DNA of 39,158 nucleotides from Candidatus Staskawiczbacteria bacterium RIFOXYB1_FULL_37_44 (GTDB lineage: Bacteria > Patescibacteriota > Minisyncoccia > Minisyncoccales > Staskawiczbacteraceae): positions 1-39,158 of the forward strand of contig MHPJ01000017.1 in NCBI GenBank assembly GCA_001822065.1, written 5' to 3'. This document shows, piece by piece, positions 1-39,158 of the stretch (the stretch's first letter is position 1; each line of letters begins with the position of its first letter). The notes beneath the pieces are model-generated. The model had not been told where the DNA came from, did not search any database, and saw nothing but the letters and a program-made list of their open reading frames with translations. The position numbers and the translations under genes are program-made.

Positions 1-225
1 AGTTAACGACGGATATCCTCTTGGCATAAGTTTTGTTTTTATTCAGGATACAACGAGAACATACTAAGTGTCCAATTTTCGGGGTACCTGCCATAATCTA
101 ATTGCAATCTGGTAATACTTTTTTAAGTTACTTAGGTCGGCCTAAATCTAGTTTGATTTAGTAAGGGAAATAAACTAATAAAATAATGAATCAAATCTAA
201 ATTAATTTAACTATTATATAAAATT

Positions 226-1356
226 ATGAAAACAATAAATAAAAATACATTAAAGTTTTTGTTGGTGCCGGCTATTTTGTCTTCGTTGATCTTTTCATCA
301 ATAGCATCAGCCACGGGCGGCTGGGGCGGGGGCGGCGGAGGAGGGTTTACGCAAGACGCCACCTTCACTTTTGACGTAACATATTTTGCAAACTTCACTC
401 CCAGAAACGCATCAAAGCCTGCAAATATGTCAGACAATATTTTTGTTGGTACAAATTCTTCGCCTTCGGCGCGAGGGCACATTATAATTCCTCTGACAAG
501 GAATGGAATGCCGATAATTGATCAAGATTCAAATGATAATGTTCCGGGGATCCACATTTCAAGAAAAAATGGCTATGTTGAAGTAACAGCTTACGGCTTC
601 AACGCCCCGACAGCAAGGGAAAGCATAAAAGCAGATTTTAATTTCACCAATGCTAATCTTATCAGGGTTGAAAATTCTGCTTTGCATCCCTACGAAAAAC
701 AAGGGAATGGCACTTGCGGAATTAACTTGAAAGCTCCTAGATACAGCAATCCTGCAAACGATCAATATTCTATTAGCGGAAATTCGGGCAGGCTTTGCAG
801 CATCACCAACATAGATGCAGATCAAATTAGGATTGTTTACTCGCCGGTTTTCGCGGCAAACAACAACAAACATAATAACGAATACCAACCAAGCCAGCCG
901 AGTTATCCAAACTTAATTTCAAATTATTCTTGGGATAATCAAGACCAATCGGGAATGCCTGCCGATTGGTATCAGGGAGGATGGGGCAATAATAACGCTT
1001 CCTTTTATTTTCCCACGTCAAGCCATAGCGGAAACGGAGGCAAGGTTACCGTTACAAATTATGAAGATGGCGATGCAAAGTGGTATTTTAAGGATGTAAA
1101 TGTTACTCCCGGAATGCAGTATTCATTTTCGGACTATTATAGTTCGGATACAGATACTTATGTAGTTGCAAGATATACAATGGATAACGGTTTGTATTCT
1201 TACCAATACCTTAACAGCGCGCCGGCTTCTCCTTCGTGGAGGCAATTTTCTCATTCTTTTACCTCTCCGCTTGGAGCTGTTTCAGCAACAGTATTTCATT
1301 TAATAAGTTCAAACGGAACACTCTCAACAGACGACGAGTCTTTGACGCAAAATTAA
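226..1356 (+). CDS. Secreted protein with C-terminal carbohydrate-binding-like domain
   Basis: A 376-residue exported protein. Residues 1-30 form a signal peptide (Lys-rich start, hydrophobic core, cleavage near ASA-TGG), followed by a Gly-rich stretch (WGGGGGGG). Residues 30-205 are a beta-rich region I do not recognise, with cysteines in 'GTCGIN' and 'RLCSI' that could form a disulfide. Residues from about 228 (NLISNYSW) to the end resemble the CBM_4_9-like jelly-roll modules found on CPR surface glycosidases and deacetylases: 'MPADWYQGGWG', 'GDAKWYFKDVNVTPG' and a final 'STDDESLT'. No catalytic domain is present, so a role in binding polysaccharide or as a cell-surface protein is inference. 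The ATG was chosen because it precedes the signal peptide directly. It is a single-gene unit, with a terminator separating it from the ATP synthase operon. Confidence 0.75.
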   Translation: MKTINKNTLKFLLVPAILSSLIFSSIASATGGWGGGGGGGFTQDATFTFDVTYFANFTPRNASKPANMSDNIFVGTNSSPSARGHIIIPLTRNGMPIIDQDSNDNVPGIHISRKNGYVEVTAYGFNAPTARESIKADFNFTNANLIRVENSALHPYEKQGNGTCGINLKAPRYSNPANDQYSISGNSGRLCSITNIDADQIRIVYSPVFAANNNKHNNEYQPSQPSYPNLISNYSWDNQDQSGMPADWYQGGWGNNNASFYFPTSSHSGNGGKVTVTNYEDGDAKWYFKDVNVTPGMQYSFSDYYSSDTDTYVVARYTMDNGLYSYQYLNSAPASPSWRQFSHSFTSPLGAVSATVFHLISSNGTLSTDDESLTQN

Positions 1357-1378
1357 GGTTTTTAAACCTTTAAAGCTT

Positions 1379-1403
1379 AACGCTCCAAGCAGGGGCGTTT
1401 TGC
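1379..1403 (+). terminator. Intrinsic terminator after the secreted-protein gene
   Basis: An 8-bp stem (AACGCTCC / GGGGCGTT with one G-T pair, loop AAGCA) is followed by TTTTGCTTTG. It lies 23 nt after the stop codon and before the ATP synthase promoter. Confidence 0.7.
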
Positions 1404-1427
1404 TTTGCAAAAATTTTCTACGTTCTA

Positions 1428-1456
1428 TTGTAATTATTGGAAAATAGGTGTAAAAT
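1428..1456 (+). promoter_or_regulatory. Candidate sigma-70 promoter of the ATP synthase operon
   Basis: TTGTAA (1428-1433) and TAAAAT (1451-1456) are separated by 17 nt. The predicted start is near 1463, leaving a leader of about 23 nt before atpB. It sits directly downstream of the preceding terminator. Confidence 0.5.
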
Positions 1457-1485
1457 AAAAACTTGAATTTAACTTTATAAAAAAG

Positions 1486-2205
1486 ATGGAAGAAATTTCA
1501 TTAAAAGCCCAACAAATTTTCAGCATTGGAAGTTTTGGCGTAACCAACGGCTTGTTTTTAACTTTGATTGCGTCTTTAATTTTGATAATTTTTTCTTTAT
1601 ATTTTAAAAGCAAAATTAAAATGATTCCCGGCAAATTGCAGGGAGCAGTTGAAATGGGAGCAGAATCCCTTTTAAATTTAATGGAATCAACTTTGGGTTC
1701 TATGGCAGCGGCGGAAAAATATTTTCCTTTAATTGCAACAATTTTTATTTTTATTTTAACATCAAACCTTTTGGGCATACTTCCGGGAGTCGGATCTTTA
1801 TCTTTTGGCGAAACTCCCTTGTTGCGTTCGCCCGCGGCCGATTTAAATTTTACTTTGGCATTTGCGGTAATTTCTGTTATAGTTACAAATATCATAGGAA
1901 TGGCCTCGGTTGGGGCATTTAAGCATTTGGGAAAATATTTTAATTTTAAGGGCCCGATTGATTTTTTTATCGGTATGCTGGAATTGATCTCCGAGTTTGC
2001 AAAAATTATTTCTTTATCTTTCAGGCTGTTTGGAAATGTTTTTGCCGGAGAAGTTTTATTGACAATTATTTTCTTTTTAGCCCCATACTTTATTCCTTTG
2101 CCATTTTTATTTTTGGAAATTTTTGTTGGAGCAATCCAGGCATTTATTTTTGCAATGATTACATTGGTGTCTATATCGCTTCACACAGCCGCAAATGAGC
2201 ATTAA
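1486..2205 (+). CDS. atpB: ATP synthase F0 subunit a
   Basis: A 239-residue integral membrane subunit that forms the two half-channels for ion passage against the c-ring. It has five to six hydrophobic segments. The hallmark helix 'SLSFRLFGNVFAGE' carries the essential arginine (Arg180 here, equivalent to E. coli aArg210), and the final helix contains 'GAIQAFIFAMITLVSISLH'. The start ATG is the first in frame and lies just after the promoter. It is the first gene of the operon, 38 nt before atpE. No upstream atpI is present. Confidence 0.97.
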   Translation: MEEISLKAQQIFSIGSFGVTNGLFLTLIASLILIIFSLYFKSKIKMIPGKLQGAVEMGAESLLNLMESTLGSMAAAEKYFPLIATIFIFILTSNLLGILPGVGSLSFGETPLLRSPAADLNFTLAFAVISVIVTNIIGMASVGAFKHLGKYFNFKGPIDFFIGMLELISEFAKIISLSFRLFGNVFAGEVLLTIIFFLAPYFIPLPFLFLEIFVGAIQAFIFAMITLVSISLHTAANEH

Positions 2206-2243
2206 AACAAAGGTCAAAATTTTAATATAATTAAAATAAAAAC

Positions 2244-2474
2244 ATGGAAACAGAATCATTTCGTTTGCTAATGACAGCAGGAACAATTGCTTTGGGAACA
2301 ATTTTCCCGGCAATTTCAATCGGCTGGATAGGATCTACCGCCTTAAAATCAATTGGCAGAAATCCTGAAGCCGCGTCAAAAGTGCAGACAATGGCAATTT
2401 TGGCAATTGCTTTCGCCGAGGCCATTGCTATTTATGCTTTGGTTATAGCTTTAATTATCAAGTTCGTAGCATAA
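2244..2474 (+). CDS. atpE: ATP synthase F0 subunit c
   Basis: A 76-residue two-helix hairpin that forms the rotary c-ring. The polar loop is 'GRNPEA' (residues 38-43). The ion-binding carboxylate is Glu59 in 'AFAEAIAIYALVIALI'. The residues known to coordinate sodium in Na+-type rings are missing: Ile26 replaces the helix-1 Gln, and Ala60-Ile61 replace Ser-Thr after the Glu. A proton-driven enzyme is therefore more likely, though this is inference from motif comparison. A palindromic repeat follows and separates it from atpF. Confidence 0.97.
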   Translation: METESFRLLMTAGTIALGTIFPAISIGWIGSTALKSIGRNPEAASKVQTMAILAIAFAEAIAIYALVIALIIKFVA

Positions 2475-2481
2475 CCTTTCT

Positions 2482-2576
2482 GTCATTGCGAGGAGCCCGC
2501 AGGTCGAAGATCCTGTAAGGGCGACGTGGCAATCTATAACTCAAGATTGCTTCGTCACTTCATTCCTCGCAATGAC
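2482..2576. repeat. GTCATTGCGAG palindromic repeat, copy 1 (atpE-atpF)
   Basis: A 95-nt element bounded by GTCATTGCGAG and its complement CTCGCAATGAC. It contains internal 'GTGGCAATCT' and 'AGATTGCTTCG' arms and a central 'GATCCTGTAAGGGCG' block also seen, inverted, in the copy at 31755. It would fold into a long hairpin when transcribed within the operon. Confidence 0.9.
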
Positions 2577-2584
2577 ACCGAATT

Positions 2585-3091
2585 ATGGAAAACGAATTAT
2601 TATTTCAATTAGGCATAAACTGGAAGCTTTTTTTGAGCCAAGCAATCAATTTTTTTATTCTTTTGGTTGTGCTGACGTTTTTTGTTTATAAGCCGCTTAT
2701 AAAAGTTATTAAAGAAAGAAATCAAAAAATTAAAACTGGTTTAGATAAAGCCGAAGAGGCAACTGCGAGGCTTAAAGAAATTGATAACATTGGCAAAGAA
2801 AAAATAAAAGAGGCCGAACAAAAGGGCATTGAAATGATAAAAGAAACCGAAAACAGGGCAAAAATTTTAGACAAAGAAAATATTGAAAAATTGGAAAAAA
2901 AGCAAAAAGAAGCGCAAGAATTGTTAAAGAAAAGCATTTTAAAACAACAAGAAGAAGCCAAAAATAAAGTTTTGACGGAAGCGGGCGAGCTGATTAAAAA
3001 AGTAATTATAAAAACTGTTGAATTAAAGCCGGAAGCAATTGACGAAGCGCTTATTAAAAAAGCAGTTTTGGAAGTTAAAGATGAAAAATAA
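2585..3091 (+). CDS. atpF: ATP synthase F0 subunit b
   Basis: A 168-residue peripheral stalk subunit. The single N-terminal membrane helix covers about residues 12-36 ('FLSQAINFFILLVVLTFFVY') and is followed by the usual 'KPLIKVIKERNQKIKTGLDKA' transition into a long Lys/Glu-rich coiled coil to about residue 140. The length is normal for a bacterial b subunit. The ATG lies 8 nt after the upstream palindromic repeat. The 3' end overlaps atpH by 11 nt, which suggests translational coupling of the two stalk subunits. Confidence 0.95.
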   Translation: MENELLFQLGINWKLFLSQAINFFILLVVLTFFVYKPLIKVIKERNQKIKTGLDKAEEATARLKEIDNIGKEKIKEAEQKGIEMIKETENRAKILDKENIEKLEKKQKEAQELLKKSILKQQEEAKNKVLTEAGELIKKVIIKTVELKPEAIDEALIKKAVLEVKDEK

Positions 3092-3485
3092 TAAAACAAA
3101 GCTATACGCCAAAGCCTTGGCTGAAGTATTAACCGGACCCGCCTTCGCATCTCGCGATGCTCGAGCTTCGGCGGGCGACGAAAAGAAAATTATTAATAAT
3201 TTTTTGAATCTTTTAACTAAATCCGGGCAGGAGAAAAAAGCAAAAGAAATTTTAAGTTTGGCGGAAAATATAGTTTTGGAAAAACAAGGAAAAAGAAAAA
3301 TAGTTTTTGAAACAGCAAGAAAAATGACAGCAAGCCAGAAAAAAATGGTTGAAAATTTTGCAAAAGAGGGAGATTTAATAAAAGAGAAAATAAATTCGGA
3401 ATTAATTGCAGGCATTAAAATAATAATAAATAATTCAAAGCAATTTGACGCTTCGCTAAAAAGCAAATTGCAAAAAATATTTTAA
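3081..3485 (+). CDS. atpH: ATP synthase F1 subunit delta, with in-frame repeat insertion
   Basis: A 134-residue subunit joining the peripheral stalk to the top of F1, in the standard operon position between atpF and atpA. The N-terminus 'KLYAKALAEVL' and C-terminal 'LIAGIKIIINN...DASLKSKLQKIF' match the family. It is short (E. coli has 177), mostly because the N-terminal helical domain is reduced. Residues about 20-32 ('[13 protein letters not shown]') are encoded by a GC-rich palindrome at 3138-3175 almost identical to one inside atpA, so the peptide is an insertion and not a family feature. The ATG at 3081 was preferred over an upstream in-frame codon inside atpF because 'KTKLYAKAL' is the usual N-terminus. 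Confidence 0.9.
   Translation: MKNNKTKLYAKALAEVLTGPAFASRDARASAGDEKKIINNFLNLLTKSGQEKKAKEILSLAENIVLEKQGKRKIVFETARKMTASQKKMVENFAKEGDLIKEKINSELIAGIKIIINNSKQFDASLKSKLQKIF
3138..3175. repeat. In-frame palindromic insertion in atpH
   Basis: Arms CCCGCC and GGCGGG enclose CATCTCGCGATGCTCGAGC. The element matches 3774-3811 in atpA at nearly every base and is translated as '[13 protein letters not shown]'. Its GC-rich composition contrasts sharply with the surrounding AT-rich gene. Confidence 0.85.
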
Positions 3486-3496
3486 ATTAAAAAATC

Positions 3497-3588
3497 GTCA
3501 TTGCGAGCGAGCCCGCAGGCGAGCGTGGCAATCTATAGTATATGCACAAACCTTCTGGATTGCTTCGTCGCTCGCTCCTCGCAATGAC
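3497..3588. repeat. GTCATTGCGAG palindromic repeat, copy 2 (atpH-atpA)
   Basis: A 92-nt element with GTCATTGCGAG and CTCGCAATGAC ends and inner arms around 'GTGGCAATC' and 'GGATTGCTTCG'. It fills nearly all of the spacer between atpH and atpA. Confidence 0.9.
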
Positions 3589-3602
3589 AAAATACAAACA
3601 CA

Positions 3603-5168
3603 ATGAGCCAAGAAATTATAGAAAAAATAAAACAAGCTATAGAAGGTTTTAAGGACGACACCCAGTGGGAAGAAATTGGCAAGGTAATTGAAGTTGGTGA
3701 CGGCATATTAAAAATATCCGGACTCAAAAATGCGCAGTCGCAGGAGGTTTTGGTTGTGGAAATTAGCGGAGAACCCGCCTCCGCATCTCGCGATGCTCGA
3801 GCTTCGGCGAGGCAAGTTAGGGCTGTTGCCCTTAACTTGGAAGAAGATTCTGTGGGAGCTTTGGTTTTGGGCGATGCCAATTTAATAAAATCGGGAGATA
3901 CGGTAAAACGCACAAAACAACTGCTTTCTATTGCAGTTGGCGAACAATTGCTGGGCAGGGTTGTTGACCCTTTGGGAAACCCAATAGACGGCAAAGGCCC
4001 TATATTCAGCGAGAAAGACAAGCCCCAATTTAATTTTTTGGAAAATGACGCTCCAAACGTTATTGGCAGAGAATCTGTAAACCAGCCTTTGCATACTGGC
4101 ATTAAAGCAATTGATTCTATGATTCCAATTGGCAGGGGCCAGAGAGAACTGATAATTGGAGACAGGCAAACCGGAAAAACAGCAGTTGTTTTAGACACTA
4201 TTATAAACCAGCAAAAAGACAGTAAAAATCCTCCAATTTGCATTTATGTTGCAATTGGACAAAAAGAAAGCAAGGTTGCTAAAATTGTTGAAACTTTAAA
4301 AAACGCAGGGGCAATGGAATATACTATTGTTGTTTCAGCTTCTGCCTCAAGTCCTGCCGCATTTTGGTATTTAGCTCCTTTTGCAGGTTGCGCCATTGGA
4401 GAATATTTCCGTGACAAAGGCAAAGACGCAGTTGTAATTTATGACGACCTTTCAAAACACGCTTGGGCATACAGGCAAATTTCTTTGTTGTTAAGAAGAC
4501 CGCCGGGAAGAGAGGCATATCCTGGAGACGTATTTTATTTGCACTCAAGATTGTTAGAACGAGCCGCCAAATTAAGTAAAGAAAAAGGCGGGGGAAGTTT
4601 GACTGCTTTGCCAATTATTGAAACTCAGCTGGGAGACGTTACGGCCTATATTCCTACTAATGTTATTTCTATAACTGATGGGCAAATATACCTTGAGTCA
4701 GATCTGTTTTATCAGGGAACAAGGCCTGCTGTTAACGTTGGCTTGTCTGTTTCGCGCGTGGGAAGCAGTGCGCAAACAAAAGCAATGAAAAAAGTTGCCG
4801 GAAAATTAAGGCTTGAATTGGCGCAGTTTCGCGAATTGCAAACCTTTGTCCAATTCGCCAGCGATGTTGATGAAGTTACAAAACAAAGAATTAACAAAGG
4901 CAGAATTATTACAGAAATTTTAAAACAATCTGACTTGGCTCCAATTTCTTTTGAAAAACAGGTTTTGGTTTTGTACGCGGCGCTAAACGACCATTTTAAT
5001 AAATTTGAGCCTTCCCAAATGCAAGAAATTGAAAAAAAATATTTAGAATATTTCCAGAATTTGTATGCAGATTTAGTAGAAAAAATAAAGAGCGAGAAAG
5101 CAATTACCGACGAAACCGAAGTAGAAATAAAAGAAGTAATATCGAAGTTCGTAGAAAGTATTAAATAG
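3603..5168 (+). CDS. atpA: ATP synthase F1 subunit alpha
   Basis: A 521-residue non-catalytic nucleotide-binding subunit of the F1 hexamer. The P-loop is GDRQTGKT (186-193), the Walker B region is '[16 protein letters not shown]' (from 277), and the arginine finger that reaches the beta active site is Arg385 in '[11 protein letters not shown]'. Residues 57-70 ('[14 protein letters not shown]') interrupt the N-terminal beta-barrel between 'VVEISG' and '[12 protein letters not shown]'; ordinary alpha subunits have only one or two residues there. The extra peptide comes from the palindrome at 3774-3811. Apart from this the protein is full length and all catalytic-site elements are intact. Confidence 0.97.
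3774..3811. repeat. In-frame palindromic insertion in atpA
   Basis: This is a second copy of the palindrome found in atpH (CCCGCC...TCTCGCGATGCTCGAGC...GGCGAG). It is translated in the same frame relation as '[12 protein letters not shown]' and lies in a surface loop of the N-terminal barrel of subunit alpha. Confidence 0.85.
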
Positions 5169-5176
5169 CAAGCACT

Positions 5177-5268
5177 GTCATTGCGAGCCCCGCCGCAGCG
5201 GGGCGTGGCAATCCAGGGGTTTGTGCGCATACTCTGGATTGCTTCGTCGCTTTGCTCCTCGCAATGAC
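5177..5268. repeat. GTCATTGCGAG palindromic repeat, copy 3 (after atpA)
   Basis: A 92-nt element with the same end sequences as copies 1 and 2. The inner arms 'GTGGCAATCCAG' and 'CTGGATTGCTTCG' enclose a short 'GGGTTTGTGCGCATA' loop. It lies just after the atpA stop and could act as a transcript hairpin for either strand. Confidence 0.9.
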
Positions 5269-5364
5269 ACCGAAGAAGAATTTTGAAAATTTGCAAGAAA
5301 AAAAGACCATTCTTGGTCAGCGAGCCCAAAAGAGCAAAATGAGGATTTTTCGCGGGGCAATCGG

Positions 5365-5613
5365 TCATGAGAAAGAAATTTTGGCATCTGGATTCGCGAC
5401 GAGGATATCATTCAATGTGCGATTGACGGTTTCGTCGCTTGCGTACACCTGTTGATTCCAGTTAAACTCAAATCCGCTATTTATCGCGACGATCATGACG
5501 CGAAGTATAAGGCTTAATCTCATAGTCAATGGTTCGAGGTTGATAATGTGTCCCAAGTTCGGAAACTTGATTCGGACGATTTTGCCCTTACCCTGCGAAA
5601 TGTAGTCGGTCAT
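5365..5613 (-). CDS. Small hypothetical protein encoded antisense within the ATP synthase operon
   Basis: An 82-residue reading frame on the minus strand between atpA and atpG. I do not recognise its family. The support is a strong Shine-Dalgarno sequence (AGGAAGT, then AAAAC, then ATG), which most genes here lack, and balanced codon use unlike the AT-rich neighbours. The protein starts MTDYISQGKGKIVRIKF, has a hydrophobic patch 'LILRVMIVAI' too short and charged to be a clear membrane helix, and ends 'NPDAKISFS'. A minus-strand TATAAT lies upstream at 5668-5673. It looks like later-acquired DNA inserted in the operon. It could still be a chance frame. Confidence 0.45.
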   Translation of the reverse strand: MTDYISQGKGKIVRIKFPNLGHIINLEPLTMRLSLILRVMIVAINSGFEFNWNQQVYASDETVNRTLNDILVANPDAKISFS

Positions 5614-5618
5614 GTTTT

Positions 5619-5625
5619 ACTTCCT
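5619..5625 (-). promoter_or_regulatory. Strong Shine-Dalgarno sequence of the antisense small gene
   Basis: AGGAAGT is 5 nt before the minus-strand ATG at 5613. It is notable because clear ribosome-binding sites are rare in this window. Confidence 0.5.
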
Positions 5626-5693
5626 TTGTGAAGTTGCTGTTTAGTGATGCCACACTATGATAATCATATTATAATAAGTTATATTTTTAGTCA

Positions 5694-6680
5694 ATGGAAA
5701 GTCCTCAAAACATAAAAAAGAGACTGAAAAGTGTTAACAATATAAACCAGATAACGAAAGCAATGGAGCTGGTTTCGGCTACAAAAATGAGAAAAAGTCA
5801 GCAAATTGCTTTGGACTCCAGGCCTTATAGTTTTGCGGCTTTAGAGCTTTTGGCAAATGTTTCGGCGTTAGAAGATTTAAAAAAATGGAATATTCCTTTA
5901 TTTGAGGTCAGAAAAAATATAAAACGTGTTTTGTTTGTTTTAGTGGCCTCAGACAAAGGTTTAGCTGGCGCATTTAACAGTTCGGTTTTTAAAAAATTTG
6001 CCGCCCATTTTTCAAAATGGGCGAGCCTCGCCCGCCCCAAAGGGGCAGGGCGGGAAGATCATATATTCTTGGCTATTGGTGAGAAAGCTAATGCTTATTT
6101 GCAAAAACAAGGATATAATATTGTTAAAAAATTTACGCAGGCAGGCGATTTTACAACTCCAGAGCAAGTAAAACCTATAATAGATTTTATAGTGCAAGGA
6201 TATTTGGAAAAAAAATGGGACAGGGTAATAATTATTTCAACGCATTTTAGGTCTGCTTTAAAACAAGAGCCGCACGTAAGAAGGGTTTTGCCAATTGATT
6301 TTGACCATGTTGCCGATACAATAAAACAAATTATTCCAGAACGCGGAAAATTTGCCGAGTTGATAAAAGAACAGAATATAAATTTTGTGCCCAATAGAAA
6401 CCCTTCGGCAGGCTCAGGGCTGCGGGAGTACACAATTGAACCTGCTCCGGAAAAAGTTTTAGAAAAATTAGCAGAACATTTATTTTTTATGCAAATTTAT
6501 CACTTAATTTTGGAAGCAAACGCAAGTGAACATTCGGCAAGAAGAATGGCAATGAAAACAGCTAGTGATAACGCATGCGACTTGGGAGAAAAATTAAATT
6601 TACAATACAACAAATCTCGCCAGTCTAGAATCACAACTGAAATTGCAGAAATTTCCGCGGGAGCCGAAGCGCAATCATAG
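5694..6680 (+). CDS. atpG: ATP synthase F1 subunit gamma, with in-frame repeat insertions
   Basis: A 328-residue central rotor shaft. The N-terminal helix 'INQITKAMELVSATKMRKSQ' and the C-terminal helix 'NASEHSARRMAMKTASDNA' form the coiled coil inside the alpha/beta ring, with a Rossmann-like middle domain ('LFVLVASDKGLAGAFNSSV'). It is about 40 residues longer than E. coli gamma. Part of this is explained by two GC-rich inserts: residues near 109-121 ('ASLARPKGAGRED', nt 6015-6058) and near 236-244 ('PSAGSGLRE', nt 6402-6430). Both lie in the outer domain, not in the rotor helices. A TATAAT at 5670-5675 may give it its own promoter after the inserted block upstream. Confidence 0.95.
   Translation: MESPQNIKKRLKSVNNINQITKAMELVSATKMRKSQQIALDSRPYSFAALELLANVSALEDLKKWNIPLFEVRKNIKRVLFVLVASDKGLAGAFNSSVFKKFAAHFSKWASLARPKGAGREDHIFLAIGEKANAYLQKQGYNIVKKFTQAGDFTTPEQVKPIIDFIVQGYLEKKWDRVIIISTHFRSALKQEPHVRRVLPIDFDHVADTIKQIIPERGKFAELIKEQNINFVPNRNPSAGSGLREYTIEPAPEKVLEKLAEHLFFMQIYHLILEANASEHSARRMAMKTASDNACDLGEKLNLQYNKSRQSRITTEIAEISAGAEAQS
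6015..6058. repeat. In-frame GC-rich palindromic insertion in atpG
   Basis: 'CCTCGCCCGCCCC' and 'GGGGCAGGGCGGG' arms around AAA form a hairpin within the gamma gene and are translated as 'SLARPKGAGRE'. The sequence differs from the atpH/atpA insert, so it belongs to another repeat family. Confidence 0.65.
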
Positions 6681-6686
6681 ATTAGT

Positions 6687-6715
6687 GTCATTCCCGCTAA
6701 AGCGGGAATCCAGAC
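6687..6715. repeat. Short GTCATTCCCGC palindrome
   Basis: GTCATTCCCGC TAAA GCGGGAAT followed by CCAG is a short member of a related repeat type, also present in reverse at 30268-30312. Confidence 0.8.
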
Positions 6716-6730
6716 GCCAATAATCATAGT

Positions 6731-6823
6731 GTCATTGCGAGGAGGTCGCAACCGACGAAGCAATCCAGAGTACGAGCATAAAATCCTGGATTGCCGCGCT
6801 CGCTGTGGCTCGCTCGCAATGAC
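6731..6823. repeat. GTCATTGCGAG palindromic repeat, copy 4 (atpG-atpD)
   Basis: A 93-nt element with canonical ends. The inner arms are inverted relative to copy 3 ('GAAGCAATCCAG' first, 'CTGGATTGCCGCG' last). Together with the neighbouring short palindrome it fills the atpG-atpD spacer. Confidence 0.9.
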
Positions 6824-6839
6824 ACTAATAAAAAATTAA

Positions 6840-8264
<1,425 letters not shown>

Positions 8265-8265
8265 T

Positions 8266-8654
8266 GTCATTGCGAGCCCCGAGCAGCAGCGAGGGGCGTG
8301 GCAATCCAGAGTATGACTATCAAAATATATTATGTTTACATTTTAGCCAGCAAACAAAACGGAACATTGTATGTGGGCGTTACCGATAATTTGCAACGAA
8401 GAATTTATGAGCATAAAAATAATTCAGTAAAAGGATTCACACAAAAGTATAACATTCACAATTTGGTTTATTATGAAGAAACAAATGACATAAACATAGC
8501 AATAGAAAGAGAAAAACAGATTAAATCGTGGTCGCGGAATAAAAAACTTGTGCTAATTGAAAAAGACAATCCCACATGGAATGACTTGGATGAAAAGTTT
8601 TGACTCTGGATTGCCACGCTCGTCGCCCAAAGGGCGAACTTCGCTCGCAATGAC
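8266..8654. mobile_element. GTCATTGCGAG palindrome containing a GIY-YIG gene
   Basis: The element starts with GTCATTGCGAG (8266-8276) and ends with CTCGCAATGAC (8644-8654), as in the other copies. Its loop has been replaced by a complete GIY-YIG nuclease gene. The inner arms (8296-8312 and 8603-8619) are perfect 17-bp complements. The ATG is the base after the left arm, and the last base of the TGA is the first base of the right arm. It lies between atpD and atpC. I infer a small selfish element, or a nuclease that helps the repeat spread. Confidence 0.75.
8313..8603 (+). CDS. GIY-YIG family endonuclease
   Basis: A 96-residue single-domain nuclease of the UPF0213/YhbQ-like GIY-YIG group. The 'YYVYIL' strand (GIY equivalent), 'TLYVGVT' (YIG equivalent), 'NLQRRIYEHK' with the catalytic arginine, and 'AIEREKQIKSW' with the metal-binding glutamate are all visible. 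No separate DNA-binding domain is present. An in-frame GTG at 8298 lies inside the left palindrome arm, so the ATG at 8313 is preferred. The gene exactly fills the loop of a repeat element, which suggests a link between the nuclease and repeat mobility. Confidence 0.9.
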   Translation: MTIKIYYVYILASKQNGTLYVGVTDNLQRRIYEHKNNSVKGFTQKYNIHNLVYYEETNDINIAIEREKQIKSWSRNKKLVLIEKDNPTWNDLDEKF

Positions 8655-8682
8655 ATCGATAAGATTTTTTACAAAAAAAGAG

Positions 8683-8850
8683 CCGTGGAGTTCTCTGTCT
8701 AGAACAAAATCTAAGACATTAACTCAGACGGCTGGGATTTGACAGCCCACGGAACCCACCCGTGCGCAGTGGTAAACATGAGCGGGTCACCACTTTTGGT
8801 GCGATGGCTAGCCATCGTTGCCCAAACCAATTCAGAGAACTAGTCCACCA
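8683..8850 (+). ncRNA. Structured RNA candidate, 6S RNA-like
   Basis: About 168 nt with complementary ends: GTGGA + GTTCTCTG (8685-8697) pairs with CAGAGAAC + TCCAC (8833-8848) across a 3-nt bulge. Inner helices include GGCTG/CAGCC near 8730-8745, GTGGT/ACCAC near 8769-8793 and the 16-bp palindrome CGATGGCTAGCCATCG (8802-8817). The long rod, the 'TTCTCTG' closing helix and 'GTGGTAAACATGAGCGGGTC' recall E. coli 6S RNA, a regulator of RNA polymerase. The 6S assignment rests on recollection of that pattern. The presence of a structured RNA is better supported than its identity. Confidence 0.5.
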
Positions 8851-8889
8851 ACCCAATGTAATGTTATCATATTAAATAATTATTGTCAA

Positions 8890-9132
8890 ATGAAACTTTC
8901 AGTTTACTCACTCAAAAAAATATTATTTCAGGACGAGGCCCGGCTTTTGAATTGCAAAACCGTTGCGGGCGAAATTACTGTTTTAGACAATCACGAAACA
9001 TTGATTACGGTTTTGTCTGCAGGCGCTATAAAAGTTGTGGATGATAAGGCGGGGGAACACTTTTTTCCGATAAAGTCAGGATTTTTGGAAGTAAAAGAAA
9101 ACAACGAAGTTCGTTGCATAGTAGAGGAATAA
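8890..9132 (+). CDS. atpC: ATP synthase F1 subunit epsilon, short form
   Basis: An 80-residue protein with only the N-terminal beta-sandwich that contacts gamma and the c-ring ('FQDEARLLNCKTVAGEITVLDNHE', split here at the family's 'G-x-i-t-VL--H' motif). The C-terminal two-helix domain, which in E. coli epsilon (139 residues) inhibits ATP hydrolysis, is absent, so that regulation is probably missing. The ATG at 8890 is chosen because an in-frame extension upstream would run into the structured RNA. It is separated from atpD by the GIY-YIG element and the RNA candidate. Confidence 0.85.
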   Translation: MKLSVYSLKKILFQDEARLLNCKTVAGEITVLDNHETLITVLSAGAIKVVDDKAGEHFFPIKSGFLEVKENNEVRCIVEE

Positions 9133-9208
9133 AGTTATCCACAGGCGAAGGCAGCAAATAGTAGTCGAAGTATTGCTGTTTTTTTGTATTTTAGGTAAAA
9201 TAATAAAT

Positions 9209-10960
9209 ATGATGAAAAAGATAAAATTTATTTGCATTGTCACCGTCATTGCAATTTTAGCAATGAGCGGATTTTTTATTTATACTCCAAAAACCTCCGC
9301 GGATAATTGGTATGATAATAATTGGAGTTATAGAAAAAAAATAACCATAGACCACACAAAAGCGCCCAACACCGACCAATTGGATTTCCCTGTTTTAATA
9401 AGCTTGATAGATTCTGATTTGCAGGCCCGCTCCATGAATAGCGGTTACGATATTTTTTTTACTGACTCCACGGGTATTGCCAAATTACCTTATGAGAGGG
9501 AACAATACGCGAGCGAAACAGGAACTTTGGTGGCTTGGGTAAAAATAGCCAATCTTAGTCACATAGATGACACGGTTATTTATATGTATTATGGCAACGC
9601 CGAGTCATCAGATCAGCAAGATTCTGCAGGCGGAGTTTGGGATTCAAATTTTCAGAGTGTATGGCACTCTAAAGATAATGGCGTCGCAACAATTTCAGAC
9701 AGCACGGCAAACGCAAGCACTGGCACAAAATATGGTTTGGCTGGGCCTGTAGAAACAGTTGGTAAAATTGGCAATGCGCAGAGCTATAATGGCGTAGATG
9801 ACTATATTAGTGTTGTTTCTTTGCAAGCTCTTTCTGGGTCGTTTACAATTTCTGTTTGGGCAAAAGTATCGGAAGGCGACCAATGCACCGATAATGCTTC
9901 GTGCACAGTTATAGGAACAAGGAGTCCAGATGATGCGAGTTTTGATTTTAAGTTTGATACTGGCAATATAATTCACGGAGACATTGGCGATGGAGGTGAT
10001 TGGATTACTACCAGCGCAGATGTAGACCCCGGTAATTTTTCTTATTCAACCGATACATGGTATCAAATAACTTATGCAGTTACCCCCACTGGATATAAAA
10101 TTTACATAGACGGAAATGAGGTCGCATCTGGAAGTTATGATGAGGGCGCTCCTTTGTTTTTTGATTCTACTCATAGCATTTTTATTGGTCAGGTTGGATA
10201 TGGCGAAGAATGGTTTAATGGCGCAATTGACGAAGTCCGCATTTCTAACATTGCGCGTTCAGCCGACTGGATACAAACTGAATATAATAACGAGAACAAT
10301 CCCTCAACATTTTATAGTTTATCAAGTGAAGAATCTATTCCAGTTTACACTCTCACTTACACTGCCGGAGCCAATGGCTCTATCACCGGAACTTCTCCGC
10401 AAACAGTAAATTATAATGCAAGCGGATCTGAGGTTTCTGCTGTGCCAGCAACCGGATACCACTTTACAGCTTGGAGCGACGACTCAACCGCAAACCCAAG
10501 AACCGACGCCAATGTTATTGCAGATATTTCTGTAACAGCTAATTTTGAAATAGACACTCCGAGTGGCGGCGGAGGAGGAGGTGGAGGTTCATTTTTTGCG
10601 CCAGTTGCACCTTCGCCAATACCAGTTTTAGTAATCCCAGAACAATCCACGAAAGATTTAAATGTGGTTCCAGTATCAGATGTTGAGCCTATAAAACAAA
10701 TAAAACAAAACAATATTCCAGAACCAGCAGCAGAAACCTTTATAAAAAATCCTGTCCAAGTAAAAAAAATATTAGAGAAAAAAATAATAAGCGAACCAAT
10801 CATTGAAATAAAACCGCAAGATACAAAAACAATTGTAGATAATAGTAAAGAAAATAAGCCTCGTATAATTATTAACATAAACTCATTTGTAGCAAGTTTG
10901 GGAGTAGTTTGGAAGAATATATTTAGTTTTGTTTTGTCATTTTTCCATTTAGGGAAATGA
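9209..10960 (+). CDS. Surface protein with DUF2341, LamG-like and InlB-type repeat domains
   Basis: A 583-residue exported protein. Residues 1-32 are a signal peptide or anchor. A DUF2341 domain follows ('WSYRKKITIDHTKAPNTDQL' ... 'IYMYYGNAESS'), then a concanavalin/LamG-type sandwich ('YNGVDDYISV' ... 'IYIDGNEVASGSYD' ... 'FNGAIDEVRISNIARS'), then one divergent InlB B-repeat ('YTLTYTAGANGSITG' ... 'TGYHFTAWSDDS'), a Gly8 linker, and a Pro/Lys-rich stalk ending in a hydrophobic segment ('FVASLGVVWKNIFSFVLSFF'). Binding of sugars or surfaces is inferred from the folds. TAAAAT at 9196-9201 lies 13 nt before the ATG. Its 3' end overlaps the next gene by ATGA. Confidence 0.85.
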   Translation: MMKKIKFICIVTVIAILAMSGFFIYTPKTSADNWYDNNWSYRKKITIDHTKAPNTDQLDFPVLISLIDSDLQARSMNSGYDIFFTDSTGIAKLPYEREQYASETGTLVAWVKIANLSHIDDTVIYMYYGNAESSDQQDSAGGVWDSNFQSVWHSKDNGVATISDSTANASTGTKYGLAGPVETVGKIGNAQSYNGVDDYISVVSLQALSGSFTISVWAKVSEGDQCTDNASCTVIGTRSPDDASFDFKFDTGNIIHGDIGDGGDWITTSADVDPGNFSYSTDTWYQITYAVTPTGYKIYIDGNEVASGSYDEGAPLFFDSTHSIFIGQVGYGEEWFNGAIDEVRISNIARSADWIQTEYNNENNPSTFYSLSSEESIPVYTLTYTAGANGSITGTSPQTVNYNASGSEVSAVPATGYHFTAWSDDSTANPRTDANVIADISVTANFEIDTPSGGGGGGGGSFFAPVAPSPIPVLVIPEQSTKDLNVVPVSDVEPIKQIKQNNIPEPAAETFIKNPVQVKKILEKKIISEPIIEIKPQDTKTIVDNSKENKPRIIININSFVASLGVVWKNIFSFVLSFFHLGK

Positions 10961-11454
10961 AGAATATATTTACAAAAAGAGTAATAGGTAAAATTTTTGA
11001 AATCGGAATTTTAATAAAATTTCTTTTTGGTATTTTTGAGGTGCTTGGAGGGATCCTTTTTTCCTTTTCAAGAGATATTATTACGAATAATTTTATAATT
11101 TTTCTTTCCCAGCAGGAGGTGGCAGAAAATTCAAATGATAAAGACATCGTCGCAAATTATTTGATAAAAACAGCAAATAATTTATCACAAGACAGCCGCA
11201 TATTCGCCATAGCTTATTTATTTTTCCACGGAGCGGTGAATATTTTTTTAGCAATATCTCTGGCAAAAGGAAAAGTTAGAACATATCCTGCAATAGTCGG
11301 GCTTTTGGGAATTTTTATTATCTATCAGGTATATAAATATTTTTTAACTTATTCTATTCCGCTTTTATCCCTTGCGTGCTTCGATATATTTTTTGCAGCC
11401 ATTGTTTGGCTTGAATACAAAAGAAAAAAGAAAAAGCATGAAGATATATTTTGA
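10957..11454 (+). CDS. DUF2127-like integral membrane protein
   Basis: A 165-residue protein with about four membrane segments (residues 15-38, 78-100, 108-130 and 132-152) and a basic C-terminus 'KRKKKKHEDIF'. The pattern, with 'KIFEIGILIKFLFGIFEVLGG' at the start and 'AYLFFHGAVNIFLAISL' in the middle, resembles DUF2127 proteins of unknown function. It is translationally coupled to the upstream surface protein (ATGA overlap) and overlaps the next gene by 17 nt, so the three are probably co-expressed. The assignment rests on motif memory. Confidence 0.65.
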   Translation: MKNIFTKRVIGKIFEIGILIKFLFGIFEVLGGILFSFSRDIITNNFIIFLSQQEVAENSNDKDIVANYLIKTANNLSQDSRIFAIAYLFFHGAVNIFLAISLAKGKVRTYPAIVGLLGIFIIYQVYKYFLTYSIPLLSLACFDIFFAAIVWLEYKRKKKKHEDIF

Positions 11455-11908
11455 AATATTGTTTCTGATAATTTTAGTTTTTATTTTTGCATATGCCCTT
11501 TTTTACTCAGTAAATATTTTATTTGCGCCAGGCGCGCAGCAAGGCGAAGCATGTTTTGGCCAGAATTGTTTTTTTGTTGAGCTGGCAAAAACAAATGCAG
11601 AAAGGGAAAAAGGCTTAATGTACAGAAAAGAATTAAATAAAAACAGCGGGATGCTGTTTGTTTTTGACAAAGAGGGAGTTTATCCTTTTTGGATGCAAAA
11701 TACTTTAATTTCTTTAGATATTATTTGGATAAATAGCAACAATAAAATTGTTTTTATTGCTGAAAATGCGCAACCGTGTAAAGGTTTAATTTGTTCTCAA
11801 ATTAAACCCGGAGTAAAAGCCAAATATGTTTTAGAAATAAACGCAGGGTTAGCAAATAATTTTAATATAAAAATCGGCGATTTAGTACAAATAACCCCAA
11901 GTTTGTAA
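11438..11908 (+). CDS. DUF192 family exported protein
   Basis: A 156-residue protein with an N-terminal membrane helix or signal (residues 4-28), then a DUF192 domain: 'VELAKTNAEREKGLMYRKEL', 'GMLFVFDKEGVYPFWMQNT', 'ISLDIIWINSNNKIVFI' and 'KYVLEINAGLANNFNIKIGD'. The family's function is not established. Extra cysteines (CFGQNCF and 'QPCKGLICSQ') suggest disulfides outside the cytoplasm. The ATG at 11438 gives a clean signal sequence; an earlier in-frame start lies inside the preceding gene. The 3' end overlaps the convergent minus-strand gene by 27 nt. Confidence 0.85.
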   Translation: MKIYFEILFLIILVFIFAYALFYSVNILFAPGAQQGEACFGQNCFFVELAKTNAEREKGLMYRKELNKNSGMLFVFDKEGVYPFWMQNTLISLDIIWINSNNKIVFIAENAQPCKGLICSQIKPGVKAKYVLEINAGLANNFNIKIGDLVQITPSL

Positions 11909-13207
11909 TCTGTCTGAATCTTCAGACCATCCCAAGCCAATATCGGTTCGGTAAAACATATTTTGCAGTAAAATATTTTCTAATCTGCCGTAAACTTGTT
12001 TTCTGGCGTCTTCAACCGTAACTCCGCATCCGGTAACAACCAATGCGTATCCGGTGTCTCCGGCAATTCTCCAATTTTCATCTACAAGTTTTACGTCTCC
12101 CAGGTGTATGCCTTCCAAATTTGGTTTTTTAAAAATAATTGACAAGTCTTTGTAAATGCTCATTTCAGATTTGTCGTCAAAAGGAAAAGGGGGAACCGCG
12201 CAAACAATCCCAATTTGAAAGCCCTTTTTAGTTTTTAAATCATAATTTTCTCCTTTGGCAATTTTATATAAAAATTCTCCCCATTCTGAAATTACGCCTT
12301 CCATTTGTATTGAAATTATAGGATATCCAAAACGGCAGGTAAATTCCAAAGGATAAATTCCTCTTCCGTTGGCTATGCAATTTATGTCTATGTAGCCTAC
12401 ATACGCGGATTTTTTAATTTCTTCTTTCATTTTTTCAAGAGTTGTTTTAAAAATTGTGTTGGGCCCAGACCAATAAACCAAAGTTCCCATTTCTCCCGTG
12501 AAAGGGCCAATGTCTCCCGGAAATAATTTTTTGTGCTCAAAATTTATATTTAAAGGAAAAATAAAATCATTGCCGTTAAAAAACGCGCCAACCGCCACTT
12601 CAACTCCTTGGGCAAATTTTTGCAATTGGAAATGTTTTATTTTTTCTCCCAGCACTTTTTTGTTTGATCTTATAATTTCGTGGATGTCTTTACCGTCTTC
12701 ATCTTTGCCTAAAAATAAAAGCCCCTTTGAATCTGATTGCACAAAACCAGAGGGCTTGTAAACATATCGACCCGGATTTGCTTCTATAAATTTTAAGGCC
12801 GAGTCGTGGTCTGAAAAATCCCAATGGGGAAGCGTTAACATTCCCACCCGTTTCATTTCAGACTGCCCGAATTCCCTGTCTTCTTCTAATTTGTCTGTGT
12901 AAGCCGAACCTCCCACAACAAACTTTCCATTTTTTCGCAGCTCGTCTGCCTTGGGCCCGAAACCCACATCATCAAAAACAATAACGTCGGCCCAGTCAAT
13001 AAATTTTTCCCAGTCGTCAATTTTATCCAAAAATCCGTCGTAAACGTCTTTGTCGTTTTCATTTTTTATATAAACTTTTACCTCGTGACCCTCCTTTTTA
13101 ATTTGCAAAGCCAAATCTCCCGACAAGCTCTCCCAGCTCACAAACAAAAACTTTCGTATTTGTTTTTCAATTACCGGGAGATTAATTTTTACGTTTCCGT
13201 TTGCCAT
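11882..13207 (-). CDS. PurD-like ATP-grasp ligase
   Basis: A 441-residue homologue of phosphoribosylamine-glycine ligase. It has an N-terminal Rossmann-like region ('RKFLFVSWESLSGDLALQI'), ATP-grasp segments ('YVYKPSGF', 'FAQGVEVAVGAFF', 'GDIGPFTGEMGTLVYW', 'YPLEFTCRFGYP') and a C-terminal 'GCGVTVEDARKQVYG' ... 'MFYRTDIG'. It differs from true PurD in the 'GDTGPNTGGMG' and 'EFNVRFGDPE' motifs. No other purine gene is nearby; instead it heads downstream of a GNAT-like and a SET gene with 6-9 nt spacing. A peptide or small-molecule ligase is therefore as likely as GAR synthesis, which is inference from context. It is the last gene of its operon. Confidence 0.75.
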   Translation of the reverse strand: MANGNVKINLPVIEKQIRKFLFVSWESLSGDLALQIKKEGHEVKVYIKNENDKDVYDGFLDKIDDWEKFIDWADVIVFDDVGFGPKADELRKNGKFVVGGSAYTDKLEEDREFGQSEMKRVGMLTLPHWDFSDHDSALKFIEANPGRYVYKPSGFVQSDSKGLLFLGKDEDGKDIHEIIRSNKKVLGEKIKHFQLQKFAQGVEVAVGAFFNGNDFIFPLNINFEHKKLFPGDIGPFTGEMGTLVYWSGPNTIFKTTLEKMKEEIKKSAYVGYIDINCIANGRGIYPLEFTCRFGYPIISIQMEGVISEWGEFLYKIAKGENYDLKTKKGFQIGIVCAVPPFPFDDKSEMSIYKDLSIIFKKPNLEGIHLGDVKLVDENWRIAGDTGYALVVTGCGVTVEDARKQVYGRLENILLQNMFYRTDIGLGWSEDSDRLQTWGYLY

Positions 13208-13216
13208 TTTTTTAAT

Positions 13217-14122
13217 TTATTTTCTTACTACTGAAAATATATGCGTTTTATAAAAAGATTCTGGCCTGAATTTATTTTTAAAATTAGTCAGAGCATCTTC
13301 TCCTCCGCCCATATTCGCCTTTTTGTATCCGCGATTTTTTAGCCAATCTAAGTCTTCAAGATAAAGCGCGTCGCCCAATCCGGGAAGCGAGTAGTCGTGG
13401 ATTCCAAGCGCGCCATAAAATATATTGCTATTTGGAATCGGCCACCCTGCGTTTATTCCGCACGGCTTTGCATCAACCATAAAAATCCGCGCCTCGGTTG
13501 CTCCTTTAAAATTTGAATCAATAAAATTATGATATGGAAAAAGATGCACTCTGTCATTTCCTCCTCTTTGTTTGCGCCATTCGTCAACAATTAGATGCAA
13601 CGATTTTTTATCTTCATATTCTCTTGCGTCCAACAATACTACTTGGTGATTTTTATAAAATTTATTCTTGGTTTTTCGCAATGAACTCCAATTATTTCCA
13701 GAAAGATCGCAATTAAATATTTCAAGATTGTATAAAGGCCAAGTTAAAGTGTAGTTTATTTTTCTGGCTTTTAGTTTCGGCGGCAATGCTAAAATAAAAT
13801 TTTTATACAATTCGTCTTCAAGTTCAAGGGTTACTTTTTCTATTTTACCAGACTGGAAAATAGAAGTTAAATATTCAATAATAACCGGAATCCTATTGGC
13901 CGGACCCGCAATCGGGCTGGAAAATACTGTGCACCCTTTTTTATTTTTTTCTTCAATATTAAAAAGCCCTGAGCCGTCTTTTGATTCTGCAAAAATATTT
14001 TTTGAACCTTCTTCGGCTTGGCATTGATACCACCAAAAATTGTGCTCGGGAGCATATCCGTATTTTTTTATTGCGGTTTCTATTCGTAACTGTTCTGACA
14101 ATGTGTCTTCATAAAAAATCAT
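13217..14122 (-). CDS. GNAT/FemAB-fold acyl- or aminoacyltransferase
   Basis: A 301-residue protein. The C-terminal half has the pattern of FemAB/DUF2156-like transferases: 'SLRKTKNKFYKNHQVVLLDA' (the K/R-rich helix), 'LIVDEWRKQRGG', 'ARIFMVDAKPCGINAGWPI' and the terminal 'NMGGGEDALTNFKNKFRP'. These enzymes move acyl or aminoacyl groups onto lipids, peptides or peptidoglycan precursors. The donor and acceptor cannot be read from the sequence. It lies 9 nt before the ATP-grasp gene and 6 nt after the SET gene, in one operon. No signal peptide, so probably cytoplasmic. Confidence 0.65.
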   Translation of the reverse strand: MIFYEDTLSEQLRIETAIKKYGYAPEHNFWWYQCQAEEGSKNIFAESKDGSGLFNIEEKNKKGCTVFSSPIAGPANRIPVIIEYLTSIFQSGKIEKVTLELEDELYKNFILALPPKLKARKINYTLTWPLYNLEIFNCDLSGNNWSSLRKTKNKFYKNHQVVLLDAREYEDKKSLHLIVDEWRKQRGGNDRVHLFPYHNFIDSNFKGATEARIFMVDAKPCGINAGWPIPNSNIFYGALGIHDYSLPGLGDALYLEDLDWLKNRGYKKANMGGGEDALTNFKNKFRPESFYKTHIFSVVRK

Positions 14123-14128
14123 ATTTTA

Positions 14129-14554
14129 CTATTTGTATTTTTCGTCGTAGGTTGAGTATGAAACAGTCAGTTCTTCTCCTTTTTTTATTTTTCGCAAGGT
14201 TTTGAAAACCAGCGCTTCATTTTTTCCGTCTCCGATAATTTTTAAATTTGGCTTTTTTGAATTGTTTACAAAAAAAGAAATATCAATTCCGTTTAGTCCG
14301 GTTTCAGGAATATAAACAGAGCCGTCTTTTTCAATCACAAAAAAATCATCTATTAATTTCAAAATTTCTTTGTCGGTTTTTTTGAATTCTTTAATTTCAA
14401 ATTTATGCCATTTGTTATTTTTAATGCCAAAAAATGGATCTTTGCCTTTTGGAATTTCTCTAACCGCATAAACTCCAACGCCTTCTATTTTAGACGGTTT
14501 TAATTTGCAGTAAGTATTTTTTAAATTCTGTAAAATTTTTTGTTTTATTTTCAT
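14129..14554 (-). CDS. SET domain protein (putative lysine methyltransferase)
   Basis: A 141-residue protein consisting of little more than a SET domain. It has 'SKIEGVGVYAVREIPKG' (the SAM-binding G-x-G motif), 'GIDISFFVNNSKKPN' (matching the family's RFxNHSCxPN pseudoknot motif, with N-N-S and K-P-N) and 'IKKGEELTVSYSTYD' (matching GEELTxDY). Bacterial SET proteins of this size methylate lysines of unknown partners. The ATG at 14554 is used because the upstream extension (10 residues) lacks homology. It is the first gene of the minus-strand SET/GNAT/ATP-grasp cassette. Confidence 0.85.
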   Translation of the reverse strand: MKIKQKILQNLKNTYCKLKPSKIEGVGVYAVREIPKGKDPFFGIKNNKWHKFEIKEFKKTDKEILKLIDDFFVIEKDGSVYIPETGLNGIDISFFVNNSKKPNLKIIGDGKNEALVFKTLRKIKKGEELTVSYSTYDEKYK

Positions 14555-14615
14555 GTCAGAAATTATTTTTTTAGTATACAACATAAAAAAAATAATTCAA
14601 AATTTTTTTATACTT

Positions 14616-14666
14616 GCCTGCCGGCAGGCAGGCAAAAAAAACAACCCGCTTTCGCGGATTGTTTTT
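14616..14666. terminator. Palindrome plus bidirectional terminator hairpin
   Basis: GCCTGCCGGCAGGC (14616-14629) is followed by AACAACCCGC TTTC GCGGATTGTT flanked by A- and T-runs (14637-14666). On the minus strand it would end the zinc-ribbon transcript, which implies that the SET cassette has its own promoter or is reached by readthrough. Confidence 0.65.
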
Positions 14667-14694
14667 AAGAAATTTATCCTGTCGGATGACGGGA

Positions 14695-14877
14695 TTATCT
14701 TGAGAAATTTCTTGGAGGCCTTTTTTTTGACCAGCATTCTCTGCAATAAATTGGTCTGTCAGGAGCTGGTTCAAAAGGAAGTTCTGTAATTTCTACTCCG
14801 CATTCGGAGCATTTCCAATTTCCTTTGATCATTTCTCTTGGGGCAAAGCCTCTGTCGTTGTTGGTTCTGTCGAACAT
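14695..14877 (-). CDS. CxxC-x18-CxxC zinc-ribbon microprotein
   Basis: A 60-residue protein with four cysteines (Cys23, Cys26, Cys45, Cys48) in 'WKCSECG' and 'RPIYCRECW', a typical zinc ribbon. The basic tail is 'KKRPPRNFSR' and the start 'MFDRTNNDRGFAPREM' is disordered. This microprotein type is common in Parcubacteria and its role is unknown; nucleic-acid or ribosome binding is a guess from charge. The same 'RPxYCxxC' ribbon is fused to the coupling ATPase at the end of the window. A consensus promoter precedes it. Confidence 0.85.
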   Translation of the reverse strand: MFDRTNNDRGFAPREMIKGNWKCSECGVEITELPFEPAPDRPIYCRECWSKKRPPRNFSR

Positions 14878-14928
14878 TTATGATATGTTTTATTTTATTA
14901 TTAGAATCGACTTTTTACTTATATATTA

Positions 14929-14957
14929 ATTATACTCCTTTTTAACACCCTTGTCAA
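14929..14957 (-). promoter_or_regulatory. Consensus sigma-70 promoter for the zinc-ribbon gene
   Basis: On the minus strand, TTGACA (14957-14952) and TATAAT (14934-14929) are separated by exactly 17 nt. The predicted start is near 14922, leaving a leader of about 45 nt. This is the best consensus match in the window. Confidence 0.85.
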
Positions 14958-14997
14958 GGGCTTTATGTTTTTTTAATGAAATGCCATATTTAGGTAT

Positions 14998-15829
14998 ATG
15001 AAAAAGCAAATCTGGTTAGTGATAATTTTAGCAATAATAATAGTCATTTTGACTGGGGTTTTGCTATGGCCAAAGCCCAAAAATAACAATTCTAAGCCTG
15101 TAATAAGCGACATACAAATAACCTCGCCAAAAGCAGGCGAGGAAATTTCTTCGCCGAAAAATCACGGGTTCTATAAACGGAGACGGGTGGACAGCTTTTG
15201 AGGCGCAGGCAGGTACTGTGCAATTACTAGATAAAAACAATAGTGTTTTGGGAACAGCCATTTTAGGAGTAGTCGACGAAAATTGGATGAAGCAGTTTAA
15301 TAATTTTAGGGGGGAATTAAGTTTTATTTCTTCAAAAGATCAAAATGGAACACTTGTTTTTAAAAATGAAAACGCAAGTGGAGAACCAGCAAGAGATAAA
15401 ACATTTTCCTTGCCTGTAATTTTAAAAAAAACAGAAACAATGAAAATAAAGGCCTACTTTAACAACAGCAAAATGGATCCCGAAGTTTCGTGCAATAAAG
15501 TTTTTCCGGTTGAGAGAGAAATACCAAAAACCGAATCAACGGGTTCGGCTTCTTTGGCCGAGCTTTTTAAAGGCCCCACAGAAGTTGAAAAAAATGCAGG
15601 GTTTTTTACCAGCATAAATGAAGGGGTAATTCTTAAAAGCCTGACAATTGGCATGGAAAGCGGAACAGCCAGGGCTGATTTTAACGGACAGCTTGAAAAT
15701 GCGGTGGGAGGATCATGCAGAGTTTCTGCAATAAGAGCGCAAATAACAGAAACCTTAAAACAATTTCCAACAGTCAAAAATGTAATTATATCAATAAACG
15801 GAAGAACAGAAGATATTTTACAGCCATAA
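14998..15829 (+). CDS. Gmad2 plus GerMN domain exported protein, frameshifted
   Basis: Two frames together encode one protein. Frame 1 (from 14998) gives an N-terminal membrane anchor ('MKKQIWLVIILAIIIVILTG') and 'ISDIQITSPKAGEEISSP'. Frame 2 continues with 'KITGSINGDGWTAFEAQAG' (Gmad2 immunoglobulin-like domain) and ends with a GerMN domain ('SLAELFKGPTEVEKNAGFFT', 'VKNVIISINGRTEDILQP'). The switch is at the A5 run at 15157-15161; removing one A restores the frame. It may be a true pseudogene, a sequencing error or slippage. GerMN/Gmad2 proteins are surface-exposed and of unclear function in non-sporulating CPR. The stop overlaps the tgt start by 1 nt. Confidence 0.85.
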
Positions 15830-16995
15830 TGAATTTTAAGATATTAAAAAAATCAAATAAAAGCAGGGCGCGGTTGGGATTTATAGAAACAGAGCACGGA
15901 GTGGTTGAGACTCCGTGTTTAGTTCCTGTTGCAACGCAGGCGGTTATAAAAACTTTAGAAAGCAAAGAAGTTGAGCAAACAAAATCACAAATTTTAATTT
16001 CAAATATCTTTCATTTGCATTTGAAGCCCGGCGAAAAAATTGTTGAGAAAGCCGGAAAATTGCACAAGTTTATGAATTGGAAAAAACCGCTTATGACGGA
16101 CTCGGGCGGTTATCAGGTCTTTTCTTTGGGCTTTGGAAGAGACTTTGGATTGGGGTCAAAAATTTTGAAAGAACATTCGCAAAAAGGCGAAATTATAAAA
16201 TTAAATACGCAACCTCAAAAAATAAAAATAAATAATGACGGCGTTGTTTTTCATTCGCCAATAAACGGCGATGAATTATTTATTGGGCCAAAAGAATCAA
16301 TTAAAATTCAGGAAAAATTGGGAGCGGATATTATTTTTACTTTTGACGAATGTGCGACTCCCTTGGCAGATTTAAATTATGTTAAAAAGTCTTTGGAGAG
16401 AACGCATAGGTGGGCAAAGGAATGTTTAAAAGTGAAGTCCCCCTTCGCCAAAGGCTACGGCGGGACGAAGCAGGCTTTATACGGAATTGTGCAGGGTTCA
16501 AGGTTTAAGGATTTACGCATAGAAAGCGCAAAATTTATTGGAGGCTTGGAGTTTGAAGGTTTTGGAATTGGAGGGGAATTTGGAAACGACAAAAAAACAA
16601 TGGGAAAAATGATTGAATGGGTTGTGGACGAATTGCCAGAAAAAAAGCCAAGGCACTTGTTGGGGGTTGGTTATTTGGAAGATATAGAATTGATAATAAA
16701 ATCGGGAGTTGATACTTTTGACTGTACCGTTCCCACGCATTATGCAAGGAGGGGAATTGCTTTTACCAGCGAGGGAAAATTGGATTTGAAAAAACCAAAA
16801 TTTTTGAAAAAAAATGAGCCATTGGATAAAAGTTGTGTTTGCAATGTTTGCTTGAATTATAAAAAAGATTACATTTGCCATTTGCTGAAAGCCGGCGAAA
16901 TAACCGGAATGAAACTTTTAACTTTTCACAATCTTTGGTATTTTAACACTTTTGTAGAAGACATCCGAGCGAAAATTAAGCGAGGCGAAATTTAA
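15829..16995 (+). CDS. tgt: tRNA-guanine transglycosylase
   Basis: A 388-residue enzyme that exchanges the wobble guanine of GUN-anticodon tRNAs for a queuine-type base. It has the active-site aspartate in 'MTDSGGYQVFSLG' (Asp91), 'FTFDECATPL', 'YGIVQGSRFKDLR', 'FEGFGIGGEFG', the tRNA-recognition nucleophile region 'DTFDCTVPTHYARRG', and zinc ligands C336-x-C338-x2-C341 with a later His. Residues near 203-214 ('KSPFAKGYGGTK', nt 16437-16470) come from a GC-rich palindromic insert. The ATG overlaps the preceding stop (TAATG). No other queuosine gene is in the window. Confidence 0.95.
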   Translation: MNFKILKKSNKSRARLGFIETEHGVVETPCLVPVATQAVIKTLESKEVEQTKSQILISNIFHLHLKPGEKIVEKAGKLHKFMNWKKPLMTDSGGYQVFSLGFGRDFGLGSKILKEHSQKGEIIKLNTQPQKIKINNDGVVFHSPINGDELFIGPKESIKIQEKLGADIIFTFDECATPLADLNYVKKSLERTHRWAKECLKVKSPFAKGYGGTKQALYGIVQGSRFKDLRIESAKFIGGLEFEGFGIGGEFGNDKKTMGKMIEWVVDELPEKKPRHLLGVGYLEDIELIIKSGVDTFDCTVPTHYARRGIAFTSEGKLDLKKPKFLKKNEPLDKSCVCNVCLNYKKDYICHLLKAGEITGMKLLTFHNLWYFNTFVEDIRAKIKRGEI

Positions 16996-17004
16996 TTTTA
17001 AAAA

Positions 17005-17023
17005 GTAGACGCTCGACGTCTAC
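17005..17023 (+). terminator. Hairpin after tgt
   Basis: GTAGACG CTCGA CGTCTAC is a perfect 7-bp stem followed by GGATTTT. It probably ends the tgt transcript just before the DGR promoter. The T-tract is short, so it is a weak candidate. Confidence 0.45.
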
Positions 17024-17033
17024 GGATTTTGGC

Positions 17034-17063
17034 TTGACAAGTAGCGATATGTTGTGATATGAT
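17034..17063 (+). promoter_or_regulatory. Promoter of the DGR target gene
   Basis: TTGACA (17034-17039) and an extended -10, TGATATGAT (TATGAT at 17058-17063), are separated by 18 nt. The predicted start near 17070 gives a leader of about 78 nt containing the hairpin TGCCTAT/ATAGGCA (17094-17112). The leader and ribosome-binding site set this gene apart from the leaderless genes elsewhere. Confidence 0.7.
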
Positions 17064-17135
17064 AATAATGTGAGCAGGCCGTGTTGCCTGCCGCTGCCTA
17101 TGAGTAATAGGCAGAAATTTGCACATTGTTTTTTT

Positions 17136-17141
17136 GGGAGA
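17136..17141 (+). promoter_or_regulatory. Ribosome-binding site that fixes the DGR target start
   Basis: GGGAGA is 6 nt before the ATG at 17148. It supports this start over an upstream in-frame GTG at 17070, which coincides with the predicted transcription start. Confidence 0.6.
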
Positions 17142-17147
17142 CGAGTC

Positions 17148-17792
17148 ATGAGTAATTGCCGCGATCCGGAAGAAATCAGCCAGATTTACCAGGCAATCAT
17201 CGCAGGCCAGAAGCTGGTGGAAGCCAGCCCAAGCGATGAGGAGTTGCTTGAGGACTGGGTAAAGTTTTACCAAGACGTTTTCCAGCTCAAGCTGACCTTC
17301 AATGGCGCACTCATTGTTCCGGCAAGAAAACCGGGCTTTGACCGGTTGCTGGTGCTCGCTAAAGGAATGACTCCGCAACGTTTGTACGACAAATGTGACG
17401 AGCTATTTCCTTCATGGAAGTACACCGACAGCAATTTGGATGAAGTAATTAAGTCCGACCGCACTGCCAAAAACGGCCATTATGCCGTATGGGTACGCAA
17501 CCGTCAGGAGGCTGATGAAGAAAATTGGAATTTCTCGGCGGACCAGTTGAAGAGACTCGGAACGCCAGAGATCACCCTTGAAGAACGCGAAGTTTACGAG
17601 TTGAAATTCTTCAAGGAAACCGACGATCATATGGACAAGTCCAATCGGACCCTTTGCCCCGGCTCTCGCCACACGCTCGGCAATGTCCCGAGCGCGGACT
17701 GGGGCGGCGGCGGGTTCGGGGTCGATTGGCACAGCCCCGGTAGTCACTGTTGCCGTCTGCGTTCCCGCTCCGTCGTTTCCTTGCCTGCGTAG
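17148..17792 (+). CDS. DGR target protein with C-terminal variable region
   Basis: A 214-residue protein of a type common in CPR genomes. The N-terminal part is conserved and non-variable ('FDRLLVLAKGMTPQRLYDKC', 'YAVWVRNRQEADEEN', 'LEEREVYELKFF'). The C-terminal 45 residues form a probable C-type-lectin/FGE-like variable domain, starting 'LCPGSRHTLGNVPSADW' and ending 'CCRLRSRSVVSLPA'. Codons from 17661 to about 17776 are the variable repeat, whose differences from the template fall on template adenines. Variable positions are enriched for AAC/AAT/TAC-type template codons, the classic DGR layout for ligand-contacting residues. The gene has much higher G+C than its neighbours, its own promoter and a clear ribosome-binding site. 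The ligand is unknown. No signal peptide is visible. Confidence 0.9.
   Translation: MSNCRDPEEISQIYQAIIAGQKLVEASPSDEELLEDWVKFYQDVFQLKLTFNGALIVPARKPGFDRLLVLAKGMTPQRLYDKCDELFPSWKYTDSNLDEVIKSDRTAKNGHYAVWVRNRQEADEENWNFSADQLKRLGTPEITLEEREVYELKFFKETDDHMDKSNRTLCPGSRHTLGNVPSADWGGGGFGVDWHSPGSHCCRLRSRSVVSLPA
17661..17776 (+). repeat. DGR variable repeat (VR)
   Basis: It aligns without gaps to the template at 18031-18146 (constant offset 370). Of 33 template adenines, 22 are changed here (16 to G, 3 to C, 3 to T). Of 83 non-adenine positions, one differs (template T18100, here C). The 17 identical bases CTGCGTTCCCGCTCCG plus the preceding T (17756-17772) form a GC-rich 3' end like an initiation-of-mutagenic-homing site. 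Just beyond it VR and TR diverge, as expected for IMH versus IMH*. Confidence 0.95.
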
Positions 17793-17824
17793 GTCGCCAT
17801 CAGCGACCGAAGCAGGCATTATGG

Positions 17825-17861
17825 GCCATCTTGCAAACTTGATTTGCAAGATGGCTGTTTT
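17825..17861 (+). terminator. Hairpin downstream of VR
   Basis: GCCATCTTGCAAA CTTGA TTTGCAAGATGGC is a perfect 13-bp stem followed by TGTTTTT. It ends the target transcript. It may also serve as the cruciform-type hairpin that some DGRs need downstream of VR. The half-site GCCATCTTGC recurs at 17887-17896. Confidence 0.75.
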
Positions 17862-17871
17862 TATGTATAAT
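17844..17871 (+). promoter_or_regulatory. Candidate promoter of the TR RNA
   Basis: TTGCAA (17844-17849) and TATAAT (17866-17871) are separated by 16 nt. The -35 lies in the right arm of the preceding hairpin. The predicted start near 17878 is upstream of the structured leader and the template repeat. Confidence 0.45.
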
Positions 17872-18030
17872 AATTCTGTGGCAGGAGCCATCTTGCCACA
17901 AAAGGAAACTGCTTGCCTAATTCTAACGAATTTTTAAATTCGGAAAACTGCTCCGCGACGGACGGAGAAAAACTCAGATAATTTTGTTAAAAAATTATCG
18001 GTGACATGGACGGCATTAGGCAAAAAAACG

Positions 18031-18146
18031 GGCTCTCGCAACACGAACGGCAATGTCCCGAGCGCAAACTGGAACGACGGCAAGTTCAAGGTCAATTGGT
18101 ACAACCCCGATAATCACAATTACCATCTGCGTTCCCGCTCCGAAGT
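18031..18146 (+). repeat. DGR template repeat (TR)
   Basis: This is the invariant template copied by the reverse transcriptase. It is rich in AAC, AAT, TAC and GAC codons in the VR frame, where it would read 'GSRNTNGNVPSANWNDGKF' and onwards to 'HLRSRSEVSA' and a TAG at 18154-18156. It lies downstream of the target gene and upstream of the RT gene. Confidence 0.95.
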
Positions 18147-18156
18147 CTCTGCATAG

Positions 18157-18183
18157 AAAGGAGTTTTTAAAAACTCCTTTTGT
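18157..18183 (+). terminator. Terminator of the TR RNA
   Basis: AAAGGAGTTTTT AAAAACTCCTTT is a perfect 24-bp palindrome followed by TG and T-rich sequence. It separates the template RNA from the RT start 11 nt later. Confidence 0.75.
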
Positions 18184-18193
18184 GTTTAAATTT

Positions 18194-19245
18194 ATGAATA
18201 GTCAAAATATAGAACAGTCTGGGGGGGGGGGCTTAATGGGCAAGATTTATTTAATAAAATTATTTCTCTTGATAATTTGTTTTTGGCGTGGAGAGAATTT
18301 AAATGCGGTAAAACAAAAAAGATTGATGTAATAGAATTCCAGAAAAATTTAAAGAATAATATTTTTAATTTGCACAATGAACTTAAAAATAAAACTTATG
18401 AACATTCAGATTATTTTTCTTTTTATGTTAAAGACCCAAAACTAAGATTAATTAATAAGGCTTGCGTAAAGGATAGAATTTTACACCGCGCAATTTTTAG
18501 AGTTTTGTACCCTATTTTTGATAAAACATTTATTTTTGATTCATATTCATGCAGAATAAACAAAGGCATTCACAGAGCTGTTAATAGATTAAATGACTTT
18601 GCCAGAAAAATCAGCAAGAATAATACAAAAGCTTGCTATGTTCTAAAGTGCGATGTCAGAAAGTTTTTTGATTCAATTGATCAAAATATTTTAATAAATT
18701 TAATCAAGAAAAAAATAAAAGACGAAAACGTAATTTGGTTGATAAATAAAGTTGTTAGAAGTTTTCCAAAAGGACTTCCGCTCGGCAACATAACGAGCCA
18801 GTTATTTGCGAATGTTTATTTAAACGAATTAGACCAATTTATCAAACATAAACTGAAAATAAAATATTATATTAGATATTGCGATGATTTTGTAATTCTA
18901 TCTAATAATAAAAATTATTTAGAAAATTTAATTATTGAAATAAATGATTTTTTGAAAGTAGAGTTGAGATTATTTTTGCATCCAAATAAAATAGAAATCA
19001 GAAAATTTAACCAGGGAATAGACTTTTTAGGATATGTGAGTTTTCCCCATTTTAGAATTTTGCGAAAAAAGACAAAAAAGAGAATGCTTAAAAAAGCTGA
19101 AAAAAGTTACAACATCGCGACGTTAATTTCTTTCTTAGGTTTGTTGAAACATTGTAATTCATTTGAGCTTACGATAAAATTACTTAAAACATTTTTTAAA
19201 ATAACTAAAATTAATTTTAAATTAACAAAGAAAAAATATATTTAA
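18194..19245 (+). CDS. DGR reverse transcriptase, frame split at a G11 tract
   Basis: A group-II-intron-like DGR reverse transcriptase. The conserved frame runs from 18202 (no ATG or GTG before the first candidate TTG at 18277) and encodes 'LFNKIISLDNLFLAWREF', 'KNKTYEHSDYFSFYVKDPK', 'DRILHRAIFRVLYPIF', 'VLKCDVRKFFDSID', the DGR-type 'PLGNITSQLFANVYLNELD', and the catalytic 'YCDD' (TGCGATGAT at 18880-18888). The only good ATG (18194, 'MNSQNIEQSG') is in another frame and reaches the catalytic frame only if the 11-G run at 18221-18231 had 9 or 12 Gs. Alternatives are initiation at TTG 18277 (which would remove a conserved motif), slippage, phase variation or an assembly error. No avd-like accessory gene is visible. 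Confidence 0.9.
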
Positions 19246-19254
19246 ATAAAAACT

Positions 19255-19872
19255 ATGGAAAAATATAATTTGCCAAAGTTGGCATACGAATATGACGCAT
19301 TAGAGCCGTATATGTCAAAAGAAGTTTTGACTTTGCATCACGATAAACATCATGCAGGTTATGTAAGCGCCGCAAATGCTTTGCTGGAAAAAATTGACAA
19401 TGCCAGAAAATCTGGAGAAATTTTAGATTTTAAATCTGTTTTAAAATCTTTGTCATTTAATGTTGCCGGGCATATTTTGCATGAAATTTTTTGGAAAGTT
19501 ATGGCTCCTCCCGCCTCCGCTAAAAGCTCCGGCGTGGCGAAGCCCGCGGGTAAACTTGCTGAAGCTATAAATAAAGAATTTGGGAGCTTTGAGAGATTTA
19601 AAACAGAGTTTTCTGAAACAGCAAAATCTGTTGAGGGATCTGGTTGGGCGATATTAGCTTTTCACAAAGAACACGGTGAAAATGGAGCGCTTTCAATAAT
19701 TCAGGTTGAAAAACACAATGTAAATTTTTATCCCGAGCAAACAATTTTACTGTGTTTGGATGTGTGGGAGCACGCTTATTATTTGGATTATAAAAACGAC
19801 AGGGCAAAATTTGTAGAAAACTGGTGGAATATTATGAATTGGCAAGAAGTTGAAAAAAGGTTTGGCAAGTAG
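19255..19872 (+). CDS. sodA: Superoxide dismutase, Fe/Mn family
   Basis: A 205-residue enzyme that converts superoxide to peroxide and oxygen. Metal ligands are visible: the first His of 'LHHDKHHAGYV' (His28), the His of 'GHILHEIFW', and Asp and His of 'CLDVWEHAYYLDY'. Residues about 85-98 ('PPASAKSSGVAKPA') form an extra loop encoded by a GC-rich insert at 19506-19551, placed where family members have a short loop. Fe versus Mn preference cannot be decided. It begins 9 nt after the RT stop, but is probably not functionally linked to the DGR. Confidence 0.9.
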   Translation: MEKYNLPKLAYEYDALEPYMSKEVLTLHHDKHHAGYVSAANALLEKIDNARKSGEILDFKSVLKSLSFNVAGHILHEIFWKVMAPPASAKSSGVAKPAGKLAEAINKEFGSFERFKTEFSETAKSVEGSGWAILAFHKEHGENGALSIIQVEKHNVNFYPEQTILLCLDVWEHAYYLDYKNDRAKFVENWWNIMNWQEVEKRFGK

Positions 19873-20060
19873 TTCATAATAAGAAATTTTTAGCCGGCGA
19901 TAGTTTCGCAGATTTTGTTTTATAAAATTTTAAAAAGTGATAAGCAAGGCTCACAAAATGAATTAGCTGAAGACTGGCAGGGGTTTTTTAAGAATTATTG
20001 CTGTTTTTCCAACCCTCCAAGAACGGGGATTCATCGCTTCACTTTGTGTTGGCGATCGTC
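19873..20060. other. Intergenic stretch without recognised gene
   Basis: No coding frame with support is seen. The left part is AT-rich. The right part (19990-20050) is less AT-rich and ends in the dyad that overlaps the next promoter. Confidence 0.4.
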
Positions 20061-20071
20061 TTGACAAGGTG
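20040..20071. promoter_or_regulatory. Imperfect dyad (operator candidate), copy 1
   Basis: CACTTTGT ... GCGATCG ... ACAAGGTG is a 32-nt dyad centred on GCGATCG. It overlaps the -35 box TTGACA (20061) of the PaaX/Cas2-like gene. A copy with 25 of 31 identical bases lies after that gene at 20695-20725, so it may bind that regulator. Confidence 0.55.
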
Positions 20072-20089
20072 TTGTTAGTAAAATAAAAT
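20061..20089 (+). promoter_or_regulatory. Promoter of the PaaX/Cas2-like gene
   Basis: TTGACA (20061-20066) and TAAAAT (20084-20089) are separated by 17 nt. The predicted start is near 20096. The -10 box overlaps the first in-frame ATG (20088), so translation more likely begins at ATG 20097 (leaderless) or 20106. Confidence 0.65.
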
Positions 20090-20096
20090 GAAGGAA

Positions 20097-20684
20097 ATGA
20101 AGGATATGAAAATAAGGTATGGAGAAATTACAAAAGATGTTTTGCTTGTATTTGCTACAGCCGGTGTTTTTACTATAGCAGCAACGTCTCCCTATTTTTT
20201 AATAAATTTAACGAGAGCAATCATAAGAGACGGGGGATATAACAAAAAATATCGGAATTTAAAAGAAAAGGTTTTAGCGAGATCTTTAACGGGTTTGAAT
20301 AAAAATAAAATTATAATATTTAAAGAATCGGAAGGAAAATTTAGCGTAAAATTAACCGAAAAAGGAAAAAAAGTTGCTAGAGAAATTTTATTTGATAACA
20401 TGGAGGTTGAAAAACAAAAAATTTGGGATAAGAAGTGGCGGATTATTATATTTGATATTCCAGAAAGAAAGGGCAGACAGGCGAGAAATGCTATGAGGTG
20501 GAAGTTGCAAAAAATGGGCTTTTTTCAGCTTCAAAAGAGTGTTTGGGTTTTCCCTTATCCGTGCGAAAAAGAAGTACAGCTTATCAGTGAAGTTTTTAAG
20601 ATAAATCCGTTTGTAAATATCGTTACGGCGGAAAAAATATATAATGACAATAATTTAATGGAACATTTCAGGCTATCTGTTTAG
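20097..20684 (+). CDS. PaaX/Cas2-like regulator, stand-alone
   Basis: A protein of about 195 residues with a hydrophobic N-terminal segment ('VLLVFATAGVFTIAATSPYFLINL'), a winged-helix-like middle ('KIIIFKESEGKFSVKLTEKG') and a C-terminal Cas2/PaaX ferredoxin-like domain ('WDKKWRIIIFDIPERKGRQA', 'FFQLQKSVWVFPYPCEKEV'). Such CPR proteins are often labelled Cas2, but there is no CRISPR array or cas gene in the window, so a transcriptional regulator is more likely. Matching dyads on both sides of the gene fit autoregulation. The start is uncertain: ATGs lie at 20088, 20097 and 20106, and the promoter position disfavours the first. Confidence 0.75.
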   Translation: MKDMKIRYGEITKDVLLVFATAGVFTIAATSPYFLINLTRAIIRDGGYNKKYRNLKEKVLARSLTGLNKNKIIIFKESEGKFSVKLTEKGKKVAREILFDNMEVEKQKIWDKKWRIIIFDIPERKGRQARNAMRWKLQKMGFFQLQKSVWVFPYPCEKEVQLISEVFKINPFVNIVTAEKIYNDNNLMEHFRLSV

Positions 20685-20694
20685 TATTTTAGAT

Positions 20695-20725
20695 ACTTTG
20701 TATCAGCGATCGCGTTAACAAGGTG
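20695..20725. promoter_or_regulatory. Imperfect dyad (operator candidate), copy 2
   Basis: ACTTTGT...GCGATCG...ACAAGGTG matches the dyad upstream of the PaaX/Cas2-like gene. It lies between that gene and murB. No well-spaced -10 box follows it. Confidence 0.5.
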
Positions 20726-20785
20726 GATGATATTTTCCATTGTTTATTGTTTATTGTAAATTTTTAGTTTATATTTAATTAAAAA

Positions 20786-21748
20786 ATGAAAGAAGATATT
20801 TTAAAAAAAATGCCAGGAGTGCAAAGAGGTGTTTTACTGGAAGATTATACTACCTATAAAATTGGCGGGCCGGCTAAATATTTTTTTGTTGCAAAAAATA
20901 AAAAAGAATTAATAAGCGCGCTGGAGTTTGCAAAAAAAAATAAATTTCCAGTTTTTATTTTGGGCGGGGGAAGTAATCTTTTAGTTTCTGACAAAGGATT
21001 TAAAGGACTTGTAATACAAGTCCGAATTTCTAATTTCGAATTTCAAGTTTCGAAAAACGTTTTTGTAGGAGCTGGAATGGGTTTAACAAAACTGGCTTAT
21101 GCTTGCGCTGAAAAGGGGCTTTCGGGGTTGGAATGGGCAGCTGGCATACCAAGCGCTACAATTGGCGGAGCAATTTACGGACATGCGCAGGCATTTGGAA
21201 TAAAAATTTCCGATACGATAAAAGAGGTTACGACAATAAATTTAAAAACTTTAGAAATTAAAAAGTTTTTAAGAAAACAGTGCCAGTTTTCTTTAAAAAA
21301 CAGTATTTTTAAAAAAACAAAAAAATTTGTAATTATTTCTGCTGTTTTGAAACTAAAGGAAAAAAATACAAAAGAAGTAAAAAAATCAATTAAAGAGTTT
21401 CTGGACTATAGGAAAAATGGGCACCCAATGAAATTTTCTTCGGCCGGGTCGACGTTTGTAAATCCCGAAGCAAAAATTAAAAATAAAAAATTATTAATAA
21501 AATTTCCGGAATTGGTTGTGTATAATAAAAAAGGAATAATACCCGCAGGATTTTTGATTGCAAAGTGCGGGCTGGCGGGAAGAAAAATCGGAAGCGCGCA
21601 AATTTCAGAAAAACACGCAAATTTTATTTTAAATTTGGGCGGAGCCAAAGCTAAAGATATTTTAGCTTTAATAAAGCTGGCAAAAAAAGAAGTTAAAAAA
21701 AAATTTAACATAAATATGGAAACAGAGGTTCAGCTCATAGGATTTTAA
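20786..21748 (+). CDS. murB: UDP-N-acetylenolpyruvoylglucosamine reductase
   Basis: A 320-residue FAD enzyme that reduces UDP-GlcNAc-enolpyruvate to UDP-MurNAc in peptidoglycan precursor synthesis. It has 'DYTTYKIGGPAKYF', 'ILGGGSNLLVSDKGF', 'LEWAAGIPSATIGGAIYGHA', the proton-donating serine in 'SSAGSTFVNP', 'GLAGRKIGSAQISEKHANFI' and the terminal 'ETEVQLIGF' glutamate. Residues about 78-89 ('VRISNFEFQVSK') are encoded by a CGAATTT-like repeat at 21020-21055 and are an addition to the family. A TTTAAT box lies 12 nt before the ATG, consistent with a leaderless mRNA, although its -35 is weak. Confidence 0.95.
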   Translation: MKEDILKKMPGVQRGVLLEDYTTYKIGGPAKYFFVAKNKKELISALEFAKKNKFPVFILGGGSNLLVSDKGFKGLVIQVRISNFEFQVSKNVFVGAGMGLTKLAYACAEKGLSGLEWAAGIPSATIGGAIYGHAQAFGIKISDTIKEVTTINLKTLEIKKFLRKQCQFSLKNSIFKKTKKFVIISAVLKLKEKNTKEVKKSIKEFLDYRKNGHPMKFSSAGSTFVNPEAKIKNKKLLIKFPELVVYNKKGIIPAGFLIAKCGLAGRKIGSAQISEKHANFILNLGGAKAKDILALIKLAKKEVKKKFNINMETEVQLIGF

Positions 21749-21778
21749 TAATTGGCAGGCATAATAAATAATATATCT

Positions 21779-22162
21779 ATGAAAATTATTACAAAAGGGA
21801 AAAATATAAACTTGTCTGAATCACTGGTTATTTTTATTGAAAAAAAGTTTTTAGGCCTCAAAAAATTTATAAAAATTTTAAAACGTGAAGATAATCCGCC
21901 AGCCGGTGGAGGAAAAACTTTGGCTGAGGTTTTTGTTGAAGCGGAAAAAGAAACAAAACGGCATAGAAAAGGAGAAATTTTTTGCGTAAAATCAAGAGTT
22001 TACCTTCCCGGCAAGGAAATTGTTTCAGAGGCCAGAGCCGATGATTTACAAAAAGCAGTTGTGGATGCAAAAGACGGACTGAAGCTGGAAATTGAAAAGT
22101 ATAAATTTAAAAAAATTGACAAAATCCGCCGCGCGCAGAGAAAGCAAAATCGCATTGAATAA
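21779..22162 (+). CDS. raiA: Ribosome hibernation promoting factor (HPF/RaiA family)
   Basis: A 127-residue protein of the HPF/YfiA fold, which binds the ribosomal decoding region in slow growth. It has 'MKIITKGKNINLSESLVIFI' at the start, 'VFVEAEKETKRHRKGEIFCV' and 'EARADDLQKAVVDAKDGLKLEIEKYK'. It is the short form without the C-terminal dimerisation domain. 'DNPPAGGGK' (about 39-47) comes from a GC-rich insert at 21893-21917. The ATG at 21779 is preferred over an upstream in-frame TTG. A strong terminator overlaps its stop codon. Confidence 0.85.
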   Translation: MKIITKGKNINLSESLVIFIEKKFLGLKKFIKILKREDNPPAGGGKTLAEVFVEAEKETKRHRKGEIFCVKSRVYLPGKEIVSEARADDLQKAVVDAKDGLKLEIEKYKFKKIDKIRRAQRKQNRIE

Positions 22163-22173
22163 ATGCGATTTTT
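22146..22173 (+). terminator. Terminator overlapping the hibernation factor stop
   Basis: AAAATCGCATT GAATA AATGCGATTTT is an 11-bp perfect stem with a T-run. It separates the murB-raiA region from secA. Confidence 0.8.
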
Positions 22174-22211
22174 CGTATAAGCTAAATGTATGCGGCGTTT
22201 GCCGCCAATAT

Positions 22212-24638
22212 ATGTCAATTTTATCAAAATTTTTTGGGGATCCTAATGAGAAGTTTATAAAAAGCTTAGCTCCGATTGTTGAAAAAATAAACTCTTTTTC
22301 CGTAAAAGGCCTGCCAGCCTCGGGCTGGGAGCTAAAAAAGAAAACTTTGGAATTTAAAGAGCGTTTGACAAAAGGCGAGACTCTGGATGAAATTTTGCCG
22401 GAGGCTTTTGCTTGCGCTAGAGAAGCTGGGAAAAGAACTTTAAACCAGCGCCATTTTGACGCGCAGATGATTGGCGGAATTGTTTTGCATCAAGGAAAAA
22501 TTGCTGAAATGAAAACCGGCGAAGGAAAAACTCTGGCAGCAACTTTGCCCGCCTATTTAAACGCCTTGGAAGGAAAGGGTGTTCATATTGTTACGGTAAA
22601 CGATTATTTGGCAAAAAGGGATATGGTTTGGATGGGCCAAATTTATGAAGCGCTTGGAATGAGCGTTGGTTGCATTACCAATGAATCGGGATATATATAC
22701 GACCCAAAATATGGGTCGGAAATTCGAAATTCGAAATTCGAAATTCGAAATGACGGAGAGTTGGATAAAAAAAGAGACGAGCTTGGTGGATTCAAGGTGG
22801 TACAGGAATTTCTGAAGCCTTGCTCAAAAAAAGAATCTTATGCGGCAGATATTACTTACGGAACCAATAATGAATTTGGGTTTGATTATTTGCGCGATAA
22901 TATGGCATACGAAAAAAACCAGGAAGTCCAGCGTTCCGCCGGAGGCGGATCCGCCTTTGGCGGAAATTTTGTAATTGTTGACGAAGTTGATTCAATTCTA
23001 ATTGACGAGGCTAGAGTGCCATTAATTATTTCCGGGCAAGCCGAAGACGCAACAGAAAAATATTATACTTTTGCAAAAGTTATTTCAACTTTAGAAAAAA
23101 TTTCCGATTTTGAACTTGATGAAAAAATGAAGGCGGTAAATTTTACAGAAGCCGGGCAAAATAAAATTGTTAAAAAATTGGGATTTGATCCGTGGCTGGA
23201 CAACGACATTACCACAACGCATCAATTGGAATCTGCGCTAAAAGCCAAAGCATTATTTTTAAAAGATAGAGATTATACTGTAAAAAACGGAGAAATTTTA
23301 ATTATAGATGAATTTACCGGAAGAATTTTACCTGGCAGAAGGTGGTCGGGAGGATTGCACCAAGCGGTTGAGGCAAAAGAAGGAGTTGTTGTGCAACCAG
23401 AGTCTATTACAATGGCAACAATTACTTTTCAAAACTATTTCAGGATGTATAAAAAATTAGCAGGCATGACCGGAACAGCTTTAACTTCGGCTGAAGAATT
23501 TGATAAAGTTTACAAGCTGGAGGTTGTGGCAATTCCTCCCAATAAAGCTATGGCCCGCCAAGATCTTGCAGATAAAATTTTTAAAACAGAGGCCGGAAAA
23601 TTTACGGCAGTTATAAAAGAAATTGAAGAGTTAAATAAAAAAGGCCAGCCAATTTTGGTTGGCACAAGGTCTGTTGAAAGAAATGAATATTTGGGAAAAC
23701 TGCTCCAAACAAAAGGAATTGCACACAATATTTTAAATGCAAAAAACCATGAAAGGGAAGGAGAAATTATTGCCCAAGCCGGAAAAAGGGGAGCAGTAAC
23801 AATTGCCACAAATATGGCGGGTCGCGGAGTGGATATTATTTTGGGCGGAAATCCTTCGATTGTTGAAATTGCAGAGGAAGTAAAAAAACTTGGCGGGCTT
23901 CATGTAATTGGTACAGAACGCCACGATGCAAGAAGAATTGACAATCAGTTAAGGGGGAGGTCCGGCAGGCAGGGAGATCCTGGCAGCACGCAATTTTTTG
24001 TTTCTCTGGAAGATGATTTAATGCGCATTTTTGGCGGGGACAAAATAAAAGGTTTGATGACCGCGCTAAAAATTCCAGAAGACGAGCCAATCCAGGCCGG
24101 AATGATTTCCGGAGCGATTGAATCTGCGCAGGAAAAAATTGAAGGCTTTAATTTTGACGCAAGGCATCATCTTTTGGAATATGACGATGTCTTAAATAAG
24201 CACAGAGAAATAATTTACAAAAAACGCGCGTCGTTTCTTAACGATGAACCCGACCAAATGAAAAAGATTATTTCTTTGAGAGTTTTGGATATGCTTTGGC
24301 AGGAACACTTGAGTTATATGGACCATATTAGGGACTCTGTGCGTTTGCGAGCATACGGTGGAAGGGATCCTTTGGTTGAGTATAAAAATGAAGGCCACAA
24401 AGCATTCGGCCAATTATTGGTGACAATTGACGCAAACATTACGGAAAATATAAAAAAAGCCGGAGAGCAAAAATTTCAAAACCCAATGCCCAAATTCCAA
24501 CCAAATCCAAATTCCCAAATCCAAAATAAAAACATCGGACGGAACGATGAGTGCCCGTGCGGTTCGGGTAAAAAATGGAAAAAGTGCGGAATGTTGAACG
24601 CAGAAGAGCACAAAAGAAATATGACCCGAATTAAATAG
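22212..24638 (+). CDS. secA: Protein translocase ATPase SecA
   Basis: An 808-residue motor that pushes preproteins through SecYEG. Walker A is TGEGKT (102-107), Walker B is DEVD (257-260, in 'VDEVDSILIDEAR'), 'GRGVDIILGG' and 'GRSGRQGDPGSTQFFVSLED' are in NBD2, and 'MLWQEHLSYMDHIRDSVRLR' is in the scaffold domain. The C-terminal SEC-C zinc motif 'CPCGSGKKWKKCGM' keeps Cys781, Cys783 and Cys792, but Gly793 replaces the fourth ligand. Inserts from repeats give 'EIRNSKFEIRNDG' (about 170-182; CGAAATT units at 22718-22750) and 'SAGGGSAFGG' (about 241-250; nt 22931-22967). The ATG at 22212 precedes the usual N-terminus 'SILSKFFGDPNEK'. Confidence 0.97.
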   Translation: MSILSKFFGDPNEKFIKSLAPIVEKINSFSVKGLPASGWELKKKTLEFKERLTKGETLDEILPEAFACAREAGKRTLNQRHFDAQMIGGIVLHQGKIAEMKTGEGKTLAATLPAYLNALEGKGVHIVTVNDYLAKRDMVWMGQIYEALGMSVGCITNESGYIYDPKYGSEIRNSKFEIRNDGELDKKRDELGGFKVVQEFLKPCSKKESYAADITYGTNNEFGFDYLRDNMAYEKNQEVQRSAGGGSAFGGNFVIVDEVDSILIDEARVPLIISGQAEDATEKYYTFAKVISTLEKISDFELDEKMKAVNFTEAGQNKIVKKLGFDPWLDNDITTTHQLESALKAKALFLKDRDYTVKNGEILIIDEFTGRILPGRRWSGGLHQAVEAKEGVVVQPESITMATITFQNYFRMYKKLAGMTGTALTSAEEFDKVYKLEVVAIPPNKAMARQDLADKIFKTEAGKFTAVIKEIEELNKKGQPILVGTRSVERNEYLGKLLQTKGIAHNILNAKNHEREGEIIAQAGKRGAVTIATNMAGRGVDIILGGNPSIVEIAEEVKKLGGLHVIGTERHDARRIDNQLRGRSGRQGDPGSTQFFVSLEDDLMRIFGGDKIKGLMTALKIPEDEPIQAGMISGAIESAQEKIEGFNFDARHHLLEYDDVLNKHREIIYKKRASFLNDEPDQMKKIISLRVLDMLWQEHLSYMDHIRDSVRLRAYGGRDPLVEYKNEGHKAFGQLLVTIDANITENIKKAGEQKFQNPMPKFQPNPNSQIQNKNIGRNDECPCGSGKKWKKCGMLNAEEHKRNMTRIK
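22718..22750. repeat. In-frame CGAAATT tandem repeat in secA
   Basis: Four to five 7-bp units of CGAAATT are read through in frame, giving 'EIRNSKFEIRN'. Unit length 7 means the peptide cycles every 7 residues per 21 bases. Related units occur in atpD and murB. Confidence 0.8.
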
Positions 24639-24663
24639 AATTTTAATCTTTCGCGTATTACTA

Positions 24664-24693
24664 TTGACACAGATATATCATAAATGATATACT
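24664..24693 (+). promoter_or_regulatory. Candidate promoter of the toxin-antitoxin pair
   Basis: TTGACA (24664-24669) and TATACT (24688-24693) are separated by 18 nt. The -10 overlaps the first codons of the toxin frame, so either the toxin start is further in or another -10 is used. Confidence 0.4.
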
Positions 24694-25062
24694 CAAATAT
24701 AGAGTACAAAGTAAAGTTTTATGAGCGATCAGATGATGGGAAAAGTCCGGTTCTTGAATATTTTGATAAATTAAGTAAAAAAAGAGAGGGAGAAGGTTTT
24801 GAAATATATTGAGTACTTAAAATTACACGAAGGTGTTTTAGACGAGCCATATTCAAAGCAAATAAAAGGTAAGATTAGAGAATTAAGAGTTGATTTTTCA
24901 AAAAACAGACACAGAATATTCTATTTTACTTTTATAAATAAAAATATAATTTTATTGCATGCATTTTTGAAAAAGACGCCAAAAACACCACTTGGTGAAA
25001 TTAAGAAGGCTGAACAAAATTATAATGACGTTATAAATAATCCAAAAATCTATGAAAACTAA
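24684..25062 (+). CDS. RelE/HigB-like (Gp49 family) toxin, frameshifted
   Basis: Two frames form one mRNA-interferase-type toxin. The first gives 'IEYKVKFYERSDDGKSPVLE' and 'YFDKLSKK'. The second gives 'EREKVLKYIEYLKLHEGVL', 'KIRELRVDFSKNRHRIFYFT' and 'ILLHAFLKKTPKTP'. Conserved basic residues (Arg in 'KIRELRV' and 'NRHRIFYF') are present. The frames switch at the A7 run at 24777-24783; six As would restore the protein. As written the toxin is interrupted, so the system may be inactivated, or the run is a sequencing error. Its end overlaps the antitoxin by 11 nt, the toxin-first order typical of HigBA. Confidence 0.8.
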
Positions 25063-25351
25063 AAACATAAAAAAAGCAATTGATTTCGATGACTATTTAA
25101 AAGAGCAGTTGAAAGACCCTGAATTTAAAAAAGGGTACGACGAATATGGAAGGCAATTAGAAATTGCTTATCAGATTTTGCAATTAAGAAAAAAGAAAAA
25201 ATTGTCTCAGGCTCAGCTCGCAAAGAAAATTGGAACGAAGCAAAGCAATATTGCCAGGATGGAGTCTGGTCAGCAGAATTTTTCAGTGGAAATTTTAGAA
25301 AAAATAGCCGATGCTTTTGGCTGTAACCTGAAGATAGTTTTCTGCAAATAA
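25052..25351 (+). CDS. Xre-family antitoxin (HigA-like)
   Basis: A 99-residue protein with a helix-turn-helix of the Cro/Xre type at about residues 45-97: 'LRKKKKLSQAQLAKKIGTKQ', 'SNIARMESGQQNFSVEILEK'. The N-terminal 'FDDYLKEQLKDPEFKKGYDE' is the usual toxin-binding region. It overlaps the frameshifted toxin gene and is followed by a terminator, so the pair is a complete unit. It would bind the toxin and repress their promoter. Confidence 0.9.
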   Translation: MKTKNIKKAIDFDDYLKEQLKDPEFKKGYDEYGRQLEIAYQILQLRKKKKLSQAQLAKKIGTKQSNIARMESGQQNFSVEILEKIADAFGCNLKIVFCK

Positions 25352-25369
25352 TTTTTAAAATGTCATCCC

Positions 25370-25396
25370 TCTCCTCGCCCCGCGAGGGGATTTTTT
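25370..25396 (+). terminator. Terminator of the toxin-antitoxin operon
   Basis: TCTCCTCG CCCCG CGAGGGGA is an 8-bp stem (one G-T pair) followed by TTTTTT. Confidence 0.8.
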
Positions 25397-25397
25397 G

Positions 25398-25700
25398 GTA
25401 TTCGATATTTATAGGGAACAACTCGAAGGATTAACCGACGGAGGACATCCCGGCTATCCATGATTTACATCGAAAGAAGATATTTTAGCTGATGAACAAG
25501 CTTTGAAAACTGGACAATTTGGTAAATCAATTGGCTTTGCCGTAGAACGATCGAAAAAAGTTGTAAAAATAGTTTGATTTGGAAAAATCAGAGTCAATTT
25601 TATAATGATTTAGCCAACGGAACAATTGATTCTGAAACAGAAGCAGGAACTTGGTATAACACATTTGATAAAATAGTTTCAACGATTGATCTGTTTTAAT
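25398..25700 (+). pseudogene. Decayed coding region of unknown family
   Basis: About 100 codons in one interrupted reading. 'LVFDIYREQLEGLTDGGHPG' is followed by a TGA at 25461-25463, then 'FTSKEDILADEQALKTGQFG' and 'KSIGFAVERSKKVVK'. After one missing A in the run near 25565, another frame continues 'NSLIWKNQSQFYNDLANG' and 'TIDSETEAGTWYNTFDKIVS' to a TAA. Composition and codon pattern look coding, but one nonsense codon and one frameshift break it and no start is clear. I do not recognise the family. A good terminator follows. Confidence 0.5.
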
Positions 25701-25720
25701 ATTTAATTCGGTAAGAAACA

Positions 25721-25749
25721 AAACGCCCGATGACATAAAGGGCGTTTTT
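25721..25749 (+). terminator. Terminator of the decayed gene
   Basis: AAACGCCC GATGACATAAA GGGCGTTT is an 8-bp stem followed by TTG and T-rich sequence. Confidence 0.75.
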
Positions 25750-25831
25750 GTTTATAACTTTACAAGAGTTGACAGAGTGATTTTGGACTGGACAAGGGTT
25801 TATGAGCTGATAGAATGACTTTAGACGAACA

Positions 25832-25900
25832 AAGGAAAAAATGAAAAAATGCGGAATGCTGAACACAGAAGAGCATCAGAAATTAGTGGCACAAAAATAA
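25832..25900 (+). pseudogene. Duplicated 3' end of a secA-like gene
   Basis: From 25841 the frame reads 'MKKCGMLNTEEHQKLVAQK' and a TAA. This matches the end of secA ('KKCGMLNAEEHKR'), and the DNA (GGAAAAAATG...TGCGGAATG.TGAAC.CAGAAGAGCA) is close to 24568-24610. It is a fragment of a SEC-C tail, separated from secA by the toxin-antitoxin and decayed genes. Confidence 0.7.
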
Positions 25901-26982
25901 GGATTGTTGCACATCTTGACATGGATGCGTTTTTTGCTTCGTTGGAAGAAGCAGGGAGCGAGATTTTTATGGGAAAACCCATTGTTGTGGGAGCTGATCC
26001 TAAAAATGGAAACGGCAGAGGGGTTGTTTCAACCGCAAATTATAAAGCGCGGGAATATGGAATACATTCTGCTATGCCAATTTCACGGGCTTGGCAACTG
26101 TCAGAAAAAGCAAAAGCTGAAGGAAAGCCAGAAGCTGTATTTGTGCAGCCGGATTTTGAAAGGTATAAAAAAGCTTCTAAAGAAGTTTTTGAAATAATAA
26201 AAAAATACGCGAGTGAAATTGAGCCGGCCAGCATAGACGAATTTTATTTTGATTTATCTTTTACAAAAAGTTTTAAAAAAGCAGAAGAAATTTGTAAAAA
26301 AATAAAAAAAGAAATAAAAGAAAAGTTGAAAGTCACGTGTTCAGTGGGAATTGGGAGTAACAAATTAATTTCAAAAATTTCTGCGGGGATGAAAAAACCT
26401 GATGGATTAGTTATAATAAAAGATAGTCCGCCAGCCGGCGGATCTGAAAAATTTTTAGAGCCTTTGTCAATACGGAAAATTCCGGGCATTGGACCTAAAA
26501 CAGGAGAAAAATTTAATGCGCTTGGAATTGAAACAATAAAAGATTTAAAAAAACTTTCAAAAGAAAAATTGCAGGAATTGTTTGGCAAATGGGGAACAGA
26601 TATTTATTTTAAAGCCCGGGGCATTGATGACTCGCCAATTGTTGAAAACCGAGAGGCAAAGTCAATTGGAGAACAAGCGACTTTTCAGCGCGACACTTTA
26701 AATTTTATTTATATTGGGGAGGTTTTTGAAAATCTTTGCGCAGGAGTTTTTAAACGTTTTACGCAGTCGGGATTTAAGAGTTTTAGAACAGTAGGTATTA
26801 CCGTAAGATTTTCTGATTTTCAAACATATACTGCCGCCAAAACATTAAAAAATCCAACCGATAAAGAAAAAGATTTTAAGCTGGAAACGATCAAACTTTT
26901 ACTGCCGTATTTGGACAAAAGAAAAAACCCAAACAAAAAATTAATTCGCTTAATTGGCGTTAAAATAGAAAAACTTAAATAA
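25849..26982 (+). CDS. dinB: DNA polymerase IV (Y family)
   Basis: A translesion polymerase of 377 residues from this start. It has 'AHLDMDAFFASLEEAG' (first catalytic Asp at residue 24), 'EPASIDEFYFDLSF' (catalytic Asp-Glu), 'CSVGIGSNKLISKISAGMKK' and 'IPGIGPKTGEKFNALGI' (helix-hairpin-helix). A little-finger domain follows. The true start is unclear: the first 16 codons lie out of frame over the duplicated secA tail, and the family usually begins about two residues before 'VAHLDMD'. 'SPPAGGSEK' (about 193-201) is from a GC-rich insert at 26427-26452. Confidence 0.92.
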   Translation: MRNAEHRRASEISGTKIRIVAHLDMDAFFASLEEAGSEIFMGKPIVVGADPKNGNGRGVVSTANYKAREYGIHSAMPISRAWQLSEKAKAEGKPEAVFVQPDFERYKKASKEVFEIIKKYASEIEPASIDEFYFDLSFTKSFKKAEEICKKIKKEIKEKLKVTCSVGIGSNKLISKISAGMKKPDGLVIIKDSPPAGGSEKFLEPLSIRKIPGIGPKTGEKFNALGIETIKDLKKLSKEKLQELFGKWGTDIYFKARGIDDSPIVENREAKSIGEQATFQRDTLNFIYIGEVFENLCAGVFKRFTQSGFKSFRTVGITVRFSDFQTYTAAKTLKNPTDKEKDFKLETIKLLLPYLDKRKNPNKKLIRLIGVKIEKLK

Positions 26983-26985
26983 AAA

Positions 26986-27891
26986 ATGAAAATATCAAAA
27001 ATTATAGTTTTATTTTTAATAGTCGCCGCATTTATAGCGGGCGTGTATTTTTCCGCCCAAGGCGGACCAGCCTCGGGCTGGAGAGATAACTTAATTAGAT
27101 ATTTTAATAGTTTTACAAAGCAAGTGCAAGATTTAAAAACTCAGGATTTCGGGAAAATTATTTCTGAAGTTGAAAAAAAAGTTTTTGAGCCCGGACCCTT
27201 AAGTATCGGGGGATCCGAAAAGCAAATCATTTTGTTAAAAAGCAAAATAATTTCAGAAACCAATTTGCAACGCCAGCAAAATGGGAATTTGCCGGCTTTA
27301 AAAGAAAATGCAAAACTTGATGAAGCGGCCGCAGCAAAAGCTAATGATATGTTTTTGCGGCAATATTTTGAACACGTTTCTCCAGCCGGAATAGATCCCG
27401 GCAAACTGGTTCAAAATTATGGGTATGATTACATAGCGGCCGGAGAAAATTTAATTTTGGGAAATTTTGCTTCAGAAAAAGAAGCGGTTCAAGATTGGAT
27501 GAATAGCCCCGGTCACAGGGCAAATATCTTAAACAACAGGTATTCAGAAATTGGAGTTGCGATAATTAAGGGGACTTATAACAAAGAAACAGTTTGGATT
27601 GGCGTACAAGAATTTGGTTTGCCGCTGGCAACTTGCTCCTCCCCCGATGAAAATTTGAAAAGCCAAATTAATTTAGAAAAAAGCCAGCTGGAAATTTTGT
27701 TGTCTCAAATTGATGAGAAAAAAAATCAAATTGACGGCGCCGTCCAGAATAATCCGGCTTATAATAAAATGATTGAAAACTACAACCAAGCAGTTGCGCA
27801 ATATAATTCTTTAGCCGAGCAGATAAAGCAGAATATTGCAAATTTTAATAATCAAGTAAATATTTTTAACAACTGTGTCGCCGGAAATTAA
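26986..27891 (+). CDS. Exported CAP/SCP-domain protein with C-terminal coiled coil
   Basis: A 301-residue protein with an N-terminal signal or anchor ('KIIVLFLIVAAFIAGVYF'), a CAP domain from about residue 84 to 208 ('ISETNLQRQQNGNLPALKEN', 'FLRQYFEHVSPAG', 'AAGENLILGNFASEKEAVQD', 'WMNSPGHRANILNNRYSEIG') and a Gln/Asn-rich coiled coil to the end. The CAP His/Glu residues (EHVS, GEN, GHRAN) are intact. 'AQGGPASGWRD' just after the signal is a repeat-derived insert (27055-27085). Function in bacteria is not settled. It begins 3 nt after dinB. Confidence 0.9.
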   Translation: MKISKIIVLFLIVAAFIAGVYFSAQGGPASGWRDNLIRYFNSFTKQVQDLKTQDFGKIISEVEKKVFEPGPLSIGGSEKQIILLKSKIISETNLQRQQNGNLPALKENAKLDEAAAAKANDMFLRQYFEHVSPAGIDPGKLVQNYGYDYIAAGENLILGNFASEKEAVQDWMNSPGHRANILNNRYSEIGVAIIKGTYNKETVWIGVQEFGLPLATCSSPDENLKSQINLEKSQLEILLSQIDEKKNQIDGAVQNNPAYNKMIENYNQAVAQYNSLAEQIKQNIANFNNQVNIFNNCVAGN

Positions 27892-27896
27892 TTTTT

Positions 27897-28199
27897 ATGA
27901 AATATAATAAATTAGTCAGGGATAAAATTCCCGAATATATAAAAAGCAAGGGTGGCAATCCTGTAGTCCATATTGCAGATGACGGTGAGTATTGGCAAAA
28001 ACTAAGAGAAAAATTACAGGAAGAAGTTGGTGAATTTTTAGAAGCAGAAAACGTTGAGGAAAAAGCAGATATTTTAGAAGTTATTGACGCAATTTTGGAT
28101 TTTAAACAATTTAATAAAAATGAATTAGAAACCGTAAAAAACAAAAAATCAGGCGAACGTGGAAAATTTAAAGATAAAATAATCCTTGAAGAATCGTAA
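27897..28199 (+). CDS. MazG-like house-cleaning pyrophosphohydrolase
   Basis: A 100-residue all-helical protein of the MazG/PRA-PH superfamily. It has 'MKYNKLVRDKIPEYIKSKGG', then the metal-binding E-x2-E ... E-x2-D pattern in 'KLQEEVGEFLEAENVEEKAD' and 'ILEVIDAILDF'. Family members hydrolyse NTPs to NMP and pyrophosphate. It starts 5 nt after the CAP gene and is directly upstream of a regulator and two other nucleotide-cleaning genes, which fits a shared sanitation role (inference). Confidence 0.88.
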   Translation: MKYNKLVRDKIPEYIKSKGGNPVVHIADDGEYWQKLREKLQEEVGEFLEAENVEEKADILEVIDAILDFKQFNKNELETVKNKKSGERGKFKDKIILEES

Positions 28200-28218
28200 T
28201 TTAAAACTAATATGACAA

Positions 28219-28255
28219 TTCTTATATTCTCGAGAATGTAAGAATATTGTATAAT
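28219..28255 (+). promoter_or_regulatory. Operator and promoter of the ArsR-like regulator
   Basis: TTCTTATATTCTC + GAGAATGTAAGAA (28219-28244) is a 26-bp dyad with one mismatch. It is followed by TATAAT (28250-28255), 12 nt before the ATG, predicting a leaderless mRNA. The dyad covers the -35 position, so binding would block transcription. Confidence 0.75.
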
Positions 28256-28261
28256 TAAAGT

Positions 28262-28537
28262 ATGAAGAATTCAAAACAAATCGAAAAGCATATTAAGGGT
28301 ATTGCAAATCATAGAAGAATTGATATTTTATTTTTAATTGCGTCCAGTAGCGGAATACCGTTAGATGACATCGCGAAAAGTTTGAATTGCAATTTTAAAA
28401 CTATTTCAGGGCATACCTTAAAATTAGTTAACGCAGGATTGGTTGATAAAAATTACAATGGGAGGATGATTTTACACTCGTTGTCTCCCTATGGGAAAAT
28501 TTTTGTCAGATTCTTAGAAAATTTTAAAAAGTTATAG
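28262..28537 (+). CDS. ArsR-like winged-helix transcriptional regulator
   Basis: A 91-residue winged-helix protein: 'GIANHRRIDILFLIASSSGI', 'LDDIAKSLNCNFKTISGHTL' (recognition helix) and 'LVNAGLVDKNYNGRMI'. It has no visible metal-binding cysteine cluster, only Cys in 'LNCNFK', so the signal is unknown. The same 26-bp dyad precedes it and the following gene, so it probably represses itself and the downstream phosphatase-Nudix genes. The ATG is fixed by the -10 box 12 nt upstream. Confidence 0.85.
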   Translation: MKNSKQIEKHIKGIANHRRIDILFLIASSSGIPLDDIAKSLNCNFKTISGHTLKLVNAGLVDKNYNGRMILHSLSPYGKIFVRFLENFKKL

Positions 28538-28546
28538 AAACTATTA

Positions 28547-28585
28547 TTCTTGCATTCTCGAGAATGTGAGAATATGTAATGTAAT
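28547..28585 (+). promoter_or_regulatory. Second operator and promoter, before the YjjX-like gene
   Basis: TTCTTGCATTCTC + GAGAATGTGAGAA (28547-28572) is nearly the same dyad as at 28219. TGTAAT (28580-28585) is again exactly 12 nt before the ATG at 28592. Confidence 0.7.
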
Positions 28586-28591
28586 GGTGGG

Positions 28592-29158
28592 ATGATAAAA
28601 ATTGGAAAATATGAGCATTATAAAATGAAAATAAATATTGGGTCAAAAAATAAAAATAAAATTGAGGCGCTCAGAGAAATTTTAAAGGATTACCCGGATT
28701 TTTGCAGCACAAGGGTTGTTTCTATGGAAGTAAGTTCTGATATTTCTGACCAGCCTAAATCTCTGGACGAAACAATTAAAGGAGCAATGAATAGAGCCAG
28801 AAATGCTTTTGATGATTGCGATTATAGTTTTGGGATTGAATCCGGTCTTATGAATGTTCCTGAAACTAAAACCGGTTATATGGATTTTACCTGTTGCGCA
28901 ATTTATGATGGTAAAAAGTTTCATTTAGGTTTGTCTTCAGCCTTTGAGCATCCAAAAGTTGTAATGGATCAAATTTTTAACAATGGTCTGGACGCTAGCA
29001 GAGCATTCCACGCAGCCGGATTAACGGATGACACTTATATAGGATATAGCGAAGGGATTATTGGGCTATTAACAAAAAATAGGCTCACAAGAAAAGAATA
29101 TACAAAGGAAGCAATCAGGACGGCTTTAATACATATAGAAAATAAAAATTTATATTAA
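28592..29158 (+). CDS. Inosine/xanthosine triphosphatase (YjjX family)
   Basis: A 188-residue NTPase that removes deaminated purine nucleotides (ITP, XTP). Evidence: 'KINIGSKNKNKIEALREIL' (family start S/T-x-N-x-x-K), 'SDISDQPKSLDETIKGAMNR', 'ARNAFDDCDYSFGIESGL' and 'DFTCCAIYDG'. Two starts are possible: 28592, fixed by the promoter, or 28625, which fits the usual N-terminus. It is under the second ArsR-like operator and 1 nt before the Nudix gene. Confidence 0.88.
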   Translation: MIKIGKYEHYKMKINIGSKNKNKIEALREILKDYPDFCSTRVVSMEVSSDISDQPKSLDETIKGAMNRARNAFDDCDYSFGIESGLMNVPETKTGYMDFTCCAIYDGKKFHLGLSSAFEHPKVVMDQIFNNGLDASRAFHAAGLTDDTYIGYSEGIIGLLTKNRLTRKEYTKEAIRTALIHIENKNLY

Positions 29159-29159
29159 T

Positions 29160-29624
29160 ATGAAGAAAATAATGACACTTGGCATAATCCAGCAGCAGAA
29201 AAAAATCTTGCTTGGAATGAAGAAACGCGGGTTTGGAATGGGCAGGTGGAATGGCTTTGGCGGAAAAGTAAATGAGGGCGAAACTATTGAGGGGGCACTG
29301 AAAAGGGAAATGCTTGAAGAATGCAGTATTGTGCCAGAAGACATTGTAAAATTGGGAGTTCTAAATTTTTCATGGAATAATAAAGATGATGTTTGCGAAG
29401 TCCACATCTTTAAAATAAATAATTTCAGCGGAATTCCAACAGAGTCAGAAGAAATGCGGCCGGAATGGTTTGATGCAAAAGAAATTCCTTTTAGCCAAAT
29501 GTGGCAAGACGATATTTTTTGGATGCCGTTATTTTTGGAAAATAGAAAATTTCGCGGCAAATTTATTTTTGATGATTTAGATAATATTTTGGAAAAAGAA
29601 TTAAGTGAAGTTGAAAGCATATAA
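29160..29624 (+). CDS. MTH1-like Nudix hydrolase (8-oxo-dGTPase candidate)
   Basis: A 154-residue Nudix enzyme. The box runs from Gly35 to Ile57 ('GKVNEGETIEGALKREMLEE') with Glu50, Glu53 and Glu54; Ser56 stands where the box glycine is usual. 'LLGMKKRGFGMGRWNGFGGK', 'SEEMRPEWF' and 'MWQDDIFWMPLFL' closely follow human MTH1/NUDT1 as I recall it, including the Asn of 'RWNGFGG' and the Trp-x-Asp-Asp that read 8-oxoguanine. Hydrolysis of oxidised dNTPs is therefore likely (inference from motif identity). It is coupled to the YjjX-like gene. Confidence 0.9.
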   Translation: MKKIMTLGIIQQQKKILLGMKKRGFGMGRWNGFGGKVNEGETIEGALKREMLEECSIVPEDIVKLGVLNFSWNNKDDVCEVHIFKINNFSGIPTESEEMRPEWFDAKEIPFSQMWQDDIFWMPLFLENRKFRGKFIFDDLDNILEKELSEVESI

Positions 29625-29627
29625 AAT

Positions 29628-30119
29628 ATGAAAATTGCAATTGTTTCAGATACGCATAATAATTGGGCAAATTTTAAAAAAGCAATTGAGTGGATAAAAA
29701 AAGAAAAAATCCAGCTGATTTTTCATTGCGGAGATATTTCCAGCCAGGAAACAATTGACGATGCAAGAAAACTTTTTGAAAATGATATAAAATTTGTTAA
29801 GGGCAATGCCGATTATGATATGCCGGACTTGCCGGATTTTATGGAATTGGAAATTGAGAACAAAAAAGTCACTTTTGCGCATTTTCCCGCTGAAGCAAAA
29901 AAAATGGCGCAATCGGGTAAGTATGATATGGTTTTTTACGGCCACACACATAAAGCTTGCCTTGCCCGCCGAAGCCTTGGCGAAGGCGGGGGAGGAAAAA
30001 GCAAAGAATGCTTGTTAGTTAATCCGGGCGAACTTGCCGGCCAATTTTACAAACCAACCTTTGCGGTTTACGACACAGCCACCGGCGAGTTGAGTCTCAA
30101 AATTTTAGAAATGCTATAA
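29628..30119 (+). CDS. YfcE/MJ0936-type metallophosphoesterase
   Basis: A 163-residue calcineurin-like phosphodiesterase. It has 'IVSDTHNNW' (D-x-H), 'FHCGDISS' (GD), 'VKGNADYDMPD' (GN-x-D), 'FAHFPAE' and 'VFYGHTHKA' (GHTH), all the metal ligands. Residues about 111-121 ('ARRSLGEGGGG', nt 29957-29998) are a repeat-derived insert after GHTH. Substrates of the family vary. It starts 3 nt after the Nudix gene and is probably co-transcribed with it. Confidence 0.9.
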   Translation: MKIAIVSDTHNNWANFKKAIEWIKKEKIQLIFHCGDISSQETIDDARKLFENDIKFVKGNADYDMPDLPDFMELEIENKKVTFAHFPAEAKKMAQSGKYDMVFYGHTHKACLARRSLGEGGGGKSKECLLVNPGELAGQFYKPTFAVYDTATGELSLKILEML

Positions 30120-30216
30120 AAATGCCAATACGCCATAAGATTGCGGTCGCAGAGCTGTGGAGTATATCTGCTTTTTGTTATTTTTGTTGCTCGAGGGCAA
30201 GCGGCATTTTTTTACG
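30118..30216 (+). ncRNA. Hairpin region or small RNA candidate
   Basis: AAAAATGCC (30118-30126) pairs with GGCATTTTT (30203-30211) around about 76 nt that hold GGTCGC and GTTGCTCGAGGGCAAGC hairpins, and a T-run follows. It could be a small RNA or a large terminator. No family was recognised. Confidence 0.3.
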
Positions 30217-30267
30217 GGCTTGATTATTTTGCGAAGCTAAGCTATAATTGTTTTATTACTTTTAATA

Positions 30268-30312
30268 CTGGATTCCCGCCCTTACAGGACCTTCGGCTTT
30301 CGCGGGAATGAC
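30268..30312. repeat. GTCATTCCCGC-type palindrome before secD
   Basis: CTGGATTCCCGC ... GCGGGAATGAC encloses CCTTACAGGACCTTCGG. The inner block resembles those of the copies at 2482 and 31755. Confidence 0.85.
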
Positions 30313-30318
30313 AATTAT

Positions 30319-31740
30319 ATGGCACAGAAATATTATATATTTTTTGGAGTAATTGTCCTGGCAATTCTTGCCGGGATTTTTGCATATCCAAATTATTACA
30401 ATAAATCAGTTGATTATTTGAACCACAAAATGTCGTGGACACTTCCGCATTTTTTTGAAAAGCCATATGTTTTGGGGCTTGATTTGCAAGGGGGGGTCAG
30501 TTTGGTTTATCAGGCAGATTTAAGCCAGACGGCAGATAAAACAGGCGCAATGTCCGGGTTAAGAGATGTAATTGAAAGAAGGGTAAATATGTTTGGAGTT
30601 TCCGAGCCTATTGTGCAAATTCAGGGTCAAGACCGGTTGCTTGTGGAGTTGCCCGGAGTTACAAATGTTGAGCAGGCAATTTCAATGATTGGCCAAACTC
30701 CATATTTGGAATTTGACGAAGAAAGAACCGCCGAAGAAACCAAACAAATTTTGGATATTATAAAACAAGTCCAGGACGCTCAAACAAAAAAAGAGGACGT
30801 TACAAAAATTGCAAATTGGCAGCAAGCTTTGCAGAATCCGTATTTTAAACCAACAGATTTAACTGGAAAATATTTAACAAGAGCATCTGTTATTTTTGAC
30901 CCGACAACTTATAAGCCTCAAATTCAATTACAGTTTAACGCGGAAGGCGATAAAATTTTTGCAGATGTCAGTGGCAGAAATATTAAAAAGCCTTTGGCGA
31001 TATTTTTGGATGGAGCTTCTATTATAGACACTAATGGCGATGGAAAAATTGACGGCCAAGATATGTATGCTCCAATTGTTGAAAACAAAATTACAGGCGG
31101 AAAAGCGGTAATTACAGGTGACATGAGCACGCAAGCTGCTAACTCCCTTGCGTCTAGATTAAATTCAGGAGCTTTGCCTGTGAAAATTGGGAGTCCGATT
31201 TCGCAAGAAACTGTTGGGCCAACTTTGGGAGCTGTTTCTCTTCAGAAATCGCTTGTAGCAGGACTGTTTGGCCTTCTGGCAGTAGTTATTTTTATGGTAG
31301 TGTTTTATAGGTTTCCGGGGGTGCTGGCCAGCTTTGCCCTTGTGGTGTATGTGGCTCTGACTCTGGCCATTTTCAAGCTCATTCCCGTAACCTTGACCTT
31401 GGCAGGCATTGGAGGTTTTATACTTTCTATCGGAATGGCGGTTGACGCGAATATTTTAATTTTCGCCAGAATGAAAGAAGAAATAAAATCCGGAAAAGGT
31501 TTGGCTCAGTCAATTGATGAGGGCTTTAAAAGAGCCTGGCCGTCAATTCGCGATAGCAACTTTAACTCTTTAATTGTTTGCGTGATTTTATTTTTTGTAG
31601 CAACCTCTTTTATCAAAGGATTTGCTTTTACTTTGGCGTTGGGCATTATTGTTTCATTATTTTCGGCAATATTCATAACAAGAATATTCTTAATGGTTTT
31701 TATTGGCAAGTGGGCCGAAAAAGCCAAATGGATTCTATAA
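30319..31740 (+). CDS. secD: Protein translocase subunit SecD
   Basis: A 473-residue RND-type subunit that uses the proton gradient to help late steps of export. It has one N-terminal membrane helix (5-24), the family motif 'VLGLDLQGGVSLVYQ', the periplasmic P1 domain with 'RDVIERRVNMFGVSEPIVQI', and five C-terminal helices including 'VVIFMVVFYRFPGVLA' and 'LSIGMAVDANILIFARMKEE'. It is shorter than E. coli SecD (615). It begins 6 nt after a palindromic repeat and is paired with secF, again separated by a repeat. Confidence 0.96.
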   Translation: MAQKYYIFFGVIVLAILAGIFAYPNYYNKSVDYLNHKMSWTLPHFFEKPYVLGLDLQGGVSLVYQADLSQTADKTGAMSGLRDVIERRVNMFGVSEPIVQIQGQDRLLVELPGVTNVEQAISMIGQTPYLEFDEERTAEETKQILDIIKQVQDAQTKKEDVTKIANWQQALQNPYFKPTDLTGKYLTRASVIFDPTTYKPQIQLQFNAEGDKIFADVSGRNIKKPLAIFLDGASIIDTNGDGKIDGQDMYAPIVENKITGGKAVITGDMSTQAANSLASRLNSGALPVKIGSPISQETVGPTLGAVSLQKSLVAGLFGLLAVVIFMVVFYRFPGVLASFALVVYVALTLAIFKLIPVTLTLAGIGGFILSIGMAVDANILIFARMKEEIKSGKGLAQSIDEGFKRAWPSIRDSNFNSLIVCVILFFVATSFIKGFAFTLALGIIVSLFSAIFITRIFLMVFIGKWAEKAKWIL

Positions 31741-31754
31741 TTTAATTATCACCC

Positions 31755-31849
31755 GTCATTGCGAGGAACGAAGTGACGAAGCAATCCAGAGTTATAGATT
31801 GCCGCGTCGCCCTTACAGGATCTTCGACCTGAGGGCTCCTCGCAATGAC
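31755..31849. repeat. GTCATTGCGAG palindromic repeat, copy 6 (secD-secF)
   Basis: A 95-nt element with canonical ends. Internally it reads 'GAAGCAATCCAGAG' ... 'AGATTGCCGCG' ... 'CCCTTACAGGATCTTCGACCT', the reverse arrangement of copy 1. Confidence 0.9.
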
Positions 31850-31860
31850 AATAACCTTTT

Positions 31861-32748
31861 ATGCAATTTAATTTTACAAAATATTCGGCAGTTTATTACG
31901 CAATTTCCGGCATTTTAATTATTGCCTCGATTGTTTCGTTATTTATGTTCGGCTTGAAGTTTGGGATTGAGTTTACCGGCGGAAGCAATATGGAAATTAG
32001 CTTTACAGAAACCCGGCCTTCAAACGAGACAATCCAAAACGCCTTAAAAAGTTTTAGTTTGGGAGAAATTATTGTAAAGCCAACGGGGCAGAGTGAAGCA
32101 ATTTTGCAATTTAAGGGAGTTGACGAAACAACTCACCAGAAAATTTTAGCCGAACTAAATAAATTGTCTCCTGCTTCAGAAAAAAGCTTCCAATATATCG
32201 GTCCTTCAATCGGCCAAGAATTAAGAAATAAAACCGAGCTGGCAATTGCGCTGGCGCTTTTGGCAATTACTTTATACATTGCTTTTGCTTTCAGAAAAGT
32301 TTCAAGGCCTGTAAGTTCATGGAAATATGGAATTGCATCTTTAATTGCTTTGTTCCACGACATCTTGATTCCGCTGGGAGTTTTTTCTGTTTTGGGGCAT
32401 TTTTATAATGTTGAAATAACCATTCCAATTGTTGCCGCGCTTTTAACCATACTCGGTTTTTCTGTGCACGATACGATTGTTATTTTTGACAGAATCAGGG
32501 AAAATATTTTAAGAAGGGGAATGGGCCAGTTTGAAGATACGGTAAACTGGAGCTTGACGCAAACGCTTGGCAGATCTATTTCTACTGTGGCTACAGTAGA
32601 ATTTGTTTTGATTGCTTTGTATTTTTTTGGCGGAGAAACTTTAAAACATTTTTCTTTGGCTTTGATAATCGGAATTACTTCCGGAACATATTCCTCTATT
32701 TTTATTGCCAGCCCGTTGTTAGTTTCTTGGTATAAAAGGGGGGCTTGA
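31861..32748 (+). CDS. secF: Protein translocase subunit SecF
   Basis: A 295-residue partner of SecD. It has six membrane segments, 'FGIEFTGGSNMEISF' after the first, 'GIASLIALFHDILIPLGVFS' and the RND motif 'GFSVHDTIVIFDRIRENIL'. Size and motifs are normal. The TGA stop lies inside the -35 box of the next gene's promoter (TTGACA at 32745). Confidence 0.96.
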   Translation: MQFNFTKYSAVYYAISGILIIASIVSLFMFGLKFGIEFTGGSNMEISFTETRPSNETIQNALKSFSLGEIIVKPTGQSEAILQFKGVDETTHQKILAELNKLSPASEKSFQYIGPSIGQELRNKTELAIALALLAITLYIAFAFRKVSRPVSSWKYGIASLIALFHDILIPLGVFSVLGHFYNVEITIPIVAALLTILGFSVHDTIVIFDRIRENILRRGMGQFEDTVNWSLTQTLGRSISTVATVEFVLIALYFFGGETLKHFSLALIIGITSGTYSSIFIASPLLVSWYKRGA

Positions 32749-32773
32749 CATACGGTATTTAATATGATAAACT
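32745..32773 (+). promoter_or_regulatory. Leaderless promoter of the sigma-4/HARE gene
   Basis: TTGACA (32745-32750), 17 nt, then an extended -10 TGATAAACT (TAAACT at 32768-32773). The -10 begins 12 nt before the ATG at 32780, so transcription should start at or next to the start codon. Confidence 0.75.
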
Positions 32774-32779
32774 GTAAAT

Positions 32780-33820
32780 ATGAACAAAATCAATTATAAA
32801 CAAGCATATCAAAAGTTTACCAAAGGTCTTAGCCCGAAAACTAAAGATATTTTTGATCGCAGGTTTGGGGTAAAAACCGGCTCTCCGGAAACATTAGAAG
32901 CCATTGGAAAAATTTTTGGCATTACAAGAGAAAGAGTTCGTCAAATTGAAGAGGCTGGTTTTAATCATGTAAGAAAAAACAACAAAGAAGCCATAGACGC
33001 TATTTACGCAGATTTTACAAATTATTTTTCAGAACAAGGGGGGTTTAAAAAAGAAGAAAATATTTTGGAAGAATTAGGAGGAAAAACTCAAAAACCTTAT
33101 ATTTTATTTTTGCTTACATTGGGCGAGCAATTTACAAGAGTTTGCGAGAAAAAAGATTATCACTATTTTTGGTCTCATAATGAAAGCCCTCAAACAAAAA
33201 TAAAAGAAACCTTGAATTCTTTGGTTTCTGAAATGCAAAAAATTGGAAGCCCCATTTCTGGAAAAGATTTTCACGAGAAGGTAGCTTTAAAGCAAAGGCT
33301 TTCAGAACAGGCAACTTTGTCTTATTTGGAAGTTTCAAAAAGAATCCAGCCAAACAAAGAGGGAGCCTTGGGATTGATTGAGTGGCCGGAAATAAAACCA
33401 AGAGGGGTAAAGGACAAAGCATTTTTGGTTTTTAAAAAACACGGAAAGCCTTTGCATTTTACAGAGGTCGCAAGCTTGATAGACAAAATGGAATATAATT
33501 TGCCAAACAAAAAAACTTATCCTCAAACAGTCCATAACGAACTTATAAAAGACGCAAGATTTGTTTTGGTGGGCAGGGGAACTTACGCGCTTAGCGAATG
33601 GGGATATGTTCCGGGAACAATTAAAGATATAATTACAAAAGTTTTGAAAGAAAATAATGAGCCGCTTCATAAAGATTTGGTTGTGGAAAAAGTTTTGGCT
33701 CAAAGATTGGTTGCAAAAAATACCGTGCTAATGAACTTAAACAATAAAAAGCATTTTGCAAAAGATGCCAATGAAAAATATTTCTTAAAGGGCGTTCAAG
33801 GAAAAGTACAAGCAGTGTAA
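32780..33820 (+). CDS. Sigma-70 region 4 plus HARE-HTH regulator
   Basis: A 346-residue DNA-binding protein. Residues 30-75 resemble sigma-70 region 4: 'GKIFGITRERVRQIEEAG', the helix-turn-helix that reads -35 boxes. The C-terminal third has a HARE-HTH (RpoE-delta/ASXL type) domain: 'KHGKPLHFTEVASLIDK', 'LVGRGTYALSEWGY', and a second related unit 'NEPLHKDLVVEKVLAQRLV'. There is no core-binding region 2, so it is not a complete sigma factor. A role in modulating RNA polymerase is inference. A terminator follows. Confidence 0.8.
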   Translation: MNKINYKQAYQKFTKGLSPKTKDIFDRRFGVKTGSPETLEAIGKIFGITRERVRQIEEAGFNHVRKNNKEAIDAIYADFTNYFSEQGGFKKEENILEELGGKTQKPYILFLLTLGEQFTRVCEKKDYHYFWSHNESPQTKIKETLNSLVSEMQKIGSPISGKDFHEKVALKQRLSEQATLSYLEVSKRIQPNKEGALGLIEWPEIKPRGVKDKAFLVFKKHGKPLHFTEVASLIDKMEYNLPNKKTYPQTVHNELIKDARFVLVGRGTYALSEWGYVPGTIKDIITKVLKENNEPLHKDLVVEKVLAQRLVAKNTVLMNLNNKKHFAKDANEKYFLKGVQGKVQAV

Positions 33821-33835
33821 TTAAAATAAAAAAAG

Positions 33836-33866
33836 ACACTCGACCAACTCGGCCGAGTGTTTTTTG
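33836..33866 (+). terminator. Terminator after the sigma-4/HARE gene
   Basis: ACACTCG ACCAACTCGGC CGAGTGT is a 7-bp perfect stem followed by TTTTTTG. Confidence 0.8.
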
Positions 33867-33955
33867 TTGTATTATTGAGGATAAAAAACTCTGACTTTGT
33901 AACTACGATCGTATTAACAGTGTCAGAGTATGATTTTATTATTGCCAGAAAAGTG

Positions 33956-33984
33956 TTGATTAGTAAATTGCATTGCGATATAAT
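33956..33984 (+). promoter_or_regulatory. Upstream promoter within the first 20-bp direct repeat
   Basis: TTGATT (33956-33961), 17 nt, TATAAT (33979-33984). The -10 lies in TGCGATATAATAAGTAAAGT (33974-33993), repeated exactly at 35062-35081. Confidence 0.55.
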
Positions 33985-33993
33985 AAGTAAAGT
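33974..33993. repeat. 20-bp direct repeat, left copy
   Basis: TGCGATATAATAAGTAAAGT is identical to 35062-35081. The two copies bracket the MerR-HATPase and STAS-like genes. Confidence 0.9.
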
Positions 33994-34024
33994 TGGCGAG
34001 TTGATGTATAGATTTGGATTTATA

Positions 34025-34053
34025 TTGTATAGATTTATAAATTGTGATATATT
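34025..34053 (+). promoter_or_regulatory. Leaderless promoter of the MerR-HATPase gene
   Basis: TTGTAT (34025-34030), 17 nt, then an extended -10 TGATATATT (TATATT at 34048-34053), beginning 12 nt before the ATG. Confidence 0.65.
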
Positions 34054-34059
34054 TATGTT

Positions 34060-34788
34060 ATGGAACAAAATAATGATGATTTATTAACAATAAGTGAGGC
34101 GGCAGAATTATTGGGCGTTTCTATTATGACTTTACGGCGTTGGGATGAGAACGGCCGGCTGGTTTCAATTAGAAAAAAAGAAGGCGGAAATAGATATTAC
34201 AGAAAAACGGACATAGAGGTTTTTTTAAGCGATTTATTTGAAATCGCCAAAGATTGGGTTTTAAATGACAGCGATTTACCGGAAAGTTTTTATTGTCAAA
34301 ACAGCGCAGTATTCCAATCGCGTCTTATAAAAATGGAAACTTTAATGTTGCAAAGTACGCTTGTTGAAAATTTTTCTTCCAAAATTGTTTCTATTGCCGG
34401 TGAAATTGGGAACAATTCTTTTGACCATAATTTGGCTCAATGGCCGGATATTCCTGGAATTTTTTTTGCGTATGATTTAAATAAAAAGCAAATTGTTTTA
34501 GCTGACAGAGGGTTGGGAGTTATGAAAACTCTAAAAAGAGTAAAGCCGGAAATTGAAAATGATAAACAAGCTTTAAATGTTGCTTTTACTGAAATTATTT
34601 CCGGAAGAGCTCCGGAAGAAAGAGGGAATGGCTTAAAATATGTGAAATTTATCATTTCAAAAAATTCCATAAATTTATTTTTTCAAACAGGAAACGCAGT
34701 ATTAAATTTAAGCGCCAATAATTCTGAATTGAAAATATCTGAGGCAAAAGATAATTTTCACGGATGTTTGGTTTTAATAAAATGGTAA
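34060..34788 (+). CDS. MerR-type HTH fused to a GHKL ATPase domain
   Basis: A 242-residue fusion. Residues 8-58 are a MerR/excisionase-type helix-turn-helix ('LLTISEAAELLGVSIMTLRR', 'GGNRYYRKTDIEVFL'). Residues 95-240 are a histidine-kinase-like ATPase: N-box 'GEIGNNSFDHN' (Glu115, Asn118, Asn119), 'ADRGLGVMK' (Asp149-x-Gly-x-Gly) and 'ERGNGLKYVK' (Gly189-x-Gly191). There is no His phosphoacceptor or sensor, so it resembles an anti-sigma-type kinase (SpoIIAB/RsbW) with a DNA-binding head. The next gene encodes a STAS-like protein overlapping by 7 nt. A partner-switching DNA-bound regulator is inference. Confidence 0.85.
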   Translation: MEQNNDDLLTISEAAELLGVSIMTLRRWDENGRLVSIRKKEGGNRYYRKTDIEVFLSDLFEIAKDWVLNDSDLPESFYCQNSAVFQSRLIKMETLMLQSTLVENFSSKIVSIAGEIGNNSFDHNLAQWPDIPGIFFAYDLNKKQIVLADRGLGVMKTLKRVKPEIENDKQALNVAFTEIISGRAPEERGNGLKYVKFIISKNSINLFFQTGNAVLNLSANNSELKISEAKDNFHGCLVLIKW

Positions 34789-35078
34789 TTGAATTAAAAA
34801 AAATTGGAACAACTTTAATTTCAAGACAAACCGGCAAAGAAGCATTTTTAGCAATACAGCCTATTTTGCAAAATGTAAAAAGCGGCGAGGCAGTTGAAAT
34901 TGACTTTAAGGGTGTATTAACTTTTTCTCCTTCTTGGGGAGCTGAATTTTTGATGCCTCTTTTAAAAAAATACGGCGATAATTTAATTTTAAAAAATACA
35001 CGTAACGGATCGGTCCAATCAACCTTGGAATTTTTGGAACAAATTGAAAACAAAAAATTTATGCGATATAATAAGTAA
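34782..35078 (+). CDS. STAS-like DUF4325 protein
   Basis: A 98-residue protein: 'MVIELKKIGTTLISRQTGKE', 'SGEAVEIDFKGVLTFSPSWG', 'AEFLMPLLKKYGDNLILKNT'. The 'F-x-G-V-x-x-F-S-P-S-W' turn is where STAS proteins such as SpoIIAA carry a phosphorylatable serine; Ser in 'FSPSWGAEF' is a candidate. The upstream ATPase could phosphorylate or bind it. The start ATG overlaps the end of the ATPase gene. Its last codons contain the second 20-bp repeat, including a TATAAT. Confidence 0.8.
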   Translation: MVIELKKIGTTLISRQTGKEAFLAIQPILQNVKSGEAVEIDFKGVLTFSPSWGAEFLMPLLKKYGDNLILKNTRNGSVQSTLEFLEQIENKKFMRYNK

Positions 35079-35081
35079 AGT
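35062..35081. repeat. 20-bp direct repeat, right copy
   Basis: TGCGATATAATAAGTAAAGT covers the end of the STAS-like gene and stops 1 nt before the next ATG. It contains a TATAAT at 35067-35072 that could start transcription of the T4SS-like genes. Confidence 0.9.
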
Positions 35082-35306
35082 ATGGATGTTTTTACAACGG
35101 GTTTAATTGTTTTGTTTGCAATGACGGCGATATTTTATATTGTTTTGTTTTCGTTTATTTTTTATTGGCATCTGGCAAAGATTTCTTTTGTGATTGTGCC
35201 AATGATTTTTACTTTTGAATTTTTTGCAATCGGATTTTTTGTTGTTTGCATTGTTTCTATTATTCTTAATTATTTACCCGGAATAATAAGGCTTTTAGGG
35301 TTATAA
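35082..35306 (+). CDS. Small two-helix membrane protein
   Basis: A 74-residue protein with two or three hydrophobic segments (residues 5-28, 32-62). No family was recognised. It starts 3 nt after the STAS-like gene and is 4 nt before the T4SS-like membrane gene, so it is probably part of that transcript. Confidence 0.65.
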   Translation: MDVFTTGLIVLFAMTAIFYIVLFSFIFYWHLAKISFVIVPMIFTFEFFAIGFFVVCIVSIILNYLPGIIRLLGL

Positions 35307-35310
35307 AATT

Positions 35311-36696
35311 ATGGGTTTGAAAATATCAGAACGTTTCTTTTGGTGGGATTGGCTGGACAAAATGGTGCTGGCTGCTTTTTGGTGGGTGCTTTTATTTATT
35401 ATAATTTTATGGGTGCCATTTTTGCGAGTTTGGTGGTGGATTTTTTTACCATTAATGCTTTCAACACAATTAAAAACTCTTTATTTATGGTGGATTGGCT
35501 GGGATTTTGATTATGCAAAACAAAAATGGGTTGTTTTGGAGGTAATACCGCCGAGAGAAGTTTTAACACCAATAAAAGCTATGGAAGATATTTTCGCAAC
35601 CGTCTGGCCAATTTACGATGGCGGTAATTTTAGAGAAGTATGGTGCGATGGAGAATTGCAATGGTCTCCTTATTGGTTTTCTTTTGAGATGGCAAGCATT
35701 GAGGGAACAATTCATTTTTATTTAAGGTTTATGCGCCAGCATAAAAATGTGATTGAAACTACATTATTCGGGCATTATCCCGATATTGAAATACGCGAAG
35801 TTCCAGATTATGTAAAATTAGTTCCGCCGACAATTCCAAACGACGAATGGAATATGTACGGGGAAGACTATATATTTACACAACCGGATGCAGTTCCCTT
35901 AAGAACTTATGAAAAGTTTTTTGAACCGCAAGGCGAAAGAATTTCTGCTGAAGAAAAAAGAATTGACCCAATTTCCACTTTAATGGAATCAATGGCAAGG
36001 CTTGGTCCGGGCGAACACCTTTGGGTTCAATATGTGTTATATCCAGTAACAGATTTTGATGAGCCAGAATGGAGAAAAGTTGGGCAAAAAATAGTAAATA
36101 AATTAGCAAAACGCCCGGAGAAAAAAACGACCACTATTTGGCAGGATTTGATTAGTATTTTAGGAATGGTTATCAGGGGTCCGGACAAAGAAGGTGAGAA
36201 GTTTTCATGGCCAACCGAAGAAGATGAAGAAACGGGCGAGCGCCAAATTTCATTGACGCCGGGCGAAAGAGAACTTATTACAGAAATTGAAAACAAACTA
36301 AGAAAGCCTGTATTTAAAACAGCTTTAAGGGCTATTTATGTTGCAAAAAGAGAAAACTGGAGCGCGCCAAACCGAGTTGCCTTTAGGAATTATGTGGCGC
36401 ATTTTACTTTGTCTAATTATAATAGGCTTTCCTGGTCAAACCGAACAAGGCCGAGAGTCCATTATTTTTGGAGAGAAAGAAGGGTGTTTTTGAGGGCCAG
36501 AAAAATGTTTAGGATGGCTGTTTTAAGATTCCCGACACTTTTTCCAGACAGGAGAGCCGAACTTCCAATTTTAAGCACAGAAGAACTGGCCTCAATGTAC
36601 CATTTTCCGATTAAAGTTACAGGTATGACAGTTCCCGCATTGTCTAAAATTGAATCAAAAAAGGCCGGGCCTCCGCCAAATTTGCCTGTAGAATAG
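35311..36696 (+). CDS. T4SS-associated membrane protein (CPR type)
   Basis: A 461-residue protein with two Trp-rich membrane helices near the N-terminus ('MVLAAFWWVLLFIIILW', 'RVWWWIFLPLMLSTQ') and a large cytoplasmic region with 'GTIHFYLRFMRQHKNVIETT', 'GPGEHLWVQYVLYP' and 'RAIYVAKRENWS'. I recall similar proteins next to coupling-type ATPases in CPR genomes, as here. A role as a membrane partner of the ATPase is inference. It was probably adjacent to the ATPase gene before the GxxExxY element inserted. Confidence 0.6.
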   Translation: MGLKISERFFWWDWLDKMVLAAFWWVLLFIIILWVPFLRVWWWIFLPLMLSTQLKTLYLWWIGWDFDYAKQKWVVLEVIPPREVLTPIKAMEDIFATVWPIYDGGNFREVWCDGELQWSPYWFSFEMASIEGTIHFYLRFMRQHKNVIETTLFGHYPDIEIREVPDYVKLVPPTIPNDEWNMYGEDYIFTQPDAVPLRTYEKFFEPQGERISAEEKRIDPISTLMESMARLGPGEHLWVQYVLYPVTDFDEPEWRKVGQKIVNKLAKRPEKKTTTIWQDLISILGMVIRGPDKEGEKFSWPTEEDEETGERQISLTPGERELITEIENKLRKPVFKTALRAIYVAKRENWSAPNRVAFRNYVAHFTLSNYNRLSWSNRTRPRVHYFWRERRVFLRARKMFRMAVLRFPTLFPDRRAELPILSTEELASMYHFPIKVTGMTVPALSKIESKKAGPPPNLPVE

Positions 36697-36698
36697 TA

Positions 36699-37203
36699 AA
36701 TAATACTAATCTGCGGATTTTATAACTAATCTACGGAAATTCTAATTACTAATTTGCAAATAATATGGCAGAATTACTTTATCCCGATCTTTCGTATAAG
36801 TTAAACGGTATTTTGTTTAAAGTCCATAATAATTTAGGGCAATTCAGGGGAGAAAAAGAATACGGAGATTTGATAGAAAATTATTTGAAGGAAAGTGGTG
36901 TGAACTATGAACGTGAAAAAACATTGCCTGTTTCTTTTGAAAATGATCAACAAAGAAATAGAGTAGATTTTTTAATTGAAGATAAAATAATTTTAGAACT
37001 AAAAGCTAAAAGGTTTGTTGAAAAAGAAGATTATTACCAAGTAAAGCGATATTTAGAAGCATTGAATAAATCGTTGGGAATTTTGGTAAATTTTCGAAGA
37101 AAATATATTACGCCGAAAAGAATTGTAAATTTTTCTTGAAAATTTTATATTTGTATATTAGGATTTTAGTAGATTAGAATAAAATTAGTAGATTAGTATT
37201 ATT
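36699..37203. mobile_element. Inverted-repeat element carrying a GxxExxY gene
   Basis: AATAATACTAATCT (36699-36712) and AGATTAGTATTATT (37190-37203) are perfect 14-bp inverted ends. Further CTAATCT/CTAATTT-type units lie inside each arm (36713-36760, 37150-37189). The only gene within is the nuclease-like ORF. It separates two T4SS-like genes. Confidence 0.6.
36765..37139 (+). CDS. GxxExxY family protein (PD-(D/E)xK nuclease fold)
   Basis: A 124-residue protein of the PDDEXK_3 family. It has 'LSYKLNGILFKVHNNLGQFR', 'GEKEYGDLIENYLKESGVNY' (the GxxExxY region) and 'RVDFLIEDKIILELKAKRF', which carries the D-x(n)-E-x-K catalytic pattern. Function is unknown. It is enclosed by inverted repeats, like the GIY-YIG gene in the ATP operon. 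Confidence 0.88.
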   Translation: MAELLYPDLSYKLNGILFKVHNNLGQFRGEKEYGDLIENYLKESGVNYEREKTLPVSFENDQQRNRVDFLIEDKIILELKAKRFVEKEDYYQVKRYLEALNKSLGILVNFRRKYITPKRIVNFS

Positions 37204-37206
37204 GCC

Positions 37207-39158
37207 ATGTCAAAAGATTTAACATTTATTGCTCAAACAAATTTTCGCAACGCCAACCAAAAATTCGGAATTAAAAAAACCGATCGCCGCCAGCACATGT
37301 ATGTGATTGGAAAAACCGGAGTCGGCAAAACGGGTTTTTTAAAGAATATGGCCTTGCAAGATATCAATAACGGGCAAGGGCTTGCTATTATTGACCCGCA
37401 CGGAGAATTTGTTGAAGAAATTTTAGACAGCATTCCTCCTCATAGAATAAATGATGTGGTTTATTTTAACCCAGCTGATATGGAATTTCCGGTTAGTTTT
37501 AATATTATGGATGTGCCCGATCCAAGATATAAACACTTGATTGCATCGGGATTGATTGGCATTTTTACAAAAATTTGGGCAAATGTGTGGTCGGCTCGTA
37601 TGGAATATATTTTAGCAAATTGCATTTTAGCTTTGCTCGATACTCCTGGCACCACGCTTTTGGGCATTCCAAGAATGCTGGTTGACAGGGATTACCGCCA
37701 AAAAATTATTAACAATCTTAAAGACCCGGTTGTAAAATCATTTTGGGTTAATGAATATGAAGAGTGGGAATCGCGGTATAGAAACGAAGCTATTGCTCCG
37801 GTGCAAAATAAAGTTGGGCAGTTTTTGAATGTTTCTTTTGTGAGAAATATTGTGGGACAAGCCAAAAACACAATTGATATTGAGTATATAATGAATAACC
37901 AGAAAATTCTGCTGGTTAATGTTTCAAAGGGCAGAATTGGCGAAGATAATGCGGCTATTTTGGGAGCTATGATTATTACAAAAATACAATTGGCGGCAAT
38001 GGAGCGTGTTAGAATTCCTGAAGATGAAAGAAAAGATTTTTATTTATACGTTGACGAGTTCCAAAATTTTGCCACAGATTCTTTTGTGAATATTTTGTCA
38101 GAGGCCCGCAAATACCGTTTGGATTTGACTATTGCCCATCAATACGTCGGCCAGCTGGTTACCGATACAAGCACTGCTGTTCGCGATGCTGTTTTTGGGA
38201 ACGTGGGCACAATGGTTTCTTTTCGCGTGGGAGCTTCCGACGCAGAATTTTTGGAGCCAGAGTTTACCCCGGAATTTTTGCAGGACGATTTAATTCGTTT
38301 GGCCAACCGCGATATTTACATAAAACTTATGATAGACGGCATTACTTCCAGGCCATTTTCAGCCAGAACCATTACAGTTGCCCCCATTGAAAAAGATAAT
38401 AAAAAACACGATGAAATTATCAGAATTTCCAGGTCAAAGTATGCCCACACCGTAAAATCTGTTGAAGAAGAAATTAATCGTTGGGCGGCAAATATGGATG
38501 TGCCTGCGCGTAATCTTTCTGATATTTCTAATCCGAAAATTTCATTTTCAAATAAACCAAGTAATCCTCGTCCTTCTGATTCAACCCTCGGTCGCAGCCC
38601 TACGGGCGCGGCAAAGTTATACGATGTTAAATGTTCAAATTGCGGAAAAGATACGAAGGTTGTTTTTGAGCCGGTTGCCGGAAGGCCTGTTTATTGCAAA
38701 TCGTGCTTGAAAAAAATAAAAGCTGGGGAAATAAAATTAGACCTGTCTATCGGTAGGCAAGCAAAAGCCCAAGACTTTGACCCTCTTCGCCAAAGTTACA
38801 GCGAAACAAATATAACTAAACCAGCAGAGCGAGCCGAAAATAAAACAGAAAAAAATACGGCTTTGGCAGATTTGGGAATAGAGTTTGAAAATAAAAAAGA
38901 GCCAAAAATAGAAAATGTATCTTTCCACTCTTCGGGCAGACGACAGGGCGATTCAAGGGAACAGAAACCCGCCTCCGCCCCACACGGCGGGGCTCCCTCG
39001 AGGCGCAGAGAAATTAATTTGTCTGAATTAAAAAAAGCGTTAGAGGAATCTTTAGAAAAACCCGAGTCGAAAGAAAAACCCGCCATTGTGAGCCAGCAGG
39101 CGAAGCAATCTAAAAATGGCGACGACAAAAAGAATATAATAAAACCCGGAGAAAAAAT
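37207..39158 (+). CDS. T4SS-like coupling ATPase with C-terminal zinc ribbon, cut by the window edge
   Basis: At least 650 residues of a TraD/VirD4-like or HerA-like DNA-pumping ATPase. Walker A is GKTGVGKT (35-42); Walker B 'FYLYVDEFQNFATDSFVNIL' and 'SEARKYRLDLTIAHQYVGQL' are typical of TraG/TraD. After the motor domain comes a zinc ribbon, C476-x2-C479-x17-C497-x2-C500 ('GRPVYCKSC'), then a charged disordered tail. Repeat-derived inserts give 'TLGRSPTGAAK' (about 38581-38612) and 'KPASAPHGGAPSRR' (about 38969-39007). There is no stop before the edge. DNA or protein export, perhaps in competence or conjugation, is inference. Confidence 0.85.
   Translation, partial: MSKDLTFIAQTNFRNANQKFGIKKTDRRQHMYVIGKTGVGKTGFLKNMALQDINNGQGLAIIDPHGEFVEEILDSIPPHRINDVVYFNPADMEFPVSFNIMDVPDPRYKHLIASGLIGIFTKIWANVWSARMEYILANCILALLDTPGTTLLGIPRMLVDRDYRQKIINNLKDPVVKSFWVNEYEEWESRYRNEAIAPVQNKVGQFLNVSFVRNIVGQAKNTIDIEYIMNNQKILLVNVSKGRIGEDNAAILGAMIITKIQLAAMERVRIPEDERKDFYLYVDEFQNFATDSFVNILSEARKYRLDLTIAHQYVGQLVTDTSTAVRDAVFGNVGTMVSFRVGASDAEFLEPEFTPEFLQDDLIRLANRDIYIKLMIDGITSRPFSARTITVAPIEKDNKKHDEIIRISRSKYAHTVKSVEEEINRWAANMDVPARNLSDISNPKISFSNKPSNPRPSDSTLGRSPTGAAKLYDVKCSNCGKDTKVVFEPVAGRPVYCKSCLKKIKAGEIKLDLSIGRQAKAQDFDPLRQSYSETNITKPAERAENKTEKNTALADLGIEFENKKEPKIENVSFHSSGRRQGDSREQKPASAPHGGAPSRRREINLSELKKALEESLEKPESKEKPAIVSQQAKQSKNGDDKKNIIKPGEK

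Follow-up and report, generated by a model that had tools for sequence, protein, structure and literature searches.

The DNA analysed here is a 39,158-nt stretch from Candidatus Staskawiczbacteria, hereafter called the window. It carries a diversity-generating retroelement (DGR), and the sequence leading into its reverse transcriptase (RT) gene raises the question of how the mutagenic activity of such an element might be turned on and off. The answer that we favour, at a probability of roughly 0.8, is that the DGRs of Patescibacteria are phase-variable by strand slippage, such that mutagenic activity is switched, and that the window represents the OFF state. This proposal was derived from comparative sequence analysis.

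The window carries a genuine DGR

The variable repeat (VR) and template repeat (TR) of the window (Table 1) align without gaps over 116 nt. Among the template A nucleotides, 22 of 33 differ in the VR (16 A-to-G, three A-to-C and three A-to-T), versus one of the 83 non-A positions (T-to-C at offset 69), and the contrast is highly significant (Fisher p = 1.4e-14). These values reproduce exactly those of the initial annotation, and a separate repeat search recovers the same pair (119 nt, 80% identity). In the 836-kb genome of 26 contigs, the TR matches itself and one VR, and nothing else. The two repeats share the ending CTGCGTTCCCGCTCC, a candidate for the invariant GC-rich 3′ end (IMH/IMH*) of DGRs. 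The VR lies at the 3′ end of the 214-aa ORF, as had been proposed. The RT that had been called downstream as DGR-type is likewise borne out: its core (18277-19242) is intact, with a match to RVT_1 (4e-24) and the motifs YCDD and GLPLGN-x-TSQ. A profile built from this RT and 16 relatives finds its best PDB match in 8ub7 (1.7e-55), with group II intron RTs ranking lower. We take this entry to be the BPP-1 DGR RT complex.

The anatomy and the adenine-specific differences are direct observations, and the window element is a genuine DGR. The differences also uphold the view that the system has been active since its VR and TR last matched. As a DGR, the element is ordinary: its VR-TR-RT layout recurs in dozens of relatives, and a DGR clade confined to Patescibacteria has been published. 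The taxonomic spread of this clade (DGR clade 2; Roux et al. 2021, PMC8144416) is matched by the relatives of the window element, which may thus be a member.

The target had been described as lectin-like, a designation that no search supports. A C-type lectin fold is common, but not strict, in DGR targets, and the target protein of the window has no match in Pfam, NCBIfam, PHROG or PDB searches. Its AlphaFold2 model is poor (pLDDT 49) and not good enough for a structure search. The gene family of the target is kept in relatives.

Several hairpins accompany the repeats. Folds with z < -2 follow the VR in 24% of relatives, and the stem-loop at this position in the window is therefore not a general feature. 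Strong folds in the 60 nt 3′ of the TR are general (about 100 loci, median z -3.5, 71% with z < -2). These post-TR hairpins could act as a terminator of the TR RNA or as a spacer structure that recruits the RT. An Rfam search returned a single match, far under the gathering score of its family. Directly after the RT is a gene for an Fe/Mn superoxide dismutase (19255-19872), encoded here in a small Patescibacterial genome, and a PaaX-like protein with a Cas2-like domain (PF20803) is encoded at 20088-20684.

Table 1. Features of the DGR in the window, with coordinates given as positions of the whole stretch.
Feature	Position	Strand	Basis or remark
Target gene, 214 aa	17148..17792	+	ATG at 17148, stop ends at 17792; VR at 3′ end
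VR (variable repeat)	17661..17776	+	Alignment to TR and repeat search
GC-rich stem-loop just 3′ of VR, across target stop codon	17782..17818	+	Fold z = -5.1
Likely target-gene terminator, 14-bp hairpin followed by TGTTTTT	17824..17856	+	Fold and sequence
TR (template repeat)	18031..18146	+	Alignment to VR and repeat search
Hairpin just 3′ of TR, AAAGGAGTTTTTAAAAACTCCTTT	18157..18180	+	Sequence and fold
Probable RT start codon (ATG), 27 nt ahead of tract	18194..18196	+	Similar ON-phase N-termini in relatives
11-G tract, proposed slippage switch	18221..18231	+	Sequence; frames
DGR-type RT body, open up to stop	18232..19245	+	ORF, profile, motifs

An 11-G tract separates the RT from its probable start codon

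A working RT had been assumed in the initial annotation, which overlooked the 11-G run. As assembled, however, the RT has no in-frame ATG. The sole nearby ATG (18194) is shifted by the 11-G tract to one base out of phase, and it is in the RT frame when the tract has 9 or 12 G nucleotides. When the RT frame is followed 5′ of the tract, a stop codon (18199-18201) is met before any start codon. No clear Shine-Dalgarno site is present directly 5′ of ATG 18194. The best reading of these frames is that the window RT is OFF in the assembly at 11 G, a length that, like every homopolymer length from a single metagenome-assembled genome (MAG), may err by one.

Mechanical ORF calling begins the RT at TTG 18277 and thereby drops the conserved sequence DLFNKIISLDN. 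Since start codons are predictions, this TTG or a non-canonical start could yield a shortened RT. The locus might then be an ordinary DGR whose G run is incidental and whose RT starts at TTG 18277 or at another site after the tract. Such a view accommodates the intact RT body of the window, as well as the presence of an RT ATG after the tract in 52 of the 77 related loci that carry poly-C tracts and the accessory gene avd, where read-through is unnecessary. Against it, the clade of the window has no RT ATG 3′ of the tract, and the RT N-termini that result in the ON phase are alike (MNSQNIEQSGGGG.. in the window, MDTQNQKLIGGG.. in L033, MNQRSFKPFGGG.. in L054 and MHQRNIEAVGGGG.. in L057). An incidental run also leaves unexplained the position and purity of the tract, as well as the one-third ON rate of avd and the (CT)n substitutes described below, and we consider it unlikely. 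We also considered that ATG 18194 is a mere remnant of an antisense avd gene. This was rejected because the ON-phase N-termini are alike even in L007 and L033, which lack avd.

The cassette of the window itself is without avd: no bAvd match was found, the TR is separated from the tract by 74 nt, and the tract stays with the RT. Because its own avd is absent, the window RT would either depend on Avd supplied in trans or work without it. Two other DGRs in the same genome carry Avd copies. The first (on contig C8) consists of a VR, a TR, an antisense avd that is out of frame at G10, and an RT. The second (on contig C2) is of another type, with a VR, a TR, a same-strand bAvd gene and a distant RT, and has no tract.

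Simple repeats mark the avd start in most related elements

RTs of this kind are found in 28 of 58 genomes from the family and order of the window, and 80 further loci were taken from named MAGs across Patescibacteria. The source groups include Wildermuth-, Moran-, Nealson-, Nomura-, Yanofsky-, Staskawicz-, Levy-, Davies-, Woese-, Uhr- and Peregrinibacteria, among others. Nearly all loci with enough flanking sequence have the VR-TR-RT arrangement with A-specific differences and zero to two others. The initial annotation had asked for a check on relatives, and the outcome agrees with its view, as about 100 related loci display A-specific VR/TR differences. Most relatives have a bAvd gene in antisense orientation between the TR and the RT, and its identity (PF22296) was obtained for all five examples tested by reference.

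About 80% of the related elements tested carry a simple repeat at the corresponding junction, and the non-Patescibacterial DGRs taken as outgroup have no tract. The repeat is located 3 to 45 nt ahead of the conserved avd core, and homopolymeric examples read as poly-C on the avd strand. Among non-redundant avd loci, the 5′ end of the gene carries poly-C of 7-13 nucleotides in 77 cases, (CT)6-16 in seven, (GA)10 in one and (CA)6 in one, whereas 19 loci have no such repeat. Outside the junction, the same loci (583 kb) contain two G/C runs of 8 or more nucleotides and zero dinucleotide repeats of 6 or more units. In the genome of the window, runs of 8 or more G nucleotides occur in three places, two of which are DGR junctions (that of the window and that of the DGR on C8). 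Thus, the repeat has features of a contingency locus: it is pure and short, rare elsewhere, and positioned where a gene begins.

The frames of the 86 repeat-bearing avd genes are also direct observations. When an ATG is sought within 75 nt, 30 genes are ON (ATG in frame), 54 are OFF, and two have no ATG in any phase. The ON fraction (30 of 84) fits the one-third expected of random phase (p = 0.64). In contrast, all 19 repeat-free avd genes have an ATG in frame (Fisher p = 8e-8 versus repeat-bearing genes). Under a wider rule, in which the 75 nt upstream are counted from the tract, an ATG is available in at least one phase for 86 of 86 genes and in exactly one phase for 74, compared with about 32 of 86 genes with an ATG in any phase in shuffled sequence; part of this conservation may stem from the RT protein, because the zone overlaps the antisense of the RT N-terminus. 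An ATG, GTG or TTG between the tract and the avd core is found in 5 of 86 genes.

Both frame states therefore occur in relatives, with gene bodies intact: 53 of the 54 OFF avd bodies are open for at least 107 codons. Non-A positions of the VR and TR differ at 20 of 3509 positions in OFF loci and at 7 of 1859 in ON loci. That OFF loci retain this non-A identity suggests that the OFF state is recent and that the machinery worked recently. These observations bear on whether the frameshifts are homopolymer errors of assembly or sequencing, or signs of decaying pseudogenes. The genomes are indeed MAGs, and a few loci (L050 and L019) have extra stop codons. However, an OFF proportion of 63% is well beyond any plausible error rate, dinucleotide tracts are not error-prone, OFF bodies are open, and VR/TR non-A fidelity is kept. 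Error or decay is accordingly a very improbable source of the pattern.

The tract might instead act as a nucleic acid element of the DGR RNA or DNA, for example in priming, G-quadruplex formation or template switching, with the reading frames as by-products. In the clade of the window, the tract invariably consists of G on the strand of the RT, and its site between the TR and the RT is where the spacer RNA of BPP-1 acts (PMC12875486). Such a role is difficult to reconcile with the unrelated (CT)n substitutes, with the absence of a tract from 19 loci that have both avd and RT, and with a TR-to-tract distance that ranges between about 75 and about 400 nt across loci. It also does not account for an ATG phase structure well above that of shuffled sequences, and we give it very little weight.

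Repeat length differs between near relatives

Two loci that are 92% identical over 1.5 kb (L084 and L099) are distinguished at the junction by a single indel of 4 nt, which makes the former (CT)6 and ON and the latter (CT)8 and OFF. Their alignment has no other gaps than an end effect and, inside the TR, two paired gaps of one base each. The two records are titled Giovannonibacteria and Sungbacteria, as might result from a recent transfer or from mis-named MAGs. A second pair comprises the nearest relatives of the window on the RT tree (L004 and L005), which are sisters with G9 (ON) and G10 (OFF), respectively, and which have further indels beside the tract. Across this tree, the ON and OFF states require 23 changes, compared with a mean of 23.1 after shuffling, and are thus scattered. 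Tract type, by contrast, requires 13 changes versus 25 in shuffled data (0 of 300 shuffles were as low), indicating that the type of tract is inherited.

The main live rival to replication slippage is programmed slippage by RNA polymerase or the ribosome, in which case products in a mixture of frames would constantly arise, and the length of the DNA tract would be of minor importance. Homopolymer tracts can support slippage of this kind, and the OFF avd bodies remain intact. However, (CT)n, (GA)n and (CA)n tracts also occupy this site, which fits replication slippage better, and avd genes that lack a repeat are without exception in frame (19 of 19). The dinucleotide tracts in particular speak against transcriptional slippage, and we judge programmed slippage to be improbable, if worth keeping in mind.

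One tract may serve two genes

Strand slippage in DNA would act as follows. The pure simple-sequence repeat at the divergent avd/RT start would change length, and each change would move a start codon into or out of frame. The affected gene would be avd in most relatives, the RT in the window, where avd has been lost, or both. In the ON phase, the RT together with Avd would copy the TR into mutagenized cDNA that overwrites the VR, whereas in the OFF phase the present VR would be retained and inherited. Three parts of this scheme are the ones that we infer, namely length change within a population, use of the named ATGs, and a lack of homing in the OFF phase. When the BPP-1 DGR was reconstituted in E. 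coli, inactivation of either Avd or RT abolished retrohoming (PMC12875486). Because both proteins are needed there, a frameshift in either would be predicted to halt the rewriting of the VR until slippage in the opposite direction set it going again.

Of the poly-C loci with avd, 25 have no RT ATG after the tract, and there the RT must read through it, as in the window. Where such a read-through RT and its avd each have a single ON phase, the two phases agree in 12 of 13 cases, which does not amount to two independent confirmations because agreement follows by construction if the real ATGs are codon-aligned on opposite strands. Where an ATG of the RT follows the tract, the phases agree in 3 of 14. 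We lean slightly towards the broader view that a single tract between antiparallel, codon-aligned starts switches Avd and RT together, and that in Patescibacteria broadly the DGRs act as stochastic, heritable mutators, in which bursts of diversification give way to frozen phases.

Other poly-G runs in the genus

In the genus of the window, G9-11 runs also separate TTGACA-like from TATAAT-like boxes ahead of ORFs for secreted-protein-like products. These promoter-spacer runs (L215-L217, L219, L223, L228 and L229, from genomes G002, G006, G007 and G011) precede several ORFs that appear to encode signal peptides. Like known promoter poly-G contingency loci, they would alter promoter spacing and not reading frame, and promoter-type phase variation at these loci is probable. 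Phase variation through poly-G is probably widespread in the genus, as judged from 20 observed sites rather than from a survey.

RT genes of the type found in the second additional DGR (L049, on C2) carry a G12 run near their 3′ end in two congeners (L028, at about 1615-1626; L029, at about 2614-2626). The run adjoins a secreted-protein-like gene, and the two loci differ in the reading frame downstream of it. We considered poly-G plus TTAGAGG as a shared mobile motif and rejected it, because the homologous RT in the genome of the window encodes GLKGKF at this place and is tract-free. For the same reason, the motif-like likeness of the L028 and L029 sites is probably due to coding sequence.

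Comparison with known systems

If the proposal is correct, Patescibacteria possess a heritable and reversible mutator switch, in effect a phase-variable mutator of one gene. Many annotated avd and RT genes of Patescibacteria would then be mis-started or only seemingly broken. Natural control of DGR activity is stated as open in the literature, and a slippage tract would supply one such control. A 2026 study names DGR regulation in the wild as a frontier (PMC12875486), and Roux et al. (2021) attribute low turnover in cellular clades to RT control or selection, leaving the choice undecided (PMC8144416). The main text of the latter does not mention avd, an accessory or a frameshift (PMC8144416). 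Our search of open-licence full-text literature found no report of this tract in DGRs, which is weak evidence of novelty. In three articles that were followed up for phase variation (PMC12135933, PMC10053308 and PMC12386605), the term occurs in references or in relation to hosts.

The BPP-1 DGR (mtd-avd-TR-brt) has the same kind of RT, adenine-specific transfer from TR to VR, and a VR at the 3′ end of its target gene. Its accessory belongs to the bAvd family, as do those of the window's relatives. The hairpin after the VR of the window occupies the position of the BPP-1 retrohoming hairpin, which is required for efficient retrohoming (PMC3240598). In BPP-1, however, avd lies on the same strand and before the TR, whereas in Patescibacteria it is antisense between the TR and the RT, with the slippage tract at its start. 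The cassette of the window further differs from BPP-1 in being without avd, and Avd, while present in most DGRs, is not strictly required.

Simple-sequence contingency loci underlie phase variation by slipped-strand mispairing in Neisseria, Haemophilus and Campylobacter. The Patescibacterial junctions resemble such loci in having, at a gene's 5′ end, a pure tract of poly-C/G or dinucleotide repeats, in an ON:OFF ratio of about 1:2, and in tract lengths that differ between near-identical copies. Unlike those loci, the gene that would be switched here is the mutator itself and not a surface antigen, and a single tract can act on two genes in antiparallel orientation.
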